Origin: Alphaproteobacteria bacterium
Lineage (GTDB): Bacteria > Pseudomonadota > Alphaproteobacteria > Caulobacterales > Aquidulcibacteraceae
Direction of reading: 5' to 3'
DNA length: 64,000 bases
NCBI GenBank assembly: GCA_016124655.1
Contig: WGNI01000003.1
Location: forward strand, 186,001 to 250,000
This document shows positions 1 to 64,000 of the stretch, piece after piece; within the stretch, counting starts at the first letter, position 1, and every line of letters begins with the position of its first letter. The position numbers and the translations under genes were made by a program. A model generated the notes under the pieces. That model had not been told where the DNA came from. It did no database searches and saw only the letters and a program-made list of their open reading frames with translations.

Positions 1-465
1 TGCTACATGGACACCGGCTCGCGCAAATGGGGCTCGCCCTATCTCAACCGCGAGGCCTTCTCCCTGCTCGGCGAACGCTTGGCCGACCACATCCTGCTGC
101 TCGTGGCCGAGCGCGCCGGACGCCCGATCGCGTCGGCGCTTAATTTCATCGGATCGGAAACTTTATTCGGCCGCTACTGGGGCTGCGTCGATCACGTCGA
201 CTTTCTGCACTTTGAACTCTGCTACCATCAGGCCATCGACTTCGCGATCGAGCGCGGCCTGGCGCGCGTCGAGGCCGGCGCGCAAGGCGAGCACAAACTC
301 GCCCGCGGCTACGCGCCCACCGAGATCTATTCCGCCCACGCCATCGCCCATGCCGGGCTGCGCGACGCCATCGCCAGCTATCTCGCCAGCGAGCGCCCCG
401 CCATCGCGGAAGAGGTGGAGTATCTCGCCGGCCATGCCCCGTTCCGGCGCGACGGCGGCGAATAG
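1..465 (+). CDS. FemAB-like / GNAT-fold N-acyltransferase, C-terminal part
   Basis: Open from the first base of the window, so the N-terminal part of the gene lies outside; 154 residues remain before a TAG stop. The visible segment carries the hallmarks of the PF04339 family (formerly DUF482, described as peptidoglycan biosynthesis/recognition, a GNAT-like fold): the KWGSPYL stretch near the start, LHFELCYHQAIDFAIERG, the GAQGEHKLARGY block and a C-terminal HAPFRR. The substrate is unknown in this family. The internal ATG at 7 is probably not a start because the conserved domain is already under way there. Family call is firm; function is not. Confidence 0.85.
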   Translation, partial: CYMDTGSRKWGSPYLNREAFSLLGERLADHILLLVAERAGRPIASALNFIGSETLFGRYWGCVDHVDFLHFELCYHQAIDFAIERGLARVEAGAQGEHKLARGYAPTEIYSAHAIAHAGLRDAIASYLASERPAIAEEVEYLAGHAPFRRDGGE

Positions 466-509
466 GCCGCGGCAGCGCTTTAATCTTTGTTCAACCTGTG
501 CGCGCAACA

Positions 510-1205
510 ATGTCGCATCTCTACTCCAGGCCGGACGCGCCCACCATGCACGCTGCGTTGATTGCCGAAGACGAAGCCGATCGTCTCGCCACCCTTGAAG
601 CGCTCTCCATCCTCGACACCGCCCCCGAACCCCTGTTTGACGCGCTTGTGGGCATGACCGCTGCGGCCGCGCAGGCGCCCATCGCCATGGTCTCACTCGT
701 CGATTTCGACCGCCAATGGTTCAAGGCGCGGTGCGGCGTGGAGACCCACGAGACCGAGCGCAGAGTCGCCTTCTGCGCCCACGCGATCCTGTCGGACCAG
801 CCGCTGGTCGTGCCCGACGCACGTCTCGATCCGCGCTTTTGCGACAATCCCCTGGTGCTCGGCCCGCCTCATTTGCGCGCCTATCTGGGCGCCCCGCTGA
901 TCGCCGCCAACGGACGCCGCATCGGCACGCTCTGCGCCGTCGATACCGCGCCCCACGCCTGGAGCGCGGACGACGTCGACCGGATGCAGCGCCTCGCCGC
1001 GCTGACCACGCGGCTCATGGAGCTGCGCATCGAAGCGCCGGACGCGCATGAACGCCTCTCATTCGAAGCCTGCGGCGCGTGCATGCGCATACGCGTGGGC
1101 GGCGAGGGCTGGCATGATGTGGACGGCGCCATCGAAAGCCTTGGCGAGACCGCCGACATGACCATCGCGCTGTGCGACGAGTGCGAAGCCGGGATGGCCG
1201 CTTAA
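510..1205 (+). CDS. GAF-domain protein with C-terminal Cys pairs
   Basis: A soluble protein with a single GAF domain (about residues 30-165 from this start), typical of the small-ligand or redox sensing GAF proteins that begin with EADRLATLEALSILDTAPE. Conserved pieces include PIAMVSLVDFDRQWFK, VAFCAHAI and GAPLIAANGRRIGTLCAVD. After the domain come two CxxC pairs about 45 residues apart (CGAC and CDEC), which could bind a metal; this is inference. Start choice is open: GTG 498, ATG 510 and ATG 546 are all in frame, and 546 sits closest to the conserved part. No output domain is visible, so it may signal through a partner. Confidence 0.75.
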   Translation: MSHLYSRPDAPTMHAALIAEDEADRLATLEALSILDTAPEPLFDALVGMTAAAAQAPIAMVSLVDFDRQWFKARCGVETHETERRVAFCAHAILSDQPLVVPDARLDPRFCDNPLVLGPPHLRAYLGAPLIAANGRRIGTLCAVDTAPHAWSADDVDRMQRLAALTTRLMELRIEAPDAHERLSFEACGACMRIRVGGEGWHDVDGAIESLGETADMTIALCDECEAGMAA

Positions 1206-1257
1206 GCCTTCGCGCAACCGCAACCTTCATGCTACAGCGCGCATCTGGAGATGCGCG

Positions 1258-1692
1258 ATGAGTCTGCACGGTCCCTACGACGACAACAACATCTTCGCCA
1301 AGATCCTGCGCGGCGACATGCCCGCGGTGAAAGTGTTTGAAGATGATGTCGCGCTCGCCTTTCTCGACATCTTCCCCCAATCGCGCGGCCACACGCTGGT
1401 GATCCCCAAGCATGTGCGCGCGCGCAACCTGCTCGAAATGCCCGCCGATGCGCTGGGCCCCTACATGCTGCGCGTACAACACATCGCCAAAGCGGTGGAG
1501 GCGGCGCTGAAGCCCGACGGCGTGTTCGTCGCCCAGTTCAACGGCGCGCCGGCCGGGCAAACCATCTTCCATCTCCACTTTCACATCATTCCGCGCTGGG
1601 ACAACGAAGCCATGAAGGGACACGGCCAGGCGCCGAAGGCCGATATGGATGCGCTCAACGCGCTCGCCGCGCAGATCAAGGCCGCGCTGTGA
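1258..1692 (+). CDS. HIT family hydrolase (histidine triad)
   Basis: A 144-residue protein of the HIT superfamily, usual length for the Hint/HinT branch that hydrolyses purine nucleoside phosphoramidates or related nucleotide conjugates. The triad HLHFHIIP is at residues 104-111, preceded by the usual GHTLVIPKH block (about 45-53) and NNIFAKILRGDMPA near the N terminus. Its stop codon overlaps the GTG start of the next gene (GTGA at 1689-1692), so the two are translationally coupled. The exact substrate cannot be read from sequence. Confidence 0.93.
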   Translation: MSLHGPYDDNNIFAKILRGDMPAVKVFEDDVALAFLDIFPQSRGHTLVIPKHVRARNLLEMPADALGPYMLRVQHIAKAVEAALKPDGVFVAQFNGAPAGQTIFHLHFHIIPRWDNEAMKGHGQAPKADMDALNALAAQIKAAL

Positions 1693-2483
1693 ACGGTGCG
1701 CGCGCGCTGGCCTGCACGGCGCTCTTGGCGCTGTCGGCGTGCGCCAGTCCGCGCGCGGACCGCGACTGGTATCCCTATCTCGCGCCCACCGCGCACGCGA
1801 CTGCGGACGCAGAGCGCTTTGCCGTGCGGCCCGTCAGCGATTGGTCGTATGCGGGCGCGGGCCCGACCGCTGAAACCTACACCGAGGCATCTTTCACATA
1901 TGCGGATTTGCGCACTGTGTGGTTTGTGCTCGAGCCCCAGCCCGGCTCGAAGCTGGCGGCGCACACGTTCCTGATGTTCGAGTTTACCGGCGATCGTTTG
2001 CTCGGCCTCACCATCGAGGCGCGGCGCGAAGCCGATGAGAAATATTCCGCCGTGCGCGGCGCCTTCAATGCCTATGAACTCTCTTATCTCTGGGCCAGCG
2101 CGCGCGATCTGCTCACCAGGCGCGCGGTGATGCTGGAGCACGATGTCTTCATCTATCCCGTCGCCATCGATGCGGCCCAGCGCGAGCAATTGCTGCGCAA
2201 CGTGTTGGCGCGCACGGCCGAGCTGGAGGCCAACCCGCGCTATTACAACACGCTGTTTTCCAATTGCACCAACGAACTCGCCAAGGCCGCGGGCCTGCGC
2301 TGGAACTATGCCTGGGTGCTGACCGGCGCCAGCGACAATTATCTCTTTCGCGAGGGCCTGATCCCGGGCGATGATTTCCCCACCGCGGAAGCAGCAGCAA
2401 AGCGCACGGATCTGGTGCGCGCTCTCAACAACGCGCCCGCGCGGGATTTTGATCGGCTGTTGCTGCAAGCGTTGCGCAGCTAA
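1689..2483 (+). CDS. DUF4105-like lipoprotein
   Basis: Starts with GTG inside the stop of the HIT gene. The first 20 residues form a lipoprotein signal peptide ending in LSAC, so the mature protein is probably anchored in the outer or inner membrane. The rest resembles the DUF4105 family: a FVLEPQPGSKLAAHTFLMFEF block and the characteristic NTLFSNCTNELAKAAG with conserved Asn-Cys-Thr. The family is unassigned and may be protease-like; no function is claimed. The gene ends 4 bases inside the convergent rlpA-like gene. Confidence 0.7.
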   Translation: MNGARALACTALLALSACASPRADRDWYPYLAPTAHATADAERFAVRPVSDWSYAGAGPTAETYTEASFTYADLRTVWFVLEPQPGSKLAAHTFLMFEFTGDRLLGLTIEARREADEKYSAVRGAFNAYELSYLWASARDLLTRRAVMLEHDVFIYPVAIDAAQREQLLRNVLARTAELEANPRYYNTLFSNCTNELAKAAGLRWNYAWVLTGASDNYLFREGLIPGDDFPTAEAAAKRTDLVRALNNAPARDFDRLLLQALRS

Positions 2484-2938
2484 GCGGGCTGTTCCGGCAC
2501 AGGACCAAGCACGCAAAGCGCCACTTCCGTTTCCCCGTCGGAGACGAAATCCAGCTTTTGCGCCGCCGCGCGCGACACATCGATCAGCCGCCCTTCTGCA
2601 TAAGGCCCGCGATCGTTCACGCGCACGACGACATCGCGGCCATTGGCCAGATTGGTCACGCGCACAAGACTGGGCAGGGGCAGCGTCCGATGCGCGGCGG
2701 TCAGCGCATTCTGATCGAACCTCTCGCCATTGGCGGTGGGATTGCCCTGCAGGTTGGGCCCATACCAGGACGCCATGCCGGCCGCGCGCTCCGCGCACGC
2801 CGGCGTCGCGACCTGCGGTTCCGGCGCCGATGGCAAGCTCGCGCATGCGCTCAATCCCGCAAACAGCGCGACAACGCCGCCGACAATCGCTGCGGCCTTC
2901 GCGCGCGGGGCGCGGAACAACTCATCGCGTGCGGGCAT
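2480..2938 (-). CDS. rlpA: RlpA-like septal-ring lipoprotein
   Basis: Residues 1-32 are a lipoprotein signal with LSAC; residues about 53-150 form the double-psi beta-barrel of RlpA, with ASWYGPNLQGNPTANGERFD, the RVTNLANGRDVVVRVNDRGP block and the catalytic-type Asp of NDRGPY. RlpA proteins are lytic transglycosylases that cut naked glycan strands at the division site. At 152 residues this is a minimal form without the C-terminal SPOR domain, so its septal recruitment must use something else or it is not septal. It is convergent with the DUF4105 gene. Confidence 0.88.
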   Translation of the reverse strand: MPARDELFRAPRAKAAAIVGGVVALFAGLSACASLPSAPEPQVATPACAERAAGMASWYGPNLQGNPTANGERFDQNALTAAHRTLPLPSLVRVTNLANGRDVVVRVNDRGPYAEGRLIDVSRAAAQKLDFVSDGETEVALCVLGPVPEQPA

Positions 2939-3006
2939 CTTTCCATCCGGCGCGGTTCAAATCTTGCGCTTGAACGCAGAACCCGCCGCGGCGTTCCCCA
3001 GTCGCG

Positions 3007-4209
3007 CTACACGCCGAGCTTGCGTTGGGTTGCAATCGAGGCCGCGATCGCGGCCAGCATGAACGCCACGCCGAAAGCGCCAAGATACGCGTTCGCGCCG
3101 GCGTCAATCAGAACCGCGCCGACGCCGGAGCCGCTGGCCTGGCCCAGATAGAGCACCGAGGTATTGAGCGCGACCGACGCGCTCGCCAGCGCCGGCGCGA
3201 TCGCGATCAGCCGCGCCTGCTGCATCGAAACCGCTGCGGCGAAACCCGATCCCCACACCAGCGCCGCAACCGCCGCCAGCGCCACGTCATGCGACAACGC
3301 CATCCACAACGCGATCCCCGCCGCCATCGCCGAAAGCCAGAACGCCTGCAGGTTCGCCGCGCTGAAGCGTCCGACGATGCGCGCTGTGATGGCCGCGCCG
3401 CCGAGCCCCGCAATCCCATAGACCGCCAACACCAGCGCCACGCCGTTGGCGTCCGCTCCGGCCGCGCGGCGCAACTCCGAAGCGATGTAGGGAAACAGCG
3501 TGAACTGCCCGAGCACTTGCAGATACGTGACCAGCAGCAGTGCAGCGATCGCGGGCCGCGACAGCGTGTTCAGCCAATCCCGCAAAGAAAGCGCCGCGGG
3601 CGTCAGCCGCGCGGGAATGCTCCGCCACAACGCCGCCGCCGCGAACGCCGCGCCCAGGCCGAGCGCCCAATAGACCGCGCGCCAGCCGAACTGATCGCCA
3701 AGAATAGTGATCAAGGGCGTCACCGCCGCCGTCGCCACCGACCAGCCGAGAAACACGTACGCGATCGCGCTTGGCCGCCGCTCCGCGCCGATCATCAGCG
3801 TTACAGCGCTCGCCGCTTGCGGCGTATACACCGCCGCCCCGCCGATCATGACCATGCGGATCGCCAGCAGCGTTTCGTAGTCTGGCGCGAACGCTGACGC
3901 GATGTGCCCCGCGGCATAGACCACGAGCGCGCCGATCAGCACCGTGCGGCGGCCGATCCCGTTGGACAGAAACGCCGCCGTCGGCGCGCCGATGCACAAG
4001 ATCACCGCGCCCCAGCCGATCAGCGCGCCGATCTGCGTCGGCCCGACATTCAGATCCGCCGTCAGCGTGTTCATCATCGCCGCCGGCGCCAGCACGCCCG
4101 TGCCGATGACGATATTGCCGAGCATGAGAAGCGTCAGCGCCAAGCGCGGCGGCGTCTCTACGCTCAGGGCGTCGGGCTGCGCGCTGCGCGGCGTCATCTC
4201 ATCGTCCAT
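3007..4209 (-). CDS. Major facilitator superfamily transporter, DHA-like
   Basis: 400 residues with a hydrophobicity pattern of twelve membrane helices and a hydrophilic N-terminal tail. Family features include an acidic residue pattern in helix 1 region, GNGIGRRTVLIGALVVYAAG (loop 2-3 motif with Gly-Arg-Arg) and the helix 4 stretch LAIRMVMIGGAAVYTPQAAS. This is the 12-helix drug/sugar efflux type of MFS. The substrate cannot be inferred. The gene begins 54 bases after the clpA stop and is separated from it by a strong terminator, so it needs its own promoter in that gap or within clpA. Confidence 0.85.
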   Translation of the reverse strand: MDDEMTPRSAQPDALSVETPPRLALTLLMLGNIVIGTGVLAPAAMMNTLTADLNVGPTQIGALIGWGAVILCIGAPTAAFLSNGIGRRTVLIGALVVYAAGHIASAFAPDYETLLAIRMVMIGGAAVYTPQAASAVTLMIGAERRPSAIAYVFLGWSVATAAVTPLITILGDQFGWRAVYWALGLGAAFAAAALWRSIPARLTPAALSLRDWLNTLSRPAIAALLLVTYLQVLGQFTLFPYIASELRRAAGADANGVALVLAVYGIAGLGGAAITARIVGRFSAANLQAFWLSAMAAGIALWMALSHDVALAAVAALVWGSGFAAAVSMQQARLIAIAPALASASVALNTSVLYLGQASGSGVGAVLIDAGANAYLGAFGVAFMLAAIAASIATQRKLGV

Positions 4210-4231
4210 GTTTGCAGGTTTGGCGAAGCGA

Positions 4232-4260
4232 AAAGGGCGGCCCTTGCGGACCGCCCTTTC
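4232..4260 (-). terminator. Intrinsic terminator of clpS-clpA
   Basis: A 9-bp perfect stem (AAAGGGCGG / CCGCCCTTT at 4232-4240 and 4251-4259). Read on the minus strand it is followed by a short T run just after the clpA stop, so it fits a Rho-independent terminator between clpA and the MFS gene. Confidence 0.75.
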
Positions 4261-4263
4261 CCG

Positions 4264-6588
<2,325 letters not shown>

Positions 6589-6591
6589 GGG

Positions 6592-6930
6592 CTAATCCTT
6601 TTCCATTGTGCATTGAAGCGGATGTTCATTCCGCCGGGCCAAGTCCAGGACCTGGGCGACCTTGGTTTCGGCCACCTCGTAGGTGAAGACCCCGCAGACG
6701 CCGACGCCGTGCTGGTGCACGTGCAGCATGATCTCCGTGGCCTCCTCCCTGGTCTTGGAGAAGAAGCGTTCCAGGACGAACACGACGAACTCCATCGGCG
6801 TGTAGTCGTCGTTCAGCAGCAGGACGCGATACAGCGATGGCTTTTTGGTGCGCGTGCGCGTGCGAGTGGCGACGCCGGCATCGCCGTCCCCGCCTTCGCC
6901 TTCGCCGCCCTCCCAATCGTTCTCACGCAT
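6592..6930 (-). CDS. clpS: ClpS, N-end rule adaptor of ClpAP
   Basis: 112 residues from ATG at 6930. The core [20 protein letters not shown] and [21 protein letters not shown] match ClpS; the Asp-Asp of [10 protein letters not shown] form the N-degron binding pocket. The N-terminal 35 residues are Gly/Glu/Asp-rich and then Arg/Thr-rich (a flexible tail that inserts into ClpA). A longer reading frame back to 7062 exists, but the extra part is Arg-rich and unlike ClpS, so the downstream ATG is preferred. Transcribed with clpA, 3 bases apart. Confidence 0.96.
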
Positions 6931-7072
6931 CGTTTCGCCTGTCGCGCAGGCGCCCAAACGGGCGCCGCCGGCAGCGACGCTTCGCCGCCGACGAGGATAA
7001 TCTATGGAGTCATGGCGGGGATGGAAGCCCTTGACAGACGCCTGCGGGGAGTCTGGCGCCAAAGCCTATGCT

Positions 7073-7957
7073 TTAGTCGGCCTTGACCCGGCCCAGGAGC
7101 AGGCGGCGCATCCCGCGAAACAACAACAGGCCGAGCGAAATCAACAGCGGCAAGAGCGCCAGCCCGGAAGCCAGCCCCGTCAGGAAACTGGCGCGCGGAG
7201 CGTCCTCGGCGCCGCTGCCGAACCCGCCCGTCGCCCCCATCGCCACCGCGCCGATCAGCGCGGCCCCCATGAAAATCAGGAACTCCCGGCTGAAATAGGC
7301 TTTCGTCGTCCGCCCCACCACCAGGCGCGACAGGTGCAGAAACAACCGCGCCAGCGCGATCAGCACGAAGCACACGCCGAGATAAAGACCCAAGAGCGTG
7401 CCCCGCGACATCGCGCTGGGATCGGCGGTCAGCGCTTCGCGCACTTCCGGCGAAATGAAGAACAGCGCGCCGATCGCCAGCGCCAGCGCCAGGCTGAAGA
7501 GCCAGAATTTCGCCGTCCGCACGAACGGCTTCACCGGCCGTGCCAGCGCGACGGGGGCGGCGGCGTCGCCGTCGCGGGCGCGGATCAGCGCCGCCGCGAG
7601 CATGTGCAAAGCGGAATCGGCGCTGGGCCGGCCCCACTCGGAGAGGTCCGCCGTCTGCAGCTGGCGAAAGCCCAGCGGCGGCTCCACCGGCGCGATCCGC
7701 ACCGGCGCGGCCTTGCCCTGGTCGCGCGCTGCGGCCGCCTCGTCGATCAGCTTGGGATCGCGCAGCGCCGCCTCCGACCACACGATCACCACCGCCTTCG
7801 CCGCCTGCAGCCGGTCGGCCATCACCACGTCATAGCGTTGGCCCGCGGGGATCGATCGGTCGGTTGAGGCCGTGATGCCGCGCTTGGCCAGCGCCTCGGC
7901 CACGTCGCGGACCCGGCCGGAATCCTCCGGCGCGTAGATGAAGATGAAATCCGCCAC
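7073..7957 (-). CDS. TIR-like domain protein with four C-terminal membrane helices
   Basis: 294 residues. The first 125 read as a bacterial TIR/TIR-2 domain: opening strand DFIFIYAPEDSGRVRDVAEAL, the AKAVVIVWSEAALRD strand and an Asp-Glu in the helix where TIR NADases keep their catalytic Glu. Residues about 145-290 contain four hydrophobic segments (around 150-170, 193-215, 233-252, 265-285). TIR proteins in bacteria either cleave NAD or act as scaffolds, often in phage defence; which applies here is unknown. It stands 142 bases upstream of clpS on the same strand. It shares its soluble-TIR-plus-membrane design with the protein at 17483-18691. Confidence 0.7.
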   Translation of the reverse strand: MADFIFIYAPEDSGRVRDVAEALAKRGITASTDRSIPAGQRYDVVMADRLQAAKAVVIVWSEAALRDPKLIDEAAAARDQGKAAPVRIAPVEPPLGFRQLQTADLSEWGRPSADSALHMLAAALIRARDGDAAAPVALARPVKPFVRTAKFWLFSLALALAIGALFFISPEVREALTADPSAMSRGTLLGLYLGVCFVLIALARLFLHLSRLVVGRTTKAYFSREFLIFMGAALIGAVAMGATGGFGSGAEDAPRASFLTGLASGLALLPLLISLGLLLFRGMRRLLLGRVKAD

Positions 7958-8028
7958 TGGCCTTCTCCGGTCAGCGGCGGCTTTAGCAGAGGCGGCGGCG
8001 TTCCGGAACGCCCGGGGCGGGAATCAAA

Positions 8029-8058
8029 ACGGGCCCGGCGCATCGGCGCCGGGCCCGT
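8029..8058 (-). terminator. Strong GC hairpin with T run on the minus strand
   Basis: A perfect 12-bp stem (8029-8040 with 8047-8058) and a 6-base loop. On the minus strand the stem is followed by TTTT, so it can end transcripts from the phasin gene before the TIR gene. Confidence 0.75.
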
Positions 8059-8071
8059 CTCTGCCCTCAGG

Positions 8072-8117
8072 GGCGGTTCCCGAAAAGTGCGAAGCGGTTT
8101 TCGGGCGAGAACCGCTC
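8072..8117. repeat. Palindromic intergenic repeat, copy A
   Basis: Imperfect palindrome with outer arms GGCGGTTC / GAACCGCTC-like and inner arms CGAAAA / TTTTCG around a GTGCGAAGC-type centre. Related copies lie at 43470-43521, 44944-44994 and 49345-49390. Confidence 0.7.
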
Positions 8118-8130
8118 TGTCATTCCCGAA

Positions 8131-8188
8131 AGACCCGTTTTGCCCCGATCTGCCCAGAAGGTATCTGGCGCAGATCGGGAACGGGTCT
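8131..8188 (-). terminator. Long interrupted hairpin after the phasin gene
   Basis: Arms AGACCCGTT (8131-8139) and AACGGGTCT (8180-8188) enclose a second paired block around CCGATCTG / CAGATCGG. It begins 14 bases after the phasin stop on the minus strand and probably stabilises or ends that transcript; the following T run is short. Confidence 0.55.
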
Positions 8189-8202
8189 TGGGCGCGGCGT
8201 GG

Positions 8203-8679
8203 TTAGCCGACGGCCCCGTTCACGCGCATCAGCTTGCCGGCGGCGCTCATGCGCTCGTTCAGCGGCTTCATCGCGTCCTTGGTCAGACCAGACATCAGGT
8301 CCGCCACGGAATTCAGTTCAGACACGTAGGCGTCGAAAGCGCCCTTCGCGTAGGTCGATTGCTTCTCGACCAGCTCTTGCACGCTACGCGAACCCATCAG
8401 CGCCTTGGTGGCGGCGACGTGGTTTTCCATCGCGCTCTTGGAGAAGGCGACGGCGCGGGCCGACAGCGTCTCGAAGCCCTTTTGCGCGGCGGCGGCCGAC
8501 GCCATGAAGGCTTCCATGTTTTCGCGGCCGAAGGAGGTCATTTCGGTCATCGCGGCCATCGAGCGGTCGAAGTTTTCGCGCATGGCTTCCGCGCCGGCGG
8601 TCGCATGCTGCTTGAAGGCGGCTTGGGCGTCTTCGATCGTTTCGGTGGTCTTTGCAGCAGCGGACTTCGCGGCGGCCAT
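8203..8679 (-). CDS. Phasin family protein (polyhydroxyalkanoate granule coat)
   Basis: 158 residues, Ala-rich and almost entirely helical, as in the phasin family (PF09361). The core has TTETIEDAQAAFKQ at the start and the conserved SFGRENMEAFMASAAAAQKG and TLSARAVAFSKSAMENH blocks. Phasins coat polyhydroxybutyrate granules and control granule size and number in the cytoplasm. The start at 8679 follows an AAGGAGAAC ribosome binding site. No PHA synthase is in the window. It has its own terminator region downstream. Confidence 0.9.
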   Translation of the reverse strand: MAAAKSAAAKTTETIEDAQAAFKQHATAGAEAMRENFDRSMAAMTEMTSFGRENMEAFMASAAAAQKGFETLSARAVAFSKSAMENHVAATKALMGSRSVQELVEKQSTYAKGAFDAYVSELNSVADLMSGLTKDAMKPLNERMSAAGKLMRVNGAVG

Positions 8680-9043
8680 GGCGTTCTCCTTGTCGGGGTC
8701 CCTCGACCCGGGGTTGCGGATTAACGAAAAGCCGGTGAATCACGCTCACCGAGCACGGCCCGCTTGTTTCATGCTGCAACTGCGAAGTCAACCCGCTTTT
8801 GCTGCATTGCACAAATTTTCCGGGGAGCCCGGCCGAAGCCGCTGCATCGTCCCGCGAAATCCGGCGCCTTGGTCAAAAAGCCGCCAGCTTTGCCGGCTTT
8901 TTTGCACGGGCGACGGCGCATGGCGGCGCGCTCAGGCGCTGTTAACTCTGCGCAACTGAAAGTAACGACTTCGTAAGCGGCGCGGCATAGCGCTTGCGTT
9001 AGGGTTGCGAGTCGGGGCCCCACGAACGAGGAGCGGACAGCCT
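8680..9043. other. Divergent intergenic region between phasin and D,D-carboxypeptidase genes
   Basis: 364 bases without a protein gene. It must hold the promoters of both divergent genes. It also holds a strong bidirectional intrinsic terminator at 8875-8903, which neither flanking gene needs, and so it may encode a small RNA. A TTAA word followed after seven bases by CAAC at 8941-8955 is only half a CtrA-type box. Confidence 0.5.
8875..8903. terminator. Bidirectional intrinsic terminator in a divergent promoter region
   Basis: Stem AAAAAGCCG / CGGCTTTTT with a 10-base loop, followed by more T residues on the plus strand and T residues also on the minus strand. This is the clearest Rho-independent terminator shape in the window, placed where two genes diverge. 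Confidence 0.8.
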
Positions 9044-10078
9044 ATGGCGGCGAGACGGCGTGTTGCTCAAATGGCGGCTGCGGCGGCGTTCCTGGCGATC
9101 GCGTCAAGTCCGGCCGCGGCCGACACAGACCGTTACGCCGCCATCGTCGTCGATGTCCGCACCCACGAAATCCTGCACGCCGATCAGGCCGACGAAGACC
9201 GCTATCCCGCGTCGCTCACCAAGATGATGACGCTCTATCTGCTGTTCGAGGCGATGGAGCGGGGCGAGATTTCTCTGTCCGACCGCATCGTCGCGTCGCG
9301 CTTTGCATCGCGTCAGCCGCCCTCGCGCCTCGGCATCGGCCGCGGCCAAAGCATCACCGTGGAGCAAGCGATTCGCGCGCTGGTGGTGAATTCCGCCAAC
9401 GACGTGGCAGTGATGGTTGCCGAACGTCTCGCCGGCTCCGAGCAGCGCTTCGCGCAGCGCATGACAGCGCGCGCCCGCGAGCTTGGCATGGAGAACACCC
9501 GGTTCATGAACGCCAGCGGCCTGCCCGATCCCGGCATCCGCACGACCGCGCGCGACATGGCTACGCTTTCCATCGCGCTCTACGCCAACTTTCCGCAATA
9601 TTATCCCTACTTCCAGACCCCCTCGAATTCCTGGGGCCGGCGCACTGCCAGCAACCACAATCGTCTGCTCGGCGCCGTCGAAGGCGTGGACGGAATCAAG
9701 ACAGGATATACCCGCGCGTCCGGGTTCAATTTGGCCTCGTCCGCCCAGCGCGGAGACGATCGCGTCATTGCGGTCGTCTTGGGCGGCGCGACGGCCGCGT
9801 CCCGCGACGCGCAGGTCGCCTACCTGCTGGAGAACGCCTTCGAGGAGCTGACCCGCCGGCGCACCCTGCAGATCAGCCCCTCCAACGTCGCCCGGCTGGC
9901 CCCGGTCATGCCGGCCGGCGCATCGCCGTGGAGCGCTCCCGCAGTGCAGCAACTTGGCGCGATGCAGCAATTGCCGTTCGAGCCGGCGCCCGAAGAGCTC
10001 GGCGAAGGCGACCATGACGAGGCCTCAGCGCCCGCCGAAGAGGAGCCTTTGCTCCCCGGCGAACCGGACATGGATTAG
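9044..10078 (+). CDS. D-alanyl-D-alanine carboxypeptidase, serine peptidase family S11
   Basis: 344 residues from ATG 9044, which follows a GAGGAG ribosome binding site; a TTG 13 codons earlier is less likely. A signal peptide ends at about residue 26 (SSPAAAD). The three penicillin-binding motifs are present: SLTK (active Ser, in YPASLTKMMTLY), SAN in VNSANDVAVM, and KTG in GIKTGYTRASG. The enzyme trims the terminal D-Ala of peptidoglycan stem peptides in the periplasm. The C-terminal 80 residues are Pro/Glu-rich and there is no clear amphipathic membrane anchor as in PBP5. Convergent with the J-domain gene, with a 4-base overlap. Confidence 0.93.
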   Translation: MAARRRVAQMAAAAAFLAIASSPAAADTDRYAAIVVDVRTHEILHADQADEDRYPASLTKMMTLYLLFEAMERGEISLSDRIVASRFASRQPPSRLGIGRGQSITVEQAIRALVVNSANDVAVMVAERLAGSEQRFAQRMTARARELGMENTRFMNASGLPDPGIRTTARDMATLSIALYANFPQYYPYFQTPSNSWGRRTASNHNRLLGAVEGVDGIKTGYTRASGFNLASSAQRGDDRVIAVVLGGATAASRDAQVAYLLENAFEELTRRRTLQISPSNVARLAPVMPAGASPWSAPAVQQLGAMQQLPFEPAPEELGEGDHDEASAPAEEEPLLPGEPDMD

Positions 10079-10512
10079 CCGCTGCCGCCAGGGCGCGACC
10101 GCAGCAGCACGTCCCGCGCCGCCACCAGCCGCGCCGCGGAGTCCGACGTCCCGCCCTGATCGGGATGGGCCGCGCGCATCTTGGCGCGGAACGCCGAGCG
10201 GATCTCCTCCGCGCTGGCGTCCGGATCGACGCCTAAAATCTCCCGCGCCTCGCGCGCGCTCATGCCAGCTGACGCCGCCCGCGCCGCGCGCCGCACCGGC
10301 GCGCCGTAAAGCGACGCCGCCCACATCCCGCCCGCCAACAAAGGGCCAAGCACCGCGCCCACGACCCCGCCGCGCAGCGCCAAAAGCGCGCCAAGGCCGG
10401 TCGCCACAATGGCGGTGAAGTGGCGCGCGACGAACGCGCGCTCAGCCGCCAGAAGCCGCACGACCGACAGCGCGCCGAACGCCAACCCCAGCACAATCAA
10501 GACCTGCAGCAC
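10075..10512 (-). CDS. Membrane-anchored J-domain protein
   Basis: 145 residues. Two hydrophobic segments fill the first 80 residues (about 3-20 and 35-68), then a J domain occupies 85-140: AREILGVDPDASAEEIRSAF, with the HPD tripeptide in AHPDQGG that stimulates DnaK ATPase. The layout resembles Tim14/DjlA-like proteins that recruit Hsp70 to the membrane. It lies 61 bases downstream of mipZ on the same strand and is probably co-transcribed. Confidence 0.88.
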   Translation of the reverse strand: MLQVLIVLGLAFGALSVVRLLAAERAFVARHFTAIVATGLGALLALRGGVVGAVLGPLLAGGMWAASLYGAPVRRAARAASAGMSAREAREILGVDPDASAEEIRSAFRAKMRAAHPDQGGTSDSAARLVAARDVLLRSRPGGSG

Positions 10513-10573
10513 CGCGCCGCCTCCCGTCCCCTTTATATGTGGAGGCGCGCCCGGCGGCGCGAGAGCGCGCGGC

Positions 10574-11458
10574 CTAGAATCGAAGCGGCTCGCCCTCCAG
10601 GCCCGGCAGCTTCAGCGCGATGAACATGTCGCGCAGCTCCTGGCGCGCGGCGATGTGGGTCATGCGCAGTTCGCCCTCGCCGCCCTCCGCGTCGAGATCG
10701 AGCAGCGTCAGGCCTTGGGGAAACAGCTCGCGAAAAATCACCCGCTCCGACAGCCCCGGCGACAGCCGGAATCCGATGCGCGAGGACAGCGCCTTCAGCG
10801 CATCGCCGACCTTCTGCTTGTTCTTCGCCTCGATTCGGCTGGCGGAGGTGCGGTTGCGCATCACCACCCAATCGATCGGGCGGCGATGCGTCTGGGCTTT
10901 GCGCTTGCGGCTCTCCCAGACCATTTCCGAATAGACCGACGGGCGCACAACGTCCGGCGCATCGGGATCGAACGCGCCCAGTAGATCGAAATCGATGAAG
11001 CTGTCATTGAGCGGCGTGATCAGCGTGTCGGCGTGCGCATGCGCCAGCCGCGAGAGCTGTGTGTCCGCGCCGGGGCTGTCGATGACGATGAAATCGCACG
11101 CGTCCGACATGCGCCGGATCGCGGTGGCGAAGACAGCGCCATCCTCCACTTCCGCATCGTCGAGCTGCCGCGCTGCGCTTTCCCGGATCGGCAAATATTG
11201 CGGCTGCGGCAGCGCGCCCCCGCGCCGCGCCAGATACGACGCGCGGTTTTCGATATAGCGCGTCAGCGAACGCTGCTTGGTGTCGAGATCGAGGCAGCCC
11301 GTGCGCTTGCCCATCCGCAAGAGCGCGATCGCGACATGCATCGCCACCGTGGATTTGCCCGCCCCGCCCTTGTGATTGCCCACCACGATCAGGTGGGCCA
11401 GGGCTGGCGCTTTTTCCGCGACGATCTGATCCTGCGGCCGCACATGCTGCATCGTCAT
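10574..11458 (-). CDS. mipZ: Division-plane positioning ATPase MipZ
   Basis: 294 residues of the MinD/ParA superfamily with the deviant Walker A GNHKGGAGKSTVAMHVA (about residues 27-43). The match to Caulobacter MipZ extends over the protein: FIVIDSPGADTQLSRLAHAHAD, TPLNDSFIDFDLLGAFDPD, IDWVVMRNRTS and LSERVIFRELFPQGLTLLDL. MipZ forms a bipolar gradient through ParB and blocks FtsZ polymerisation away from midcell, so it couples division to chromosome segregation. A perfect CtrA-type box stands about 80 bases upstream. The N-terminal 20 residues are longer than in Caulobacter. Confidence 0.95.
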   Translation of the reverse strand: MTMQHVRPQDQIVAEKAPALAHLIVVGNHKGGAGKSTVAMHVAIALLRMGKRTGCLDLDTKQRSLTRYIENRASYLARRGGALPQPQYLPIRESAARQLDDAEVEDGAVFATAIRRMSDACDFIVIDSPGADTQLSRLAHAHADTLITPLNDSFIDFDLLGAFDPDAPDVVRPSVYSEMVWESRKRKAQTHRRPIDWVVMRNRTSASRIEAKNKQKVGDALKALSSRIGFRLSPGLSERVIFRELFPQGLTLLDLDAEGGEGELRMTHIAARQELRDMFIALKLPGLEGEPLRF

Positions 11459-11537
11459 GCCGCCGCCTCGACGGAACGTTCGACGCGTTGAACCAAGCGG
11501 GGCAAAAGGATCATGTGGAAAACCTGACCGCCGCCGG

Positions 11538-11552
11538 TTAAAACCAGCTTAA
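11538..11552. promoter_or_regulatory. CtrA-type box upstream of mipZ
   Basis: TTAA-AACCAGC-TTAA, an exact match to the TTAA-N7-TTAA consensus of the cell cycle regulator CtrA, 80-94 bases before the mipZ start codon. The sequence is direct; binding is inferred from knowledge of Caulobacter. Confidence 0.65.
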
Positions 11553-11671
11553 ACGCACGCGAAGCCGCGATGAATTCGCCGTCACTTCGGTAAATGACGC
11601 AGTTTCCATCATGGCGACTTTGCAAGCTGCAGATTTACGACAATCTACATTTGCGCCTGCACTTCAAACGG

Positions 11672-12103
11672 TCACCAGGCGCCGATATCCGCCAATTCTT
11701 GTCGCAACGCATCCGGCAGGTCTGCGGCGCTGCGCAGCGTGGAAAGATCCGCCGGCGCATCCTTCGGCTCAAGATAACGCCAGCCTTGAAACGCGCGGCG
11801 CGGCTGCGGCGCGGTGCGCACAAGCTCGGCGTCGAGATAAAGCCCGCAGCGCAGCCCGTGTTCGTCGGTTACCTCGTCGATGGCGACAATGCGCTGACGC
11901 ACGCAGATCACGCCCTTGATCACCCAATAGAGCGACCCGCCCGCCAGCACGTCGTCCACGCGTTTGGGCTGCATGCGCGTGCCGCACACAGGATTGGGCC
12001 GCCGCTTCAGCCGCCGGGCGGCCTTCACCTGCTGGACTTGCCAGTCGGCGAGGTCCTCCACGCTGTCCGCGCCGACGCAGAGTTTGACGATGTGAATGGT
12101 CAT
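11672..12103 (-). CDS. DUF1489 family protein
   Basis: 143 residues matching the alphaproteobacterial DUF1489 family: IVKLCVGADSVEDLADWQ at the start, then RPNPVCGTRMQPKR and GGSLYWVIKGVICVRQRI. Function is unknown; the family is small, soluble and common in this class. The ATG overlaps the stop of the sterol-desaturase-like gene (12100-12103, ATGA), so it closes the long operon that begins near 19090. Confidence 0.88.
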   Translation of the reverse strand: MTIHIVKLCVGADSVEDLADWQVQQVKAARRLKRRPNPVCGTRMQPKRVDDVLAGGSLYWVIKGVICVRQRIVAIDEVTDEHGLRCGLYLDAELVRTAPQPRRAFQGWRYLEPKDAPADLSTLRSAADLPDALRQELADIGAW

Positions 12104-13017
12104 GCAGAGACGCTAGGGCGACTCTCCTGCGCAGCCAAACCCGCCCGCCACGCAGCCTTTAAGCTGGCGCTGGTCTTGCGCGACCCGTCCGGGCTCCAGC
12201 CGGGCGGACCGAACACGAAGCCGAACGCCTCGCGAAGCGATTTCGCGCCCGCGACGTCGCGCGCGATGCCGGCCCATTCATGAAACGCCACGCGGAACGG
12301 ATTGAACGTGCCAAGATTGGAGATGACGCCATAGGCGGGCCGCTCCTCTTCGCGCACGAACGTGCCGAACAGCCGGTCCCAGATGATCAGCACGCCGGCG
12401 TAATTGGCGTCGAGATATTTCGGATTGGTGGCGTGATGCACGCGGTGGTGCGACGGCGTGTTCATCACCCATTCCAGCGGGCCCATCCGGTCGATCGTCT
12501 CGGTGTGAATCCAGAATTGGTAGACCAGGCTGAACGCGGAGAACATCAGCACCATTTCCGGCGGAAACCCGATCCAAACCAGCGGCAGCCAGAAAATGAA
12601 TCCGCCTGTCAGCGCGCCGGTCCAGGTCTGCCGCAGCGCGGTGGTGAGATTGTAGTGCTGCGAGGTGTGATGCACGACGTGACTGGCCCAGAACCAGCGC
12701 CGCTCATGCGCAATGCGGTGAAACCAATAATAGGCGAGGTCTTCCAGAAGGAAGCACGCCAGCATGCTCTGCCATGCCCACGGAATCTCAAACAGCCGCA
12801 CCTGATAAACCGCGTAATAGGACGCGATCACCAGACCGCCGCCGATCAGGCCCGCGACCTGGTTGCCAAGCCCCATGCTCAGGCTTGTTGCGGAATCCTG
12901 GAATTGATAGCGCCCGCCGCCCCGCACCTTGATCCAGATCATTTCAATCAAAATCAGCACGACGAAGCCGGGCACCGCATAGGTGATGATGAGCTTGGGA
13001 TCGAAGGGCGCGGGCAT
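12100..13017 (-). CDS. Sterol desaturase / fatty acid hydroxylase superfamily membrane enzyme
   Basis: 305 residues from ATG 13017. Four or so membrane helices and the eight-His di-iron pattern of the superfamily: WFHRIAHERR, ASHVVHHTSQHYN and PSHHRVHHATN. Such enzymes use O2 and a non-haem di-iron centre to hydroxylate or desaturate lipids in the inner membrane. The substrate is not known. A longer in-frame extension to 13137 is Arg/Pro-rich and is translated from a dispersed repeat, so it was rejected. It follows the small membrane protein gene by 8 bases and overlaps the DUF1489 gene. Confidence 0.9.
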   Translation of the reverse strand: MPAPFDPKLIITYAVPGFVVLILIEMIWIKVRGGGRYQFQDSATSLSMGLGNQVAGLIGGGLVIASYYAVYQVRLFEIPWAWQSMLACFLLEDLAYYWFHRIAHERRWFWASHVVHHTSQHYNLTTALRQTWTGALTGGFIFWLPLVWIGFPPEMVLMFSAFSLVYQFWIHTETIDRMGPLEWVMNTPSHHRVHHATNPKYLDANYAGVLIIWDRLFGTFVREEERPAYGVISNLGTFNPFRVAFHEWAGIARDVAGAKSLREAFGFVFGPPGWSPDGSRKTSASLKAAWRAGLAAQESRPSVSA

Positions 13018-13025
13018 GGTTGTGC

Positions 13026-13514
13026 TCAGTTTTTGACATTGAGAACGGCGCCGTCCTCCCCCGCGAGGGGGAGGTGGCCGCGTGCAGCGCGGCCGGAGGG
13101 GGCGGCAGCGTCCTGCCCCACGGCGAGCGAAAGCCAATCGGGCGCTGCGCCGAGCGAAAGGACGACGCTTGGAAAGCCAAAGTCCGGCATACTGGCCCGC
13201 ACGCGCACGCCAGCTTTTGCAGCCGTGACGCGCACGCGCACTTGATCCGTCTTCAGCGCGCGCACCGCGGCGCCATCGGCCATCGCCTTGATCAGCGCGA
13301 CGCGGCCGTCGCTCAACAAAGCGATCGCCGCGCGGCCCTTCTGGTCGATGGCGACCTCGCGCAAGAGCGCGCCGGGCTCGGCGGCGTCCAGCGCGCGCTG
13401 AACATCCTCGCGCGTGACGAGCTGCACTCGCGCGCGAAATCCCATCGCCGCCGCGATCAGCGCCAAAACGGCGACGATCAGCGCCGAAGCGCCGAGAAAC
13501 ACGATCTCGTTCAC
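13026..13514 (-). CDS. Small membrane-anchored protein of unknown function
   Basis: 162 residues, not recognised. One N-terminal membrane helix (about 4-23, IVFLGASALIVAVLALIAAA), then a soluble domain of about 110 residues with mixed strands and helices. The last 25 or so residues (SGRAARGHLPLAGEDGA) are translated from a dispersed palindromic repeat, so the original C terminus was probably shorter. The ATG overlaps the mccA stop (ATGA, 13511-13514), so it is translationally coupled to methylcrotonyl-CoA carboxylase. No link to that enzyme is known. Confidence 0.6.
   Translation of the reverse strand: MNEIVFLGASALIVAVLALIAAAMGFRARVQLVTREDVQRALDAAEPGALLREVAIDQKGRAAIALLSDGRVALIKAMADGAAVRALKTDQVRVRVTAAKAGVRVRASMPDFGFPSVVLSLGAAPDWLSLAVGQDAAAPSGRAARGHLPLAGEDGAVLNVKN
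13054..13103. repeat. Dispersed REP-like palindrome, copy 1
   Basis: CTCCCC-CGCGA-GGGGAG stem followed by GGTGGCCG and a second GC-rich arm GGCCGGAGGG. A relative lies at 47169-47234. It overlaps the 3' end of the coding sequence 13026-13514. Confidence 0.7.
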
Positions 13515-15508
13515 GCCTCCGTCTCCAGCGCGATCAGGATGGCGCCTTCCTTCACCTGCGCGCCGGGCGCCGCCGCCACGCGCGCGATAATTCCATCGCG
13601 GGGCGCCTTGAGCTGATGCTCCATCTTCATGGCTTCGAGCGTGACGAGCGCCTCGCCCTTCTTCACCGCAGCGCCTTCTTTGGCGGACACCGCAACGATC
13701 TTGCCCGGCAACGGCGCCTTGATCTCGTCCGCCGCCGCGCCGTCGGCGTGCTCGCGCGACGCGCCGGGTTCGAGGAAGGTGAAACCCCTACCGAAAACGA
13801 AAAGCCTCAATCCCTCGGACGTCCGACTGACATCGATTGCATTGGTAGAAAGCATGGGACCGGGTAATTGCACACCGACAGAACCTTCGCTGATCCAATC
13901 GACGTCAAACTCAATGCGCGCTGAATTTACATCAACGACCGCACGCCGACGCTCCAATCGAACCAGCGACGCCTCCAACAGGCTATCTGCCGCATCGGCC
14001 AGGCGCAGCGAAGTCTGCGGCCGCGCATTCAGCCGAAACCCATCGTTCATTTCCCAACTGGGGAACGACCAAAGATGCGGATCATCCCTCTCGAGCGCCA
14101 CGCGTGCGACGGCCGCCGCGAGGTCGCGCAATCCCGTCATGTCGCCGAGCGCATCCATTTCATCGGCGATGAGACCGACATGCGGCGCGCCAGCGACAAA
14201 CGCAGGCAGCGCAAGCACCTTGACCAGGAAAGCGCAATTCGTCTCCAGACCGTCGATCACACTTCCCGCCAGTGATCCGCGCAGGACAGACAAGGCGCCG
14301 TTGCGACCGCTCGGCGCGTGACAGATCGCCTTTGCGATCAAAGAATCATAGTTCGGCGACACAACATCGCCCACATCGAATCCCGCGTGCAAATCGATCG
14401 ATGATCTATGCGGGACGCGAAGCGCTTCAATTCGCCCCACGCTCGGGCGAAACTCTTCCGAGGGATCCTCCGCGCAGATGCGCGCCTCGATCGCATGCCC
14501 GGTCAGCGTGATTTCATCCTGCGCCAAAGGCAGCGCCTCGCCCGCCGCCACGCGCAATTGCCACGCCACCAGATCGACGCCGGTCACCGCTTCCGTCACC
14601 GGATGCTCCACCTGCAGGCGCGTGTTCATTTCCATGAACCAGAAGCCGTCGGCGCTCAGCGGCCCATTGCCGTCAACGATGAACTCCACCGTGCCGGCGT
14701 TTTCATAATCCACCGCGCGCGCAACCTTCAGCGCGGCCTCGCACATCGCCGCGCGCACCTCTTCCGTCATGCCCGGCGCCGGCGCTTCCTCGATCACCTT
14801 TTGGCGACGGCGCTGCAGCGAACAATCGCGCTCATAGAGATGCACCAACCCGCCATGGGCATCGCCGAACACCTGCACTTCGATGTGCCGTGGCCGCTCG
14901 ACCAGTTTCTCCACCAGCACGCGCGCATCGCCGAACGCGGCCTGCGCTTCACGTTGTGCGCTCTCCAGCTGCGCCTTGAACTCTTCCGCCGCGCGCACTT
15001 CGCGAATGCCGCGCCCGCCCCCGCCCGCGACCGCCTTGATCAGTACGGGAAAGCCGATCTCCTTCGCCGCTTTCAAAAGCGTCTTCTCGCTCTGATCTTC
15101 GCCCTGATACCCAGGCAGCACCGGCACGCCCGCGGCGATCGCGATGCGCTTGGCTTCATCCTTCAAGCCCATCGCGCGAATGGACGAAGGCTTCGGCCCC
15201 ACCCAGATCAAGCCAGCATCGATGACGGCTTGGGCGAAATCCGGATTCTCCGATAAAAATCCGTAGCCCGGATGGATCGCGTCTGCGCCCTCCGCCTTCG
15301 CCGCGGCGATGATTTTATCTCCGCGCAAATAGCTCTCCGCCGCCGGGGAGGCGCCAATATGGACCGCGGCGTCCGCCTCGCGCACATGCTTGGCTTTCGC
15401 GTCGGCTTCGGAATAGACCGCGATGCAGCGCAAGCCCATCGCCCGCGCGGTACGGAAGATGCGGCACGCGATCTCGCCACGATTGGCGACCAGAAGCGAC
15501 GCGAACAT
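13511..15508 (-). CDS. mccA: Methylcrotonyl-CoA carboxylase alpha (biotin carboxylase) subunit
   Basis: 665 residues from ATG 15508, which shares one base with the DUF3667 stop; the frame further upstream is not enzyme-like. Biotin carboxylase domain at 1-450 (LLVANRGEIACRIFRTARAMG, the ATP-grasp loop KAVAGGGGRGIREV, EMNTRLQVEHPVTE), then a BT region, then the biotinyl domain with the modified Lys in LEAMKMEHQLKAP. It carboxylates biotin for 3-methylcrotonyl-CoA in leucine breakdown. Assignment to MCC rather than PCC rests on the neighbouring liuC-like gene, on mccB at 21817 and on a separate pccA at 47289. Bases 13790-14110 have lower GC than the rest. Confidence 0.85.
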   Translation of the reverse strand: MFASLLVANRGEIACRIFRTARAMGLRCIAVYSEADAKAKHVREADAAVHIGASPAAESYLRGDKIIAAAKAEGADAIHPGYGFLSENPDFAQAVIDAGLIWVGPKPSSIRAMGLKDEAKRIAIAAGVPVLPGYQGEDQSEKTLLKAAKEIGFPVLIKAVAGGGGRGIREVRAAEEFKAQLESAQREAQAAFGDARVLVEKLVERPRHIEVQVFGDAHGGLVHLYERDCSLQRRRQKVIEEAPAPGMTEEVRAAMCEAALKVARAVDYENAGTVEFIVDGNGPLSADGFWFMEMNTRLQVEHPVTEAVTGVDLVAWQLRVAAGEALPLAQDEITLTGHAIEARICAEDPSEEFRPSVGRIEALRVPHRSSIDLHAGFDVGDVVSPNYDSLIAKAICHAPSGRNGALSVLRGSLAGSVIDGLETNCAFLVKVLALPAFVAGAPHVGLIADEMDALGDMTGLRDLAAAVARVALERDDPHLWSFPSWEMNDGFRLNARPQTSLRLADAADSLLEASLVRLERRRAVVDVNSARIEFDVDWISEGSVGVQLPGPMLSTNAIDVSRTSEGLRLFVFGRGFTFLEPGASREHADGAAADEIKAPLPGKIVAVSAKEGAAVKKGEALVTLEAMKMEHQLKAPRDGIIARVAAAPGAQVKEGAILIALETEA

Positions 15509-16659
15509 CAGCCCAGCAATCCAAAAAGGAAAATCAGCGTAAGGAACACGCTGAGCGCAAGCGAGGCGGCGAACAGGAGGTATACCGTGCGCCACAGCGC
15601 GGAAAACCATCCAAGCCCATACGCGCCGCTCAATTGGAAGAACATGTGCACCGGCAGCGTCAGCCACAACCCCTCAGCCACAGCGCGAAAAACCGGAAGC
15701 TGCACGCGCGACAGCACCGCCGAGGCGATGAACACCAGCGACACGAAGCTCAGCGAATAAAGCACGAAGATCGTGTGATCGAACAAGGTCACGCCGCGTC
15801 GCCAGAAAAACGCCAGCCACACCAGCGGCACGGACAACGGCACCAGCAGGAACGAGAATTTGTACGCCGCGTTCTGAATTTTGTACCAGGCGAATTCCGG
15901 GTTCGCGAGCTTCTCTTCGATCTTGTGGTCCCATGCCGGCACATGCGTGTTGACATGGATCCGGCCTTCCTTCTGCGCGGTGCGAATTTCTTCGAAGATG
16001 GCGTCCATTCCGCCTTCGCCAGTGGCGGCGACAGTCACATTGACGTCTTCGCCATTCTCGCCGCGCGACAACACCACGCCCGCCGGCAGGCGCCCGGAAT
16101 CGCGCGCCCGCTGCAGAATGCGCTGCGACATGCGCGCCGCGGCAAGCTCTTCCGCATCGCCCGACGTTTCCGCGCGCGCGATCTCCTGCGAGAGGTCGCT
16201 CAACGCTTCATCGATCTCCGCGGCTTGCGCGGCCTGCTCCGTCGCGGATTGCGTGCTCGACACCCCGATCCGCGATTCTCCGATCAGCGCGAACACAAAG
16301 AACATCACGAACACGGTGAATAGAAACAGCGCCACAGGCCCGACGAATCGCGCGCGCTGTCCATGCACATAGCGGCGCGTCAGTTCGCCGGGCCGGAAGA
16401 TCAGGAGTGGGAGCGTCTTCCAGGCCTTGTTGTCGAAATGCAGCACGCCGTGCAGCAGATCGTGGGCCACGTCGCCCAATGTGCGGCTGATATGCGCCGG
16501 CTGACCGCACACCGCGCAATAGGCGCCCGTCAGCGGCGTCTCGCAGTTGAGACACGCCCCGTCATGGTCGTGCGCGCGCGCGCCGGACTTTCCTTCAAGC
16601 GCGCTGGCCGCGATCCCCGCCGTCACCGCCGCGCCTGCAGCCTCCAACTCCCCGCTCAT
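15508..16659 (-). CDS. DUF3667 membrane protein with N-terminal zinc ribbon
   Basis: 383 residues. A CxxC-x8-CxxC type ribbon (CLNCETPLTGAYCAVCGQPA) around residues 36-55 is followed by the DUF3667 core, with the HFDNKAWKTLPLLIFRPGEL block that marks the family, and at least five membrane helices, two near 110-135 and three in the last 120 residues. A long soluble helical segment (about 145-260) lies between. Function unknown. It sits between liuC (4-base gap) and mccA (1-base overlap), so it is co-translated with leucine catabolism enzymes without an obvious reason. Confidence 0.85.
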   Translation of the reverse strand: MSGELEAAGAAVTAGIAASALEGKSGARAHDHDGACLNCETPLTGAYCAVCGQPAHISRTLGDVAHDLLHGVLHFDNKAWKTLPLLIFRPGELTRRYVHGQRARFVGPVALFLFTVFVMFFVFALIGESRIGVSSTQSATEQAAQAAEIDEALSDLSQEIARAETSGDAEELAAARMSQRILQRARDSGRLPAGVVLSRGENGEDVNVTVAATGEGGMDAIFEEIRTAQKEGRIHVNTHVPAWDHKIEEKLANPEFAWYKIQNAAYKFSFLLVPLSVPLVWLAFFWRRGVTLFDHTIFVLYSLSFVSLVFIASAVLSRVQLPVFRAVAEGLWLTLPVHMFFQLSGAYGLGWFSALWRTVYLLFAASLALSVFLTLIFLFGLLG

Positions 16660-16663
16660 CGGC

Positions 16664-17461
16664 TCACGCGCTCCAATTCGGCGCGCGGCGATTGAGAAAC
16701 GCGTCGAGGCCCTCGCGGCCTTCCTCGGATGCGCGCCGCGCCGCGATCCGCTTGGCGGTTTCCTTCAGCACATGATCGTCAAGCTTGTGCTCGGCCACAT
16801 ACCGCACCAGCGCTTTCGCATCCGCCACCGCGCCGGGCGCGTTCTCCACCGCAAGCCCCGCGATGCGTTTCATGGCCGACTCCAAGCCCGCCGCGTCCGC
16901 CACGATCTCGTGCGCCAATCCATACCGCTGCGCCGCCGCGGCGTCGAACGGCAGCGCGGATGCAAACAACGCCCGCGCATTGCGCGCGCCGATTGCTTCG
17001 ATCACGTACGGGCTGATCGTCGCCGGCGTCAGCCCGAGCCGCACCTCGGAAAACCGGAACTGCGCGCGCGCCGTGGCGATCGCGTAGTCCGACGCCGCCA
17101 CCAGTCCCGCGCCGCCGCCCATCGCTGCGCCGTCCACCAGCGCGACCGTCAATTGCGGCAGATCGTGCAAGCTCTTGAGCATGCGCGCGAGCGCCAGCGC
17201 GTCGGCCTCGTTGTCGTCGCGCGAGCGCTCGCCCTGGCGCTTCATCCAGTCGAGATCGGCGCCGGCGGAAAACGTGTCGCCCGCTCCGCGCAGGAACACC
17301 ACGCGCACATGATCGGCGCCCTTCAGCGTTTCAAACGCTTCCGCGAGCTGTTGCACCACCAATTCATCGAAGGCGTTGCGCTTGTGCGGCCGATTGATCA
17401 GCACCTCCGCCACGCCCGAGGGCGACACGCCCAGGATCACAGGTTCAGGCGCAAGACTCAT
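16664..17461 (-). CDS. liuC: Enoyl-CoA hydratase/isomerase family, probable 3-methylglutaconyl-CoA hydratase
   Basis: 265 residues, crotonase fold. Oxyanion-hole blocks AGADLDWMKRQ and MGGGAGLVAASDYAIA and the catalytic-region Glu in FSEVRLGLTPATISP are present. In this operon with methylcrotonyl-CoA carboxylase alpha the natural substrate is 3-methylglutaconyl-CoA, the product of that carboxylase; the VRLGL-x2-ATISPYV block also fits the LiuC branch. Gap to the upstream TIR gene is 21 bases. The specific step is inferred from context. Confidence 0.82.
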   Translation of the reverse strand: MSLAPEPVILGVSPSGVAEVLINRPHKRNAFDELVVQQLAEAFETLKGADHVRVVFLRGAGDTFSAGADLDWMKRQGERSRDDNEADALALARMLKSLHDLPQLTVALVDGAAMGGGAGLVAASDYAIATARAQFRFSEVRLGLTPATISPYVIEAIGARNARALFASALPFDAAAAQRYGLAHEIVADAAGLESAMKRIAGLAVENAPGAVADAKALVRYVAEHKLDDHVLKETAKRIAARRASEEGREGLDAFLNRRAPNWSA

Positions 17462-17482
17462 CGCGCGCGTTCCTTCCTTGCC

Positions 17483-18691
17483 TCACGCCGCCGCCAGCGC
17501 CTGCACGATCGCCAGCGGGCGGTCGGTCTCCGGCGTTTCATGCAGGCGCAACCATTGCACCCCGGCGAAAAAATACTCGAAATCCTCCGGCGGCTGCGCG
17601 TCCTCCAGAAACACCGGCACCAGCCGTTTCTTGTAGCGGTCCGCCAGATAGATTTCACGCTTGACGTGATCGCTCTCGAACGCTGCGGTCGAACACATCA
17701 CCAGAACGCTCTTGGCGTTCTTGATCGCGCGCACGATTTCGCCGGCCCAGCCTTCGCCGGCCTGAATGCCCTGGCTGTCGATCCACACCGTCTGCCCGTT
17801 CTCGCGCACGCCCTCCACGATGGGCGTGACCATGGGGCGGTCCGTGCTGGCGTAGGAGATGAACAAGTCGGCCACGCCATTCGCAGGCGGAGCCGGCGCC
17901 GCGACGACCGTCTCCTCAGCAGCCGGCGCAGGTTTTTCCGCACGCGCGCGCTTGGGCCGCGGGCGCCGCGGCGCCGCCTCGCGCGCGCTGATCCACATGC
18001 CCGCCGCCAGCAACAGCGCAGCCACGCCGCCCGCGATCAGAAGTTCGCCCGCATGGCCCTGCGCCCAAACGATCGCGCGCCCGAACGCGTCAAGCCCCAG
18101 ACCCGGCGCAACCAGCACGTAGCCCGCGCCCGCCGCGATCGCGAGCCCGGCCACCACGCCGAAACCGGCCAGAAAAAGACCGGCCCCGCCGCCGCGCTTG
18201 GCCGCCGGCGCCGGCGGCGCTTGGGGAGCAGGCTCAAGCCGGGGCGGCGCAGCGCTCGCGGGCGGCGGCGCTGATCCGCCCACCGCGCCGGGCGCTGCGT
18301 CTCCATCCGCGCCGCGCTCTGTTGGCGGCTGCAGCGCGATGCGCACCGCATCGGCCACCTTGCTCCAGGTGAATTCGCGCTGCGCCTCAAACGAGGCGTC
18401 GATGAACGGCAGGTCGCGCAGGCCCACTGGCGAGAACGCATGGTCGAGCTTGACCACGACCAGCTTGCCGTCCGCCCACGCATCGAGCGCGCGCTTTTCC
18501 CAGCGCAACCGCCACGGCGAGAAAACGGACTCCTTGGAGACCAGCAGGATCACCGCGTCCATCCGCTGCAGCGGCCGGAACCCGCGCTCGCCGGTCTCCA
18601 ACTCAACGAATTGGCCGCGCCGCTCCAGGTGCCGCTCGAGCGCTTCCGCCGCCGCAAGGTCGGCGTCCGCATGGGCGATGAAAATCGTCAT
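17483..18691 (-). CDS. Membrane protein with two TIR domains
   Basis: 402 residues with the order TIR - Pro/Ala-rich linker - two membrane helices - basic linker - TIR. The N-terminal TIR (1-125) opens MTIFIAHADADLAAAEAL and keeps a Glu in the SPWRLRWEKRAL helix. The C-terminal TIR (about 265-385) is canonical: DLFISYASTDRPMVTPIVEG, TVWIDSQGIQAGEGWAGEI and SVLVMCSTAAFESDHVKREI, the last holding the Glu that is catalytic in TIR NADases. Membrane spans are near 172-195 and 208-230. It lies between arsC-like and liuC-like genes with short gaps. Whether it cleaves NAD or signals is unknown. Confidence 0.8.
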   Translation of the reverse strand: MTIFIAHADADLAAAEALERHLERRGQFVELETGERGFRPLQRMDAVILLVSKESVFSPWRLRWEKRALDAWADGKLVVVKLDHAFSPVGLRDLPFIDASFEAQREFTWSKVADAVRIALQPPTERGADGDAAPGAVGGSAPPPASAAPPRLEPAPQAPPAPAAKRGGGAGLFLAGFGVVAGLAIAAGAGYVLVAPGLGLDAFGRAIVWAQGHAGELLIAGGVAALLLAAGMWISAREAAPRRPRPKRARAEKPAPAAEETVVAAPAPPANGVADLFISYASTDRPMVTPIVEGVRENGQTVWIDSQGIQAGEGWAGEIVRAIKNAKSVLVMCSTAAFESDHVKREIYLADRYKKRLVPVFLEDAQPPEDFEYFFAGVQWLRLHETPETDRPLAIVQALAAA

Positions 18692-18739
18692 GCGCCGGTC
18701 TTTAGCACGCGCGCCAGCGCGCGCGAGTGGGCGCCGGCC

Positions 18740-19090
18740 TCACAGCACCGCGTCGATCTTCTCTTTCGGCCGCGCGATCACCGCGCCCTTCTTGGTCAAG
18801 ACAATCGGCCGCTGGATCAGGATCGCCTCGGCGGCCATCGCGCCAAGGATATCGGCTTCTGAAACGCCCGCCGCGTACACGCCTGCAGCTTCGCCTTCCG
18901 GCTGTTTCGGCCGCAGCAGCCCCGAGGGCGGAAGGTTCAAGCGCGTCAAAACGGCCTCGATCTCAGTCTTCGAAGGCTTCTCCTTCAAGTAGAGATAGAT
19001 GCTGGGTTCAACCCCTTTGTCCTTCAGATAAGCCAGCGCGTTGCGCGACGAGCCGCAACTTGGATTGTGCCAAATGACGACGCGATCCAC
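18740..19090 (-). CDS. arsC: ArsC-family arsenate reductase-like (Spx/ArsC thioredoxin fold)
   Basis: 116 residues from GTG 19090, chosen because an exact AGGAGG ribosome binding site sits 6-7 bases upstream; an ATG 16 codons earlier gives a charged tail unlike the family. VVIWHNPSCGSSRNAL holds the catalytic Cys, IYLYLKEKPSKTEIE and the RPIVLTKKGAVIARPKEK block complete the glutaredoxin-dependent ArsC family. In the family the enzyme reduces arsenate with glutathione and glutaredoxin; many chromosomal copies without an ars operon have other roles. No arsB or arsR is nearby. It may be the first gene of the operon reaching to 11672. Confidence 0.85.
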   Translation of the reverse strand: MDRVVIWHNPSCGSSRNALAYLKDKGVEPSIYLYLKEKPSKTEIEAVLTRLNLPPSGLLRPKQPEGEAAGVYAAGVSEADILGAMAAEAILIQRPIVLTKKGAVIARPKEKIDAVL

Positions 19091-19203
19091 TTTCGCCTCC
19101 TCTTCCCGGTCCGTGTGTGTTAACAGACCGCCATCCACTTAATCCATCGCCGGCGCTCGGTTCGCTGGTGCGCCGGCGCCCTTGAGCGCCGAGGGAGGAT
19201 CGG

Positions 19204-20976
19204 ATGCAAGCCAAACTGCTCATCGGCGCCGGCGCGCTGGCGTTGACCACGCTCATCATGGCCGGACCGCCCACGATGACGGCCGAGGAACGCGCCTTGC
19301 GCGCCATCGTGCTCAACGAAGAGACCTGCGATCCCATCGCCCGCGCCATGTACGGCGCGCCGACGCCGGCCTGGCTCGCTGGCGCCATGGCCTATGCGCA
19401 AAGCGCTGCAGCCGCCGCCGCGCCGCCGCTGATGCAGGGTCTCGGCGACGCGCACATGCCCATCAGCACGCAGAACGCCGAAGCCCAGGCTTACTTCGAT
19501 CAAGGCCTGAAGATGATGCACGGCTTCAATCACGCCGAAGCCGCCCGCGCCTTCCGCGCCGCCCAGGCCCGCGATCCCGCCTGCGCCATGTGCTATTGGG
19601 GCGAGGCGTTCGTGTTGGGCCCCAACATCAATGCGTCGATGGACGAGGCCAACAACGCCCGCGCCTATGAAACCGCCCGTCTCGCGCTGGAGAAAAGCGG
19701 CGGCGTGACGCCAGTCGAGCTCGCGCTGATCGAAGCCATGCAGGTGCGCTACACCCGGCAATGGCCGCAAAATCGCGCGCCCCTCGACGGCGCATTCGCA
19801 GAGGCCATGAGCCTCGCCGCCGACGCCCATTCCGACAGCGATCTGGTGCAAATCCTCGCCGCCGAAGCGGTAATGGACGCCCAGCCCTGGGACTATTGGA
19901 AGACCGGAGGCCGGGAAGCGAAGGGCCGCGCCGCTGAAGCCGTGCGCCGCATCGAGACTGTGCTCGCCCGCAGCCCAGCGAACGCCGGCGCCGTCCATCT
20001 CTACATCCACCTGGTCGAGGCCTCGGAGGATCCCTGGCGCGCCGAGCGGGCCGCCGAGCGCCTTGCGGCCGTGGCGCCTAACGCCGGTCATTTGGTGCAC
20101 ATGCCCGCGCACATCTATTACCGCGTCGGCCGCTTCCGTGAATCCATCCAGAGCAACATCGAAGCCGCGCGCGTGGACGAGCGCTACATCGCCGCCGCCG
20201 ATCCCAGCCCGATCTATCGTTTCGGCTACTACCCCCACAACGTGCACTTCGTGATGGCGTCCGCGCAGATGGGCGGCGACCAGCGCAACGCGCTGACCTA
20301 CGCCGATCGCCTCGACGCCATCATCCCGATGGACATGGCCGTCGCGGTACCGCTGGCGCAGCCCGTGAAGGCCGCGCCCTGGTTCGCGCGCGCCCAGTTC
20401 ATGCAGCCCCAACAGCTGTTGGCCATGAGCGCGCCGGAGGGCGATGTCGCCTACATCCAGGCCGCCTGGCGCTATGCGCGCGGCGTGGCCCTTGCGCGCC
20501 TGGGCCGCGCCGAAGACGCCCGCGCCGAAGCCGCCGCGCTGGAGGCCATCAAGGCCAATGGCGATTTCTCCATCCTGACCAATGGCGGCGTGCCAGGCCC
20601 AGACCTCGTGGAGATCATGCGCCTGCAGGTGCTCGCGCGCGCCGACATGGCCGCCGGCGACTATGGCAACGCCATCGCGCATCTGGAAGCCGCCGTCGCG
20701 ATGCAGGATGCCGTGCCCTACACTGAGCCGCCCTACGTGCATTATCCGATCCGCCGCACGCTCGCGGCCGCCTATCTGATGGCGGGAGAGCCGGCCGTGG
20801 CCGAGCAGCATTTCCTGCAAACGCTGATCGAAAGCCCGAACGACGCTTACGCCTATTGGGGCCTCGCTCAGGCCCGTCAGGCCCGCGGCGATCGCCGCGG
20901 CGCGCAGGCGGCGCGGCAGATGTTCAACGCGGCGTTTCTCGGCAATCCGCGCGGCATCCGCACCACGGATTTGTAA
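19204..20976 (+). CDS. Tetratricopeptide repeat protein, secreted or membrane-anchored
   Basis: 590 residues with an N-terminal hydrophobic signal (6-20) and helical repeats over most of the length. The conserved block FDQGLKMMHGFNHAEAARAF followed by DPACAMCYWGEAFVLGPNIN marks a recognisable family of large TPR proteins common in proteobacteria. The CxxC within PACAMCYWG is a fixed feature of this family and could bind metal or haem, but the usual His of a haem site is absent. An GAGGGAGGAT ribosome binding site precedes ATG 19204. Function unknown; probably a scaffold in the periplasm. Confidence 0.85.
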   Translation: MQAKLLIGAGALALTTLIMAGPPTMTAEERALRAIVLNEETCDPIARAMYGAPTPAWLAGAMAYAQSAAAAAAPPLMQGLGDAHMPISTQNAEAQAYFDQGLKMMHGFNHAEAARAFRAAQARDPACAMCYWGEAFVLGPNINASMDEANNARAYETARLALEKSGGVTPVELALIEAMQVRYTRQWPQNRAPLDGAFAEAMSLAADAHSDSDLVQILAAEAVMDAQPWDYWKTGGREAKGRAAEAVRRIETVLARSPANAGAVHLYIHLVEASEDPWRAERAAERLAAVAPNAGHLVHMPAHIYYRVGRFRESIQSNIEAARVDERYIAAADPSPIYRFGYYPHNVHFVMASAQMGGDQRNALTYADRLDAIIPMDMAVAVPLAQPVKAAPWFARAQFMQPQQLLAMSAPEGDVAYIQAAWRYARGVALARLGRAEDARAEAAALEAIKANGDFSILTNGGVPGPDLVEIMRLQVLARADMAAGDYGNAIAHLEAAVAMQDAVPYTEPPYVHYPIRRTLAAAYLMAGEPAVAEQHFLQTLIESPNDAYAYWGLAQARQARGDRRGAQAARQMFNAAFLGNPRGIRTTDL

Positions 20977-21103
20977 GCCCACTAGTGCTGCAGCGCAGCA
21001 TTTCAAGTGTAGCGGACATTATAGGCTTGCCCTCGTGGCATGATTGTCGCACCCTCCCGATGTGAGGATCGCGCGCAGACGCGGCCCGCCCTGGGAGTAA
21101 ACC

Positions 21104-21232
21104 ATGACGAAACTACGCGGGGTTGGAGACTGCGTGTTCGGCCTGCTGTTTGCGGGCGCCGTGATGGCGCTGGGCTATGGCGCGCTGTCCATGATCTGCG
21201 AAAAGGCGATGATCGTCGCCAGCGTGAATTAA
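21104..21232 (+). CDS. Small membrane protein, 42 residues
   Basis: An ORF missed by length cut-offs: ATG 21104 to TAA 21232 with a GGGAG ribosome binding site 6 bases upstream. It encodes one membrane helix (about 9-30, CVFGLLFAGAVMALGYGALS) and a short tail. Its TAA overlaps the end of the convergent Uma2 gene by 4 bases. No known family recognised. Confidence 0.5.
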   Translation: MTKLRGVGDCVFGLLFAGAVMALGYGALSMICEKAMIVASVN

Positions 21233-21795
21233 GCGTCCTCGAACGCCACGTCTTCGTAGATGTCCGAAAGCGGCAAGCTTGCCTTGACCGCATCCAAGCC
21301 AAGCACGGCGTCTAGTCCAATCAGCTCGACATCTGTCCAAGCGTCGTCTTCGCTCGCGCGGCTCCACAACAGGACGCGCGGCCGATCAGGATCGATCAGC
21401 ACGACCGCGCGCATCGTCCCGACAGCTTTGTACTCATCCACTTTGCGCAGCTGATCGAACGTCCGCGTCGAGGGCGATAGCACTTCAAACACGACGGTTG
21501 GCGCGCGCGAGATCAGAGCATTCCGATCCCGCGGTCCGCAGTCGATGGTCACGTCCGGCTGCCGGATGTTTCGCGCCGTCTCGACCGCAATGTCGGCGGT
21601 TCGGACCCGGCACGGCCCGCCCTTGAGTTTCGGCCCCAGCGCTTGAATGAGGTTAACGACGATATCGTCGTGCTTCTGCTGCGCCCCCGCCATCATCTGG
21701 ATCGGCGCGCCGTTCACCAGCTCCCAGCGGCCAGGCTTGTCCTGGCGCCAGTCCAGAAATTCCTCGGCGGACATCAGGCGGCGAACGACGTTCAT
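21229..21795 (-). CDS. Uma2 family (DUF820) PD-(D/E)XK nuclease-like protein
   Basis: 188 residues. Uma2 proteins have the restriction-endonuclease fold; here the core is RQPDVTIDCGPRD (Asp) followed by PTVVFEVLSPSTRTFD (Glu with Ser-Pro-Ser), then DEYKAVGTMRAVVLIDPDRP. The N-terminal SAEEFLDWRQDKPGRWELVN is also typical. The biological role of the family is not established; it is often expanded in cyanobacteria. A second, distant Uma2 gene is at 49508-50074. Confidence 0.88.
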   Translation of the reverse strand: MNVVRRLMSAEEFLDWRQDKPGRWELVNGAPIQMMAGAQQKHDDIVVNLIQALGPKLKGGPCRVRTADIAVETARNIRQPDVTIDCGPRDRNALISRAPTVVFEVLSPSTRTFDQLRKVDEYKAVGTMRAVVLIDPDRPRVLLWSRASEDDAWTDVELIGLDAVLGLDAVKASLPLSDIYEDVAFEDA

Positions 21796-21816
21796 GAGCT
21801 GTATTCTAGCATGACC

Positions 21817-23421
21817 TCACATCCTGAACACGCCGAAGCGCGTCTCTTCGATCGGCGCGTTCAGCGCCGCTGCAAGCGACAGCGCCGCCACGCGCCGCGT
21901 CTGTGCGGGATCGATGATGCCGTCGTCCCACAGCCGCGCCGTGGAGAAATAGGGCGAGCCCTCTTCTTCGTATTTCGCGCGGATCGGGGCCTTGAACGTC
22001 TCTTCCTCGTCCGCGCCCCAGGCGCCGCCCCTGGCTTCGATATTGTCGCGCCGGATCGTCGCCAGCACGCTCGCGGCCTGCTCCCCGCCCATCACCGAAA
22101 TCCGCGCGTTGGGCCACATCCATAAGAATCGTGGCGAATAGGCGCGCCCGCACATCCCGTAATTCCCCGCCCCATAAGACCCGCCGATCACGATCGTCAC
22201 TTTCGGCACGCGCGCGGTCGACACCGCCGTCACGAGCTTCGCCCCATCCTTGGCGATGCCGCCGGCCTCATAGGCCGAGCCGACCATGAAGCCGGTGATG
22301 TTTTGCAGAAACAGCAACGGAATTTTGCGCTGCGCGCACAACTCGATGAAATGCGCGCCCTTGAGCGCGCTTTCCGAGAACAACACGCCATTATTGGCAA
22401 GGATGCCGACGGGAATGCCCTCGATGCGCGCGAACCCCGTCACCAGCGTTTCGCCATAGAGCTTCTTGAACTCGTCCAGCTCCGAGCCGTCGACGATGCG
22501 GGCGATGACTTCGCGCACATCATAGGGCTGGCGCACGTCCGACGGCACGACGCCGTAAAGCTCCTCCGCATCGAACAGCGGCGCCCGCGACGCCGCGGGG
22601 CTCAGCGCCAGCGTCTGCTCCGGCAAATGCGACACGATCCGCCGGCAGAGATAGAGCGCATGCTGATCGTCCATCGCGTAATGATCCGCCACGCCGCTCT
22701 TGCGCGCGTGCACGTCCGCCCCGCCGAGGTCTTCCGCCGAGATCACTTCTCCCGTCGCGGCCTTCACCAGGGGCGGTCCGCCTAGAAATATAGTGCCCTG
22801 CTTCCGGACGATGATCGTCTCATCGCTCATCGCCGGCACATAGGCCCCGCCCGCCGTGCACGAGCCCATCACCACAGCGATCTGCGGGATGCCGGCTGCG
22901 CTCATCTGCGCCTGATTGAAGAAGATGCGCCCGAAATGCTCGCGGTCGGGAAACACGTCGGCCTGGAACGGCAGGTTCGCCCCGCCGGAATCCACCAGAT
23001 AGAGGCACGGCAGCCGGTTCTCGCGGGCGATTTCCTGCGCCCGCAAATGTTTCTTGACCGTCAAAGGATAATAGGTCCCGCCTTTCACCGTGGCGTCATT
23101 GCACACGATCATCGCCGTCCGCCCCGACACCCGCCCGATCCCGCAGATCAGCGACGCGCCATGCACATCGCCCTCATACATGCCGTTCGCCGCCAGCGCG
23201 CCGATCTCCAGAAACGGCGACGCGGGATCGATGAGCCGCTCGACTCGCTCCCGCGGCAACAGCTTGCCCCGGCCGGCGTGACGCGCCCGAGACTCCTCCG
23301 AGCCCCCCAAAGCCGCCTTCGCTGTTGCAGCATAAAGCGCCTCGACATGGCCGCGCATGGACGCGGCGTTGGCGCGAAAGCTTTCGGAATCCGGATCGAT
23401 CTGGGAGGTCAGCACGCTCAT
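21817..23421 (-). CDS. mccB: Methylcrotonyl-CoA carboxylase beta (carboxyltransferase) subunit
   Basis: 534 residues from ATG 23421. The carboxyltransferase domains show [58 protein letters not shown] and [20 protein letters not shown], which are the signatures of MCC beta rather than PCC beta (the GANLP and GGTYYP blocks). It transfers CO2 from biotin to 3-methylcrotonyl-CoA. Its partner mccA lies 6 kb away on the same strand instead of next to it. The frame extends 15 codons upstream without domain support. Confidence 0.93.
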
Positions 23422-23488
23422 GGCCGCGTTTGTGGCGTGCGCTGTAATTCTGCGCCAGACCCTCATGGCGCTTTAACCGCTTTGGCGC

Positions 23489-25303
23489 ATGATGCGTATG
23501 CCCGAAGGCAAGCACGCGCGGCGGAAGAGAATGATCCCGTCCCTGATGTCCATTCCGCTGTTTCAAGGCGTCGCGCCCGACGCCTTGGCCGCCGCCGAGG
23601 ACGGCGCGGACTGGCTGTCGCTGCCGGCCGGCTGGCCGCTGTTTCGCGCCGGCGAGCGCGCCGATCATCTTTACTTTGTGTTGACGGGCACGCTGGCGGC
23701 GTTCCGCTCCGATCCCGCCGGCCAGCATCGGCTCCTGGGCTATATCCGCGCCGGCGAGCCGGTCGGAGAGATGGCGCTGATCGCCCGGGAGAACCACACC
23801 GCCAGCGTCTTCGCCACGCGCGACACCGAATTGATGCGCCTCTCGCGCCCCGCCTTTGAGAAGCTCACCCAAAGCTGCCCCGGCCTGATGGAGCGCATCG
23901 CCCGGCTGATGCTGACCCGGGCGCGGGCGCCGGAAGGCAAGGGCCCCGCGCGCGCCGCGCCGAAAGTCTATGCGCTGATCGCCACCTCGCCGACGATCGA
24001 TCTGGAGCTGCGCGCGCGCACGCTGCAGACCGCGATGCGAAGGCTCGGCAAAACCGCCGTCATCATCGGCGAGGACGCCGTTGATCGCCCGGCCAAATGG
24101 TTCGACGACCAGGAGCTCAAGCACGACGCCGTGTTCCTGATCTCGCCGATCGCCGACACCACCTGGTTCCGCGCCTGCATCCGCCAGGCCGACCGCATCT
24201 GGTTTCTCGCCCGCGCCGATGCACGGCCGTCTATTCCGCTGTTACCCGACGAAGACCCATCGCCTGCGCGCAGCTTCCGTCTGCTCGACGTCGTGCTCTT
24301 GCATTTGGGCGAAGACCGCAAAGCCGCCACCACGGATGAGTGGCGCAGCGCCTGCGGCGCCGCCCGCGTGTTTCATTGGCGCGGCGTCGACGACGCCGAC
24401 GCAGAACGCCTCGCGCGCACGATCTCGCAGCGCGCGGTGGGACTTGTGCTGTCGGGCGGCGGCGCCCGCGCTTACGCCCATATCGGCGTCGTGCGCGCGC
24501 TGCGGGAAGCCCACATCCCCCTCGACATGGTCGGCGGCACGTCGATGGGCGCCATCATTGCAGCCTGCGTCGCCATGGGCTGGGACGACGAGGAAATCGA
24601 AGTCCGCATTCGCCAGGCCTTCGTGGAGAGCAATCCGCTGGGCGACTACGTGCTGCCCGTCGTCGGCCTCGTGCGCGGCCTGCGCGTGGAGAACCGGCTG
24701 CAGGAGCATTTCGGCGAAGCGCTGATCGAAGATCTCAAGGTGCCGTTCTTCTGCGCCTCAACCAACCTCACCACCGCTTCGCTGCGCGTGCATCGCCATG
24801 GGCTTTTGCGCAACGCGCTGCGCGCGACGATCTCTTTGCCGGGCATCCTGCCGCCGATCGTCGAAGGCGACGATATCCTCGTCGACGGCGCCGTGATCCG
24901 GAACTTCCCCGTCGATGTTCTGAAAGAAACCCATCGCGGCAAGATCATCGGCGTCGATGTCGCGCGCCAGGAAGGCATCGACCCAAAAGACTTCATCGAT
25001 CCGCCGAGCTTCTTCGGCTGGGTGTCGCGCTATGGCTTGCAGAGCGCGCCGCCGATCGCATCGCTGTTGATGCGCGCCGCCACGCTCGGCGCCGATCCCT
25101 GGCGCGGCCGCGATGGCGTCGACATGCTGGTCCTGCCGGAAATGCCCAACGTCGACTTGCGCGACTGGAAGAAGTTCGATGACGCCGTCGTCGCCGGCTA
25201 CGAAGCCGCCGTGCACGCCCTGCGCGACAATCCCCACTTCATGGAGGCCGACGAGCCGCCCCAGCCCAGCCCCGCTGACTTCATGATGGAAGCGGTGAAG
25301 TAA
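23489..25303 (+). CDS. cNMP-binding and patatin-like phospholipase protein (NTE/RssA type)
   Basis: 604 residues. N-terminal cyclic-nucleotide-binding fold (about 20-140: SIPLFQGVAPDALAAAE, then GEPVGEMALIARENHTASVF), a middle region of about 160 residues as in bacterial neuropathy-target-esterase homologues, then the patatin domain: LSGGGARAYAHIGVVRAL near 320, nucleophile GTSMG near 350 and the catalytic Asp in DGAVIRNFP near 466. It is predicted to hydrolyse phospholipids or lysophospholipids at the membrane, controlled by its N-terminal domain. ATG 23531 is an alternative start. Divergent from mccB with 67 bases between. Confidence 0.92.
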   Translation: MMRMPEGKHARRKRMIPSLMSIPLFQGVAPDALAAAEDGADWLSLPAGWPLFRAGERADHLYFVLTGTLAAFRSDPAGQHRLLGYIRAGEPVGEMALIARENHTASVFATRDTELMRLSRPAFEKLTQSCPGLMERIARLMLTRARAPEGKGPARAAPKVYALIATSPTIDLELRARTLQTAMRRLGKTAVIIGEDAVDRPAKWFDDQELKHDAVFLISPIADTTWFRACIRQADRIWFLARADARPSIPLLPDEDPSPARSFRLLDVVLLHLGEDRKAATTDEWRSACGAARVFHWRGVDDADAERLARTISQRAVGLVLSGGGARAYAHIGVVRALREAHIPLDMVGGTSMGAIIAACVAMGWDDEEIEVRIRQAFVESNPLGDYVLPVVGLVRGLRVENRLQEHFGEALIEDLKVPFFCASTNLTTASLRVHRHGLLRNALRATISLPGILPPIVEGDDILVDGAVIRNFPVDVLKETHRGKIIGVDVARQEGIDPKDFIDPPSFFGWVSRYGLQSAPPIASLLMRAATLGADPWRGRDGVDMLVLPEMPNVDLRDWKKFDDAVVAGYEAAVHALRDNPHFMEADEPPQPSPADFMMEAVK

Positions 25304-25380
25304 GCGCGCAGCGCCGATCGCAGCGCCCCACAGCTCAAACCGGCGTTGCGCTGCCGAAGATACCCGCGCAAATACGGACC

Positions 25381-25986
25381 ATGCGTTTGAGCTTGGTTCT
25401 GACTGCGCTGATGGCGCTTGCGGCCTGCGCCCAGCCGTCGCCCGCGCCGGACGCGGCCAACGCCAATTGCGACCACGTCGCCTCCTCCGAGATCGCGTTC
25501 ACCAGCACGGCGGTCACAGACACCGTCGTCGCCCATACCCTCGGCCCCGCCTGCGCCCACGCCGTGGGCGTGCTCATCATCCGCGCGCCGGACGGCGCGG
25601 CGATCTGGTCCTGGTCGGCGCCGCTTTATCCGACCTTTGGCGGCTTATTCGCGCCCGTCGCGGGCGCCGATGTGCCGGCCGAAACCATTGCAGATTTCAC
25701 CCGCCGATGGACCCAGCTCGCGGTCTCCACGACCAGCGACGCGCCGCCCTGGCCCGAAGCGGATGAAACCCCGCTCGGCGGCGCACGGCCGGGATTGGAG
25801 CGCGCGGTCTATGAGGATGTTCGCGCCCGCGACCTGCCCATGACGTGCCATCTCTCCGGCGTGGCGCTGGAGACCTGCGTCTATTGGGAATCCGCCGCAG
25901 CCGCCGCGATCCGTCTGGTCGAACGGCCTGTACGGGCGGCGCCGGACGCAGCCGATGCGCCTCCCCAAGCGCCGGCCGCGCCGTAA
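25381..25986 (+). CDS. Lipoprotein of unknown function
   Basis: 201 residues with a clear lipoprotein signal (MRLSLVLTALMALAAC, lipobox LAAC). The mature part has four Cys besides the anchor (NCDHVA, PACAHA, MTCHLS, ETCVYW), suited to two disulfides in the periplasm. No family recognised. It is Pro/Ala-rich at the C terminus. It follows the patatin gene on the same strand after 77 bases. Confidence 0.65.
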   Translation: MRLSLVLTALMALAACAQPSPAPDAANANCDHVASSEIAFTSTAVTDTVVAHTLGPACAHAVGVLIIRAPDGAAIWSWSAPLYPTFGGLFAPVAGADVPAETIADFTRRWTQLAVSTTSDAPPWPEADETPLGGARPGLERAVYEDVRARDLPMTCHLSGVALETCVYWESAAAAAIRLVERPVRAAPDAADAPPQAPAAP

Positions 25987-26094
25987 ACCCGATCTTCATC
26001 CGCGCCCGCTTCACTGAAGCTGCGCCTGCGGCGGGAAACCCCTTTCCGCGGAGCCCCGCCCGCCCTACCTAGGGCGCATCGGTTCAACAGATCG

Positions 26095-26108
26095 AAAGGA
26101 GGTGATCC
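26095..26108 (+). promoter_or_regulatory. Maximal Shine-Dalgarno, perfect complement of the 16S 3' end
   Basis: AAAGGAGGTGATCC is the exact reverse complement of the conserved 16S rRNA 3' tail (GGATCACCTCCTTT). It ends 1 base before the GTG at 26110, too close for normal spacing if all 14 bases pair, though the AGGAGG core is at usual distance. Confidence 0.75.
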
Positions 26109-26109
26109 A

Positions 26110-26181
26110 GTGTCTCATTGTCATTCGCCCTATGGCGTCGCCCGGACCTGGACCCTCCAAGCGGAGGTCTTCGCCCGCTGA
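26110..26181 (+). CDS. Structured short ORF, 23 residues (possible leader peptide)
   Basis: GTG 26110 to TGA 26181 encodes 23 residues (opens MSHCHSPYGVARTW). It follows a 14-base perfect 16S complement. The ORF is folded: arms 26130-26142 and 26182-26194 (CTATGG-C-GTCGCC with GGCGAC-C-CCATAG) enclose an inner hairpin with loop AAGC (CTCC / GGAG plus flanking GAC / GTC). The inner CCTCC could also pair with the AGGAGG upstream, so translation could switch the fold. A strong hairpin at 26209-26238 follows. No known family recognised; the element may act as an RNA instead of a peptide. Confidence 0.5.
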   Translation: MSHCHSPYGVARTWTLQAEVFAR

Positions 26182-26194
26182 GGCGACCCCATAG
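26130..26194 (+). ncRNA. Conserved-looking RNA stem over the short ORF
   Basis: Two nested inverted repeats: a 12-pair outer stem with one C-C mismatch (26130-26142 / 26182-26194) and an inner stem with a single bulged C (26151-26158 / 26163-26169). Predicted by eye only; the class is unknown. Confidence 0.4.
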
Positions 26195-26208
26195 CGATCA
26201 GACAATGG

Positions 26209-26238
26209 AAGGGCCGTCGGCATGCGCCGATGGCCCTT
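26209..26238 (+). terminator. Hairpin closing the short-ORF unit
   Basis: AAGGGCC-G-TCGGC-ATGC-GCCGA-T-GGCCCTT, a near-perfect stem with one mismatch, followed by CGTTGCATTT. It ends the small unit before the endonuclease V gene. The T run is weak. Confidence 0.6.
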
Positions 26239-26257
26239 CGTTGCATTTAGGGCCTTG

Positions 26258-26767
26258 ATGATTGCGATCTTCGACGCCGCCTATGGCGCAACGCGCGCAG
26301 CCATCGCCTGCGTCGAAGCGCAGAACTGGACTGACGATCAACCCTCAGCGACGTCGGCGTTCGCGCAGTCCGCCGCGGCGCCCTACGAACCCGGGGCCTT
26401 CTATAAGCGCGAACTCCCTTTGCTGTTGCGGGCGCTCGCGCGATTGCGCGCGCGCCCAGAAATGCTCGTGATCGACGGCTATGTCTGGCTCGACGCACAT
26501 GGCCGCCCTGGACTTGGCGCGCATCTGCATCGTGAAACCGACATCCCCGTCGTCGGCGTCGCCAAGACCGCGTTCCGCGATGCGCAGCATTTCAGCACGC
26601 CGGTTTTGCGCGGCGCCAGCGCCAAGCCGCTGTTCGTCACCGCCGCAGGCATGGACGCGACGCACGCAGCCGCCCGCGTGCGCGCCATGCACGGCAATTC
26701 ACGAATCCCGACCTTGCTCAAAACCGCAGACACGCTCGCGCGCGCAACGCTCAGCGCTGACGAATGA
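26258..26767 (+). CDS. nfi: Endonuclease V family protein, shortened
   Basis: 169 residues from ATG 26258; the in-frame ATG at 26222 is inside the terminator hairpin and was not used. The EndoV core is visible: IAIFDAAYG with the first metal Asp, YEPGAFYKRELPLLLRAL with the Glu, LVIDGYVWLDAHGRPGLG with the second Asp, then DIPVVGVAK. Endonuclease V cuts at deoxyinosine (DNA) or inosine (RNA). The usual 35-45 residues before the first Asp are missing, and the normal DGHG is DGYV, so activity is open. Its 3' end overlaps tesB by 17 bases on the other strand. Confidence 0.78.
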   Translation: MIAIFDAAYGATRAAIACVEAQNWTDDQPSATSAFAQSAAAPYEPGAFYKRELPLLLRALARLRARPEMLVIDGYVWLDAHGRPGLGAHLHRETDIPVVGVAKTAFRDAQHFSTPVLRGASAKPLFVTAAGMDATHAAARVRAMHGNSRIPTLLKTADTLARATLSADE

Positions 26768-27602
26768 GCCCTTCCTGCGCCACCGACGCCACCAGCGTTC
26801 CATCCTGGCGATAGATCGCGCCGCGATTGAAGCCGCGCGCGCCCGACGCGCTGGGGCTGTCCATGTCGTAAAGGTGCCACTCGCTCATGATGGTCGGGCG
26901 GTGAAACCAGATGATGTGATCGAGGCTGGCCGATTGAAAACCGGGCTGCAGCCAATTGGCCGCATGCGGACGCATGCATGTGCTCAACAGCGCCCAGTCC
27001 GACGCCCACGCGAGCAGCGCCTGATTCAACGCGGCGTCATCGCCGACCACGCCGTCCGCGCGCAGCCACACCTGCTGCTGCGGCGGCAGTTTTTCAGGGT
27101 TCAGCATGGAGCTGAGCTCCATCCAGCGCATGTCGATTGGCCGGCCCTCTTCGGCTTCGCGCGCAAATCGCGCGGGATCGAGGCTGCGCAACTCCCGGAA
27201 CCGCTCCGCGTCCGGAAACCCCGCATCCGGCCCAGCGCTCTGCGGCAACGCGGTCTGGTGTTCGTACCCGTCCTCGTGAACTTGAAACGACGCCGCCAGA
27301 TTCAGGATTTGCTCGCCATGCTGAATGGCGATCACGCGCCGCGTGGTGAAGCTTTTGCCGTCGCGCGACCGCTCCACTTCATAGAGCACGGGCGCTGCGG
27401 GATCGCCCGGCCGGATGAAATAGGCCTGCAGTGAATGGCACACGCGGCCTTCGATGGTCTGATACGCCGCCATCAGCGCCTGCGCGATCACGTGCCCGCC
27501 GAAGATGCGGTGCCGGTCAGCCGCGCGCGCCCGGCCGCGGAACATGTTCACTTCGATCGGCTCGAGCTTGAGCAGCGCGATCAGGTCTTCAAGCGGTGTC
27601 AT
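26751..27602 (-). CDS. tesB: Acyl-CoA thioesterase II (TesB)
   Basis: 283 residues from ATG 27602, two hot-dog domains. Typical TesB blocks: FRGRARAADRHRIFGGHVIA with the conserved FGG, HSLQAYFIRPGDPAAPVLYEVERSRDGKSF split by family residues, and DHIIWFHRP near the C terminus. It hydrolyses medium and long acyl-CoA to free acid and CoA in the cytoplasm. A few residues upstream (to 27617) are unlikely to be used. Convergent with the endonuclease V gene. Confidence 0.93.
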   Translation of the reverse strand: MTPLEDLIALLKLEPIEVNMFRGRARAADRHRIFGGHVIAQALMAAYQTIEGRVCHSLQAYFIRPGDPAAPVLYEVERSRDGKSFTTRRVIAIQHGEQILNLAASFQVHEDGYEHQTALPQSAGPDAGFPDAERFRELRSLDPARFAREAEEGRPIDMRWMELSSMLNPEKLPPQQQVWLRADGVVGDDAALNQALLAWASDWALLSTCMRPHAANWLQPGFQSASLDHIIWFHRPTIMSEWHLYDMDSPSASGARGFNRGAIYRQDGTLVASVAQEGLIRQR

Positions 27603-27651
27603 AGGCGCCTTTCGCAATTGCGAAGGCGCTTAGCCCAATCGCTGCGCGCGG

Positions 27652-28077
27652 TCACCCCTCGTCGCGCGGCGCCCGGCGCTGCGCCTTGAGCGCGCCGCGC
27701 CGGGTCTTGTCGTCGGTGCGTTGGCGCCGCGACGCGGTCGGCGGCTTGGTGGCCCGCCGCGGACGCGGCGGCTGCGCCGCCTGGCGGATCAAATCGATCA
27801 GCCGCGCACGCGCATCCTCGCGATTGCGCTCCTGCGTGCGAAACCGCTGCGCCGTGATCACGATCACCCCCTCCTGCGTCAGCCTCGATCCCGCCAGCCG
27901 CATCAGCCGCGCGCACACCGCGTCGCTCAGATTGGGCGATCCGCGCGCGTCGAAGCGCAGCTGCACCGCGGTGGCGAGCTTGTTGACGTTCTGCCCGCCG
28001 GGCCCGGAGGCGCGGATGAAGCGTTCCTCCAGTTCGCGCTCGTCGAGCGCAATCTCAGGCGTGATCTCGATCATCAA
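27652..28077 (-). CDS. arfB: Alternative ribosome rescue factor ArfB (YaeJ-like)
   Basis: 141 residues with the catalytic GGQ in FIRASGPGGQNVNKLATAVQ and the class I release factor domain 3 fold. The C-terminal 40 residues are Arg/Lys-rich (RRATKPPTASRRQRTDDK), which in ArfB enters the empty mRNA channel of stalled ribosomes. It hydrolyses peptidyl-tRNA on non-stop ribosomes. It lies 49 bases upstream of tesB on the same strand. Confidence 0.94.
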   Translation of the reverse strand: MMIEITPEIALDERELEERFIRASGPGGQNVNKLATAVQLRFDARGSPNLSDAVCARLMRLAGSRLTQEGVIVITAQRFRTQERNREDARARLIDLIRQAAQPPRPRRATKPPTASRRQRTDDKTRRGALKAQRRAPRDEG

Positions 28078-28104
28078 AACGACTCGCGGCTTACGCGCGC
28101 GAGT

Positions 28105-28320
28105 TTACGTGCGTTGGCGCTTGGCCGACATCGCCGTCATGCGCCGTAGGCCGAACGCGGCCATCGGCGCGGCGCGTTCCGCGATCGGATCGCGCTGCCC
28201 TTCCAGCCAGGCGTCGACCGCCTCGCGGATCAGCTCGGAGCGCGTGACCCCTTGGGCGGCCGCACTGGCGTCGAGCCGGCGGGTCTGCTCCGGCGACAGA
28301 TATATCTGCGTGCGCTGCAT
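28105..28320 (-). CDS. Ribbon-helix-helix DNA-binding protein (antitoxin-like, orphan)
   Basis: 71 residues. MQRTQIYLSPEQTRRLDAS is the ribbon strand and GVTRSELIREAVDAWLEGQ the helix pair of a CopG/RHH domain. It closely resembles the antitoxin at 28748-29032 (both have RTQI-x-L, TRS-x-LIREAVDA). A 14-bp perfect palindrome TACATCGCGATGTA (28320-28333) covers its start codon and is a likely autoregulatory operator. No toxin follows it; the only PIN toxin is upstream. It may be a second antitoxin to that toxin or the remnant of another pair. Confidence 0.8.
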   Translation of the reverse strand: MQRTQIYLSPEQTRRLDASAAAQGVTRSELIREAVDAWLEGQRDPIAERAAPMAAFGLRRMTAMSAKRQRT

Positions 28321-28333
28321 ACATCGCGATGTA
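28320..28333. promoter_or_regulatory. Palindromic operator TACATCGCGATGTA
   Basis: A 14-bp perfect palindrome at the start of the orphan RHH gene. The half-site CGATGTA recurs twice upstream of the related antitoxin at 29032. Confidence 0.6.
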
Positions 28334-28382
28334 CAACACTTTCAGCCGCTTGCCAACTTATCCACAGGCTGCGCCGGCGCGC

Positions 28383-28751
28383 TCAGGGCTGTTCCAGCCG
28401 GGCGATCATCGGGAAGTGTTTCGCATTCAGCGTGACGAGCGGGAGTTTCGTGACTTGCGCGGTGGCGGCGATGAGCGCGTCGAATGCGTCAAGGCCATGC
28501 GATGGCGCATAGCGCCGATAGAGCGCCCCAGCGCGGGCAGCGATCACCGCGTCGATCTGCAGGACCACGCAGGCCGAAAGAGCCTGTTCGACCTCAGCCT
28601 CGTCTTTTCGCGTCTGCGCGCCCTGATAAAGCTCCATCACGCTGATCGCTGAGGTGTGCAGCACGGCTTTCGCGCGCCGGGCCATCCACCCCAACATGCG
28701 CTCGTCCTGCCGAATGACGCCCACCAGAATGCAGGTGTCGAGCAGGATCAC
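28383..28751 (-). CDS. vapC: PIN-domain toxin, VapC family
   Basis: 122 residues from GTG 28751, which overlaps the antitoxin stop (GTGA). The PIN acidic residues are present: VILLDTCILVG (Asp), VMELYQGAQ (Glu), GLDAFDALIAATA (Asp pair) and NAKHFPMI. VapC toxins are Mg-dependent RNases that cut tRNA or rRNA. A longer frame to 28820 lies inside the antitoxin and is not needed. Coupling to the preceding RHH gene makes a type II toxin-antitoxin pair. Confidence 0.88.
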   Translation of the reverse strand: MILLDTCILVGVIRQDERMLGWMARRAKAVLHTSAISVMELYQGAQTRKDEAEVEQALSACVVLQIDAVIAARAGALYRRYAPSHGLDAFDALIAATAQVTKLPLVTLNAKHFPMIARLEQP

Positions 28752-29032
28752 GGCTTGCGGCGGAGGCGCGGGGCAGACGCCTCTAGCCGCACCAGGCGCT
28801 TGGACAGATCCCCGCGCCACGCCTTCTGCCGCGCCTCAAACCCTTCCAGCTTCGCGCCCGAGCTTTTGCTCATCAGCGCAAGCATTGCAGCGCCGGTCTT
28901 GGGCCGGGGCGCAGCGAGAAACGCATCCACGGCTTCCCGGATCAGATCAGACCGCGTACGGCCCTCGGCGCACGCACGAGAGTCAAGCGCCTTGGTCTGC
29001 GCCGCAGTCAGAAAGATTTGGGTCCGGTTCAT
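28748..29032 (-). CDS. Ribbon-helix-helix antitoxin of the PIN toxin
   Basis: 94 residues: RHH domain (MNRTQIFLTAAQTKALDS, then GRTRSDLIREAVDAF) and a basic helical C-terminal tail of about 45 residues that would wrap the toxin. It overlaps the toxin start by 4 bases. Upstream, on the minus strand, CGATGTA occurs twice with a 12-base period (29032-29038 and 29044-29050), a probable operator shared in sequence with the orphan RHH gene. Confidence 0.85.
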   Translation of the reverse strand: MNRTQIFLTAAQTKALDSRACAEGRTRSDLIREAVDAFLAAPRPKTGAAMLALMSKSSGAKLEGFEARQKAWRGDLSKRLVRLEASAPRLRRKP

Positions 29033-29050
29033 ACATCGTCATATACATCG
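29032..29050. promoter_or_regulatory. Tandem TACATCG operator words at the toxin-antitoxin promoter
   Basis: TACATCG at 29032-29038 and 29044-29050, a direct repeat with 12-base period at the antitoxin start. The same word forms the palindrome at 28320-28333. Confidence 0.5.
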
Positions 29051-29074
29051 CCAGGGCCGGCGCCGCAAACCCGC

Positions 29075-30235
29075 TCATCCCAAAAGCTCCCGCCCGATCA
29101 GATAGCGGCGGATTTCGTTCGTGCCCGCGCCGATGTCGTAGAGCTTGGCGTCGCGCAACAGCCGCCCGGTGGGATAATCATTGATATAGCCGTTGCCGCC
29201 CAGCGCCTGGATCGCTTCCAGCGCCACCTTCACCGCGCTTTCCGAAGCGTAGAGAATGGCGCCCGCCGCATCCTGGCGCGTGGTCAGCCCGCGATCGCAC
29301 GCCTTCGCCACCGCATAGACATACGCGCGAGAGGTCGAGAGCGCGACATACATGTCCGCCACCTTCGCCTGCATCAGTTGAAACTCCCCGATCGGCTTGC
29401 CGAACTGCTTGCGCTCCTTCACGTACGGCACAACCACATCAAGCGCCGCCTGCATGATCCCAAGCGGGCCCGCCGCCAGAACAGCGCGCTCATAATCAAG
29501 CCCGCTCATCAGCACCTGCACACCCCCGCCGACAGGGCCCATCACATTCTCTTCCGGCACTTCGCAATCGGTGAAAACAAGTTCGGCCGTGTCGCTGCCG
29601 CGCATGCCGATCTTGTCGAGCTTGGGCGACACCGAAAAACCCTTGAAGCCTTTCTCGATCAGAAACGCGGTGATCCCTTTCGGCCCCGCATCGGAATCGG
29701 TTTTCGCGTACACCACCAGCGTGTCGGCTTCCGGCGCATTGGTGATCCACATCTTGGTTCCGTTGAGCACATAGACATCGCCGCGCTTGTCCGCGCGCAG
29801 CTTCATGCTCACCACGTCCGAGCCCGAACCCGCCTCGCTCATCGCCAGCGAGCCGACATGATCGCCGCCGATCAGCTTCGGCAGATAGCGTTTCTTCTGC
29901 TCCGGCGTGGCCCAGCGGCGGATTTGATTGACGCACAAATTCGAATGCGCGCCGTACGACAGGCCCACCGCGGCCGACGCGCGCGACACCTCCTCCATCG
30001 CCACCACGTGCTCAAGATAGCCGAGCCCCGATCCGCCCCACTCGGTCTCCACCGTGATTCCATGCAGGCCGAGCGCGCCGAGCCGCGTCCACAGATCGCG
30101 CGGGAATTGGTTGGATTTGTCGATGGCGTCCGCGCGCGGCGCGATCTCGCTTTGCGCAAAGCGCTCCGTCAGGTCGCGGATTTGTTCAGCGGTTTCGCCG
30201 AGATCGAAGTCAAGCTTGGGCGCGTTGGTCAGCAT
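29075..30235 (-). CDS. ivd: Isovaleryl-CoA dehydrogenase
   Basis: 386 residues, acyl-CoA dehydrogenase fold. The assignment to the isovaleryl branch is specific: the catalytic Glu lies in [15 protein letters not shown] (position of human Glu254), and the usual C-terminal catalytic Glu is replaced by Gly in [15 protein letters not shown] contacts [17 protein letters not shown] and [11 protein letters not shown] are present. It oxidises isovaleryl-CoA to 3-methylcrotonyl-CoA, feeding MccAB encoded at 13511 and 21817. It stands apart from those genes, separated by unrelated loci. Confidence 0.95.
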
Positions 30236-30380
30236 GTCTGCTTGTACGCCGCGCGCGCGGGCGCCGGCAATGTCGCGGCGGCCAAGACGCGTCAGCCGAA
30301 TCCGGAAGCCCGTCTTGGCGAAGAGACCGCGAAATCAAGAAACTTGGATAACGTCCGATGTGATCTCAACCGGATGGGAT

Positions 30381-31178
30381 CTAGCGCGGCTGCTGGGCGT
30401 GCCACGCCGCAACCGCCAGACCCGCCAATCCCAGAACCGCCAGCGCCGCCCCGGCCGGCGTATCCGCCGCCGCGGCCGCGTCAGACATGAAGAACGCGCC
30501 CGCCATCGCCAGCGCGGCACAGCTCAGCGCAGCGACAACCGCGATCGCAGCCCAATCGCCACGCCCTGCACGCGCGCGCGGCGCGTCATCCGCAAGCACC
30601 GTCAGCAACAGCGGCTCTTCCGCATCGTCGCTGTTCGGCAGGAACGCAGGCGCGGAGGCGACCGGCGCGCCGAGCACGGCGCAGGAAGGATCGATCTCCG
30701 GCTGCAGCCACAGGCTCGGCGCAGCGCCCGCCGGCGCATCCGACAAATAGAGCGCCTGCTCCGCGATCCGCCGCCGCACCAAAGGCTCCACCACCGCGCT
30801 GTCGCCCAGCACCGAGGATTTGCGCCACGCCAGCATCGCCATGGCCGCCGCGGCGTGATCGCCGCTCTGCACGCGGCGCAACACCTCCGACCCCGCAAAC
30901 GCATCCCATCCGATCGAGTGCCCAAACGACGCCAGCGCATCGATCTGCGCCTGGCCAAGCCCGTCCGGCAGCGCCGCGTTCATCGCCCGCATCAGGGCAT
31001 CGAGATCGGCGCGCAGCGCGTCCAGCGCGTCTTCAGGTCCAACAGAACGGGCCGCCGCAGACGCTGCCCCATGGCCCACCAGGAACCGCCCGTCCTGCAA
31101 CGGCACGGGGCGGTCCAGAAAACCTTCAAAGCGGGCGATGAAGCGCACGCCATCCGCGGACACGGCATAGTGGGGCAT
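30381..31178 (-). CDS. Lysozyme-like (GH24 fold) protein with C-terminal membrane helices
   Basis: 265 residues from ATG 31178. Residues 5-145 follow the phage-lysozyme fold: GVRFIARFEGFLDRP with the Glu at the T4 Glu11 position, then QAQIDALASFGHSIGWDAF and LVRRRIAEQALYL. The TxGxGH block that normally follows is GRFLVGHG, so the second catalytic residues look lost. Two membrane helices fill the last 65 residues (about 200-222 and 240-260). This is not a phage context. It may be a peptidoglycan-binding or inactive anchor. Function unknown. Confidence 0.6.
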   Translation of the reverse strand: MPHYAVSADGVRFIARFEGFLDRPVPLQDGRFLVGHGAASAAARSVGPEDALDALRADLDALMRAMNAALPDGLGQAQIDALASFGHSIGWDAFAGSEVLRRVQSGDHAAAAMAMLAWRKSSVLGDSAVVEPLVRRRIAEQALYLSDAPAGAAPSLWLQPEIDPSCAVLGAPVASAPAFLPNSDDAEEPLLLTVLADDAPRARAGRGDWAAIAVVAALSCAALAMAGAFFMSDAAAAADTPAGAALAVLGLAGLAVAAWHAQQPR

Positions 31179-31223
31179 GGGCCTTAACCTTGCTGGGCGT
31201 GCGCTGTCCCGATCGGGGGCGCC

Positions 31224-31243
31224 GCGGGGAAATCGTTCCCCGC
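31224..31243. repeat. Hairpin GCGGGGAA-ATCG-TTCCCCGC
   Basis: An 8-bp perfect stem with 4-base loop 47 bases after the mgtE stop on the minus strand. It could end the mgtE transcript, but no T run follows. Confidence 0.4.
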
Positions 31244-31289
31244 CCACGCAAGTGCGGGGCCAGACTTCGCGCCCCAGGCGAACAGCCCT

Positions 31290-32684
31290 TCAGGACAGCA
31301 GGAACAGCGTCGCCAGACCCAGGAAGGACAAAAACCCGATCACGTCGGTCACGAACGTCACGAACACCGACGAGGACACCGCAGGGTCCGCGCCGGCGCG
31401 CCGCAACGCCAGCGGCACCAGGATGCCGGCCAGGCCCGCGCAGGTGAAATTGATCAGCACCGCCAGCGCGATGGCCAGCGCCAGCCCCGCGCTCTGGAAC
31501 CACACGCCCGCCACCAGGGCCAGGACGGCGGCGAACAGCACGCCGTTGGACAGCCCCGTCATCGCCTCGCGCAGGACGTAGCGCGGCGCGTTCCCCGCGG
31601 TCAGCTCCTTGTTGGAGATCGCGCGGATCGCCACCGCCAGCGCCTGCGTCCCGGCATTGCCGCCCATCGAGGCCACGATCGGCATCAGCACGGCCAGCGC
31701 CACCAATTGCTCGATCGAGCCGGAGAAGGCAGAGATCACCGAAGAGGCCACCAGCGCCGTGGCCAGATTGACCAGGATCCACGGCGCCCGCGCCAAAACA
31801 GAGCGCGCCACCGTGTCGGACTGGCTGGCGTCGGACACGCCCGACAACCGCAACAGGTCTTCCCCGCCCTCTTCCTGGATGACCTCGACGATATCGTCGA
31901 CCGTCACCATGCCGGTCAGCTTGCCGGCCTCGTCCACCACCGGCGCGGAGGCGAGGTGATATTTTCGGAACGTCTGGGCGACCTCTTCCTGGTCCATCTC
32001 CGGACGAATCAAAGCCAGCGGCGGCTTCATGATCTCCGCGAGCGCGGTCTCGCGGCCATGCCGCAACAGCTTCGACACCGGCACCGCCCCGATCGGGCGC
32101 ATCCGCGGATCGACCACATAGATCTCGAAGAAGTCGTCCGGCAGCTCCGCGCGGTCCGCGCGCATGCGGTCGATCACGTGGCCGACATTGGCGCCCTCCG
32201 GCGCAGCCACGTATTCGCGCTGCATCAGGCGCCCGGCAGTCTCCTCGTCGAAGGACAGCGCCTCTTCCACCGCCAGCCGCACATCCGCCGGCGCCTCCGC
32301 CAGCACCTCATCGAGGCGGTCGCGCTCGATGTCGGCCGCGACCGCCGCGGCGTCGTCGGTGTCGAGTTCATTGAGCGCCTGGCCGAGATAATCCGCCGGC
32401 AACAGCGGCAGCACGTCCTCGCGCCGCTCCCAGTCGAGATTGGCCAGCCATTCCGGCGGCAGCGAGGAACCGACGAGCCGCAGCACATGGCGCATCGCCT
32501 CGCCGGGCAGATGCTCGATGACATCGGCGATGTCGGCGGGATCAAGCGATCCGAGCATGCGGCGCAGCAGCGGCGCGTCCCGGTCGCCGGCCGCGCCGAT
32601 CACCCGCGCCAGGAACGCCGGATCGTCGGAAGGCGCCGCCGGCGCCGGCGCTTCTTCGCGCGCGGGCTGATCGTCCATGGTCAT
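31290..32684 (-). CDS. mgtE: Magnesium transporter MgtE
   Basis: 464 residues with the standard MgtE order: Ala/Asp-rich N domain with DPADIADVIEHLPGEAMRHV, two CBS domains (about 150-265, with VPVSKLLRHGRETALAEIM and APVVDEAGKLTGMVTVDDIV) and five membrane helices (about 290-464) that include MPIVASMGGNAGTQALAVAIR split by the pore Asn-Ala-Gly. It imports Mg2+ through a channel that closes when the N domains bind Mg2+. No riboswitch was recognised in the 300 bases upstream. Confidence 0.96.
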   Translation of the reverse strand: MTMDDQPAREEAPAPAAPSDDPAFLARVIGAAGDRDAPLLRRMLGSLDPADIADVIEHLPGEAMRHVLRLVGSSLPPEWLANLDWERREDVLPLLPADYLGQALNELDTDDAAAVAADIERDRLDEVLAEAPADVRLAVEEALSFDEETAGRLMQREYVAAPEGANVGHVIDRMRADRAELPDDFFEIYVVDPRMRPIGAVPVSKLLRHGRETALAEIMKPPLALIRPEMDQEEVAQTFRKYHLASAPVVDEAGKLTGMVTVDDIVEVIQEEGGEDLLRLSGVSDASQSDTVARSVLARAPWILVNLATALVASSVISAFSGSIEQLVALAVLMPIVASMGGNAGTQALAVAIRAISNKELTAGNAPRYVLREAMTGLSNGVLFAAVLALVAGVWFQSAGLALAIALAVLINFTCAGLAGILVPLALRRAGADPAVSSSVFVTFVTDVIGFLSFLGLATLFLLS

Positions 32685-32989
32685 GGCCCGCCTCCCGCGC
32701 GCTGATTGTGAATCACATCGTGAAGGCGAAACGCTGCGTCGGCGCGCGCGTCAAGTCTGGGCAGTGCGGCAATGGGTCGGCAATTGGCGTTCGCTGTGTT
32801 TGCTCAGCCGGCGCCGCGCGCATGGCAAGGGTCCGCCTTCGCCCTTTGGGCTTCGGCGGGACAGCCTTCTCTGCGCTGCGCGCAGCGATCGCTCGCGCGG
32901 CCGACAGGCGACACGTCACCTATACAAGCGCGCCAAAAGCTAGGCTGGTTTCTAGCTGCATGGCCTGCCTCGTCCGGCTCGCGAGATCG
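32685..32989. other. Intergenic region with one repeat copy
   Basis: 305 bases between mgtE and the GIY-YIG gene without a credible gene. Bases 32824-32888 are the first copy of a 65-bp direct repeat. The mgtE promoter must lie in the first 150 bases. Confidence 0.6.
32824..32888. repeat. 65-bp direct repeat, copy 1
   Basis: Identical base for base to 33326-33390. It contains the internal inverted pieces CGCCTTCGCCC / GGGCTTCGGCGGG and CTGCGC / GCGCAG. The two copies flank the GIY-YIG gene. Confidence 0.85.
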
Positions 32990-33226
32990 TCATAACCGCT
33001 TCTTCGCGAAGGCCCGGCCCGAGCCCGACTTCAGGTACCGCTCAAATGCAAGGGCGCGTTTCTCATCGTCGAACGCGACGTAGGTCCGAACGCGCCACGG
33101 CAGGAATTTCGCGGTGTGGGTCACATGCCCAGCATTGTGCGATTTCACGCGGGCCTGCACGTCATCCGTGACGCCGACATAGAAATGTTCGCCTTCGATG
33201 CTCTCAAGAATGTAGACGTACTTCAT
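32990..33226 (-). CDS. GIY-YIG nuclease family protein
   Basis: 78 residues, the small stand-alone form. YVYILESIEGEHFYVGVTDD gives the split GIY-YIG motif (YVY and YVG), VQARVKSHNAGHVTHTAKF the conserved Arg and His, and AFERYLKSGSG the metal-binding Glu. Such proteins are found in many genomes without known targets. It is flanked by two identical 65-bp repeats and is next to a tRNA gene, which hints at mobility. Confidence 0.9.
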   Translation of the reverse strand: MKYVYILESIEGEHFYVGVTDDVQARVKSHNAGHVTHTAKFLPWRVRTYVAFDDEKRALAFERYLKSGSGRAFAKKRL

Positions 33227-33325
33227 CGGCCAGTCCGCCTTCGCCCGCAGGACTAAGGCGAGGCAGCCTCCGCTTCCGTCGCCTCAAATCTGGGTCTCGG
33301 CTTGCCCAGCCGAAGCTGCGCGCGG

Positions 33326-33390
33326 GGCAAGGGTCCGCCTTCGCCCTTTGGGCTTCGGCGGGACAGCCTTCTCTGCGCTGCGCGCAGCGA
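33326..33390. repeat. 65-bp direct repeat, copy 2
   Basis: Identical to 32824-32888. It ends 4 bases from the encoded CCA end of tRNA-Leu (33395-33479). Confidence 0.85.
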
Positions 33391-33394
33391 AGGC

Positions 33395-33479
33395 TGGTGC
33401 GCTCGAGAGGACTCGAACCTCCACGGGTCTCCCCGCTACCACCTCAAGGTAGTGCGTCTACCAATTCCGCCACGAGCGC
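33395..33479 (-). tRNA. tRNA-Leu (anticodon GAG)
   Basis: Reads on the minus strand as an 85-base class II tRNA with encoded CCA. Acceptor arms GCGCTCG / CGAGCGC pair. D arm GGCGGAATTGGTAGACGC; anticodon stem CTACC / GGTAG with loop TTGAGGT, so the anticodon is GAG; long variable arm; T arm GGAGGTTCGAGTCCTC. It reads CUC and CUU Leu codons. Confidence 0.95.
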
Positions 33480-33530
33480 ATTCAGGGTGCGGCGGGGTAT
33501 CAGATCGCCCCGGGCGCGGCAAGGGCGGCG

Positions 33531-34238
33531 TCAGCTCGGCGCAGCGCTCACCACCAGGGCTGCGTCGCCGAACGGCGCGCGAAACCGCGCCAATCGGGCA
33601 AAGCTGATGGTGCGATACCCCATCACCGGCTCGACCACGACGAACGTGTCCCCGTCATGGCCAACGACGACCAAATAATGATCCACCATCGCCAGCCCGG
33701 TCCATTCCGACACCCGCGCCGTGCGCGCGATCAGCGCGTTACGGGCGAACCCGACGACCGGAACATCGCCGCCTGGCAGCACGCGTTGTTGCAGAAAGAT
33801 CGACGGCGCGCGCACCGGCGTCAGCACCGGACGGCCCTGCTCCAGTTCGCGAATGAGCCCGTCTTGCGGCAATCGCACCGCGCTGGCCAGAAGCCCCGCG
33901 CCCTGCGCCATCGCCGTCAATTCGCTCATGGAATAGCCGTGCGGCTGCGCTGGCGGATGCGCCGTGAATAACCCGTTTCCAGTGACGCCCACGCCCTGCC
34001 AATAGCTGATGACGCTGGCCAGCGCATGCGCGCCGCAAGACGGCCCCGAGCGCTGGCGGTCATGCGCCACCGGCAGCACGAGCGTCTCCGCCGGCTGCAC
34101 CCGGCGATCCAGCCATTCAAAGCTGTTGGCCCCACTGGACTGCGCGAACGCGTCGATCGTCGGGGTCGGCGTGACGGCGCATCCGGCTGCGCCCGCCGCA
34201 AGGGCGATCGCAGCCAGCGCAAACCGATGCGGCGTCAA
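33531..34238 (-). CDS. C39-like cysteine peptidase lipoprotein (PA2778-like)
   Basis: 235 residues from TTG 34238, which overlaps the stop of the small gene upstream (TTGA). A lipoprotein signal ends in AAGC. The papain-like core has SGPSCGAHALASVISYW (Cys), then GRPVLTPVRAP and MVDHYLVVVGHDGDTFVVVEP (His), as in C39-type peptidases and the PA2778 family. The substrate is unknown. The upstream small protein with a C-terminal membrane helix recalls the PA2779 partner found next to PA2778. The pairing is inference from arrangement. Confidence 0.75.
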   Translation of the reverse strand: MTPHRFALAAIALAAGAAGCAVTPTPTIDAFAQSSGANSFEWLDRRVQPAETLVLPVAHDRQRSGPSCGAHALASVISYWQGVGVTGNGLFTAHPPAQPHGYSMSELTAMAQGAGLLASAVRLPQDGLIRELEQGRPVLTPVRAPSIFLQQRVLPGGDVPVVGFARNALIARTARVSEWTGLAMVDHYLVVVGHDGDTFVVVEPVMGYRTISFARLARFRAPFGDAALVVSAAPS

Positions 34239-34549
34239 TCCGCGACGGCCACCGCGATGACGACCACGCCGACCAGAATGCCGATCAGCAGCCATTGATT
34301 GTCGGTGATGCCGGCGGTGTAGGCCTCGGCCTCTTCAGGCGTCAGCGCCACAATCTGGTAGCCGCTATCCTGAAGCTGCATGGCGCGCTGGGTTTGCGCC
34401 GCGTCGAGCCCGTAATGCTGTAAATCCTGTGCCGAGAAGGCCTGCGGTTCAGGCGTTCGGAACGCGGTTTGCTCGGCCGACGCCGTCGCCACGACCGCTT
34501 GAGAGAGCGCAAACGCCGCCACCGCAGTGCGGATCAGTTGAGCACGCAT
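34235..34549 (-). CDS. Small secreted protein with C-terminal membrane helix (PA2779-like partner)
   Basis: 104 residues. Signal peptide at 1-25 (VAAFALSQAVVATASA), a helical middle part with GLDAAQTQRAMQLQDSGYQI and LTPEEAEAYTAG, then a membrane helix at 84-103. Upstream of and overlapping the C39-like gene by 4 bases, so they are co-translated. The short helical repeat-like middle with a terminal helix fits the PA2779 family, which is of unknown function. Confidence 0.6.
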   Translation of the reverse strand: MRAQLIRTAVAAFALSQAVVATASAEQTAFRTPEPQAFSAQDLQHYGLDAAQTQRAMQLQDSGYQIVALTPEEAEAYTAGITDNQWLLIGILVGVVVIAVAVAD

Positions 34550-34806
34550 GTTTGCTCCTTTTCGAAAGCGCGCGAAATCCCCATCGCTTGCGCGCCGCTG
34601 CCTCCCCTACGCCCCGGCGCCAGCCAAAGTTCCCACAAAACCGTCGATCATTCAAATGCCGGGCCTTTTGAGGCGCGGCGGAGCGGGGTGGACGGACGCC
34701 CGCCCGGGGACCCTCGATTGTACAACACGGCGCGCCGCGCCTACACTGTGAAGGTTTCAGCCCGCCGCAACCATCGCCAGAGCGGGCGCGTCCAGGGAGG
34801 CTCTTC

Positions 34807-35451
34807 ATGCGCATTCTCATCGCCTGCGCCGCCGCAGCGGCGGTCATGGTCGCCGTGGTCGACGCCCCCGCGCAGACCGCCGGAACCCCGCTGGTGGAGA
34901 ACCGCGCGGCCTATCTCGCGCGCTGCCGCCAGGAGACGCTGGCGCGCTATCCCAGCATCCGCGCGCAGGTGGATGGCATCTGCGCCTCGAACTGGGATCA
35001 GGTCGTCGCCACGGGCCCCATGGCCGAGGCGATCCTGGGCGCCGCGCCCGCCCCCGGCGCCGCCTTCAACCCGACCGCCGCGCGCGCCCGCCTCACCGCG
35101 CTGCGCGGCATGCACACCGAAGTCACCGCTGCGCCCAACGCCGGCGTCGCCATCAGCTGGAGCAGAGGCGCCGAGCCCATTCCCTTCAATCTGGAAGACG
35201 CGCTGCGCGTGCGCGGCGTCTCCCTGACACTGATCGGATGCCTGTCCTTTGGCGTCAGCGAAGGCACGAGCGTTTACCGCGCCAATGCGCCGGGCAAAGC
35301 GCCCTTCGCGCTGACGGTGCACTTCATGGGCGCGGCCGTCGCCAGCCAGTCGTCCATGTACGACATCAACGCCGACTTCAGCGGTCGCATGCCGAGCTTG
35401 GCCAGCTTACGCCGCACCGGCGACGAGTTCGCCGCCGCTTGCCCGAACTGA
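34807..35451 (+). CDS. Secreted protein of unknown function
   Basis: 214 residues with a signal peptide (ends about residue 23, VDAPAQ). Cys at three places in the mature part (ARCRQE, DGICAS, LIGCLS) plus AAACPN at the C terminus. No family recognised. A GGGAGG ribosome binding site precedes ATG 34807. It lies 30 bases ahead of the ABC substrate-binding gene, on the same strand, and may be the first gene of that operon. Confidence 0.6.
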   Translation: MRILIACAAAAAVMVAVVDAPAQTAGTPLVENRAAYLARCRQETLARYPSIRAQVDGICASNWDQVVATGPMAEAILGAAPAPGAAFNPTAARARLTALRGMHTEVTAAPNAGVAISWSRGAEPIPFNLEDALRVRGVSLTLIGCLSFGVSEGTSVYRANAPGKAPFALTVHFMGAAVASQSSMYDINADFSGRMPSLASLRRTGDEFAAACPN

Positions 35452-35481
35452 CCGTTCGCCGGCGCGCCCGGCCCTCGCCAA

Positions 35482-37065
35482 TTGCCTTCCCCGCGGCTTG
35501 ACGCTCGCAGCCGAACGGGCGATGCGCGCTTGCGCCGGATCGCGGCGCGGGACCGGTTCTCTCCGCACGCTTTGCTTTCCGCTTCGTTCTCCCGCCGCGC
35601 CTTTCTCGCCGTCGCCGCAGCATTGAGCGGATGCGCAGCCCCGCGCACGCGCGGCAATGTCGTGCGCCTCGGCGTGGGCCTGGAGCCGCCGCATCTCGAT
35701 CCCACCGCCGGCGCCGCCGCCGCGATCGACGAAGTGGTCTACGCCAATGTGTTCGAGGGCCTCACGCGCGTGACCGCGGACGGATCGGTCGCGCCGGCTC
35801 TGGCGCGCGCCTGGGAGCGCAGCGAAGACGGACGCGCCTACGTCTTCCATCTCTTTGAGGGCGCGCGCTTTCACGATGGCGCGCCGTGCACGGCCGACGA
35901 TGTGGTGTTTTCACTCGAACGCGCGCGCGCCGACGGCTCCACCAACGCGCAGAAGGAAGTGTTCGCCCCGATTGAAAGCGTCGCTGCGCTCGACGCAAAA
36001 ACCGTGCGCGTGCGCCTCTCGCGCCCAGTCAGCGATTTCGCCGCCAACATGGCCTGGGGCGATGCGGTGATCGTCTCGCCCGCGAGCGCGGCGGCCAACA
36101 AGACGCACCCCATCGGCACCGGCCCGTTCCGCTTCGATCACTGGGCGCGCGGCGCAATGATTTCGCTTGTGCGCAACACTGACTATTGGGGTCCCGCGCC
36201 CGCGCTGCAGGGCGCGCAATTCCTGTTCATTCCTGACGCATCCGCGGCTTACGCAGCGCTGCTTTCAGGCGATGTCGATGGTTTCCCGGATTTTCCCGCG
36301 CCGGAGCTGTTGCCGCAGATCCGCCGCGACGCACGCTTCAAGGTGCAGATCGGCGTCTCCGAGGGCGAAACGCTCCTCGCGATCAACAACGCGCGCCCTC
36401 CGTTCAACGATCTGCGCGTGCGCCGCGCGCTCAACCACGCCATCGATCGCACAGCGGTGATTCAAGGCGCTACCTTTGGTTTGGGAACCCCGATCGGCAG
36501 CCATTTCGCGCCCTCTCATCCCGCTTATGTCGATCTCGCCGGCGCCTACCCCTACGACCCCGCCCGCGCACGTGCGCTGTTGCGCGAGGCGGGCCTGACG
36601 CAGGGCTTCGAAACCGCGATCACGCTGCCGCCGACCGGGTATGCGCGCCGCGGCGGTGAAATCATCGCCGCCAATTTTCGCGCCGTGGGCGTCGAGGCGC
36701 GGCTGGAGAACATGGAATGGGCGCAGTGGCTTGAACAGGTTTTCGCCAACAAGAACTATGACCTGACGCTGATCTCGCACACCGAGCCCATGGATATCGG
36801 CATTTACGCGCGCGACGATTATTATTTCAATTATCGCGATCCCGCCTTTAACGCGCTGATCGCTGCAGCGGATTCAGCGCCCACCGACGCAGCGCGCACC
36901 GCAGCGCTTCAGGCCGCGCAACGCAAGCTCTCTGCAGACGCCGTCAACGTGTTTCTGTTTCAATTGCCGAAAGTCGGCGTCTGGCGCAGCGATCTCACCG
37001 GCATGTGGGTCAACGCGCCCGCGCAGGCCAATGATCTCACCGCCATGGCCTGGAGCGCGGCGTGA
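35482..37065 (+). CDS. Peptide/nickel-type ABC transporter substrate-binding lipoprotein
   Basis: Family 5 solute-binding protein (DppA/OppA/NikA type). SRRAFLAVAAALSGC looks like a Tat-type lipoprotein signal with lipobox LSGC, so the protein is a membrane-tethered periplasmic binder. Core blocks: VVRLGVGLEPPHLDPTAGAA, ANVFEGLTRVTADGSVAPAL, then GTGPFRFDHWARG. The exact start is uncertain; TTG 35482, 35530 and 35572 are in frame, and the last is closest to the signal. Overlaps the next gene by 4 bases (GTGA). Confidence 0.9.
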   Translation: MPSPRLDARSRTGDARLRRIAARDRFSPHALLSASFSRRAFLAVAAALSGCAAPRTRGNVVRLGVGLEPPHLDPTAGAAAAIDEVVYANVFEGLTRVTADGSVAPALARAWERSEDGRAYVFHLFEGARFHDGAPCTADDVVFSLERARADGSTNAQKEVFAPIESVAALDAKTVRVRLSRPVSDFAANMAWGDAVIVSPASAAANKTHPIGTGPFRFDHWARGAMISLVRNTDYWGPAPALQGAQFLFIPDASAAYAALLSGDVDGFPDFPAPELLPQIRRDARFKVQIGVSEGETLLAINNARPPFNDLRVRRALNHAIDRTAVIQGATFGLGTPIGSHFAPSHPAYVDLAGAYPYDPARARALLREAGLTQGFETAITLPPTGYARRGGEIIAANFRAVGVEARLENMEWAQWLEQVFANKNYDLTLISHTEPMDIGIYARDDYYFNYRDPAFNALIAAADSAPTDAARTAALQAAQRKLSADAVNVFLFQLPKVGVWRSDLTGMWVNAPAQANDLTAMAWSAA

Positions 37066-38018
37066 GACGGGTCCTGGCCGCGCGCGCGCTATCGCTGGCG
37101 TTCACGCTGATCGCGGCGAGCGCGGCGATCTTCATTCTCGTCGATGTCGCGCCCGGCGATCCCGCCGCCTTCATGATGGGGCTGAACGCCGATCCGCAAT
37201 CGGTCGCCGCGCTGCGCGCCGAGCTCGGCCTCGATCAACCCGCTCTGCAACGGTATTTCTCCTGGATCATCGGCGTCGCGCACGGTGATTTCGGCTTGAG
37301 CTATACCTATCGCGTGCCGGTCGGCGAACTGATCTGGGAGCGCGCGCAGGTGTCGTTTCCGCTGACGCTGATCGCGCTGGGCTTGTCCACCGCGTTCGCG
37401 ACCACGGCGGCGTTGTTCGCCGTGCATCAGCGCGGACGCTGGCCCGAGCAATTTATCATGGGCGGCGCGCAGCTCGGCCTCGCTATTCCCAATTTCTGGC
37501 TCGCCATCGTCCTGGCGCTGATCTTCTCCGCCGGCCTCGGCTGGTTTTCCGCCGGCGGCTTTCCCGGCTGGGACGCGGGGTTTTTCACCGCGCTGAATGC
37601 GCTGGTCTTGCCGGCGATTGCGCTCGCTTTGCCGCAAGCCGCGATCATGACGCGCGTATTGCGCACCGCGATGCTGGAGGCCATGGGCGAGGATTTCGTG
37701 CGCACCGCGCGCGCGAAAGGCGCCAGCCGCTGGCGCGCGCTAACGCGCCATGTTTTGCCCAACGCGCTCATTCCGTCGCTGACGATCCTGGGTCTGCAAT
37801 TTTCCTTTCTGCTCGCCGGCGCGGTGATCGTTGAGAACGTGTTCTACTTGCCCGGTCTCGGCCGGCTCATTCTGCAGGCGGTAAACCAGCGCGACCTCAT
37901 CGTCGTGCGCGGCGTCGTTCTGGTGCTGGTGGCGATCTCGGTGCTGGTCGCGTTCGCGGTCGACTTTCTCCATGCGCTTGCCGATCCGCGGCTGCGGCGC
38001 GCGGCGCAACCCGCATGA
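37062..38018 (+). CDS. ABC transporter permease, DppB type
   Basis: 318 residues, about six membrane helices. The EAA loop is EDFVRTARAKGASRWRAL, and the N-terminal ADPQSVAALRAELGLDQP is typical for the DppB/OppB permease. GTG start inside the stop of the binding-protein gene. It pairs with the 38015 permease to form the channel of a peptide or nickel-type importer. Confidence 0.94.
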   Translation: MRRVLAARALSLAFTLIAASAAIFILVDVAPGDPAAFMMGLNADPQSVAALRAELGLDQPALQRYFSWIIGVAHGDFGLSYTYRVPVGELIWERAQVSFPLTLIALGLSTAFATTAALFAVHQRGRWPEQFIMGGAQLGLAIPNFWLAIVLALIFSAGLGWFSAGGFPGWDAGFFTALNALVLPAIALALPQAAIMTRVLRTAMLEAMGEDFVRTARAKGASRWRALTRHVLPNALIPSLTILGLQFSFLLAGAVIVENVFYLPGLGRLILQAVNQRDLIVVRGVVLVLVAISVLVAFAVDFLHALADPRLRRAAQPA

Positions 38019-38839
38019 TGGCGTTCGCGCGCACGCGGCCCTCGCTTGCGACGGGCCTGGCGATCATCGCCATCATCGCCTTCGCCGCGCTCGCCTCGCT
38101 TGTGTGGACGCCGTACGATCCCGCCGCCATCGATGTCGCGCGCGCGCTGAAGCCGCCATCGGCCGCGCACTGGCTCGGCGCCGACCCGATCGGGCGCGAC
38201 GTCTTCTCCATGACGCTGGTCGGCGCGCGCGTGTCTTTGGCCGTGGCGCTAGGCGCGGTGTTGATTGGGCTCGCGATCGGCGCGCCGCTCGGACTTCTCG
38301 CCGCGACCGGCGGCTGGCGCGACGGCCCGATCATGCGCGTCAACGATGTCGTGTTCGCGTTTCCCGCACTGCTGTTGGCCATTCTCTTGACCACGCTCAT
38401 CGGCCAATCCGGTCTGACCGCGATGATCGCCATCGCCATCTTCAACGTGCCGGTGTTTGCGCGCGTCACGCGCGGCGCCGCGCGCGCATTGTGGCGCAGA
38501 GATTACATTCTCGCCGCCCGCGCGGCCGGGGAATCCGCCGCAGCGATTTCGGTGCGCCATGTCGCGCCCAATCTGCTCGATCAGATTTTCGCCCAAGCCA
38601 CCATTCAGGTCTCCACCGCCGTTCTTGCTGAAGCCGCCTTGTCCTATCTTGGTCTTGGCGTGCAGCCGCCCACGCCAAGCTGGGGCCGCATGCTGGCGGA
38701 CGCGCAAACCTACGTGTTCCTCGCGCCCCATCTCGTGTTCGCGCCGGGCCTTGCCTTGATCGCCACCGTGCTCGGATTGAGTCTTGTCGGCGACGGCCTG
38801 CGTGACCTTTTCGATCCCCGCAACGAGCGTGCGCCATGA
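38015..38839 (+). CDS. ABC transporter permease, DppC type
   Basis: 274 residues. HWLGADPIGRDVFSMTLVGA is the DppC/OppC signature, and RDYILAARAAGESAAAI is the EAA loop. Six membrane helices are likely. The ATG overlaps the previous TGA (ATGA). Second permease of the importer. Confidence 0.94.
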   Translation: MMAFARTRPSLATGLAIIAIIAFAALASLVWTPYDPAAIDVARALKPPSAAHWLGADPIGRDVFSMTLVGARVSLAVALGAVLIGLAIGAPLGLLAATGGWRDGPIMRVNDVVFAFPALLLAILLTTLIGQSGLTAMIAIAIFNVPVFARVTRGAARALWRRDYILAARAAGESAAAISVRHVAPNLLDQIFAQATIQVSTAVLAEAALSYLGLGVQPPTPSWGRMLADAQTYVFLAPHLVFAPGLALIATVLGLSLVGDGLRDLFDPRNERAP

Positions 38840-40413
38840 AAGCGCCGGTGCTCGACATTCAAGACTTGAATGTTTCCCTCGGCGCAACACGCGTGCTGCG
38901 CGGCGTGTCGCTGCAGGCGCATGCCGGCGAGATCACCGCCATTGTCGGCGCCTCCGGCTCCGGCAAGACCATGACGCTGCGCGCCGTCATGCACCTCTTG
39001 CCGCGCGCCGCGCGCACAAGCGGCCTCATCGCCGTCGAAGGCGAAACCATTTCTACCCATTCAGAAGACCAGATGAACGCGCTGCGCGGCGCCCGCATCG
39101 GCATGGTGTTTCAAGAGCCTTTGAGCGCGCTCAATCCCGTGCAGCGCATCGGCGCGCAGATCGCGGAAACCGTGCGCCTGCATCGCAAGACCGCCCGCGC
39201 CGAAGCCCAAGCGCTGGCGCTGCAGGCGCTCGCCGCCATGGGTCTTGCGCCGGACTTCGCGCGCCGCTTTCCCCATGAATTGTCCGGCGGCCAGCGCCAG
39301 CGCGCCTGCATCGCGATCGCCACCGCGCTGCATCCCCCGCTTCTCTTGGCCGACGAGCCCACCACCGCGCTCGACGTCACCACGCAGGCCCACATCCTCG
39401 ATCTGTTCCGTACGCTCGCGCGCGACAGCGGCGCAGCCGTGGTGCTCGTCAGTCACGATCTTGCAACCGTGGAAAAACACGCCGACCGGATCATCGTGAT
39501 GGAAGACGGCGCCGTGCGCGAAGCAGGACCCACCGCACAGCTCTTCGCCCAACCCAAAGAGGCCTACACCCGCGCGCTGATCGCAGCCTCCCATCCCCAG
39601 CCGAAACCCGCCGCGCGCTCGCCGGGCGAAACGCTCTTGAGCGTGCGCGACCTCTCCGTCACGCACACCAGCCGCTCGCTGCGCAATCGTCGCGAGATCG
39701 CAGCACTCAAGCGCGTCGCGTTTGACGTGCGCCGCGGCGAACGCGTCGCCGTGCTCGGCGAATCCGGCGCCGGCAAATCGACGCTCGCGCGCGCGCTTCT
39801 GGGCTTCGAACATCTCGATAGCGGCGAGGTGCGCATCGATGGCGCATCGCTCTATGGCGCGCGCCCCGCCGAAGCCCGCGCGCTGCGGCGCAGGATTCAG
39901 ATCGTGTTTCAAGATCCCTACGCCAGCTTCAATCCGCGCCAGCGCATCGAAGACGCCTTAAGCGCGCCCTTGAGCCTGATCGATCCGCGCATGCCGCGCG
40001 AGGATCGCCGCGCGCGCGCCGCCGCGATGCTGCAACGCGTGGGCCTGAAGGAAGACGCGCTCGACCGCCACCCGCACGCCTTCTCCGGCGGTCAGCGTCA
40101 GCGCATCGCCATCGCACGCGCGCTGATGACCGAACCCGATATTGTCGTTTTCGATGAAGCGACTTCATCGCTCGATGTGCTCGTGCGTGAACAAATCCTG
40201 GCGCTGCTGCACGACATCGCCGCCGAACGCACGCTGGCTTCGCTGTTCATCACGCATGATCTGGTGCTGGCGCCGGCCGTGGCGGACCGCGTCATCCTCA
40301 TGAAGGCCGGGGAGATCATCGAAGACGCGCCCATCGCGGATTTCTTCGCCAACCCCCAGCACCCCTACGCAAAGGCGCTTCTGGCCGCGGCCCCGCGCCC
40401 CGCTCTCGCCTGA
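38836..40413 (+). CDS. Fused dual ATPase of a peptide/nickel-type importer (DppD-DppF, YejF-like)
   Basis: 525 residues with two ABC domains in one chain. Domain 1: Walker A GASGSGKTMT near 37, signature LSGGQRQRACIA, Walker B LLLADEPTTALD. Domain 2: GESGAGKSTLARAL near 310, FSGGQRQRIAIARAL and DIVVFDEATSSLD. DppD and DppF usually occur as two genes; a fusion is known from YejF and some other importers. ATG overlaps the permease stop. Five bases after its stop begins the frame of the TonB-dependent receptor. Confidence 0.95.
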   Translation: MKAPVLDIQDLNVSLGATRVLRGVSLQAHAGEITAIVGASGSGKTMTLRAVMHLLPRAARTSGLIAVEGETISTHSEDQMNALRGARIGMVFQEPLSALNPVQRIGAQIAETVRLHRKTARAEAQALALQALAAMGLAPDFARRFPHELSGGQRQRACIAIATALHPPLLLADEPTTALDVTTQAHILDLFRTLARDSGAAVVLVSHDLATVEKHADRIIVMEDGAVREAGPTAQLFAQPKEAYTRALIAASHPQPKPAARSPGETLLSVRDLSVTHTSRSLRNRREIAALKRVAFDVRRGERVAVLGESGAGKSTLARALLGFEHLDSGEVRIDGASLYGARPAEARALRRRIQIVFQDPYASFNPRQRIEDALSAPLSLIDPRMPREDRRARAAAMLQRVGLKEDALDRHPHAFSGGQRQRIAIARALMTEPDIVVFDEATSSLDVLVREQILALLHDIAAERTLASLFITHDLVLAPAVADRVILMKAGEIIEDAPIADFFANPQHPYAKALLAAAPRPALA

Positions 40414-40598
40414 GGGGAATGCGATTGCGCGCGCGCGCCCGCGCGGAAATGGCGGGAGCCGCTTTGCCCATGGAGGCCCCCGCCTTGACGCACGCGCCGA
40501 CGCACTTTTCCCCCGCCCCGTTCACCGGACATGAACGCTTGCGCGCGCATGCCCAGAACGCGGGCCCGCGATCGCCCGCGCCAGGATGGAGACGCGCC

Positions 40599-42803
40599 AT
40601 GGCGCGATGGGCCTTCAGCGCGGCGGCCGCGCTTGCAGTCAGCGCCGGCGGCGCCCAGGCGCAAACAGTCGGCGAAGACGACATCATCGTCACCGCCCAG
40701 CGCCGCGAGCAGAACATCCAGGATGTCGGCCTCGCCGTCACCACGCTGAGCGGCGCGCAATTGGTCGAACAAGGCGTGGCGACCATCAACGGCCTGGAGA
40801 ACATCGCCCCCAGCCTCGATGCGGAAAACCAGTTCGGCTTCGGCCAGGTGTCGTTCACGCTGCGCGGCGTCGGCTTCAAGGATTACGCCACCAACAACGC
40901 GCCAACGGTCGGCGTCTATATCGACGAGGTCGCCTACACCGCGCCGGTGATGACGCAAGGCCTGTTGTTTGATGTCGCGCGCGTGGAAGTGCTGCGCGGC
41001 CCCCAAGGCACGCTCTATGGCCGCAACACGACTGGCGGCGCGATCAATGTGATCTCCGCGCGCCCGACCGAAAGCTTCGAATGGGGCGGCTACGGCGAAC
41101 TGGGCTCTTACGGCTTGTTCAAAGGCGAAGCCTATGTCTCCGGCCCGCTCTCGGACCGCGTGCGCGGCCGCGTCGCGCTCGCAACGACTCAAGGCGGCGC
41201 CTGGCAGACCAATCGCGAGACCGGCGTCGATCTCGGCAATCAGGATCGCGGCGCCGCCCGCGCGCAAGTGAATGTCGACGCCACCGACGCATTGTCGCTG
41301 TTGTTCAACGCCCATTACGTGCGCGATGAATCCGACGGCCTCGGCTTGCGCTTGTTCAAATCCACGCCGGCCGGCGCCGCCCATGCCGGGCGCCGCGATG
41401 CAAGCTGGGGCGCCTCGCCGGAATTCGCCGCCATCGTCGGCATTGCTCCTGATGAAAAGCCGTTCCGCGACAATGACGGCTACGGCGGCAGCCTCACCGC
41501 GCGCTACGATTTCGGCGCAGCGGACCTGACCTATATCGCCAGCCGCGAAACCTTCGACCGCCGCGAATACGCCGATTTCGACGCCGTGCCCCAAGGCGTC
41601 GCCGGCGTCTACTTCACCTCCGACATCACCGTCACGCAGCATGAAGCGCGGCTGGCCTCAACAGGCGATCAGCGCTTCGATTGGATCGCGGGCCTCTATT
41701 ACGCCGAAGAAGAGCTCGACGAACTCTACCAATCCGATTTCGTCGACAGTTTCGGCCCCGGCTTCGCCGTGCGCACGCCGTACCGCCAAGAAGTCGAAAC
41801 CAAGAGCATTTTCGCGCAAGCGGAATTTCAAGCCACGCCGCGGCTCAATCTCATTGCCGGCGCACGCTACGAAGACGAACAGCGCGATCTCATTGGTCTC
41901 GGCACCTTCGCCTCCGGCTTCGGTCCGCTCAATTTCGCCAACGGCACGGTCGACGGCACGCTGGAGAACCGCAGCACCGACATGCAGGAATGGAGCGGCC
42001 GCCTCGCAGCGGAATACGCCTTCACGTCCGATGCGCTCGGCTATGTCTCCATCAGCCGCGGCGTGAAGTCCGGCGGCTTCACCGCCTACAACACGCTCAA
42101 TCCCCAAGGCGTCGATCCGTTCGATCCAGAAATCCTGATCGCCTACGAAGCCGGCGCAAAGACCGAATGGTTCGGCGGCGCGCTGCGCGCCAACGGCGCG
42201 CTCTATTATTACGACTACACCGATCAGCAGGTGCAGGGTGCGATCTTCGATGCGGGCCTGAACGCCATCGTCGGGAAAATCATCAATGCGCCGGAAAGCG
42301 AAATCTACGGCGCGGAACTCGAATTGTTCTGGCGCCCGATCGAGGCGATCTCGGTGCAGCAGACGTTCGGCTACGCCCACGGCGAGTTCCAGGAGTTCGA
42401 CCTTCTCAACACCGCAGCGCCGCCCGCGACGATCGACTTGAGCGGCGAACGCATCGGCTTTCCAGAATTCACCTATTCCGGCGTCGTTTCGTATGACGGC
42501 GTGTTGCGCAATGGCCTGAACTGGCGCGGCGCGCTCGACTATTCCTATCGCGGCGACACCGATCCGCCGCTGCTGCGGCCCGTCTCCGGCGAGGGCTATG
42601 GCGTCGACAGCTATTGGCTGGTCAACGCCACGCTGTCGCTGGCGTCGGACGCGCGCGGCTGGGAAGCAGCGCTGTGGGCGCGCAATCTCTTGGATGAAGA
42701 GGTTGAGGAAACCCGCAACTTCTTCGCCGGCGCGGACTTCACGCCGGTCTCTGCGCCCGGCCTGCCGCGCATGATCGGCGTGCGCCTGTCGCTGCGCCAA
42801 TAA
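40599..42803 (+). CDS. TonB-dependent outer membrane receptor, coupled to the ABC importer
   Basis: About 734 residues from ATG 40599, with signal peptide ending GGAQA. Plug domain: DDIIVTAQRREQNIQDVGLA, GLENIAPSLDAENQ, VEVLRGPQGTLYGRNTTGGA. Beta-barrel follows to the C terminus MIGVRLSLRQ. A longer frame to 40419 lacks a signal. Such receptors import scarce substrates across the outer membrane with TonB energy. Position directly after a periplasmic-binding ABC system suggests one uptake route from outside to cytoplasm. Substrate is unknown. Confidence 0.92.
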   Translation: MARWAFSAAAALAVSAGGAQAQTVGEDDIIVTAQRREQNIQDVGLAVTTLSGAQLVEQGVATINGLENIAPSLDAENQFGFGQVSFTLRGVGFKDYATNNAPTVGVYIDEVAYTAPVMTQGLLFDVARVEVLRGPQGTLYGRNTTGGAINVISARPTESFEWGGYGELGSYGLFKGEAYVSGPLSDRVRGRVALATTQGGAWQTNRETGVDLGNQDRGAARAQVNVDATDALSLLFNAHYVRDESDGLGLRLFKSTPAGAAHAGRRDASWGASPEFAAIVGIAPDEKPFRDNDGYGGSLTARYDFGAADLTYIASRETFDRREYADFDAVPQGVAGVYFTSDITVTQHEARLASTGDQRFDWIAGLYYAEEELDELYQSDFVDSFGPGFAVRTPYRQEVETKSIFAQAEFQATPRLNLIAGARYEDEQRDLIGLGTFASGFGPLNFANGTVDGTLENRSTDMQEWSGRLAAEYAFTSDALGYVSISRGVKSGGFTAYNTLNPQGVDPFDPEILIAYEAGAKTEWFGGALRANGALYYYDYTDQQVQGAIFDAGLNAIVGKIINAPESEIYGAELELFWRPIEAISVQQTFGYAHGEFQEFDLLNTAAPPATIDLSGERIGFPEFTYSGVVSYDGVLRNGLNWRGALDYSYRGDTDPPLLRPVSGEGYGVDSYWLVNATLSLASDARGWEAALWARNLLDEEVEETRNFFAGADFTPVSAPGLPRMIGVRLSLRQ

Positions 42804-42808
42804 ACAAA

Positions 42809-42838
42809 GCGCGCCGGCTGCGGGAACAGCCGGCGCGC
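42809..42838. terminator. GC-rich 12-bp hairpin between convergent genes
   Basis: Perfect stem GCGCGCCGGCTG / CAGCCGGCGCGC with loop CGGGAA, just after the receptor stop and 21 bases before the convergent gene's stop. Likely serves as terminator in both directions, though no T run follows. Confidence 0.6.
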
Positions 42839-42859
42839 GCACGTCACGGCGGAATAGCG

Positions 42860-43339
42860 CTACTCGGTGTAAAGCTCCGACACCGTGAGAGTCGCCGCCT
42901 GCAGGCTGTTATTGCCGAACGTGCCGACCCAGATGTCGTACTGGCCCGACGGCGGCGAATTCCAGCGCAGGCTCGGATTGAGCCCCTGATTGCCGCTGTC
43001 GTCGTCGCAATACCATTGCCCGTCCGGGCCGTTCACGACGAGCGTCGTGTCGGCGCTGGAATTGACCGAAATGATCAAGGGCAGCGATCCCGACATGTAG
43101 CTCACGCGGTAATCCGGCGCGTTGGCGATATAGCCGCGGCACGCACCGCCAATGGTTTGCGCGGAATCGATCTGCCCGCCCGATTGCAGGTTCACCCGGT
43201 ACGGATCAGGCGTGAACCCCGCATTGAGCGTGATCGCCCCGTAAGTCGGGTTCTGATTGTAATTCTGCGCGTGCGCGGCGCCCGACGCCGCCGCGAAGAT
43301 CGCCGCCGCCGCAGCAGCCGCTTGCCATGCCTTCTTCAT
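42860..43339 (-). CDS. Secreted protein of unknown function, PPC-like fold
   Basis: 159 residues from ATG 43339 (GAGGGG ribosome binding site 6 bases before). Signal peptide ends GAAHAQ. The mature part is beta-rich with repeated Asn/Gly: PDYRVSYMSGSLPLIISVNS, TTLVVNGPDGQWYCDDDSGN, SGQYDIWVGTF, as in secreted pre-peptidase C-terminal-type or related domains. Found in this type of bacteria; function unknown. Two Cys (GGACRG, WYCDDD) could form a disulfide. Confidence 0.7.
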   Translation of the reverse strand: MKKAWQAAAAAAAIFAAASGAAHAQNYNQNPTYGAITLNAGFTPDPYRVNLQSGGQIDSAQTIGGACRGYIANAPDYRVSYMSGSLPLIISVNSSADTTLVVNGPDGQWYCDDDSGNQGLNPSLRWNSPPSGQYDIWVGTFGNNSLQAATLTVSELYTE

Positions 43340-43407
43340 CCCTACCCCTCCAAAACGCCCCGCCGCGACAACCGCGGCAGACGGCGGACCTGGGATCGCC
43401 ACCCATC

Positions 43408-43457
43408 AGGGCCTGATCGTTTGAGATTGAAGCAATCTCAAACGTGAATCAGGCCCT
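43408..43457. repeat. Long inverted repeat between genes
   Basis: Arms AGGGCCTGAT...GTTTGAGATTG and CAATCTCAAAC...ATCAGGCCCT with a 3-base AAG centre and small internal bulges. It makes a 20-pair hairpin, the largest in the window, in the 272-base gap between the convergent-facing secreted gene and the FliN gene. Confidence 0.75.
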
Positions 43458-43469
43458 CATTCGAAACCT

Positions 43470-43521
43470 GAGAGCGTGATGGCCGCCAAAACCGGTATCC
43501 ACTTTTGGCTATCACGCTCTC
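43470..43521. repeat. Palindromic intergenic repeat, copy B
   Basis: GAGAGCGTGAT ... ATCACGCTCTC outer arms with inner CCAAAA / TTTTGG. Same family as 8072-8117, 44944-44994 and 49345-49390; it contains the CGGT-TCCACTTTT core. Confidence 0.75.
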
Positions 43522-43611
43522 CGCGGGTGGATTCGCGCCGGAGCGAACGCTGCGCCCGACATGAACACTTGGCAAGCTACGCAGCGTTGCGGGCGAACGC
43601 GGTGACCCGCG

Positions 43612-43869
43612 TCACTCCACGGCGTTGTATTCGTTGACGTCCGCGGCTTCGGTGACCGTCACGCACAGCCGCTCCTCGTCCACGCTGATATCGCCCTTGG
43701 CGATGGGGTGGCCGGCCGCCAGGATCCACAGCGAATCGGATTCTCCCGTATCGAGCGGGATCACCGCGCCCCGGCCCATCTTGAGCAATTGGTGCATCGG
43801 CAGCACGCAGCGCCCCAGGATCACGGACACTTCCACTTTCACCGCGTGGATTTGCGATTGGTGCGTCAA
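43612..43869 (-). CDS. fliN: FliN/FliM-type SpoA protein (flagellar motor switch-like)
   Basis: 85 residues, a single SpoA domain: VKVEVSVILGRCVLPMHQLL followed by GAVIPLDTGESDSLWILAAG and HPIAKGDISVDEERLCVTV. FliN forms the C ring with FliM and FliG. Short for FliN (usually 100-130) and with a TTG start. There are no other flagellar genes in the window. It is divergent from lipB with 50 bases between. Confidence 0.85.
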   Translation of the reverse strand: MTHQSQIHAVKVEVSVILGRCVLPMHQLLKMGRGAVIPLDTGESDSLWILAAGHPIAKGDISVDEERLCVTVTEAADVNEYNAVE

Positions 43870-43919
43870 GCCTTTGACCCCATTTATCCGGCAGCCGAGC
43901 TTTGGTCTGAAAGGATTGA

Positions 43920-44642
43920 TTGAACGTGAACGCGCCGGACCCGATCGGCTGGGCGGTCTCGCCGGGGCTGACGCCCTATCCCGACGCCGTGGCCGTCATG
44001 GAGGCGCGTGCCGCCCAGATCGCTGCCGGCGAGGCCGGCGAATTGGCTTGGCTGGTTGAGCACCCCCCGCTCTACACTGCCGGCGTCAGCGCCCGCCCAG
44101 GCGATCTCCTGGCGCCGGAGCGCTTCCCCGTATTCCGATCGGCCCGCGGCGGCCAATTCACCTATCACGGCCCCGGCCAGCGCGTGGTCTATGTGATGCT
44201 CGACCTGCGCCGCCGCGGCCGCGATGTGCAGCGCTTCGTGGCCGACCTCGAACGCTGGCTGATCGCAGCCTTGGCGCGCTTCAATGTCGAGGGCGCGGTG
44301 CGGCCCGGCCGCGTCGGCGTCTGGGTGGAGCGCAAAGGCCCCGGCTGGTCCAGGGAGGACAAGATCGCCGCCATCGGCGTGCGCCTGCGCAAATGGATCA
44401 GCTTCCACGGCGTGGCGCTCAACGTGGAGCCCGACCTGGAGCACTTCACCGGCATCGTGCCATGCGGGATCGCCGAGCACGGGGTGACGAGCCTTGTCGA
44501 CCTCGGCCTGCCGGTGACCATGGACGAGGCCGACGCCGCCCTGCGCGCTGCGTTCGAGTCCGTGTTCGGCCCGACCGCGAATGCCCCATGCCCGCTCCGC
44601 GCGACGGCCGCGCCCGCGGCGCCCGCTTTTGGGGAAAAGTGA
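43920..44642 (+). CDS. lipB: Lipoyl(octanoyl) transferase LipB
   Basis: 240 residues. [20 protein letters not shown], the [20 protein letters not shown] block, the catalytic Lys in KIAAIGVRL and the catalytic Cys in [14 protein letters not shown] are all present. LipB moves an octanoyl group from acyl carrier protein to the E2 and GcvH proteins. TTG 43920 or GTG 43926 is the start. The C-terminal 25 residues are a Pro/Ala tail. Confidence 0.95.
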
Positions 44643-44709
44643 AGCGCCCGCCCCTTCCGCGCCGCATTGCAGGCCCACCATGCCGCGCCTGGGGGAAGGA
44701 AGCGCACAG

Positions 44710-44874
44710 ATGCGATCAACAGCATCGCCCAAGAAGCAGGCGACGCCGGAAAACCGGCACGACGACTGGTTCTATGACGAACTCATGACTGCGCAGCCTG
44801 ACGCCACGCAGCTGTTTCTGCGCGAGCGCCTCGCAGCCCAACGCCCCGCGCCGCCGCGCAAGAAACCAGCCTAA
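44710..44874 (+). CDS. Small basic protein of unknown function, 54 residues
   Basis: ATG 44710 to TAA 44874. The sequence (starts MRSTASPKKQATPE, middle HDDWFYDELMTAQPDA) is low in hydrophobic residues and ends basic (PPRKKPA). No family recognised. It lies in the gap after lipB with codon use like its neighbours. Coding status is moderate. Confidence 0.4.
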   Translation: MRSTASPKKQATPENRHDDWFYDELMTAQPDATQLFLRERLAAQRPAPPRKKPA

Positions 44875-44943
44875 CTTTTCACGGCCGATAAAATTCCGGT
44901 TGCGCGTCCGCAACGCCTCCTCTAGGCGCCGCGTATGGCGCAT

Positions 44944-44994
44944 GAGAGCGGTTGCCGAGAAGTGTGAAACGGTTTTCGGACCAGAACCGCTCTC
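44944..44994. repeat. Palindromic intergenic repeat, copy C
   Basis: GAGAGCGGTT ... AACCGCTCTC outer arms with inner CCGA-AA / TTTTCGG and the GTGTGAAACGG core. Same family as copies A, B and D. Confidence 0.75.
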
Positions 44995-45011
44995 GTCTAG
45001 GGAGCGCGCGG

Positions 45012-45239
45012 ATGAGCGAACAAGCCGCAGAAGGGATCTGGATCGCGATCGGCGCCTACGCGCTGATCGGCGCGATGATCGCAGCGCTTGTTCTGCCGTT
45101 CGGCCTTGGCCGTTTCGACGCCAACGCCGCGCGCGCGCCCTGGCGCGTGAAACTCGTCTTGGCGCCGGGCATGATCGCGCTCTGGCCGATTGTCGTGCGT
45201 CGCCTCGCCGGCGCCAAGCCTGCGGAGGATCAACGATGA
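45012..45239 (+). CDS. Small membrane protein, first gene of the Rieske operon
   Basis: 75 residues from ATG 45012 (the longer frame passes through repeat C). Two membrane helices: WIAIGAYALIGAMIAALVLP and LVLAPGMIALWPIVVRRLAG. No recognised family. The stop overlaps the ATG of the next small gene (ATGA, 45236-45239), so they are co-translated. It is the first of four coupled genes. Confidence 0.7.
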   Translation: MSEQAAEGIWIAIGAYALIGAMIAALVLPFGLGRFDANAARAPWRVKLVLAPGMIALWPIVVRRLAGAKPAEDQR

Positions 45240-45373
45240 CGCGCACGCAACGCCGGTTTCATGTGCGGCTCTGGAGCGTGATGGCGATCGTGCTGTTGGC
45301 GGTGTTTGGCGCAGCCTTGATCGCGCGCGAACGCATCGCCGAAACGGCGCAGGCTTTAGCGCGAAGCGCCTGA
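45236..45373 (+). CDS. Small single-helix membrane protein, 45 residues
   Basis: ATG 45236 to TGA 45373, coupled to the previous gene by a 4-base overlap and 6 bases before the Rieske gene. One membrane helix (LWSVMAIVLLAVFGAALIA). Basic N terminus. Too short for most annotation cut-offs; position makes it probable. Confidence 0.65.
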   Translation: MTRTQRRFHVRLWSVMAIVLLAVFGAALIARERIAETAQALARSA

Positions 45374-45379
45374 CGCCGC

Positions 45380-46408
45380 ATGGGCCACGTTTACAAGAAT
45401 GTGCAATGGACGCCGTTCAAGAAGGCCTATGATCTGGGCTTCGCGGCGGGGGTTGTCGCATTTATCGCCGTGTTTGTGGCGGCCTCGCTTGTGTCGTGGC
45501 CGGCGGCGCAAACCATCAGCATCCCGCAAATCCTGATCCGCGCCTTTGGCGCCTGCGCGTTCGGTCTGTTGCACGTGATCTTGCTGATCGGTCCGCTGGC
45601 GCGCCTGGCGCCGCAGGCTTTTCTTCCCCTGCTCTACAATCGCCGCCATCTCGGCGTTGCGTGTTTCGTCGTGGCGCTGGCGCACGCAGCGCTGGCGACC
45701 ATGTGGTATCACGGCTTTTCCGATCTCAATCCGCTCGTGTCGCTCTTGGCGTCCAATCCGCGCTATGCCGCCATCAACGGCTTCCCGTTTGAAGCGCTCG
45801 GCGTCGCAGCGTTGCTGATCCTGTTCGTGATGGCCGCCACCAGTCACGATTTCTGGAACGCCAATCTTGGCCCCGGCGTCTGGAAAGCGCTGCACATGGC
45901 GGTCCATCCCGCCTACGCGCTGCTCGCGGGCCATGTGCTTTTGGGCGCCCTGCAAACCGAACAGGCGCCGCTCTATGCGGGCCTGACCGGCGCCGGCGCG
46001 GCGCTGGTCGTCGCCGCCCACCTCGCCGCCGGCCTGCGCCAGATGCGCAAGGATCGCGTGCAGGAGCCGTTGTCCGACGCTTGGATCCGCGTCGGCGCGC
46101 TCGCCGACATCGAAGACAAGCGCGCCGTCATCGTCACGCCCCCGTCCGGCGCGCAGATCGCGGTCTTCCGCGACGGCGAAACCGTTCACGCCATCTCCAA
46201 TTATTGCCGCCACCAGGGCGGCCCGCTCGGCGAAGGCCGCATCATCGACGGCTGCGTCACCTGCCCCTGGCACGGCTTTCAATATCGTCCCGAAGACGGC
46301 CGCTCTCCGCCGCCCTATGCCGAGCAAGTGCCGATTTTCCGCACCCGCCTGGAGCAGGGCATTGTGTTCGTGCATCCCGATCCTGAATTCGCGGACGCGC
46401 GGGCATGA
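45380..46408 (+). CDS. Ferric reductase-like membrane domain fused to a Rieske [2Fe-2S] domain
   Basis: 342 residues. Residues 1-220 carry about six membrane helices, with His in HLGVACFVVALAHAALATMWYH split by the helix and HMAVHPAYALLAGH, a layout like ferric reductase-type cytochrome b. Residues 240-330 form a Rieske domain: YCRHQGGPLGEG (CxH) and CVTCPWHGFQYRP (CxxH). Together they suggest electron transfer from the membrane to a Rieske centre. The C-terminal overlap (ATGA) couples it to the next gene. Function unknown. Confidence 0.8.
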   Translation: MGHVYKNVQWTPFKKAYDLGFAAGVVAFIAVFVAASLVSWPAAQTISIPQILIRAFGACAFGLLHVILLIGPLARLAPQAFLPLLYNRRHLGVACFVVALAHAALATMWYHGFSDLNPLVSLLASNPRYAAINGFPFEALGVAALLILFVMAATSHDFWNANLGPGVWKALHMAVHPAYALLAGHVLLGALQTEQAPLYAGLTGAGAALVVAAHLAAGLRQMRKDRVQEPLSDAWIRVGALADIEDKRAVIVTPPSGAQIAVFRDGETVHAISNYCRHQGGPLGEGRIIDGCVTCPWHGFQYRPEDGRSPPPYAEQVPIFRTRLEQGIVFVHPDPEFADARA

Positions 46409-47160
46409 AGACGGATCGCTTCTTCGTCGGCTGGGAGACCGCGCCCGACATCAATCGCCGCGGCTTTGCTCTGGGCGCGGTTGCGCTCACGCTGGGCGGC
46501 GCGGGTCTCGCCGCAGCGCTGGCGCGCGCGCAATCGCTCCCGCAATCCGGATTCTGGGATCAGGGCGATGTGCGCGACTGGCGCGGCGTGCTGCAGCGCG
46601 CGCCCTATCCCATCCTGCGCACGACCGACATCGACGGCGTCGCCCGCACCGCGTTCCTGACCACCTCCGGCAAAACCTCCGTCGCGCCGCGCTTGCCGCG
46701 CGATCTGGAAGGCCCGGTCCTCGTGCGCGCCAGCCTCATCCGCCGCGACGACGCGATCATGCTCGCCGCGATCGACGGCGCCGATTGGATCGCGCCCGAT
46801 CCCGGCGGCGCACGCCTCGCTGCGCCCGCGGAAGAAGATCTGGGGCCTGTTTTCGCGATCGGTGAAATACTTGACGCCAAGTGCTGGTTCGGCGCGATGC
46901 GCCCGGGCTTCGGCAAGACCCACAAAGCCTGCGCCGCCTTGTGCGCGCGCGGCGGCTTGCCATTGGCGTTTTGCGTGTCGCGCAACGGCGTCTGCGGCGA
47001 AGCCTCCGACGATCCGCTGTTTCTCGACGCCGAAGGCCGCGCGCACGGCCGCGCCATTATCCCCTATGTCGGCGACCCAGTATCCGTAGAAGGCCGTCTC
47101 GTGCGCGTCGGCGACGTCACCCAACTGCGGGCAAGTTTAAACGCGATCCGCAGGCTGTAG
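46405..47160 (+). CDS. Cys-rich Tat-like secreted protein, partner of the Rieske reductase
   Basis: 251 residues. NRRGFALGAVALTLGGAGLA with the RR-x-F pair looks like a Tat-type signal or anchor. The C-terminal half has a striking Cys pattern: LDAKCWFGAMRPGFGKTHKA, CAALCARGGLPLAFCVS and GVCGEA, five Cys plus a His, suited to a metal or Fe-S site. Overlaps the Rieske gene by 4 bases. No known family recalled with certainty; export of a redox cofactor protein fed by the upstream reductase is inference. Confidence 0.7.
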   Translation: MKTDRFFVGWETAPDINRRGFALGAVALTLGGAGLAAALARAQSLPQSGFWDQGDVRDWRGVLQRAPYPILRTTDIDGVARTAFLTTSGKTSVAPRLPRDLEGPVLVRASLIRRDDAIMLAAIDGADWIAPDPGGARLAAPAEEDLGPVFAIGEILDAKCWFGAMRPGFGKTHKACAALCARGGLPLAFCVSRNGVCGEASDDPLFLDAEGRAHGRAIIPYVGDPVSVEGRLVRVGDVTQLRASLNAIRRL

Positions 47161-47168
47161 CGCCGTTT

Positions 47169-47234
47169 CCTTCTCCCCTTGTGGGAGAAGGTGGCCGAAG
47201 CGAGCGCGTGCGAGCTGAGGTCGGATGAGGGGTG
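47169..47234. repeat. Dispersed REP-like palindrome, copy 2
   Basis: CTTCTCCCC-TTGT-GGGAGAAGG stem followed by GTGGCCGAAGCGAG and TCGGATGAGGGGTG. Same type as 13054-13103. It lies in the gap between convergent genes (Rieske operon and pccA) and could end transcription from either side. Confidence 0.7.
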
Positions 47235-47288
47235 ACGACGAAACGCTTGCAGCGATGCGCAAGCACCCCTCTTCCGTCTTCGCCGCGC

Positions 47289-49292
47289 TCACGCCAACTC
47301 GATCATCACCTCGTCGGCAGCGACGCTCGCGCCCGCTTCAACATTGACCTTCGCCACCACGCCGTCGCGCTCGGCGCGGATGATGTTCTGCATTTTCATC
47401 GCTTCCACGATCGCCACGCCTTCGCCGGCCTTCACGTCCTGGCCAGCTTTCACGTCGATCGACACGACAAGCCCCGGCATCGGCGACATGATCACTTTCG
47501 AGGTGTCCGCCGGCGGCTTTTCCGGAATGCGCTCATGCAGCGCAGCCCCACGCGGGCTGGCGATGATGATGCGCGCCGTGACGCCGCGCAATTGCAGCAC
47601 ATAGCCTTCCGGACGGTTGCGGATTTTCACAGCAAAGGGCGCGCCCTCGAAATCGCCTTCCATCACCGGCTGGCCCGGCCGCCACGCCGTTTCGAACGGC
47701 CGCAGCGGCCCGCCATGGATCGCGATCAGCGCGCCGTCTTCAGTGAGATCGACATGCACCGGCGTCTGGTCGCCGTTTTGCACCGCCACCCAATCCTGCC
47801 GCACCTCGGCGCCGACGCCATTGACTTGTCCCGACGTCGCGCGGCTGCGCTGCGCGTGGATCGCCTGCGCAAACGCCGCGCACGCAATCAACAACCGCCC
47901 CTGCGCCTCCGTCGGCGCGGTTCCTGTGAAGCCGGCGGGAAATTCGTCCTTGATATAGGCCGTGGTGATGTCGCCGGAGCGGAACCGCGTTTCGTCCATC
48001 ACCGCGCCGAGGAACGGAATATTGTGCTGGATGCCGTCGATATAGAACGCGTCAAGCGCGCGCGCCTGCGCGTCGATCGCCGCGATCCGGTTCGGCCCAT
48101 GCGTGACGAGCTTGGCGATCATCGGATCGTAGAACATCGAGATTTCATCGCCCGCGCGCACGCCGGCGTCATTGCGTACGCGGATGTCGCCGAACTGGCC
48201 TTCCTGCGGCGGGCGATAATCGCGCAGCCGCCCGATGGACGGCAGGAAATTGCGGTACGGATCCTCCGCATAGATGCGGCTTTCGATCGCCCAGCCGTTG
48301 ATCTTCAGATCGCTTTGCGAGAACGGCAATTTTTCACCCGCCGCCACGCGGATCATCAGCTCAACGAGATCAAGCCCGGTGATCGCTTCCGTCACCGGAT
48401 GCTCCACCTGCAGGCGCGTATTCATTTCCAGGAAGAAGAAACTCTTATCGACGCCGGAAGCGACGAACTCCACCGTGCCGGCGCTGTCATACCCCACCGC
48501 CTTCGCAAGGGCTACGGCCTGCGCGCCCATCGCCTTGCGGGTCTTTTCATCAAGCAGCGGCGAGGGCGCTTCTTCGATCACCTTTTGATTGCGCCGCTGG
48601 ATCGAGCATTCCCGCTCGAACAGGTGCACGACATTGCCGTGCTTATCGCCCAGCACCTGGATTTCGATGTGGCGCGGATTGAGCACGAACTTTTCGATGA
48701 AGATGCGGTCGTCGCCGAACGCGTTCTTGGCTTCCGCGCGCACCGCCGGAAAGCCTTCATCCAATTCCTTCTTGTCGTAGGCGACGCGGATGCCTTTGCC
48801 GCCGCCGCCCGCGGACGCCTTGATCATCACCGGATAGCCGATCTCGTCGGCGATCTTGGCCGCGTGCTTCACATCCTCGATCTCGCCGATAAAGCCCGGC
48901 ACGCACGACACGTTGGCTTGCGCCGCGGTCTTCTTGGATTCGATCTTGTCGCCCATCGCCGCGATCGCATGCGGGTTGGGCCCGATGAACACGATCTTCT
49001 CATCGAGCAGCCGCTGCGCGAACTCAGCCTTCTCCGACAAGAACCCGAAACCGGGATGGATCGCCTGCGCCCCTGTGGCGCGCGCCGCCGCCACGATCTT
49101 GTCGGCCACGAGGTAAGATTCAGCCGCCGGCGCCGGGCCGATGAACACGCCCTCGTCGGCCATCTCCACGGCCATGGAATCCCGGTCCGCCTCGGAGAAA
49201 ACCACCACGGTCTTGATGCCCATTCGCCGCGCCGTCTTGATGACGCGCACCGCGATCTCCCCGCGATTGGCGATCAAAATCTTCTCGAACAT
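47289..49292 (-). CDS. pccA: Propionyl-CoA carboxylase alpha subunit
   Basis: 667 residues from ATG 49292 with a GGAGAGGG ribosome binding site. Biotin carboxylase (KILIANRGEIAVRVIKTARR, KASAGGGGKGIRVAYDK, EMNTRLQVEHPVTEAITGLD), then BT region and a biotinyl domain with the Lys in VEAMKMQNIIRAERDGV. The MKMQN form and the length suit PCC alpha rather than MCC. It carboxylates propionyl-CoA from odd-chain and branched substrates with PccB, which is not in the window. Confidence 0.9.
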   Translation of the reverse strand: MFEKILIANRGEIAVRVIKTARRMGIKTVVVFSEADRDSMAVEMADEGVFIGPAPAAESYLVADKIVAAARATGAQAIHPGFGFLSEKAEFAQRLLDEKIVFIGPNPHAIAAMGDKIESKKTAAQANVSCVPGFIGEIEDVKHAAKIADEIGYPVMIKASAGGGGKGIRVAYDKKELDEGFPAVRAEAKNAFGDDRIFIEKFVLNPRHIEIQVLGDKHGNVVHLFERECSIQRRNQKVIEEAPSPLLDEKTRKAMGAQAVALAKAVGYDSAGTVEFVASGVDKSFFFLEMNTRLQVEHPVTEAITGLDLVELMIRVAAGEKLPFSQSDLKINGWAIESRIYAEDPYRNFLPSIGRLRDYRPPQEGQFGDIRVRNDAGVRAGDEISMFYDPMIAKLVTHGPNRIAAIDAQARALDAFYIDGIQHNIPFLGAVMDETRFRSGDITTAYIKDEFPAGFTGTAPTEAQGRLLIACAAFAQAIHAQRSRATSGQVNGVGAEVRQDWVAVQNGDQTPVHVDLTEDGALIAIHGGPLRPFETAWRPGQPVMEGDFEGAPFAVKIRNRPEGYVLQLRGVTARIIIASPRGAALHERIPEKPPADTSKVIMSPMPGLVVSIDVKAGQDVKAGEGVAIVEAMKMQNIIRAERDGVVAKVNVEAGASVAADEVMIELA

Positions 49293-49344
49293 CAACCCTC
49301 TCCGCCCCGATCGGGGTTCATTGCCGCGTGAGGCAAGGCATTAC

Positions 49345-49390
49345 ACCGCGTTCCGGAAAAGTGGACACCGGTTTTCCGCCCGAACGCGGT
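49345..49390. repeat. Palindromic intergenic repeat, copy D
   Basis: ACCGCGTTC ... GAACGCGGT outer arms with inner CGGAAAA / TTTTCCG and the GTGGACACCGG core. Same family as copies A, B and C; it lies upstream of pccA. Confidence 0.75.
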
Positions 49391-49507
49391 CTAAGTGTAT
49401 GTTTATTGCGGTTTCCAGGCGGCCGACCGGACCCCACTCGACCAGAAATCGCAATAGCGGCCTGATCCGGGCGCGTCCAACCCTTCCCTAGGGGCGCCTG
49501 TAACGAG

Positions 49508-50074
49508 TTACACGAGGTCCGCGATGCGCAGGGCGACGCCGGGAATCTGTGACAGCGCGATCGGAACGTCAAAGGCAAGCGCCGCGATTGTCCATCCCGC
49601 GCCGTCGGGCAGATGCCGATGGGTCTGGCGGGCCTCGACGTCCACCACCCAATATTCGCGCACGCCGTACTGATGGTACAAATCAGCCTTCACGCTGAGA
49701 TCGTAAACAAGCGAGGTCGCTGCGATCTCGATCACCAGGAGCGCATCGCGCCCGCCGACCTGCGACGGCCGCAGCGCCGCTGCGTGAAGAAACACGTCGG
49801 GCTCCGGGGCTTCCTGTTTGTCCAGGAAAAACGTGGTGTCCGGCCCGACGGCATATTGGTCGTGCGGCAAAGTCCGAGCAAACCACATGATCAGCTGGGC
49901 CTTGGCGTGCGAGTGCTTATCGCCTTCCGACGGCATCTCGATCAGCTCTCCATGGATCAGTTCGCAGCGGTGATCCGGCGGCAAGATGCCCGCATCCTGC
50001 ATCGCGAACACATCGTCCACGGTGAACTTGTACGGCGAGGGCACACTCGGCGGGGGGCGGAAAGGCGCGTTCAC
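49508..50074 (-). CDS. Uma2 family (DUF820) PD-(D/E)XK nuclease-like protein
   Basis: 188 residues. GILPPDHRCELIHGELIEMP, then PEPDVFLHAAALRP (Asp) and LLVIEIAATSLVYDLSVKAD with the Glu and Lys of the nuclease site, YGVREYWVVDVEAR at the end. More distant from the 21229 protein than a recent duplicate would be. Function unknown. It lies between pccA and the ParA pair. Confidence 0.88.
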   Translation of the reverse strand: MNAPFRPPPSVPSPYKFTVDDVFAMQDAGILPPDHRCELIHGELIEMPSEGDKHSHAKAQLIMWFARTLPHDQYAVGPDTTFFLDKQEAPEPDVFLHAAALRPSQVGGRDALLVIEIAATSLVYDLSVKADLYHQYGVREYWVVDVEARQTHRHLPDGAGWTIAALAFDVPIALSQIPGVALRIADLV

Positions 50075-50096
50075 GACGCCAGCTTACCACACCGGA

Positions 50097-50540
50097 TCAA
50101 TAGTCGAACAGCTTGCGGTCGCGCTCGGCCCGGCGCCGCGCCCGCGCCACGATCAGCTCCGCCAGATCGGCGCGCTCCAGGCCGCCCGCCTCCCCGCCCG
50201 GATCGAGATTGTGCTCGCTCACCAGCGTCAGGAGCGCGTCGCGCTCATAGGCCGGCTCTTCCAATTCCGCCCGCAAAGCCTCTTCCCCTTCGCGCAAATA
50301 AAGCGCCACCGGATTGAGCTCGATGCGCATCGGCGCCGGAGCGGATAAGGGCTTCGCCTTGCCGTTCTTGACCGGCGGCGCCGCGGGTTCGTGCGCGCGC
50401 TCAAGCGCCTCGTCATCGACCTCGCGGCGCGAAAGATGCGCGCGCAGCACAGCGTCCAATTGATCCGCGAAGGCGGGATTGCGCCGCGCCTCGCGGCGGA
50501 TGACGTCAAACAGGCGATCGAGCGTGCGGTTCAAACTCAT
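50097..50540 (-). CDS. Partner protein coupled to a ParA ATPase
   Basis: 147 residues, not recognised. N-terminal helix pair (LDRLFDVIRREARRNPAFAD), a flexible Pro/Lys-rich linker (APPVKNGKAKPLSAP), then helical DPGGEAGGLERADLAELIVA and a basic tail with RARRRAERDR. Its ATG overlaps the stop of the ParA gene (50537-50540, ATGA). By position it is a candidate for the ParA-stimulating or cargo-linking partner, in place of ParB; there is no HTH ParB domain. Confidence 0.6.
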   Translation of the reverse strand: MSLNRTLDRLFDVIRREARRNPAFADQLDAVLRAHLSRREVDDEALERAHEPAAPPVKNGKAKPLSAPAPMRIELNPVALYLREGEEALRAELEEPAYERDALLTLVSEHNLDPGGEAGGLERADLAELIVARARRRAERDRKLFDY

Positions 50541-51409
50541 CGAGCCGGGGCCTTCTCCATGCGCGCAACGAATTCTTCCCCCAGCTTGCGCACGATCGGC
50601 GCCATCTCCCCGTATTTTTGTTCAAACGTGCGCGGAAATTCCGACCATTCTGCGGCCTTGGCGATATCGACATGTTGTGGAATGCGCACATCCAGCATCG
50701 CTTCGCCGAGATTGTCCTTCAACAGCCCCGCTTCCGAACGGTGCAGATTCATCGTCTCGTCGTACTTCGTCGCTACGACAAACAAGCTCGACGGCGCCCC
50801 GCGCCGCTCATTGATCAGTCGCAGCGCGCGCTTGCGAAATGAGATCAAGCCCAGCCGCGACACATAATCCGGAATGGTCGGCACCAGGATCACGTCCGCT
50901 GCGATGATCGCGGCTTCCGCGAACAGCGAAATCCCCGGCGGACAATCGATCAGGATGTAATCCATCTCGTTGACGACCGATTTCAGCCCTTGCGCGAAGC
51001 GCTCGCAGATCCATTTCTGGATCGCGTCGATATGAAAGCCGCGCTTGACGAAACTCTCGATCAGGTCGCGCTCGACCATGCGGAATTCCGGCGCCGCCGC
51101 ACACAGCGACACATCCGGCGCGGACTTCAGATCCGTCACCTTGTGTTCGATCAGCCCCTTGAAGGGCTTCGGCTTCTGCTGCAGCGCATAGGCCTCGAAA
51201 TAGAAATCGAGCGTGCGCTCCGCCTCCCGCAATTCATTCCACTTGTCCGGACCCGCGATCATGATCGACGCATTGGTCTGCGGATCGAGATCGATCACCA
51301 GCACCTTGCGGCGGTGATGCAGGCCCAGCGTCTCCGCGAGCGACACCGACGTCGTCGATTTGCCGACGCCGCCCTTCATATTGATCACCGACACCAACCG
51401 CGCGGGCAT
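50537..51409 (-). CDS. ParA family ATPase, orphan
   Basis: 290 residues. Walker A VINMKGGVGKSTTSVSLAETL (split form, deviant Walker A with the signature Lys), DPQTNASIMI (switch I) and DYILIDCPPGISLFAEAAII with the switch II Asp. It differs from MipZ at 10574 and is closer to chromosomal ParA-like proteins that place cargo. The downstream gene is a coupled partner, not ParB. A TTAG-GGAAGGA-TTAA word 58-72 bases upstream resembles a CtrA box with one mismatch. Confidence 0.9.
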   Translation of the reverse strand: MPARLVSVINMKGGVGKSTTSVSLAETLGLHHRRKVLVIDLDPQTNASIMIAGPDKWNELREAERTLDFYFEAYALQQKPKPFKGLIEHKVTDLKSAPDVSLCAAAPEFRMVERDLIESFVKRGFHIDAIQKWICERFAQGLKSVVNEMDYILIDCPPGISLFAEAAIIAADVILVPTIPDYVSRLGLISFRKRALRLINERRGAPSSLFVVATKYDETMNLHRSEAGLLKDNLGEAMLDVRIPQHVDIAKAAEWSEFPRTFEQKYGEMAPIVRKLGEEFVARMEKAPAR

Positions 51410-51808
51410 GCGAGGCCCCCTTCTTCTGCGTCCCCAATGGCAAACGCAGACGGTGCGACGGTACGGTTAGGGAAGGATTAATTTGCCTTCTGAACGTGTT
51501 CTCCCGGAAGCCGCGCAGCCGCTATCCGGGACCTCGGTCCGCGTTGCGCACGACACGGCACGAGGTCCCCAAGCGCCCTCGGAATGCTCCACGTCTCTCA
51601 TCGTCCGTTGCGCTCGACTGCCTTCAGCGCACAAGCGCTTTCCGGACCCAGCCAGCAATGAAGACGATCCCGCGCGGTGTAGAAGGCATGTTTCCAGGAG
51701 CGCGGTCGAAACCGCGCCTTCAAGAAGCGCTGAACTGGCGATCGACTGGCAGATGCAACCATTCCCGCTTCAGACCCTGCTTAGTCCATTGTCACTCATG
51801 GTCGACCA
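51410..51808. other. Intergenic region between parA and the polysaccharide island
   Basis: 399 bases. It holds the parA promoter region (with a CtrA-like word at 51467-51481). Several open frames exist but none has a ribosome binding site, a family or normal codon use. Base composition starts to fall towards the island on its right side. Confidence 0.5.
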
Positions 51809-52903
51809 TCAAGAAAGACCATTGGGCGCGGCATTGCCCGAAAGGACAGCCTCAAAGCCTGCGATATAGCGCTTAAATGACAATGTCGCGGCATGAGCTT
51901 GCGCCTTCGCCAGCAGAGCGGCCTTCTCGCCGGCAGGCAGATCAATCAGCCGCTTCATGCCTCGCGCGATGTCGTCTACGTCGTAGGGATCCACCAGGAT
52001 GGCGTTCCCGTCGAGCGCCTCTTCTTGAACAGTCCCGCGCGAGACGATCGAAATCAGCCCTTGTTGGGCGGCCTCCAGCGGAGGCAACCCAAATCCTTCG
52101 AGCAACGAGGGGAGCGCCATACCCGTCGCGTTGCGCAGCAGCCATCGCAAGTTTTGTTCATTGACATAGCCGAGCGCGCGCACGCCGGGAACGGCGCTGG
52201 CGGCTCGCGCGATCTCCGCGCCGTACGGCGTACGCGCGCCAGCATAGACATACTCCACGCCGCGTTCGTACAAGCCGGATCGCGCATAGGCCTCGATGAT
52301 GCGCAGATGGTTCTTCCGCTTTTCCATCGCGCCGATGGTCAGGAGGAACGGGCCGTCAAGCCCGGGGACCGGACTTCTCTCCGGCGCCTCGATGGTCTTG
52401 CGGACATATTGACGACACACCACGAGAAATCGCGCCGCATCCCCATAGATCTTGCGGTACTCGGTACGGCTGAAATCGCTCACGGTGACAACGCCGGGGC
52501 CCACGCGCGCAATCTTGTCGTAGGCCATGCGATACCGTCGCACAGTTTCCGGTTCAAACAGATCAGGATGCGAGATCGGACCGACATCGTGGCACAACAC
52601 GATATCATCGCGCACGAGTTGCGTGCGGAGAACATAGAGCGGGTCCATGAATAAGACCGGCCGATCCGGCCGCCGGCGCGCGAGCAGAGATGAATCGCCG
52701 AGCGCTGACATTTCCAGGAGCATCGCGCGTCCGGCAAGCTTGCGTATCAAATCCGGCTGAGGCTGAAACGGCAGGCGCCAGTAGCGCACGTCATGGAAAA
52801 AATGCGGCAGTTCCCGTAAGAGATCATTGCAGATGTGATAGGCGCCCGTGCGGTTGATCAAGGCGAGCGAAAAATCTGCGGTATAGAGGGGATGACCTAG
52901 CAT
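51809..52903 (-). CDS. Glycosyltransferase family 4 (GT-B fold)
   Basis: 364 residues. The C-terminal half is clearly GT-B: GPFLLTIGAMEKRKNHLRII, EYVYAGARTPYG, RALGYVNEQNLRWLLRNA, then ALPSLLEGFGLPPLEAAQQG with the donor-binding Glu and EEALDGNAILVDPYDVDDIA. It transfers a sugar from an activated donor; which donor is not readable, but the cluster makes GDP-heptose or a derived amino sugar likely. Last gene of a four-gene island operon. GC is lower than surroundings. Confidence 0.9.
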   Translation of the reverse strand: MLGHPLYTADFSLALINRTGAYHICNDLLRELPHFFHDVRYWRLPFQPQPDLIRKLAGRAMLLEMSALGDSSLLARRRPDRPVLFMDPLYVLRTQLVRDDIVLCHDVGPISHPDLFEPETVRRYRMAYDKIARVGPGVVTVSDFSRTEYRKIYGDAARFLVVCRQYVRKTIEAPERSPVPGLDGPFLLTIGAMEKRKNHLRIIEAYARSGLYERGVEYVYAGARTPYGAEIARAASAVPGVRALGYVNEQNLRWLLRNATGMALPSLLEGFGLPPLEAAQQGLISIVSRGTVQEEALDGNAILVDPYDVDDIARGMKRLIDLPAGEKAALLAKAQAHAATLSFKRYIAGFEAVLSGNAAPNGLS

Positions 52904-52921
52904 AGCGCCGTTGAATTGCGC

Positions 52922-53851
52922 CTACACATTGGCGTAGCGCGCATTGTTGAGCATCCGGTATCCGCGCAGAAGCTCGCGAATGCCACGGTCAATGCCCCAA
53001 TCCGGGCGCCATCCCGTCGCCTCCAGTTTCTCGTTGGAGACAATATAGTCCCGCTTATCGGGATCCTCGCCAATCGGCGCTTCAATGTAGACGAACTCCG
53101 GCACCTGCGCCTTTATGCGCGCGCACAATTCCAGCTTAGAGAGATTGGCCTCGGACAGCCCCATATTAAAGCACTGGCCGCCCATCGACTCGTACTGATC
53201 GATAGCGTGCAGAAATCCCTTCGCCACGTCGCGAATATGGATGTAGTTCCGCATGAAATGGCCCTCGAAGATCACGACTGCCCGATCGGTGACGGCGCGC
53301 CAAGTGAAATCATTGATTAGCAAATCCAGGCGCATGCGCGGCGCCATGCCGAACACAGTGGCCAGCCGCAGCGATACGCCGCCGGCGCCCAGAACTGCTT
53401 CCTCTGCCTCCATTTTTGATACGCCATAAAGGGAAATCGGCCTGAGCGGCGTTTCTTCGGTACAGAATTGGCCCTTTTCACCCACGCCATATCCGGAATT
53501 CGTTGTGGGGTAGACTATTCGTTGATCGTTGGACAGAACCTTCACGATCATGCGCACAGCGTCGGAATTGATGGTTTGCGCATTGATTGGATCCCGCTTG
53601 CACAACGGCGCACCCACGAGCGCCGCCAAGGGTATGACAATATCGGCTTTGGACAACAGCGCTTTAACCAGCGCTTCGTCGCGCGCGTCGCCGCGCACGG
53701 GATTGAAATCGTCCGAAGCGCAAATGTGCGCGAGAGCAGTGTCCCCCCGTGCATAGGTGTCTAGGGCGTCAACCTGATGCCCACAACGAAGCAGTTCTGG
53801 AACAAGAACGGACCCGATATAGCCCGCGGCGCCGGTGACCAGGATGCGCAT
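52922..53851 (-). CDS. NAD-dependent sugar epimerase/dehydratase
   Basis: 309 residues, extended SDR. NAD site ILVTGAAGYIGSVLVPELL, then IPLAALVGAPLCKRDPINAQ, YPTTNSGYGVGEKG and the catalytic Tyr-Lys in SLYGVSKMEAEEAV. The upper active-site word is TTNSGYG in place of the usual SS/TS, a form seen in heptose- or CDP-sugar enzymes. It acts on a nucleotide sugar, probably the product of the pathway encoded beside it. Six bases separate it from the aminotransferase gene. Confidence 0.9.
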   Translation of the reverse strand: MRILVTGAAGYIGSVLVPELLRCGHQVDALDTYARGDTALAHICASDDFNPVRGDARDEALVKALLSKADIVIPLAALVGAPLCKRDPINAQTINSDAVRMIVKVLSNDQRIVYPTTNSGYGVGEKGQFCTEETPLRPISLYGVSKMEAEEAVLGAGGVSLRLATVFGMAPRMRLDLLINDFTWRAVTDRAVVIFEGHFMRNYIHIRDVAKGFLHAIDQYESMGGQCFNMGLSEANLSKLELCARIKAQVPEFVYIEAPIGEDPDKRDYIVSNEKLEATGWRPDWGIDRGIRELLRGYRMLNNARYANV

Positions 53852-53857
53852 GAACCC

Positions 53858-55252
53858 TCACAGAAGAACGCTTCGAAAGACATCGCCGATGCGCGCCGCC
53901 GTTGAGCGGTCAATTCTGTGCGATGTCGGCAGATTGACCCCGGATGCGGCGATCCGAGCGCTGACCGGGCAAGGCTTCGCCCATGGCCGGAAGGCCGGCA
54001 TAGCCGAAAGCGAATTGAAGAAGGGCCTCACTTCAATGTTCTCAGCCCGGCACGCCGCGATCAACGCGTCGCGCTTTTGAGGCGGCACGAGCGCACACAC
54101 AAACCAAACGACCGGCCCTGCAGGCGCCGACATGGCGGGCGGGAAGCGCACGCAATCGAGGCCTTCAAATGCCTCGCGGTACATCGCCTCCAGCGCCGCT
54201 CTGTCTGCGATGAACGTGTCCAAACGATCCAATTGCGCAAGGCCGATTGCGCCCTGCAAGTTCGTCATACGATAATTGAAACCCACCTCTTCATGCCAAT
54301 AGCGCCGCTCCGGACGCATGCCATGATCACGCAGCATGCGCATGCGTTGCGCCAGCGCCGCGTCGCTGGTGACGCACATGCCGCCTTCACCCGTCGTCAC
54401 GATCTTGTTGGCGAAGAATGAGAACGAGGCGACGTCTGACCAGGCCCCTACCGGTCGTCCGTCGTAGGTAGCGCCGTGCGCTTCTGCGCAATCCTCCAAG
54501 ACAAACAGCCCATGTTTGCGCGCGATCGCCTGAATCGCCCGCATGGGCGCAACGCGGCCAAACACGTGCACAGGCATGATAGCGCGCGTGCGCGGCGTAA
54601 TGGCCGCTTCGACTGTCTCCGGAGACAGACACCAGGTGTCTTCGTCGACATCCATCAGCACCGGCGTGGCGCCGCAATGGATGACCGTGTTCGCCGACGC
54701 GGCGAACGTGAAATCCGGAACGATCACTTCATCGCCCGGTCCAATGCCCAGCGCCGTCAGCGCCAAGTGCAGTGAAACCGTGCCGTTGCTGGTCGCCACC
54801 CCCTCGGTGTGACCGATGCGTTGGGCAAAGCGCTCCTCGAACGAACGCAAGAGAGCGCCTTGGGAGGAGATCCACGTGGAGAGGAACGCGTCCATGACCG
54901 CGCGAAACTCCGTGTGCGTCAGGTGCGGCTCCGCAACCGGCGTCAGCGCGCGTTCGCGCCGCAGGGCGATATCAACAAGTTTGCCGTGCGCATCGCAGAC
55001 CGGGGCGGCCACGGCATTGGCGCAGTCGCGCCAAGGCTTCGTGAAGTCCTCAACCCTTGGCGACTGCAGGTGCCGGCCCTCGCGCAAGCCAGCGCGCAAC
55101 TGATCGAGGTGGGCCGCTCCGAGCAATGTTCCGTCCGGCCGCGTGACGAATACGACGCCATACCCATTGTCCAGGGCGCGCTCGATGGCGACCCAAACGC
55201 TGTCCGTCGCGGCGACGCTGAAGCGTTCCCGCACACCCACTTCATCGCTCAT
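53858..55252 (-). CDS. CBS-domain / DegT-DnrJ-EryC1 sugar aminotransferase fusion
   Basis: 464 residues from ATG 55252, which overlaps the kinase stop (ATGA). Residues 1-110 resemble a CBS pair (SVWVAIERALDNGYGVVFVT, LLGAAHLDQLRAGLREGRHL), the rest is the aminotransferase: VATSNGTVSLHLALTALGI, VPDFTFAASANTVIHCGATP, EDCAEAHGATYDGRP and the PLP Lys in SFSFFANKIVTTGEGG, close to GDP-perosamine synthase-type enzymes. It puts an amino group on a nucleotide sugar. A CBS pair before this enzyme is unusual; it may sense a nucleotide. Confidence 0.88.
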   Translation of the reverse strand: MSDEVGVRERFSVAATDSVWVAIERALDNGYGVVFVTRPDGTLLGAAHLDQLRAGLREGRHLQSPRVEDFTKPWRDCANAVAAPVCDAHGKLVDIALRRERALTPVAEPHLTHTEFRAVMDAFLSTWISSQGALLRSFEERFAQRIGHTEGVATSNGTVSLHLALTALGIGPGDEVIVPDFTFAASANTVIHCGATPVLMDVDEDTWCLSPETVEAAITPRTRAIMPVHVFGRVAPMRAIQAIARKHGLFVLEDCAEAHGATYDGRPVGAWSDVASFSFFANKIVTTGEGGMCVTSDAALAQRMRMLRDHGMRPERRYWHEEVGFNYRMTNLQGAIGLAQLDRLDTFIADRAALEAMYREAFEGLDCVRFPPAMSAPAGPVVWFVCALVPPQKRDALIAACRAENIEVRPFFNSLSAMPAFRPWAKPCPVSARIAASGVNLPTSHRIDRSTAARIGDVFRSVLL

Positions 55253-56283
55253 GCGCATGCCAGGGCGCGCAGGTAATTGTCGTCAAGTTCCGGAGCGTAC
55301 AGCACCACGGAAGCGCCCTCGCGATCCATCTTGATCGGCACATGAGCAAGTTTGGACATGGCCGCGCGCACGCTAAGCGCCTTTTCCGGCGGTACGTACA
55401 TCATAAGGAATCCGCCGCCGCCCGCGCCAAGCAGTTTGCCGCCGAGCGCGCCGGCCGCGCGCGCCGCCTCGTACGCTTCATCAACCGCACAATTGCTGAC
55501 GCCCTCTGCGAGCGTGCGCTTCAACGTCCAAGTCTCATGCAGCAAGCGTCCGAACGCATCGAGCGGCGTTGATTCATCCTCCAGAATGGTCTGACCTTCA
55601 CCGACGATCTCGTAGAGCCGCATCAATTCAGATTGACGCGCGCCGATGTTCTTCGTTTTGGCGGCCTCCACGTCACTGGCGGAGCGGGTGAAGCCGGTAA
55701 AGAAGAGCATCAAACGCGATTCCAGCGCGCTCCTGCGTGCATTGGACAAGCGCACGGGCGCGACGCTGAAATCGCCATTTGAGTCAAAATCGATGCGATT
55801 GCATCCGCCATACGCGGTCGCGATCTGATCTTGCAGACCGCCTGCTTCCTTCAGCAGGTCACGCTCGACGCGAATGGCTTCTGAAGCGAGGATGCGCTTG
55901 GAGCACAGCTTTCCCTGATCGCCCATCAGCGCATTCAGCATGGACACGGTGAAGGCCGACGATGAACCAAGGCCCGAACGCGAAGGCAGATCCGCGTTGT
56001 AGATGATCTCATAACCGGTCCGGTCGTTCACCCCGTAATGCTCGAGCACTGCGCGGACAACCGGGTTTTGGATTTGAGAGACAGCGTTAACCTCTTCCAG
56101 CATGCCCCACGCGACGCGGTAGTTGAACTGGAAGAGCGCCGGCAGTTTGCGCAATTGAACATAGACGTATTTGTCGATTGTCGTTGACAGCACCGCGCCA
56201 GGCGCCGGCCGCATCAGCCAGTCGCGGAGATCTGTGCCTCCGCCGAAAAAAGAGATGCGCAACGGCGTGCGAACGATGATCAC
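55249..56283 (-). CDS. hddA: GHMP kinase, D-glycero-D-manno-heptose 7-phosphate kinase-like
   Basis: 344 residues. RTPLRISFFGGGTDLRDWL at the start and DLPSRSGLGSSSAFTVSML (the ATP-binding GHMP motif) and KLLGAGGGGFLMMYVPP at the end identify the HddA/GDP-heptose kinase branch. It makes heptose 1,7-bisphosphate (or the alpha anomer) for GDP-heptose. The guanylyltransferase is divergent at 56446. A TGACATTGTCA palindrome is in the divergent promoter. First gene of the island operon. Confidence 0.9.
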   Translation of the reverse strand: MIIVRTPLRISFFGGGTDLRDWLMRPAPGAVLSTTIDKYVYVQLRKLPALFQFNYRVAWGMLEEVNAVSQIQNPVVRAVLEHYGVNDRTGYEIIYNADLPSRSGLGSSSAFTVSMLNALMGDQGKLCSKRILASEAIRVERDLLKEAGGLQDQIATAYGGCNRIDFDSNGDFSVAPVRLSNARRSALESRLMLFFTGFTRSASDVEAAKTKNIGARQSELMRLYEIVGEGQTILEDESTPLDAFGRLLHETWTLKRTLAEGVSNCAVDEAYEAARAAGALGGKLLGAGGGGFLMMYVPPEKALSVRAAMSKLAHVPIKMDREGASVVLYAPELDDNYLRALACA

Positions 56284-56342
56284 GGACGTCCCCCGTGGCG
56301 AGGAGCCTTGTCTTGAGCCGAATCAGTGGACGGTTGGTAACC

Positions 56343-56353
56343 TGACATTGTCA
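56343..56353. promoter_or_regulatory. Palindrome TGACATTGTCA in the divergent hddA-hddC promoter
   Basis: An 11-bp perfect palindrome with a single central base, between two divergent genes, flanked at 56336-56341 and 56372-56377 by GGTAAC and GTTACC. A possible operator, inferred only. Confidence 0.4.
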
Positions 56354-56445
56354 ATATGACCTCGCCTTAATGTTACCTCGGCCCCATCGTGACACGCAGT
56401 GCGGCCCGTCAGGCCGGCTGTGCTGGATTCAGCAAGGAATGGACC

Positions 56446-57213
56446 ATGCGGCAGGCGGTTGTGCTCGTTGGCGGTCTTGGCGCGCGCCTGGGCCCGCGCA
56501 CCTCAGCCACTCCCAAGCCCTTGATGCCCATGGGAAACGGCCGGGTATTCCTCGACTATGGGTTGGCGCACCTCATCAGCCAGGGGATCAGCGAGATCCT
56601 TCTCTTGGCGGGGCACCTGGGCGAGCAAGTCATGGCCCGCTATGATGGATGGACGTTCGGCCGCTGCCGCATCGCGGTCATCCGGGAGCCGCAGCCCGCA
56701 GGAACCGCCGGCGCCCTCCGTCTGGCCGCCGGCCGGCTCGATGATATCTTCGTGATGACGAACGGAGATTCTCTGTTCGAATGCGCGATCCCTCCCCTCC
56801 ATCGAGCCTTGCGGCCCGACGATAGGGGTGCGCTGGCGCTGCGCTGGGTCCCCGACGCGGCCCGATTTGGCACGGTGGAGCTCCAGCACGGCCGCGTGTC
56901 GAACTTTGAAGAAAAGGGGGCCAAGTCCGGTCCGGGACTGGTGAATGGCGGCGTTTACGTCCTGCGCCGCGAGATCGTCGACCGAATTGGCCCCGCCCCA
57001 TGCTCGATGGAGTATGAGGTGTTTCCCGCGCTTGCGCGGGCGGGACGCCTCGCTGGAGCAGTGTGCGAGGACTATTTTATCGATATCGGCGTTCCAGAGA
57101 CCCTGGCGGAGGCGGAGCAGACGCTTCCCAATCGTCCGCTTGCGGCAGCTGTGCGGCGCATGTTTGAGAGCGCTTCGCCGCCATTCAACAAGACGGGCGC
57201 AACTCAAGCATAG
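56446..57213 (+). CDS. hddC: D-glycero-D-manno-heptose 1-phosphate guanylyltransferase-like nucleotidyltransferase
   Basis: 255 residues from ATG 56446. LVGGLGARLGPRTSATPKPL is the nucleotidyltransferase signature; FVMTNGDSLFE holds the metal Asp; NGGVYVLRREIVDRIG and EYEVFPALARAGRLAG follow. Sequence and place beside hddA fit HddC, which makes GDP-heptose. A thymidylyltransferase-like activity is not excluded. The isomerase GmhA and phosphatase GmhB are not in the window. Confidence 0.83.
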   Translation: MRQAVVLVGGLGARLGPRTSATPKPLMPMGNGRVFLDYGLAHLISQGISEILLLAGHLGEQVMARYDGWTFGRCRIAVIREPQPAGTAGALRLAAGRLDDIFVMTNGDSLFECAIPPLHRALRPDDRGALALRWVPDAARFGTVELQHGRVSNFEEKGAKSGPGLVNGGVYVLRREIVDRIGPAPCSMEYEVFPALARAGRLAGAVCEDYFIDIGVPETLAEAEQTLPNRPLAAAVRRMFESASPPFNKTGATQA

Positions 57214-57658
57214 CGCGTCGGTCACGCGCAGGATCGGCAGCGGCCGTTTCACTTGAAGTTTTGGCGCTGACGCTCCGCAAAGGACTTTCGGCCCGTTACT
57301 TATCTTCCCTGCGGCAGCGTCGCTAGTGCGCCAAACCAAGACCATTCGCGAGTCCAGCGCAACGGCCGGACGCGCCGACCCCGCCATGGGCGACCGGCTG
57401 AGCGCGGCGGCCAGGTTATCGCCGCAGCGAGCCGATCGCGGCGTTAGGCTCAATCGGCGTCGGTCCCCGCGCCAGCCCGCCATGCCTTGGCGCTCCCACG
57501 CATGACGCCTATTTCAGCTTTTGGGCGCCCTTGACGGTTTTGGGCAATGGCGCCAAAAACCTTCCCGCGTCGTCTTGTCCGTCCCGTGCAGAAAGAGCCC
57601 GCCGTTTCAGGCGCGCCGCAGCGGGAGGCGGCGGTCGCATGAGGAAACGCTCGGGAGG
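57214..57658. other. Intergenic region between the island and the catabolic cluster
   Basis: 445 bases without a gene I can support. It contains the promoter of the TonB-dependent receptor at its right end. Composition returns to high GC after about 57300, so the island border is probably here. Confidence 0.5.
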
Positions 57659-60076
57659 ATGATGGTGATAACCGATCATAACGGAACCGAACGCCGCCGC
57701 AGGCTCGCGCTTGGGGCGGGCTCGTTTGCGCTGGCCGGATTCAGCGCCGCAACCGCGCTGTGCCTTTTTCCCGCCAGCGCCGCTGCGCAAAACGCGGAAG
57801 CGCAGGATCAACGCACCGTCAATGAAATCATCGTCACCGCGCAGCGGCGTGAGGAAGCCGTCCAGGACATTCCCTTGGCGGTCAGCGCCTTTGACGAGGC
57901 CGCCATCGAAAATCTCAACGCGCGCGACATCCGCGACCTCACCGGCGTGGTGCCAAACCTCGTGATTTCCGAAGTGTCGATCGGGCCCAGCATGACGCAG
58001 GTTTCGCTGCGCGGCGTGAACTCGCAGGATCCAGAAAAAAGCTTCGATCCAGCGGTCGGCGTATTCGTCGACGGCGTCTATCTCGGCACATCAGCCTTCA
58101 ATCTCCTGAATTCGTTCGATCTGGAGCGGATAGAAATTCTGCGCGGTCCCCAAGGGACGCTGTTCGGCCGCAACACGACCGGCGGCGCCGTCAATGCGTT
58201 CCGCACGCGCCCAACCGGGGAATTCGGCGTCCGCTCGCAGGTGATCGTCGGCAGTGACGATCGCTTGGACGCACAGGGCATCGTGAATCTTTCGCTCGCG
58301 GAGAACCTTCTCGCCCTGAAGCTCTCCGGGTACGGCCAAACCGATGGCGGCCTGTGGGACAATCCCGCCGGCGGCGCCACGGGCGCCAAAGATCGTTGGG
58401 GCGCCGGCGCCCGGATGTTGTGGACGCCGACGCCGGACTTTGAGGTGGATTTCATCTACGATCACGCCGAAGACAACAGCGAACTCACGCCTTACATTCC
58501 GCGCGGCATTGCGGTGATTTCCCCTTTGTCGCCGCGGCTCACGCAAACCACATTTCCGACGCCGGCCACGGTCGTCGTGGGATTCGGACCCGATCGCCTG
58601 TGCACGATCGCGGGCGGACGCTGCCTGCAGAACGATTTTTCGTTTTCGCGGATCACGGATCCGCACTTTCAAGACTCCGAACTGGACGCCTTTACAGTGA
58701 ACGCGGACTGGGACGTGAGCGACGCGCTCAATATCGCCGCCGTGTTTGGATGGCGCGATAGCTCCGAGGCGGTTTACATCGACTTCGACGGTACCGACCT
58801 CACGATCTTTAACGTCGTGCGCAAACAGGACTACAGCCAGTGGAGCGGAGAAATCCGTCTGGCGTCGGACTTCGACGGCCCGTTCAATTTCGTCGCCGGC
58901 CTGTATCATTTCGAAAGCGAATATGCGCTGCGCCAAGCGATCAAGCTGGACGCGGCCATGGTTGCGCCGGTTCCAGCCCTCGGGGTGAGCTACGTCAACG
59001 GCTCCGGGGATGAAGACAATCACGAAGCGTCCACCACCGCCGTGTTCGCGCAGGTGGATTGGGCGCTGACCGACGCCTTTACGCTGACGCTCGGCGGACG
59101 CGGCACCTGGGACGAAAAGGAAGTGTATACCCGCTTCGTCGGCGCGCCCCCGGGCGTCACCAACGCGTATCAAGTAACGGACGGCATTTTGCCGGGCCGG
59201 CCAATCACGTCACAGGGCGGCGCCAATGAGGAATGGTTCGAGTTTACGCCCCGCGTCGCCGTGAACTGGCGGCTCAACGAAGACTTTCTGGCCTATGCCT
59301 CATACACCAGGGGCTACAATGCCGGCGGCTTCAGCGCGCGCGCCGGCACGGTGGCTGATGTCACAACGCCGTTCGATCCGGAATTCATCAACGCCTATGA
59401 AGTGGGATTCAAGTCCGACTGGTTTGACCGCCGCGCGCGGTTGAATGTTGCCCTGTTTTACAACGATTACGAAGACAAGCAGGAAGAAGCGATTCAGCCG
59501 GGCCCCCCGCCGACCTTCACCTCCACCACGGTGCGCAATGTCTCCGGCGCACGCATCATGGGCCTGGAAGTCGAAGCGACCGCAATCCTTAACGACTATT
59601 TCCGCATCGACGCGTCCCTGGGCGTCATGGATGGCGAGTACACCGACTACGACGCCTTCCTGGGCTCTGGCCAATACGTGTCCACGCCCGCCCAGCCGTC
59701 CGGCACGCTTTTGGCGGCGGATTTCACGCCGCTGACATTGCGGAGGCTTCCCGAAGTCACCGCCTCGATCACGCCCGCGTTTGAAGCGCCGCTTGGACCC
59801 GGCATGTTCTCCGCCCGCTCGACGGTGCGCTACGTGTCCGAGCAATACGCGGAGTTCTTCAACGATCCCCGTGGCCTCATCCCGGACCAGACGTTTGTCG
59901 ACGCCTCGATCTCGTATGCGTTCGCAGGCCCGGATTCCGATCGCGTTCGCGTGACGCTGTTCGGCGAAAACCTCACGGAAAATCAGGAGGTGTCCTCGTT
60001 CACGAATTCAATCGTGGACTTTGGAACAGTTGCTGCGCCGCGCACATGGGGCGTGGAAGTGCAGGTGCGCTATTGA
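57659..60076 (+). CDS. TonB-dependent outer membrane receptor
   Basis: 805 residues or slightly fewer: ATG 57659, ATG 57662 and GTG 57665 are in frame and GGGAGG sits at 57653-57658, which suits the GTG best. Long basic signal (RRRRLALGAGSFALAGFSAA, ends ASAAAQ). Plug: NEIIVTAQRREEAVQDIPLA, FDLERIEILRGPQGTLFGRN. Barrel to the end WGVEVQVRY with the aromatic C terminus. It stands beside P450 and dehydrogenases, so the substrate may be a hydrophobic organic compound. Convergent with the TetR gene by a 7-base overlap. Confidence 0.92.
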   Translation: MMVITDHNGTERRRRLALGAGSFALAGFSAATALCLFPASAAAQNAEAQDQRTVNEIIVTAQRREEAVQDIPLAVSAFDEAAIENLNARDIRDLTGVVPNLVISEVSIGPSMTQVSLRGVNSQDPEKSFDPAVGVFVDGVYLGTSAFNLLNSFDLERIEILRGPQGTLFGRNTTGGAVNAFRTRPTGEFGVRSQVIVGSDDRLDAQGIVNLSLAENLLALKLSGYGQTDGGLWDNPAGGATGAKDRWGAGARMLWTPTPDFEVDFIYDHAEDNSELTPYIPRGIAVISPLSPRLTQTTFPTPATVVVGFGPDRLCTIAGGRCLQNDFSFSRITDPHFQDSELDAFTVNADWDVSDALNIAAVFGWRDSSEAVYIDFDGTDLTIFNVVRKQDYSQWSGEIRLASDFDGPFNFVAGLYHFESEYALRQAIKLDAAMVAPVPALGVSYVNGSGDEDNHEASTTAVFAQVDWALTDAFTLTLGGRGTWDEKEVYTRFVGAPPGVTNAYQVTDGILPGRPITSQGGANEEWFEFTPRVAVNWRLNEDFLAYASYTRGYNAGGFSARAGTVADVTTPFDPEFINAYEVGFKSDWFDRRARLNVALFYNDYEDKQEEAIQPGPPPTFTSTTVRNVSGARIMGLEVEATAILNDYFRIDASLGVMDGEYTDYDAFLGSGQYVSTPAQPSGTLLAADFTPLTLRRLPEVTASITPAFEAPLGPGMFSARSTVRYVSEQYAEFFNDPRGLIPDQTFVDASISYAFAGPDSDRVRVTLFGENLTENQEVSSFTNSIVDFGTVAAPRTWGVEVQVRY

Positions 60077-60882
60077 CCGGCGCGCCGGCGCCGCGCCGCA
60101 GCGCTGGCGGCGGTTTCCTTGCGCGGCGGCGATCCTCCCCGCGTGGGCTTCAGCGGCGCGACCTTTCCGCCTTGTGCCCGCGCCGCGCTTTCGGCCGCAC
60201 GCTCCGACGCCTGGCGCAGGAGCGTGCGGCCGCCTTTATCGTCCGTGAGCGCCTTCAGGAATTCGATCATGGCGCTGACGCGTATCGGGCCGTCTTCGGC
60301 GAACCATCCATGGCAAGCAATGCCGTCGAGCAGAAAGCGCGTGATGTCCCTTCGCAGATGGAACCCTTCCGCGGCCTGTTCGGCGGGCGAGAACAGGAGC
60401 GCAGCGGTCTCCCGGCGCGCCCGGTCATAGGCGTCCATCGCGGGCTCGAACACAGCCGCAAGGTCCGGATCGGTGCGAGCCGCGTTCGCGAGCTCGCAAT
60501 AGGCTTTGTAGTCGTCGGTTTGATTTTGCGCCCACGCGATCTCGATGGCCTGGTGGCGCCAATCGGGACCGTGCTCGATATGGCTGACGATCGCTTCGAA
60601 TTTGGCGATGCGTTCGCGCATCACGAAATGCACGGTGGCTTCAATCAGCGCCATGCGCGTGGGGAAATGATAGAGCATCGCCGAGCGCGTCATGTCGGCT
60701 TGTTCAGCGACCGTCACGGCGTTGGTGCCGGCGTAGCCATAGTGCGCCAGGCAGTGCACCGCCGCGTTCATGATGCGCCGTCGGGTCGCGCCGCTCTTGC
60801 GCAATTCGCCGGCGCCCGCTTCCGTCGGGTCGGGCAGCGGCGCGCGTCCGCTGGCTTTCGGCGTGCGCCCACGTCCGCTCAT
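60070..60882 (-). CDS. TetR family transcriptional regulator
   Basis: 270 residues from ATG 60882. N-terminal HTH: TRRRIMNAAVHCLAHYGYAG, NAVTVAEQADMTRSAMLYHF. The ligand domain follows (about 95-230). The C-terminal tail is Arg/Ala-rich (AASAAARRRRAGQ), longer than usual. It diverges from the P450 gene and so probably represses P450 and the following genes; the operator would lie in 60883-60971. A longer start at 60906 is possible. Confidence 0.9.
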   Translation of the reverse strand: MSGRGRTPKASGRAPLPDPTEAGAGELRKSGATRRRIMNAAVHCLAHYGYAGTNAVTVAEQADMTRSAMLYHFPTRMALIEATVHFVMRERIAKFEAIVSHIEHGPDWRHQAIEIAWAQNQTDDYKAYCELANAARTDPDLAAVFEPAMDAYDRARRETAALLFSPAEQAAEGFHLRRDITRFLLDGIACHGWFAEDGPIRVSAMIEFLKALTDDKGGRTLLRQASERAAESAARAQGGKVAPLKPTRGGSPPRKETAASAAARRRRAGQ

Positions 60883-60971
60883 CATGCCCCTTCGCGTCTC
60901 ATGCAAACGCCGTCATGGCGCCACGCGCGCGCCTTTGCGTCAAGCGAACGCACCCGCTCGCAGAGCCGCGT

Positions 60972-62252
60972 ATGACCAGCCGCGGTTCCTCTGCTGACGC
61001 GCCCGACGCGCGTCAACCTATGCCGGTGCGGCTGCGAGATCCCGAGCTGATCGCGGCGCCATGGTCGCTCTACGCCGCCCTGCACGCGTACAGCGGCGTC
61101 GGTCGCGATGAAGAAACGGGCGTATGGATCGTTGCCGGCTACGACCAAATTCAAGAGATTCTCCGCGATCAGGCGCGCTTCTCCGCGCAGGTCGACCGCC
61201 CTTCGCTGCGCCCCGAAGGCATGCCCGCGCAAGCCAAGGCCATTCTTGCGGAAACCGTGCAGTCGATTCCCACTTTGGTCGGCGCCGACGCGCCCACGCA
61301 CACGCGCCTGCGCCCGCTGGTGAACCTCGTCTTCAGCGCCGAACGCGTCGAGGCCATGGCCCCGGGCATCGCCGACATCGTCGATACGCTGATCGACGGG
61401 TTTGTCGACGCCGGCGCCTGCGAGTTCGTGTCCGCCTTTTCCGCGCCGCTGCCGCTGACGATCATCGCCGATCAGCTCGGCCTCGGCCGCGAGCGCATTG
61501 CGCTCGTCAAGGCGTGGTCAGACGCCTTCATTCAGATCCTCGGCCTGATGGGCGATGAGGCAAGCCTGATTGAAAGCGCGCGCCTGCAGCGCGACGCGAT
61601 TGAATATTTGATGGCGGAGGCGACTGCGCGGCGCGCGCAGCCTTCCAACACGCTCCTGAGCGCGTTGGCGAATGTTCGAGATGAGAATGGCGCGGTTCTG
61701 GACGATTCCGAACTGATTTCCATTCTCACGCAATTGATGGTGGCGGGAAACGAAACCACCACGAACACGCTCACCGCGGGCATGCTCATCTTGGCGCAGG
61801 ATCAGGCTCTGCAGCAGCGGGTGCGCAATGGCGACGCCCGCACTTTGCGGCTCTTCGTGGAGGAAGTGCTGCGCGCCGAAAGCCCCGTCCAGGGCCATTA
61901 CCGTCGGACGAAGTGTCCCGTCGCGATCGGCGGAACCCAAATCCCCGAAGGCGCCGTCGTGCACCTGCGCTATGGCGCGGGCAATCGCGACGCGCGCATG
62001 TTCCCGAACCCAAGCCAGATCGACGTCACGCGCGCGAATGCGCCTCAGCACCTCGCCTTCGGCGGGGGACCGCATTTCTGCGTCGGCGCCATGCTGGCGC
62101 GGCGGGAATTGGCCATCGGCTTTCGCCGCCTTTTGGATCGGCTCGATGCGATCACGCTGGACGCGCCGGCGGAAAGCTTGCGCCGCGTGCAAAGCGTGCA
62201 GCATCGCGGAGTTCTCGCCCTGCCGCTCCGGTTCTCGCACCGCGCACCTTAG
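60972..62252 (+). CDS. Cytochrome P450
   Basis: 426 residues from ATG 60972. Landmarks: I-helix VAGNETTTNTLTAG with the proton-relay Glu-Thr, EEVLRAESPVQGHYRRT (ExxR), and the haem loop FGGGPHFCVGAMLARREL with the Cys ligand. A bacterial class I type that needs a ferredoxin partner, which is not visible here. Oxidises an unknown organic substrate. First of four genes on the plus strand after the divergent TetR gene. ATG 61020 is an alternative start. Confidence 0.94.
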   Translation: MTSRGSSADAPDARQPMPVRLRDPELIAAPWSLYAALHAYSGVGRDEETGVWIVAGYDQIQEILRDQARFSAQVDRPSLRPEGMPAQAKAILAETVQSIPTLVGADAPTHTRLRPLVNLVFSAERVEAMAPGIADIVDTLIDGFVDAGACEFVSAFSAPLPLTIIADQLGLGRERIALVKAWSDAFIQILGLMGDEASLIESARLQRDAIEYLMAEATARRAQPSNTLLSALANVRDENGAVLDDSELISILTQLMVAGNETTTNTLTAGMLILAQDQALQQRVRNGDARTLRLFVEEVLRAESPVQGHYRRTKCPVAIGGTQIPEGAVVHLRYGAGNRDARMFPNPSQIDVTRANAPQHLAFGGGPHFCVGAMLARRELAIGFRRLLDRLDAITLDAPAESLRRVQSVQHRGVLALPLRFSHRAP

Positions 62253-62264
62253 GAGATATCCGCT

Positions 62265-63029
62265 ATGGATCTGCAATTGAAGGGCAAGTCCGCACTCGTG
62301 ACTGGCGCGACGCGCGGCATCGGTCGCGCCATAGCCGAGCGCCTGGCGCAGGAGGGCTGCAACATCGCCCTGTGCGCCCGTACGCAAGACTCCGTGCGAT
62401 CTGCCGCCGATGAAGTCGCCGCGAAGCATGGCGTGCGCACGCACGGCGCGGCCGTCGATGTCGCCGATGGCGCGGCGTTGCGCGGCTGGGTGGACGCCGC
62501 CGCCGCAGCGCTTGGCGGCGCCGACATCGTGATCTCGAACGTCAGCGCCGGCGGCGGCGGCCGCACCGGCGAAGATCAATGGCGGCGCAATTTCGAAATT
62601 GATCTCTTGGCGCCGTATCATCTCATCGACGCGGCCATCCCCCACCTCGAACGCGGCGGCGGCGCGATCGTCATGATCTCGTCCACCGCAGCGCTCGAAA
62701 CCTTCAGCGCGCCGCAGCCCTACAATGTCGTGAAGGCAGGGATCATCAACTACGCGAAGAACCTCTCCCAGGCGCTCGCGCCCAAGGGCGTGCGCGTCAA
62801 TTGCATTTCACCCGGACCGATTTGGACCGAAGACGGCGGCTGGGCCTATCTGAAAAAGAACATGCCGGACTTCTACGACCGCACGCTGGCCTCCATTCCA
62901 GGCGGCCGCATGGGATCGCCGGACGACGTTGCGGCAGCGGCTGCGTATCTTGCAAGCCCACTCGCAGGCTACGTCACCGGCGCCAATCTCGTCATTGACG
63001 GCGGCTTCACCAAGCGCGTGCAGTTTTGA
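62265..63029 (+). CDS. Short-chain dehydrogenase/reductase
   Basis: 254 residues. NAD(P) site SALVTGATRGIGRAIAERLA, the VISNVSAGGGG block (NNAG replaced by NVSA), catalytic SST and YNVVKAGIINYAKNLSQAL with Tyr-x3-Lys, and a C-terminal YVTGANLVIDGGF. Oxidises an alcohol or reduces a ketone of the compound handled by this cluster, by inference. A GGAGATATCCGCT ribosome binding site sits 12 bases after the P450 stop. Confidence 0.92.
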   Translation: MDLQLKGKSALVTGATRGIGRAIAERLAQEGCNIALCARTQDSVRSAADEVAAKHGVRTHGAAVDVADGAALRGWVDAAAAALGGADIVISNVSAGGGGRTGEDQWRRNFEIDLLAPYHLIDAAIPHLERGGGAIVMISSTAALETFSAPQPYNVVKAGIINYAKNLSQALAPKGVRVNCISPGPIWTEDGGWAYLKKNMPDFYDRTLASIPGGRMGSPDDVAAAAAYLASPLAGYVTGANLVIDGGFTKRVQF

Positions 63030-63775
63030 GTGAAGCGCCCCTCTCTGGCCGCACCGCGGTTGTGACAGGCGGCGCTGAAGGCATTGGCGCAGCCATTGCC
63101 GAGCGGCTGAAGCGCGACGGCGCCGCGGTCGTGATCGCCGACGTGCAACAGGAGAGAGGCGAAGCGGCGGCGCGCGCGATGGGCGCCGCCTTCGTTCGCC
63201 TCGACGTGACGCGCGAAGAGGATTGGGACGCGCTGCTCGCCGCGCATCCGCGGTTTCATATCCTCGTCAACAACGCCGGAATCAACAATGGCCCGGCGCC
63301 GTTCGAGGAACTGAGCTTCGCGCGCTGGCGCAACACGCTCGGCGTCAATCTTGACGGCGCGTTCCTGGGGTGTCGTGCAGGCGTGCGTGCAATGGCGCCG
63401 ATGGGCGGCGGGGTGATCGTCAATATTGGCTCCGCCGCGGGGGAGCGCGCTGTGGGCGAAATGGCCGCCTACACCGCCAGCAAAGCCGGAGTGCACGCGC
63501 TCACGCGTGCGGTGGCGCTCTATTGCGGCAAGCGCGGCTACAATATCCGTTGCAGCGCCGTCCTTCCCGGCTCCATCGAGACGCCGATGGTGGCGCGCTT
63601 GCGGGCCGAAAGCGGCGATGCACCCGCGGCGCGCGCGCGCATCGCCGAGCGCCATCCGATCGGTTTTGTCGGCGACGGCGCAGACATCGCCGCCATGGTC
63701 GCGTTTCTGGTCTCCGATGACGCCCGCTTCATCACAGGCGCGCTGATGAACGTCGATGGCGGGCTCACGATATGA
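63026..63775 (+). CDS. Short-chain dehydrogenase/reductase
   Basis: 249 residues. TTG 63026 overlaps the previous TGA (TTGA). VTGGAEGIGAAIAERLKRDG, ILVNNAGINNGP, then VNIGSAAGERAVGEMAAYTA with the Ser, and YTASKAGVHALTRAVAL with Tyr-x3-Lys. The TGAE motif and INVDGGLTI end are typical. Second dehydrogenase of the cluster; it could handle a different hydroxyl of the same compound. Confidence 0.92.
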   Translation: MSEAPLSGRTAVVTGGAEGIGAAIAERLKRDGAAVVIADVQQERGEAAARAMGAAFVRLDVTREEDWDALLAAHPRFHILVNNAGINNGPAPFEELSFARWRNTLGVNLDGAFLGCRAGVRAMAPMGGGVIVNIGSAAGERAVGEMAAYTASKAGVHALTRAVALYCGKRGYNIRCSAVLPGSIETPMVARLRAESGDAPAARARIAERHPIGFVGDGADIAAMVAFLVSDDARFITGALMNVDGGLTI

Positions 63776-64000
63776 GCGCGTCGCCGCCGCCCCGCATCGA
63801 TGCGCATGTCGTGATTGGCGGCATGGCGCACGATTTCGATTTCGCGCGCCTGGAATTGTTGAAGCTGCTGGCGGAGCGCCCGAACATTCGCAGCAGCGTC
63901 AGCGCCGATTTCGAAAACCATGCAGCGTTGGAGCGCGCGCGGTTTCTCCTCACCTACACCTGCAATGTCGAGCCCTCTCCCCGCGCCGACGCGGCGCTGG
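63772..64000 (+). CDS. ThuA-like protein, N-terminal part
   Basis: ATG 63772 overlaps the previous TGA (ATGA) and the frame runs off the window end; 76 residues visible. DAHVVIGGMAHDFDFARLEL with GG-x2-HDFDFAR and FLLTYTCNVEPSP agree with the ThuA domain (PF06283), a class I amidotransferase-like fold of unclear function often found in sugar or terpenoid catabolic clusters. Assignment moderate because only the start is visible. Confidence 0.65.
   Translation, partial: MSASPPPRIDAHVVIGGMAHDFDFARLELLKLLAERPNIRSSVSADFENHAALERARFLLTYTCNVEPSPRADAAL

Follow-up and report, generated by a model that had tools for sequence, protein, structure and literature searches.

Within the window, i.e., the whole 64,000-nucleotide stretch of alphaproteobacterial DNA that was analyzed, four co-directional open reading frames (ORFs) on the + strand span positions 45012–47160 and constitute a real, conserved unit. 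This operon is read here, at roughly even odds (a probability of about 0.5), as a transmembrane electron conduit that would lead from Rieske-tagged donors in the cytosol to a metal or thiol site, perhaps one for copper, on the periplasmic side in its last product, P0003. The genes are, in order, sp1 (P0004; 45012..45239; 75 aa), encoding a small membrane protein; sp2 (P0001; 45236..45373; 45 aa), a one-helix membrane protein; P0002 (45380..46408; 342 aa), a ferric-reductase domain (FRD) of six helices that carries a Rieske domain at its C-terminus; and P0003 (46405..47160; 251 aa), an N-terminal membrane anchor with two predicted tandem OB folds. The sp1/sp2 and P0002/P0003 junctions are 4-base overlaps, both of them ATGA, and sp2 and P0002 are separated by 6 bases, exactly the coupling described in a sequence-only reading of this DNA. 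The operon is flanked by a lipoyl-ligase (LplA/B) gene on one side and a convergent biotin-carboxylase gene on the other. Just past it, at 47161–47225 of the window, lies a palindromic intergenic element (CTTCTCCCCTTGTGGGAGAAGG...), present in a single copy in the window, that resembles a dispersed alphaproteobacterial repeat.

Of the 299 genomes searched in the order, 66, belonging to 22 of the 54 sampled genera, encode P0003; beyond the order, it was found in other alphaproteobacterial families, on Rhizobium plasmids, and on two contigs labelled betaproteobacterial (L043 and L045). The plasmid search returned Rhizobium only, where the unit is retained with an SDR gene adjacent and a gene for a TPP-binding protein further away. 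In each of the 52 loci of the initial set, tblastn placed P0002 beside P0003, and sp1 holds the same place in most of them, which puts the four-gene unit far beyond chance. The Rieske-FRD protein is encoded in 40/40 genomes with P0003 and in 0/40 related genomes without it (raw counts, uncorrected for relatedness), so the genes do travel together, as had been anticipated. At the class level, 17 genomes besides that of the window encode a full-length Rieske-FRD protein, 15 of them together with a full-length P0003, and the remaining two represent one genus. Two contigs labelled Acidobacteria/Sulfopaludibacter (L046 and L047) have gene neighborhoods that match Hyphomonas loci and are probably mislabelled or misbinned.

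Judged from their conserved motifs and their fusion into a single ORF in several lineages, both tiny genes can be taken as real, and their conservation is as the sequence-only reading required. The sp1 protein has two hydrophobic segments (residues 9–27 and 48–66) and the motif R..L..PG..LWP....R, and its homologues are 31–51% identical. A small ORF homologous to sp2 precedes the Rieske-FRD gene in nearly all loci, including L149 and L150; its product typically begins with M-(K/R)-R-x-x-R-x-x-H-x3-W and continues into a single helix. One continuous ORF covers both sp1 and sp2 in L107, L123, L125–L127, L129–L131, and L141, with a length of approximately 125 residues wherever its start can be placed, and it is therefore likely that the two make up a three-helix subunit.

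P0002 matches the Pfam Ferric_reduct model (PF01794) over residues 57–182 with 49.2 bits against a cut-off of 28, which places it in the FRD superfamily, and the Rieske model (PF00355) over residues 235–308 with 54.9 bits against a cut-off of 20.3. Topology analysis gives six hydrophobic segments. The Rieske ligands C276/H278/C295/H298 (CxH...CxxH) are invariant in all 58 homologues, as are H90, H102, H156, H172, H185, and H214, and the fusion of Rieske and ferric-reductase domains recognized earlier is thereby confirmed. With all four ligands intact, the Rieske domain putatively carries a [2Fe-2S] cluster. The canonical heme histidines in TM3 and TM5 are present (H102, H172, and H185), while R88 occupies the first canonical FRD position, as in YedZ and STEAP. 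These residues fit the YedZ/STEAP rule for heme-ligand positions given by Zhang et al. (PMC3591440), so that at least one heme is expected to be bound, and a second one involving H90 is possible. Since there are six segments with a positive-inside charge pattern, both termini would lie in the cytosol, which is consistent with a cytosolic Rieske domain. The C-terminus holds the Rieske domain only, without a Pfam match to FAD or NAD(P)H domains.

The AF2 model of P0003 (mean pLDDT 84.8) has an N-terminal helix (residues 18–42) and two OB folds, the second of which was modelled equally well alone (mean pLDDT 84.5). Model scans assigned P0003 to no Pfam or NCBIfam family; specifically, it has neither the SCO1/SenC domain (PF02630) nor a DUF2946 match, and it is judged to be an acceptor family lacking classification in these two databases. 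Sequence searches of P0003 and its short paralogue against solved structures gave chance matches only, and Foldseek with both AF2 models gave generic OB folds with no match at E ≤ 0.001. The best VIA-align matches of both models were all OB-type (Z up to 6.3, rmsd 3.5, 83 aligned), so both halves of P0003 are assigned, as models, to the OB fold at the level of superfold similarity only. The second OB contains the arrangement D157..C160..M165..H173..C176xxxC180, in which D157, C160, H173, C176, and C180 are kept in 67/67 full-length homologues and M165 in 66/67. From the fixed pattern of five cysteines and a histidine proposed earlier, C160, C176, C180, and H173 are thus conserved, whereas C194 and C199 are not. 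The Tat-like signal (RRGF in the window protein) fails as a defining feature, with twin arginines in 47 homologues and none in 20 of the 67; P0003 as a family therefore lacks the conserved motif of Tat substrates, and Tat export may still apply to the window's own protein.

The second OB of P0003, the C-terminal Cys-OB domain (46825..47157), also exists as a free-standing exported protein of approximately 145 residues, to which it is linked by a profile match with a probability of 97.6 and an E-value of 3.3e-12. No full Cys protein turned up that lacked its Rieske partner, but its C-terminal domain does occur alone. In the alphaproteobacterial loci L082–L095, the short gene forms a periplasmic cluster of two, often three genes together with a second, Cys-OB-like gene (~180 aa) and SCO1/SenC. 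The second gene, which is distantly related (hhalign E 3e-9), adjoins the short one in 14/14 loci, and SCO1/SenC does so in 9/14; scanned members of both Cys-OB families gave no Pfam or NCBIfam match. CxxxC is a proposed copper-chaperone motif of CutF and SenC (PMC8456105). The SCO1/SenC context of the short paralogues is the main pointer to copper and amounts to a hint. No SCO gene was found near the Rieske-FRD operon itself; the window's genome encodes SCO proteins elsewhere, and a copper-oxidase assembly pathway is therefore likely to be present.

The conduit reading builds on the gene content, co-occurrence, domain make-up, and conserved ligand residues described above, and the conserved unit of a Rieske-FRD protein and an exported Cys/His protein supports the membrane electron route suggested from the sequence. 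From these observations, we infer its topology, direction, complex formation, donors, metal, and final substrate as follows. The products of sp1, sp2, and P0002 would form the membrane part. The cytosolic Rieske domain, standing where NOX and FRE enzymes have their FAD/NADPH module, would receive electrons from cytosolic donors, and heme b, held by the conserved TM3/TM5 histidines, would move them across the membrane to P0003, the anchored periplasmic double-OB protein. Its C160/M165/H173/C176xxxC180 site would most likely bind a metal, with copper as the best guess, or act as a reducible thiol pair, and would serve a periplasmic reduction; P0003 may reduce a metal or thiols, or deliver copper. 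A rather unlikely alternative to this scheme holds that P0003 binds no stable metal and that its CxxxC dithiol, together with C160, keeps the thiols of periplasmic Cys proteins or copper chaperones reduced, analogous to the CcdA/DsbD route. The CxxxC of SCO proteins needs reduction before copper binding, the short Cys-OB paralogues sit with SCO proteins, and two of the three invariant cysteines of P0003 form a CxxxC, all of which would suit such a reductant; however, the invariant H173 and near-invariant M165 beside them resemble metal ligands, and no thioredoxin-fold match appeared in the structure comparison.

The most striking new finding is that three unrelated soluble redox enzymes, each with a Rieske domain of its own, are encoded beside the membrane Rieske protein. 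When the genes around 40 Rieske-FRD groups were clustered, two specific partners emerged, both with an N-terminal Rieske domain: a glutamate-synthase-like protein (Rieske-GltS) and a TPP enzyme (Rieske-TPP). Rieske-GltS, the commonest neighbor, was found in 15/40 groups, mostly directly upstream, and Rieske-TPP in 12/40. Rieske-GltS occurs in 22/40 genomes with P0003 and in 1/40 without it, the latter being a partial match, while the corresponding counts for Rieske-TPP are 20/40 and 0/40 (Fisher about 1e-7 for these co-occurrences, phylogeny not corrected for). The former has an FMN region and, read by eye, a C-x5-C-x4-C motif as in GltS. The best solved match of the latter is PoxB, with an alignment that ends at residue 530 of 572 and leaves the C-terminal stretch unmatched. 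The window's own genome (85% complete) yielded ordinary GltS and TPP enzymes only, with neither Rieske fusion found. The third enzyme, a Rieske-NADPH-dependent-FMN-reductase fusion, follows the Rieske-FRD gene directly, in the place of the Cys protein, in one genus (L149 6257–7381; L150 3362–4474). Its contigs carry the core of three membrane genes with no P0003 found on them, and delivery to P0003 is therefore not the sole use of the core.

Among the other neighbors, SDR genes (8/40 groups, in mixed positions) were too unspecific to be retained as a partner, and the neighbor clusters of the 40 groups contained no recurrent Mo enzyme. MNIO (MbnB/TglH/ChrH)-DUF2063-DoxX genes lie directly upstream of the operon in L034 (1876–4027; the same as L104); a bufferin-like link was set aside since they are confined to this one lineage. 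Several lineages encode YHS-domain proteins or patatin-YHS fusions close to the operon, as seen in L111 (13032–13493, with an apparent signal peptide), L098, L037, and L045, and in L044, L047, L042, and L139. A search of the literature on Rieske domains with glutamate synthase, or on Rieske and ferric-reductase operons, returned nothing relevant.

In many relatives, the donors of the conduit would be the Rieske-fused enzymes encoded alongside it (GltS-like, PoxB-like, and FMN-reductase-like), and these neighbors suggest an interchangeable electron-docking system. Taken further, and only tentatively, the operon may represent a modular bus in which electrons would enter an sp1-sp2-FRD-Rieske core by Rieske-to-Rieske contact with a PoxB-like TPP oxidase, a GltS-like FMN/3Fe-4S enzyme, or an FMN reductase, and leave it to a new family of periplasmic OB acceptors with Cys/His/Met metal-binding sites. 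The reverse direction, from a periplasmic substrate through P0003 and heme to the cytosolic Rieske domain, would feed reductive amination by Rieske-GltS and has in its favor that GltS enzymes consume electrons and that Rieske-GltS is the commonest neighbor. It is considered quite unlikely since the remaining neighbors are PoxB-like, hence electron-yielding, and FMN-reductase-like, and the characterized FRD proteins NOX, FRE, STEAP, and MsrQ send electrons outward, according to Zhang et al. and a further report (PMC3591440; PMC5676040). The outward direction of the conduit is preferred on these same two grounds, outward-moving FRD relatives and electron-yielding neighbors.

MsrPQ (YedYZ) resembles the operon in that a membrane protein with a six-helix FRD is encoded together with a partner that is exported, and P0002 shares the MsrQ-type set of R88, H102, H172, and H185. 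Unlike MsrPQ, the operon adds a fused Rieske domain and two tiny membrane subunits, and its exported partner is a Cys-OB protein instead of the molybdoenzyme MsrP. The likeness to MsrPQ drawn earlier is thus fair as an analogy and does not extend to the families, since P0002 scores 38.7 bits against the cut-off of 130 of the MsrQ model (NCBIfam NF003831) and P0003 has no molybdopterin domain. That the operon is an MsrPQ-like repair system with P0003 itself as the terminal reductase, e.g., of oxidized Met or Cys residues, is suggested by the shared layout but is very doubtful with P0002 so far under that cut-off and P0003 lacking any enzyme family. Large antisense ORFs overlap 45012–47160, as is usual at 67% GC, and might suggest that the four ORFs are antisense or chance products of GC-rich sequence and form no operon; cross-genus protein conservation, invariant ligand residues, and gene fusions refute this explanation.

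The NOX, FRE, and STEAP metalloreductases likewise pair a heme-binding FRD with a redox module in the cytosol, and STEAP and FRE reduce Fe3+ and Cu2+ according to Zhang et al. (PMC3591440), whereas P0002 has the Rieske [2Fe-2S] domain in place of an FAD or NADPH domain. A Rieske-bacterial FRD fusion was already listed from domain predictions as architecture ‘M4’ (Zhang et al., 2013; PMC3591440); the text consulted names neither an operon nor partner proteins and assigns it no function, and the M4 legend also mentions FMN. The periplasmic copper-chaperone proteins SCO1/SenC and CutF share a periplasmic CxxxC with P0003, and SCO adjoins the short paralogues, but P0003 differs in its predicted OB fold and in its lack of a SCO or DUF2946 match. 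CcoG and CrpH, which are candidate copper reductases for heme-copper oxidases (PMC13038864), embody a similar concept, a membrane-bound reductase with heme or Fe-S that acts for copper in the periplasm, though by name the protein families differ.

If the conduit reading is true, the operon would represent a bacterial route for exporting electrons across the membrane, with a Rieske domain in the position of the NOX-type flavin/NADPH module and with cytosolic donors that plug in, and the exported acceptors would be a family without an entry in Pfam or NCBIfam. A function would also be assigned to a conserved alphaproteobacterial operon, including two tiny genes that may be missed in annotation, and to the wider Cys-OB family that adjoins copper chaperones.
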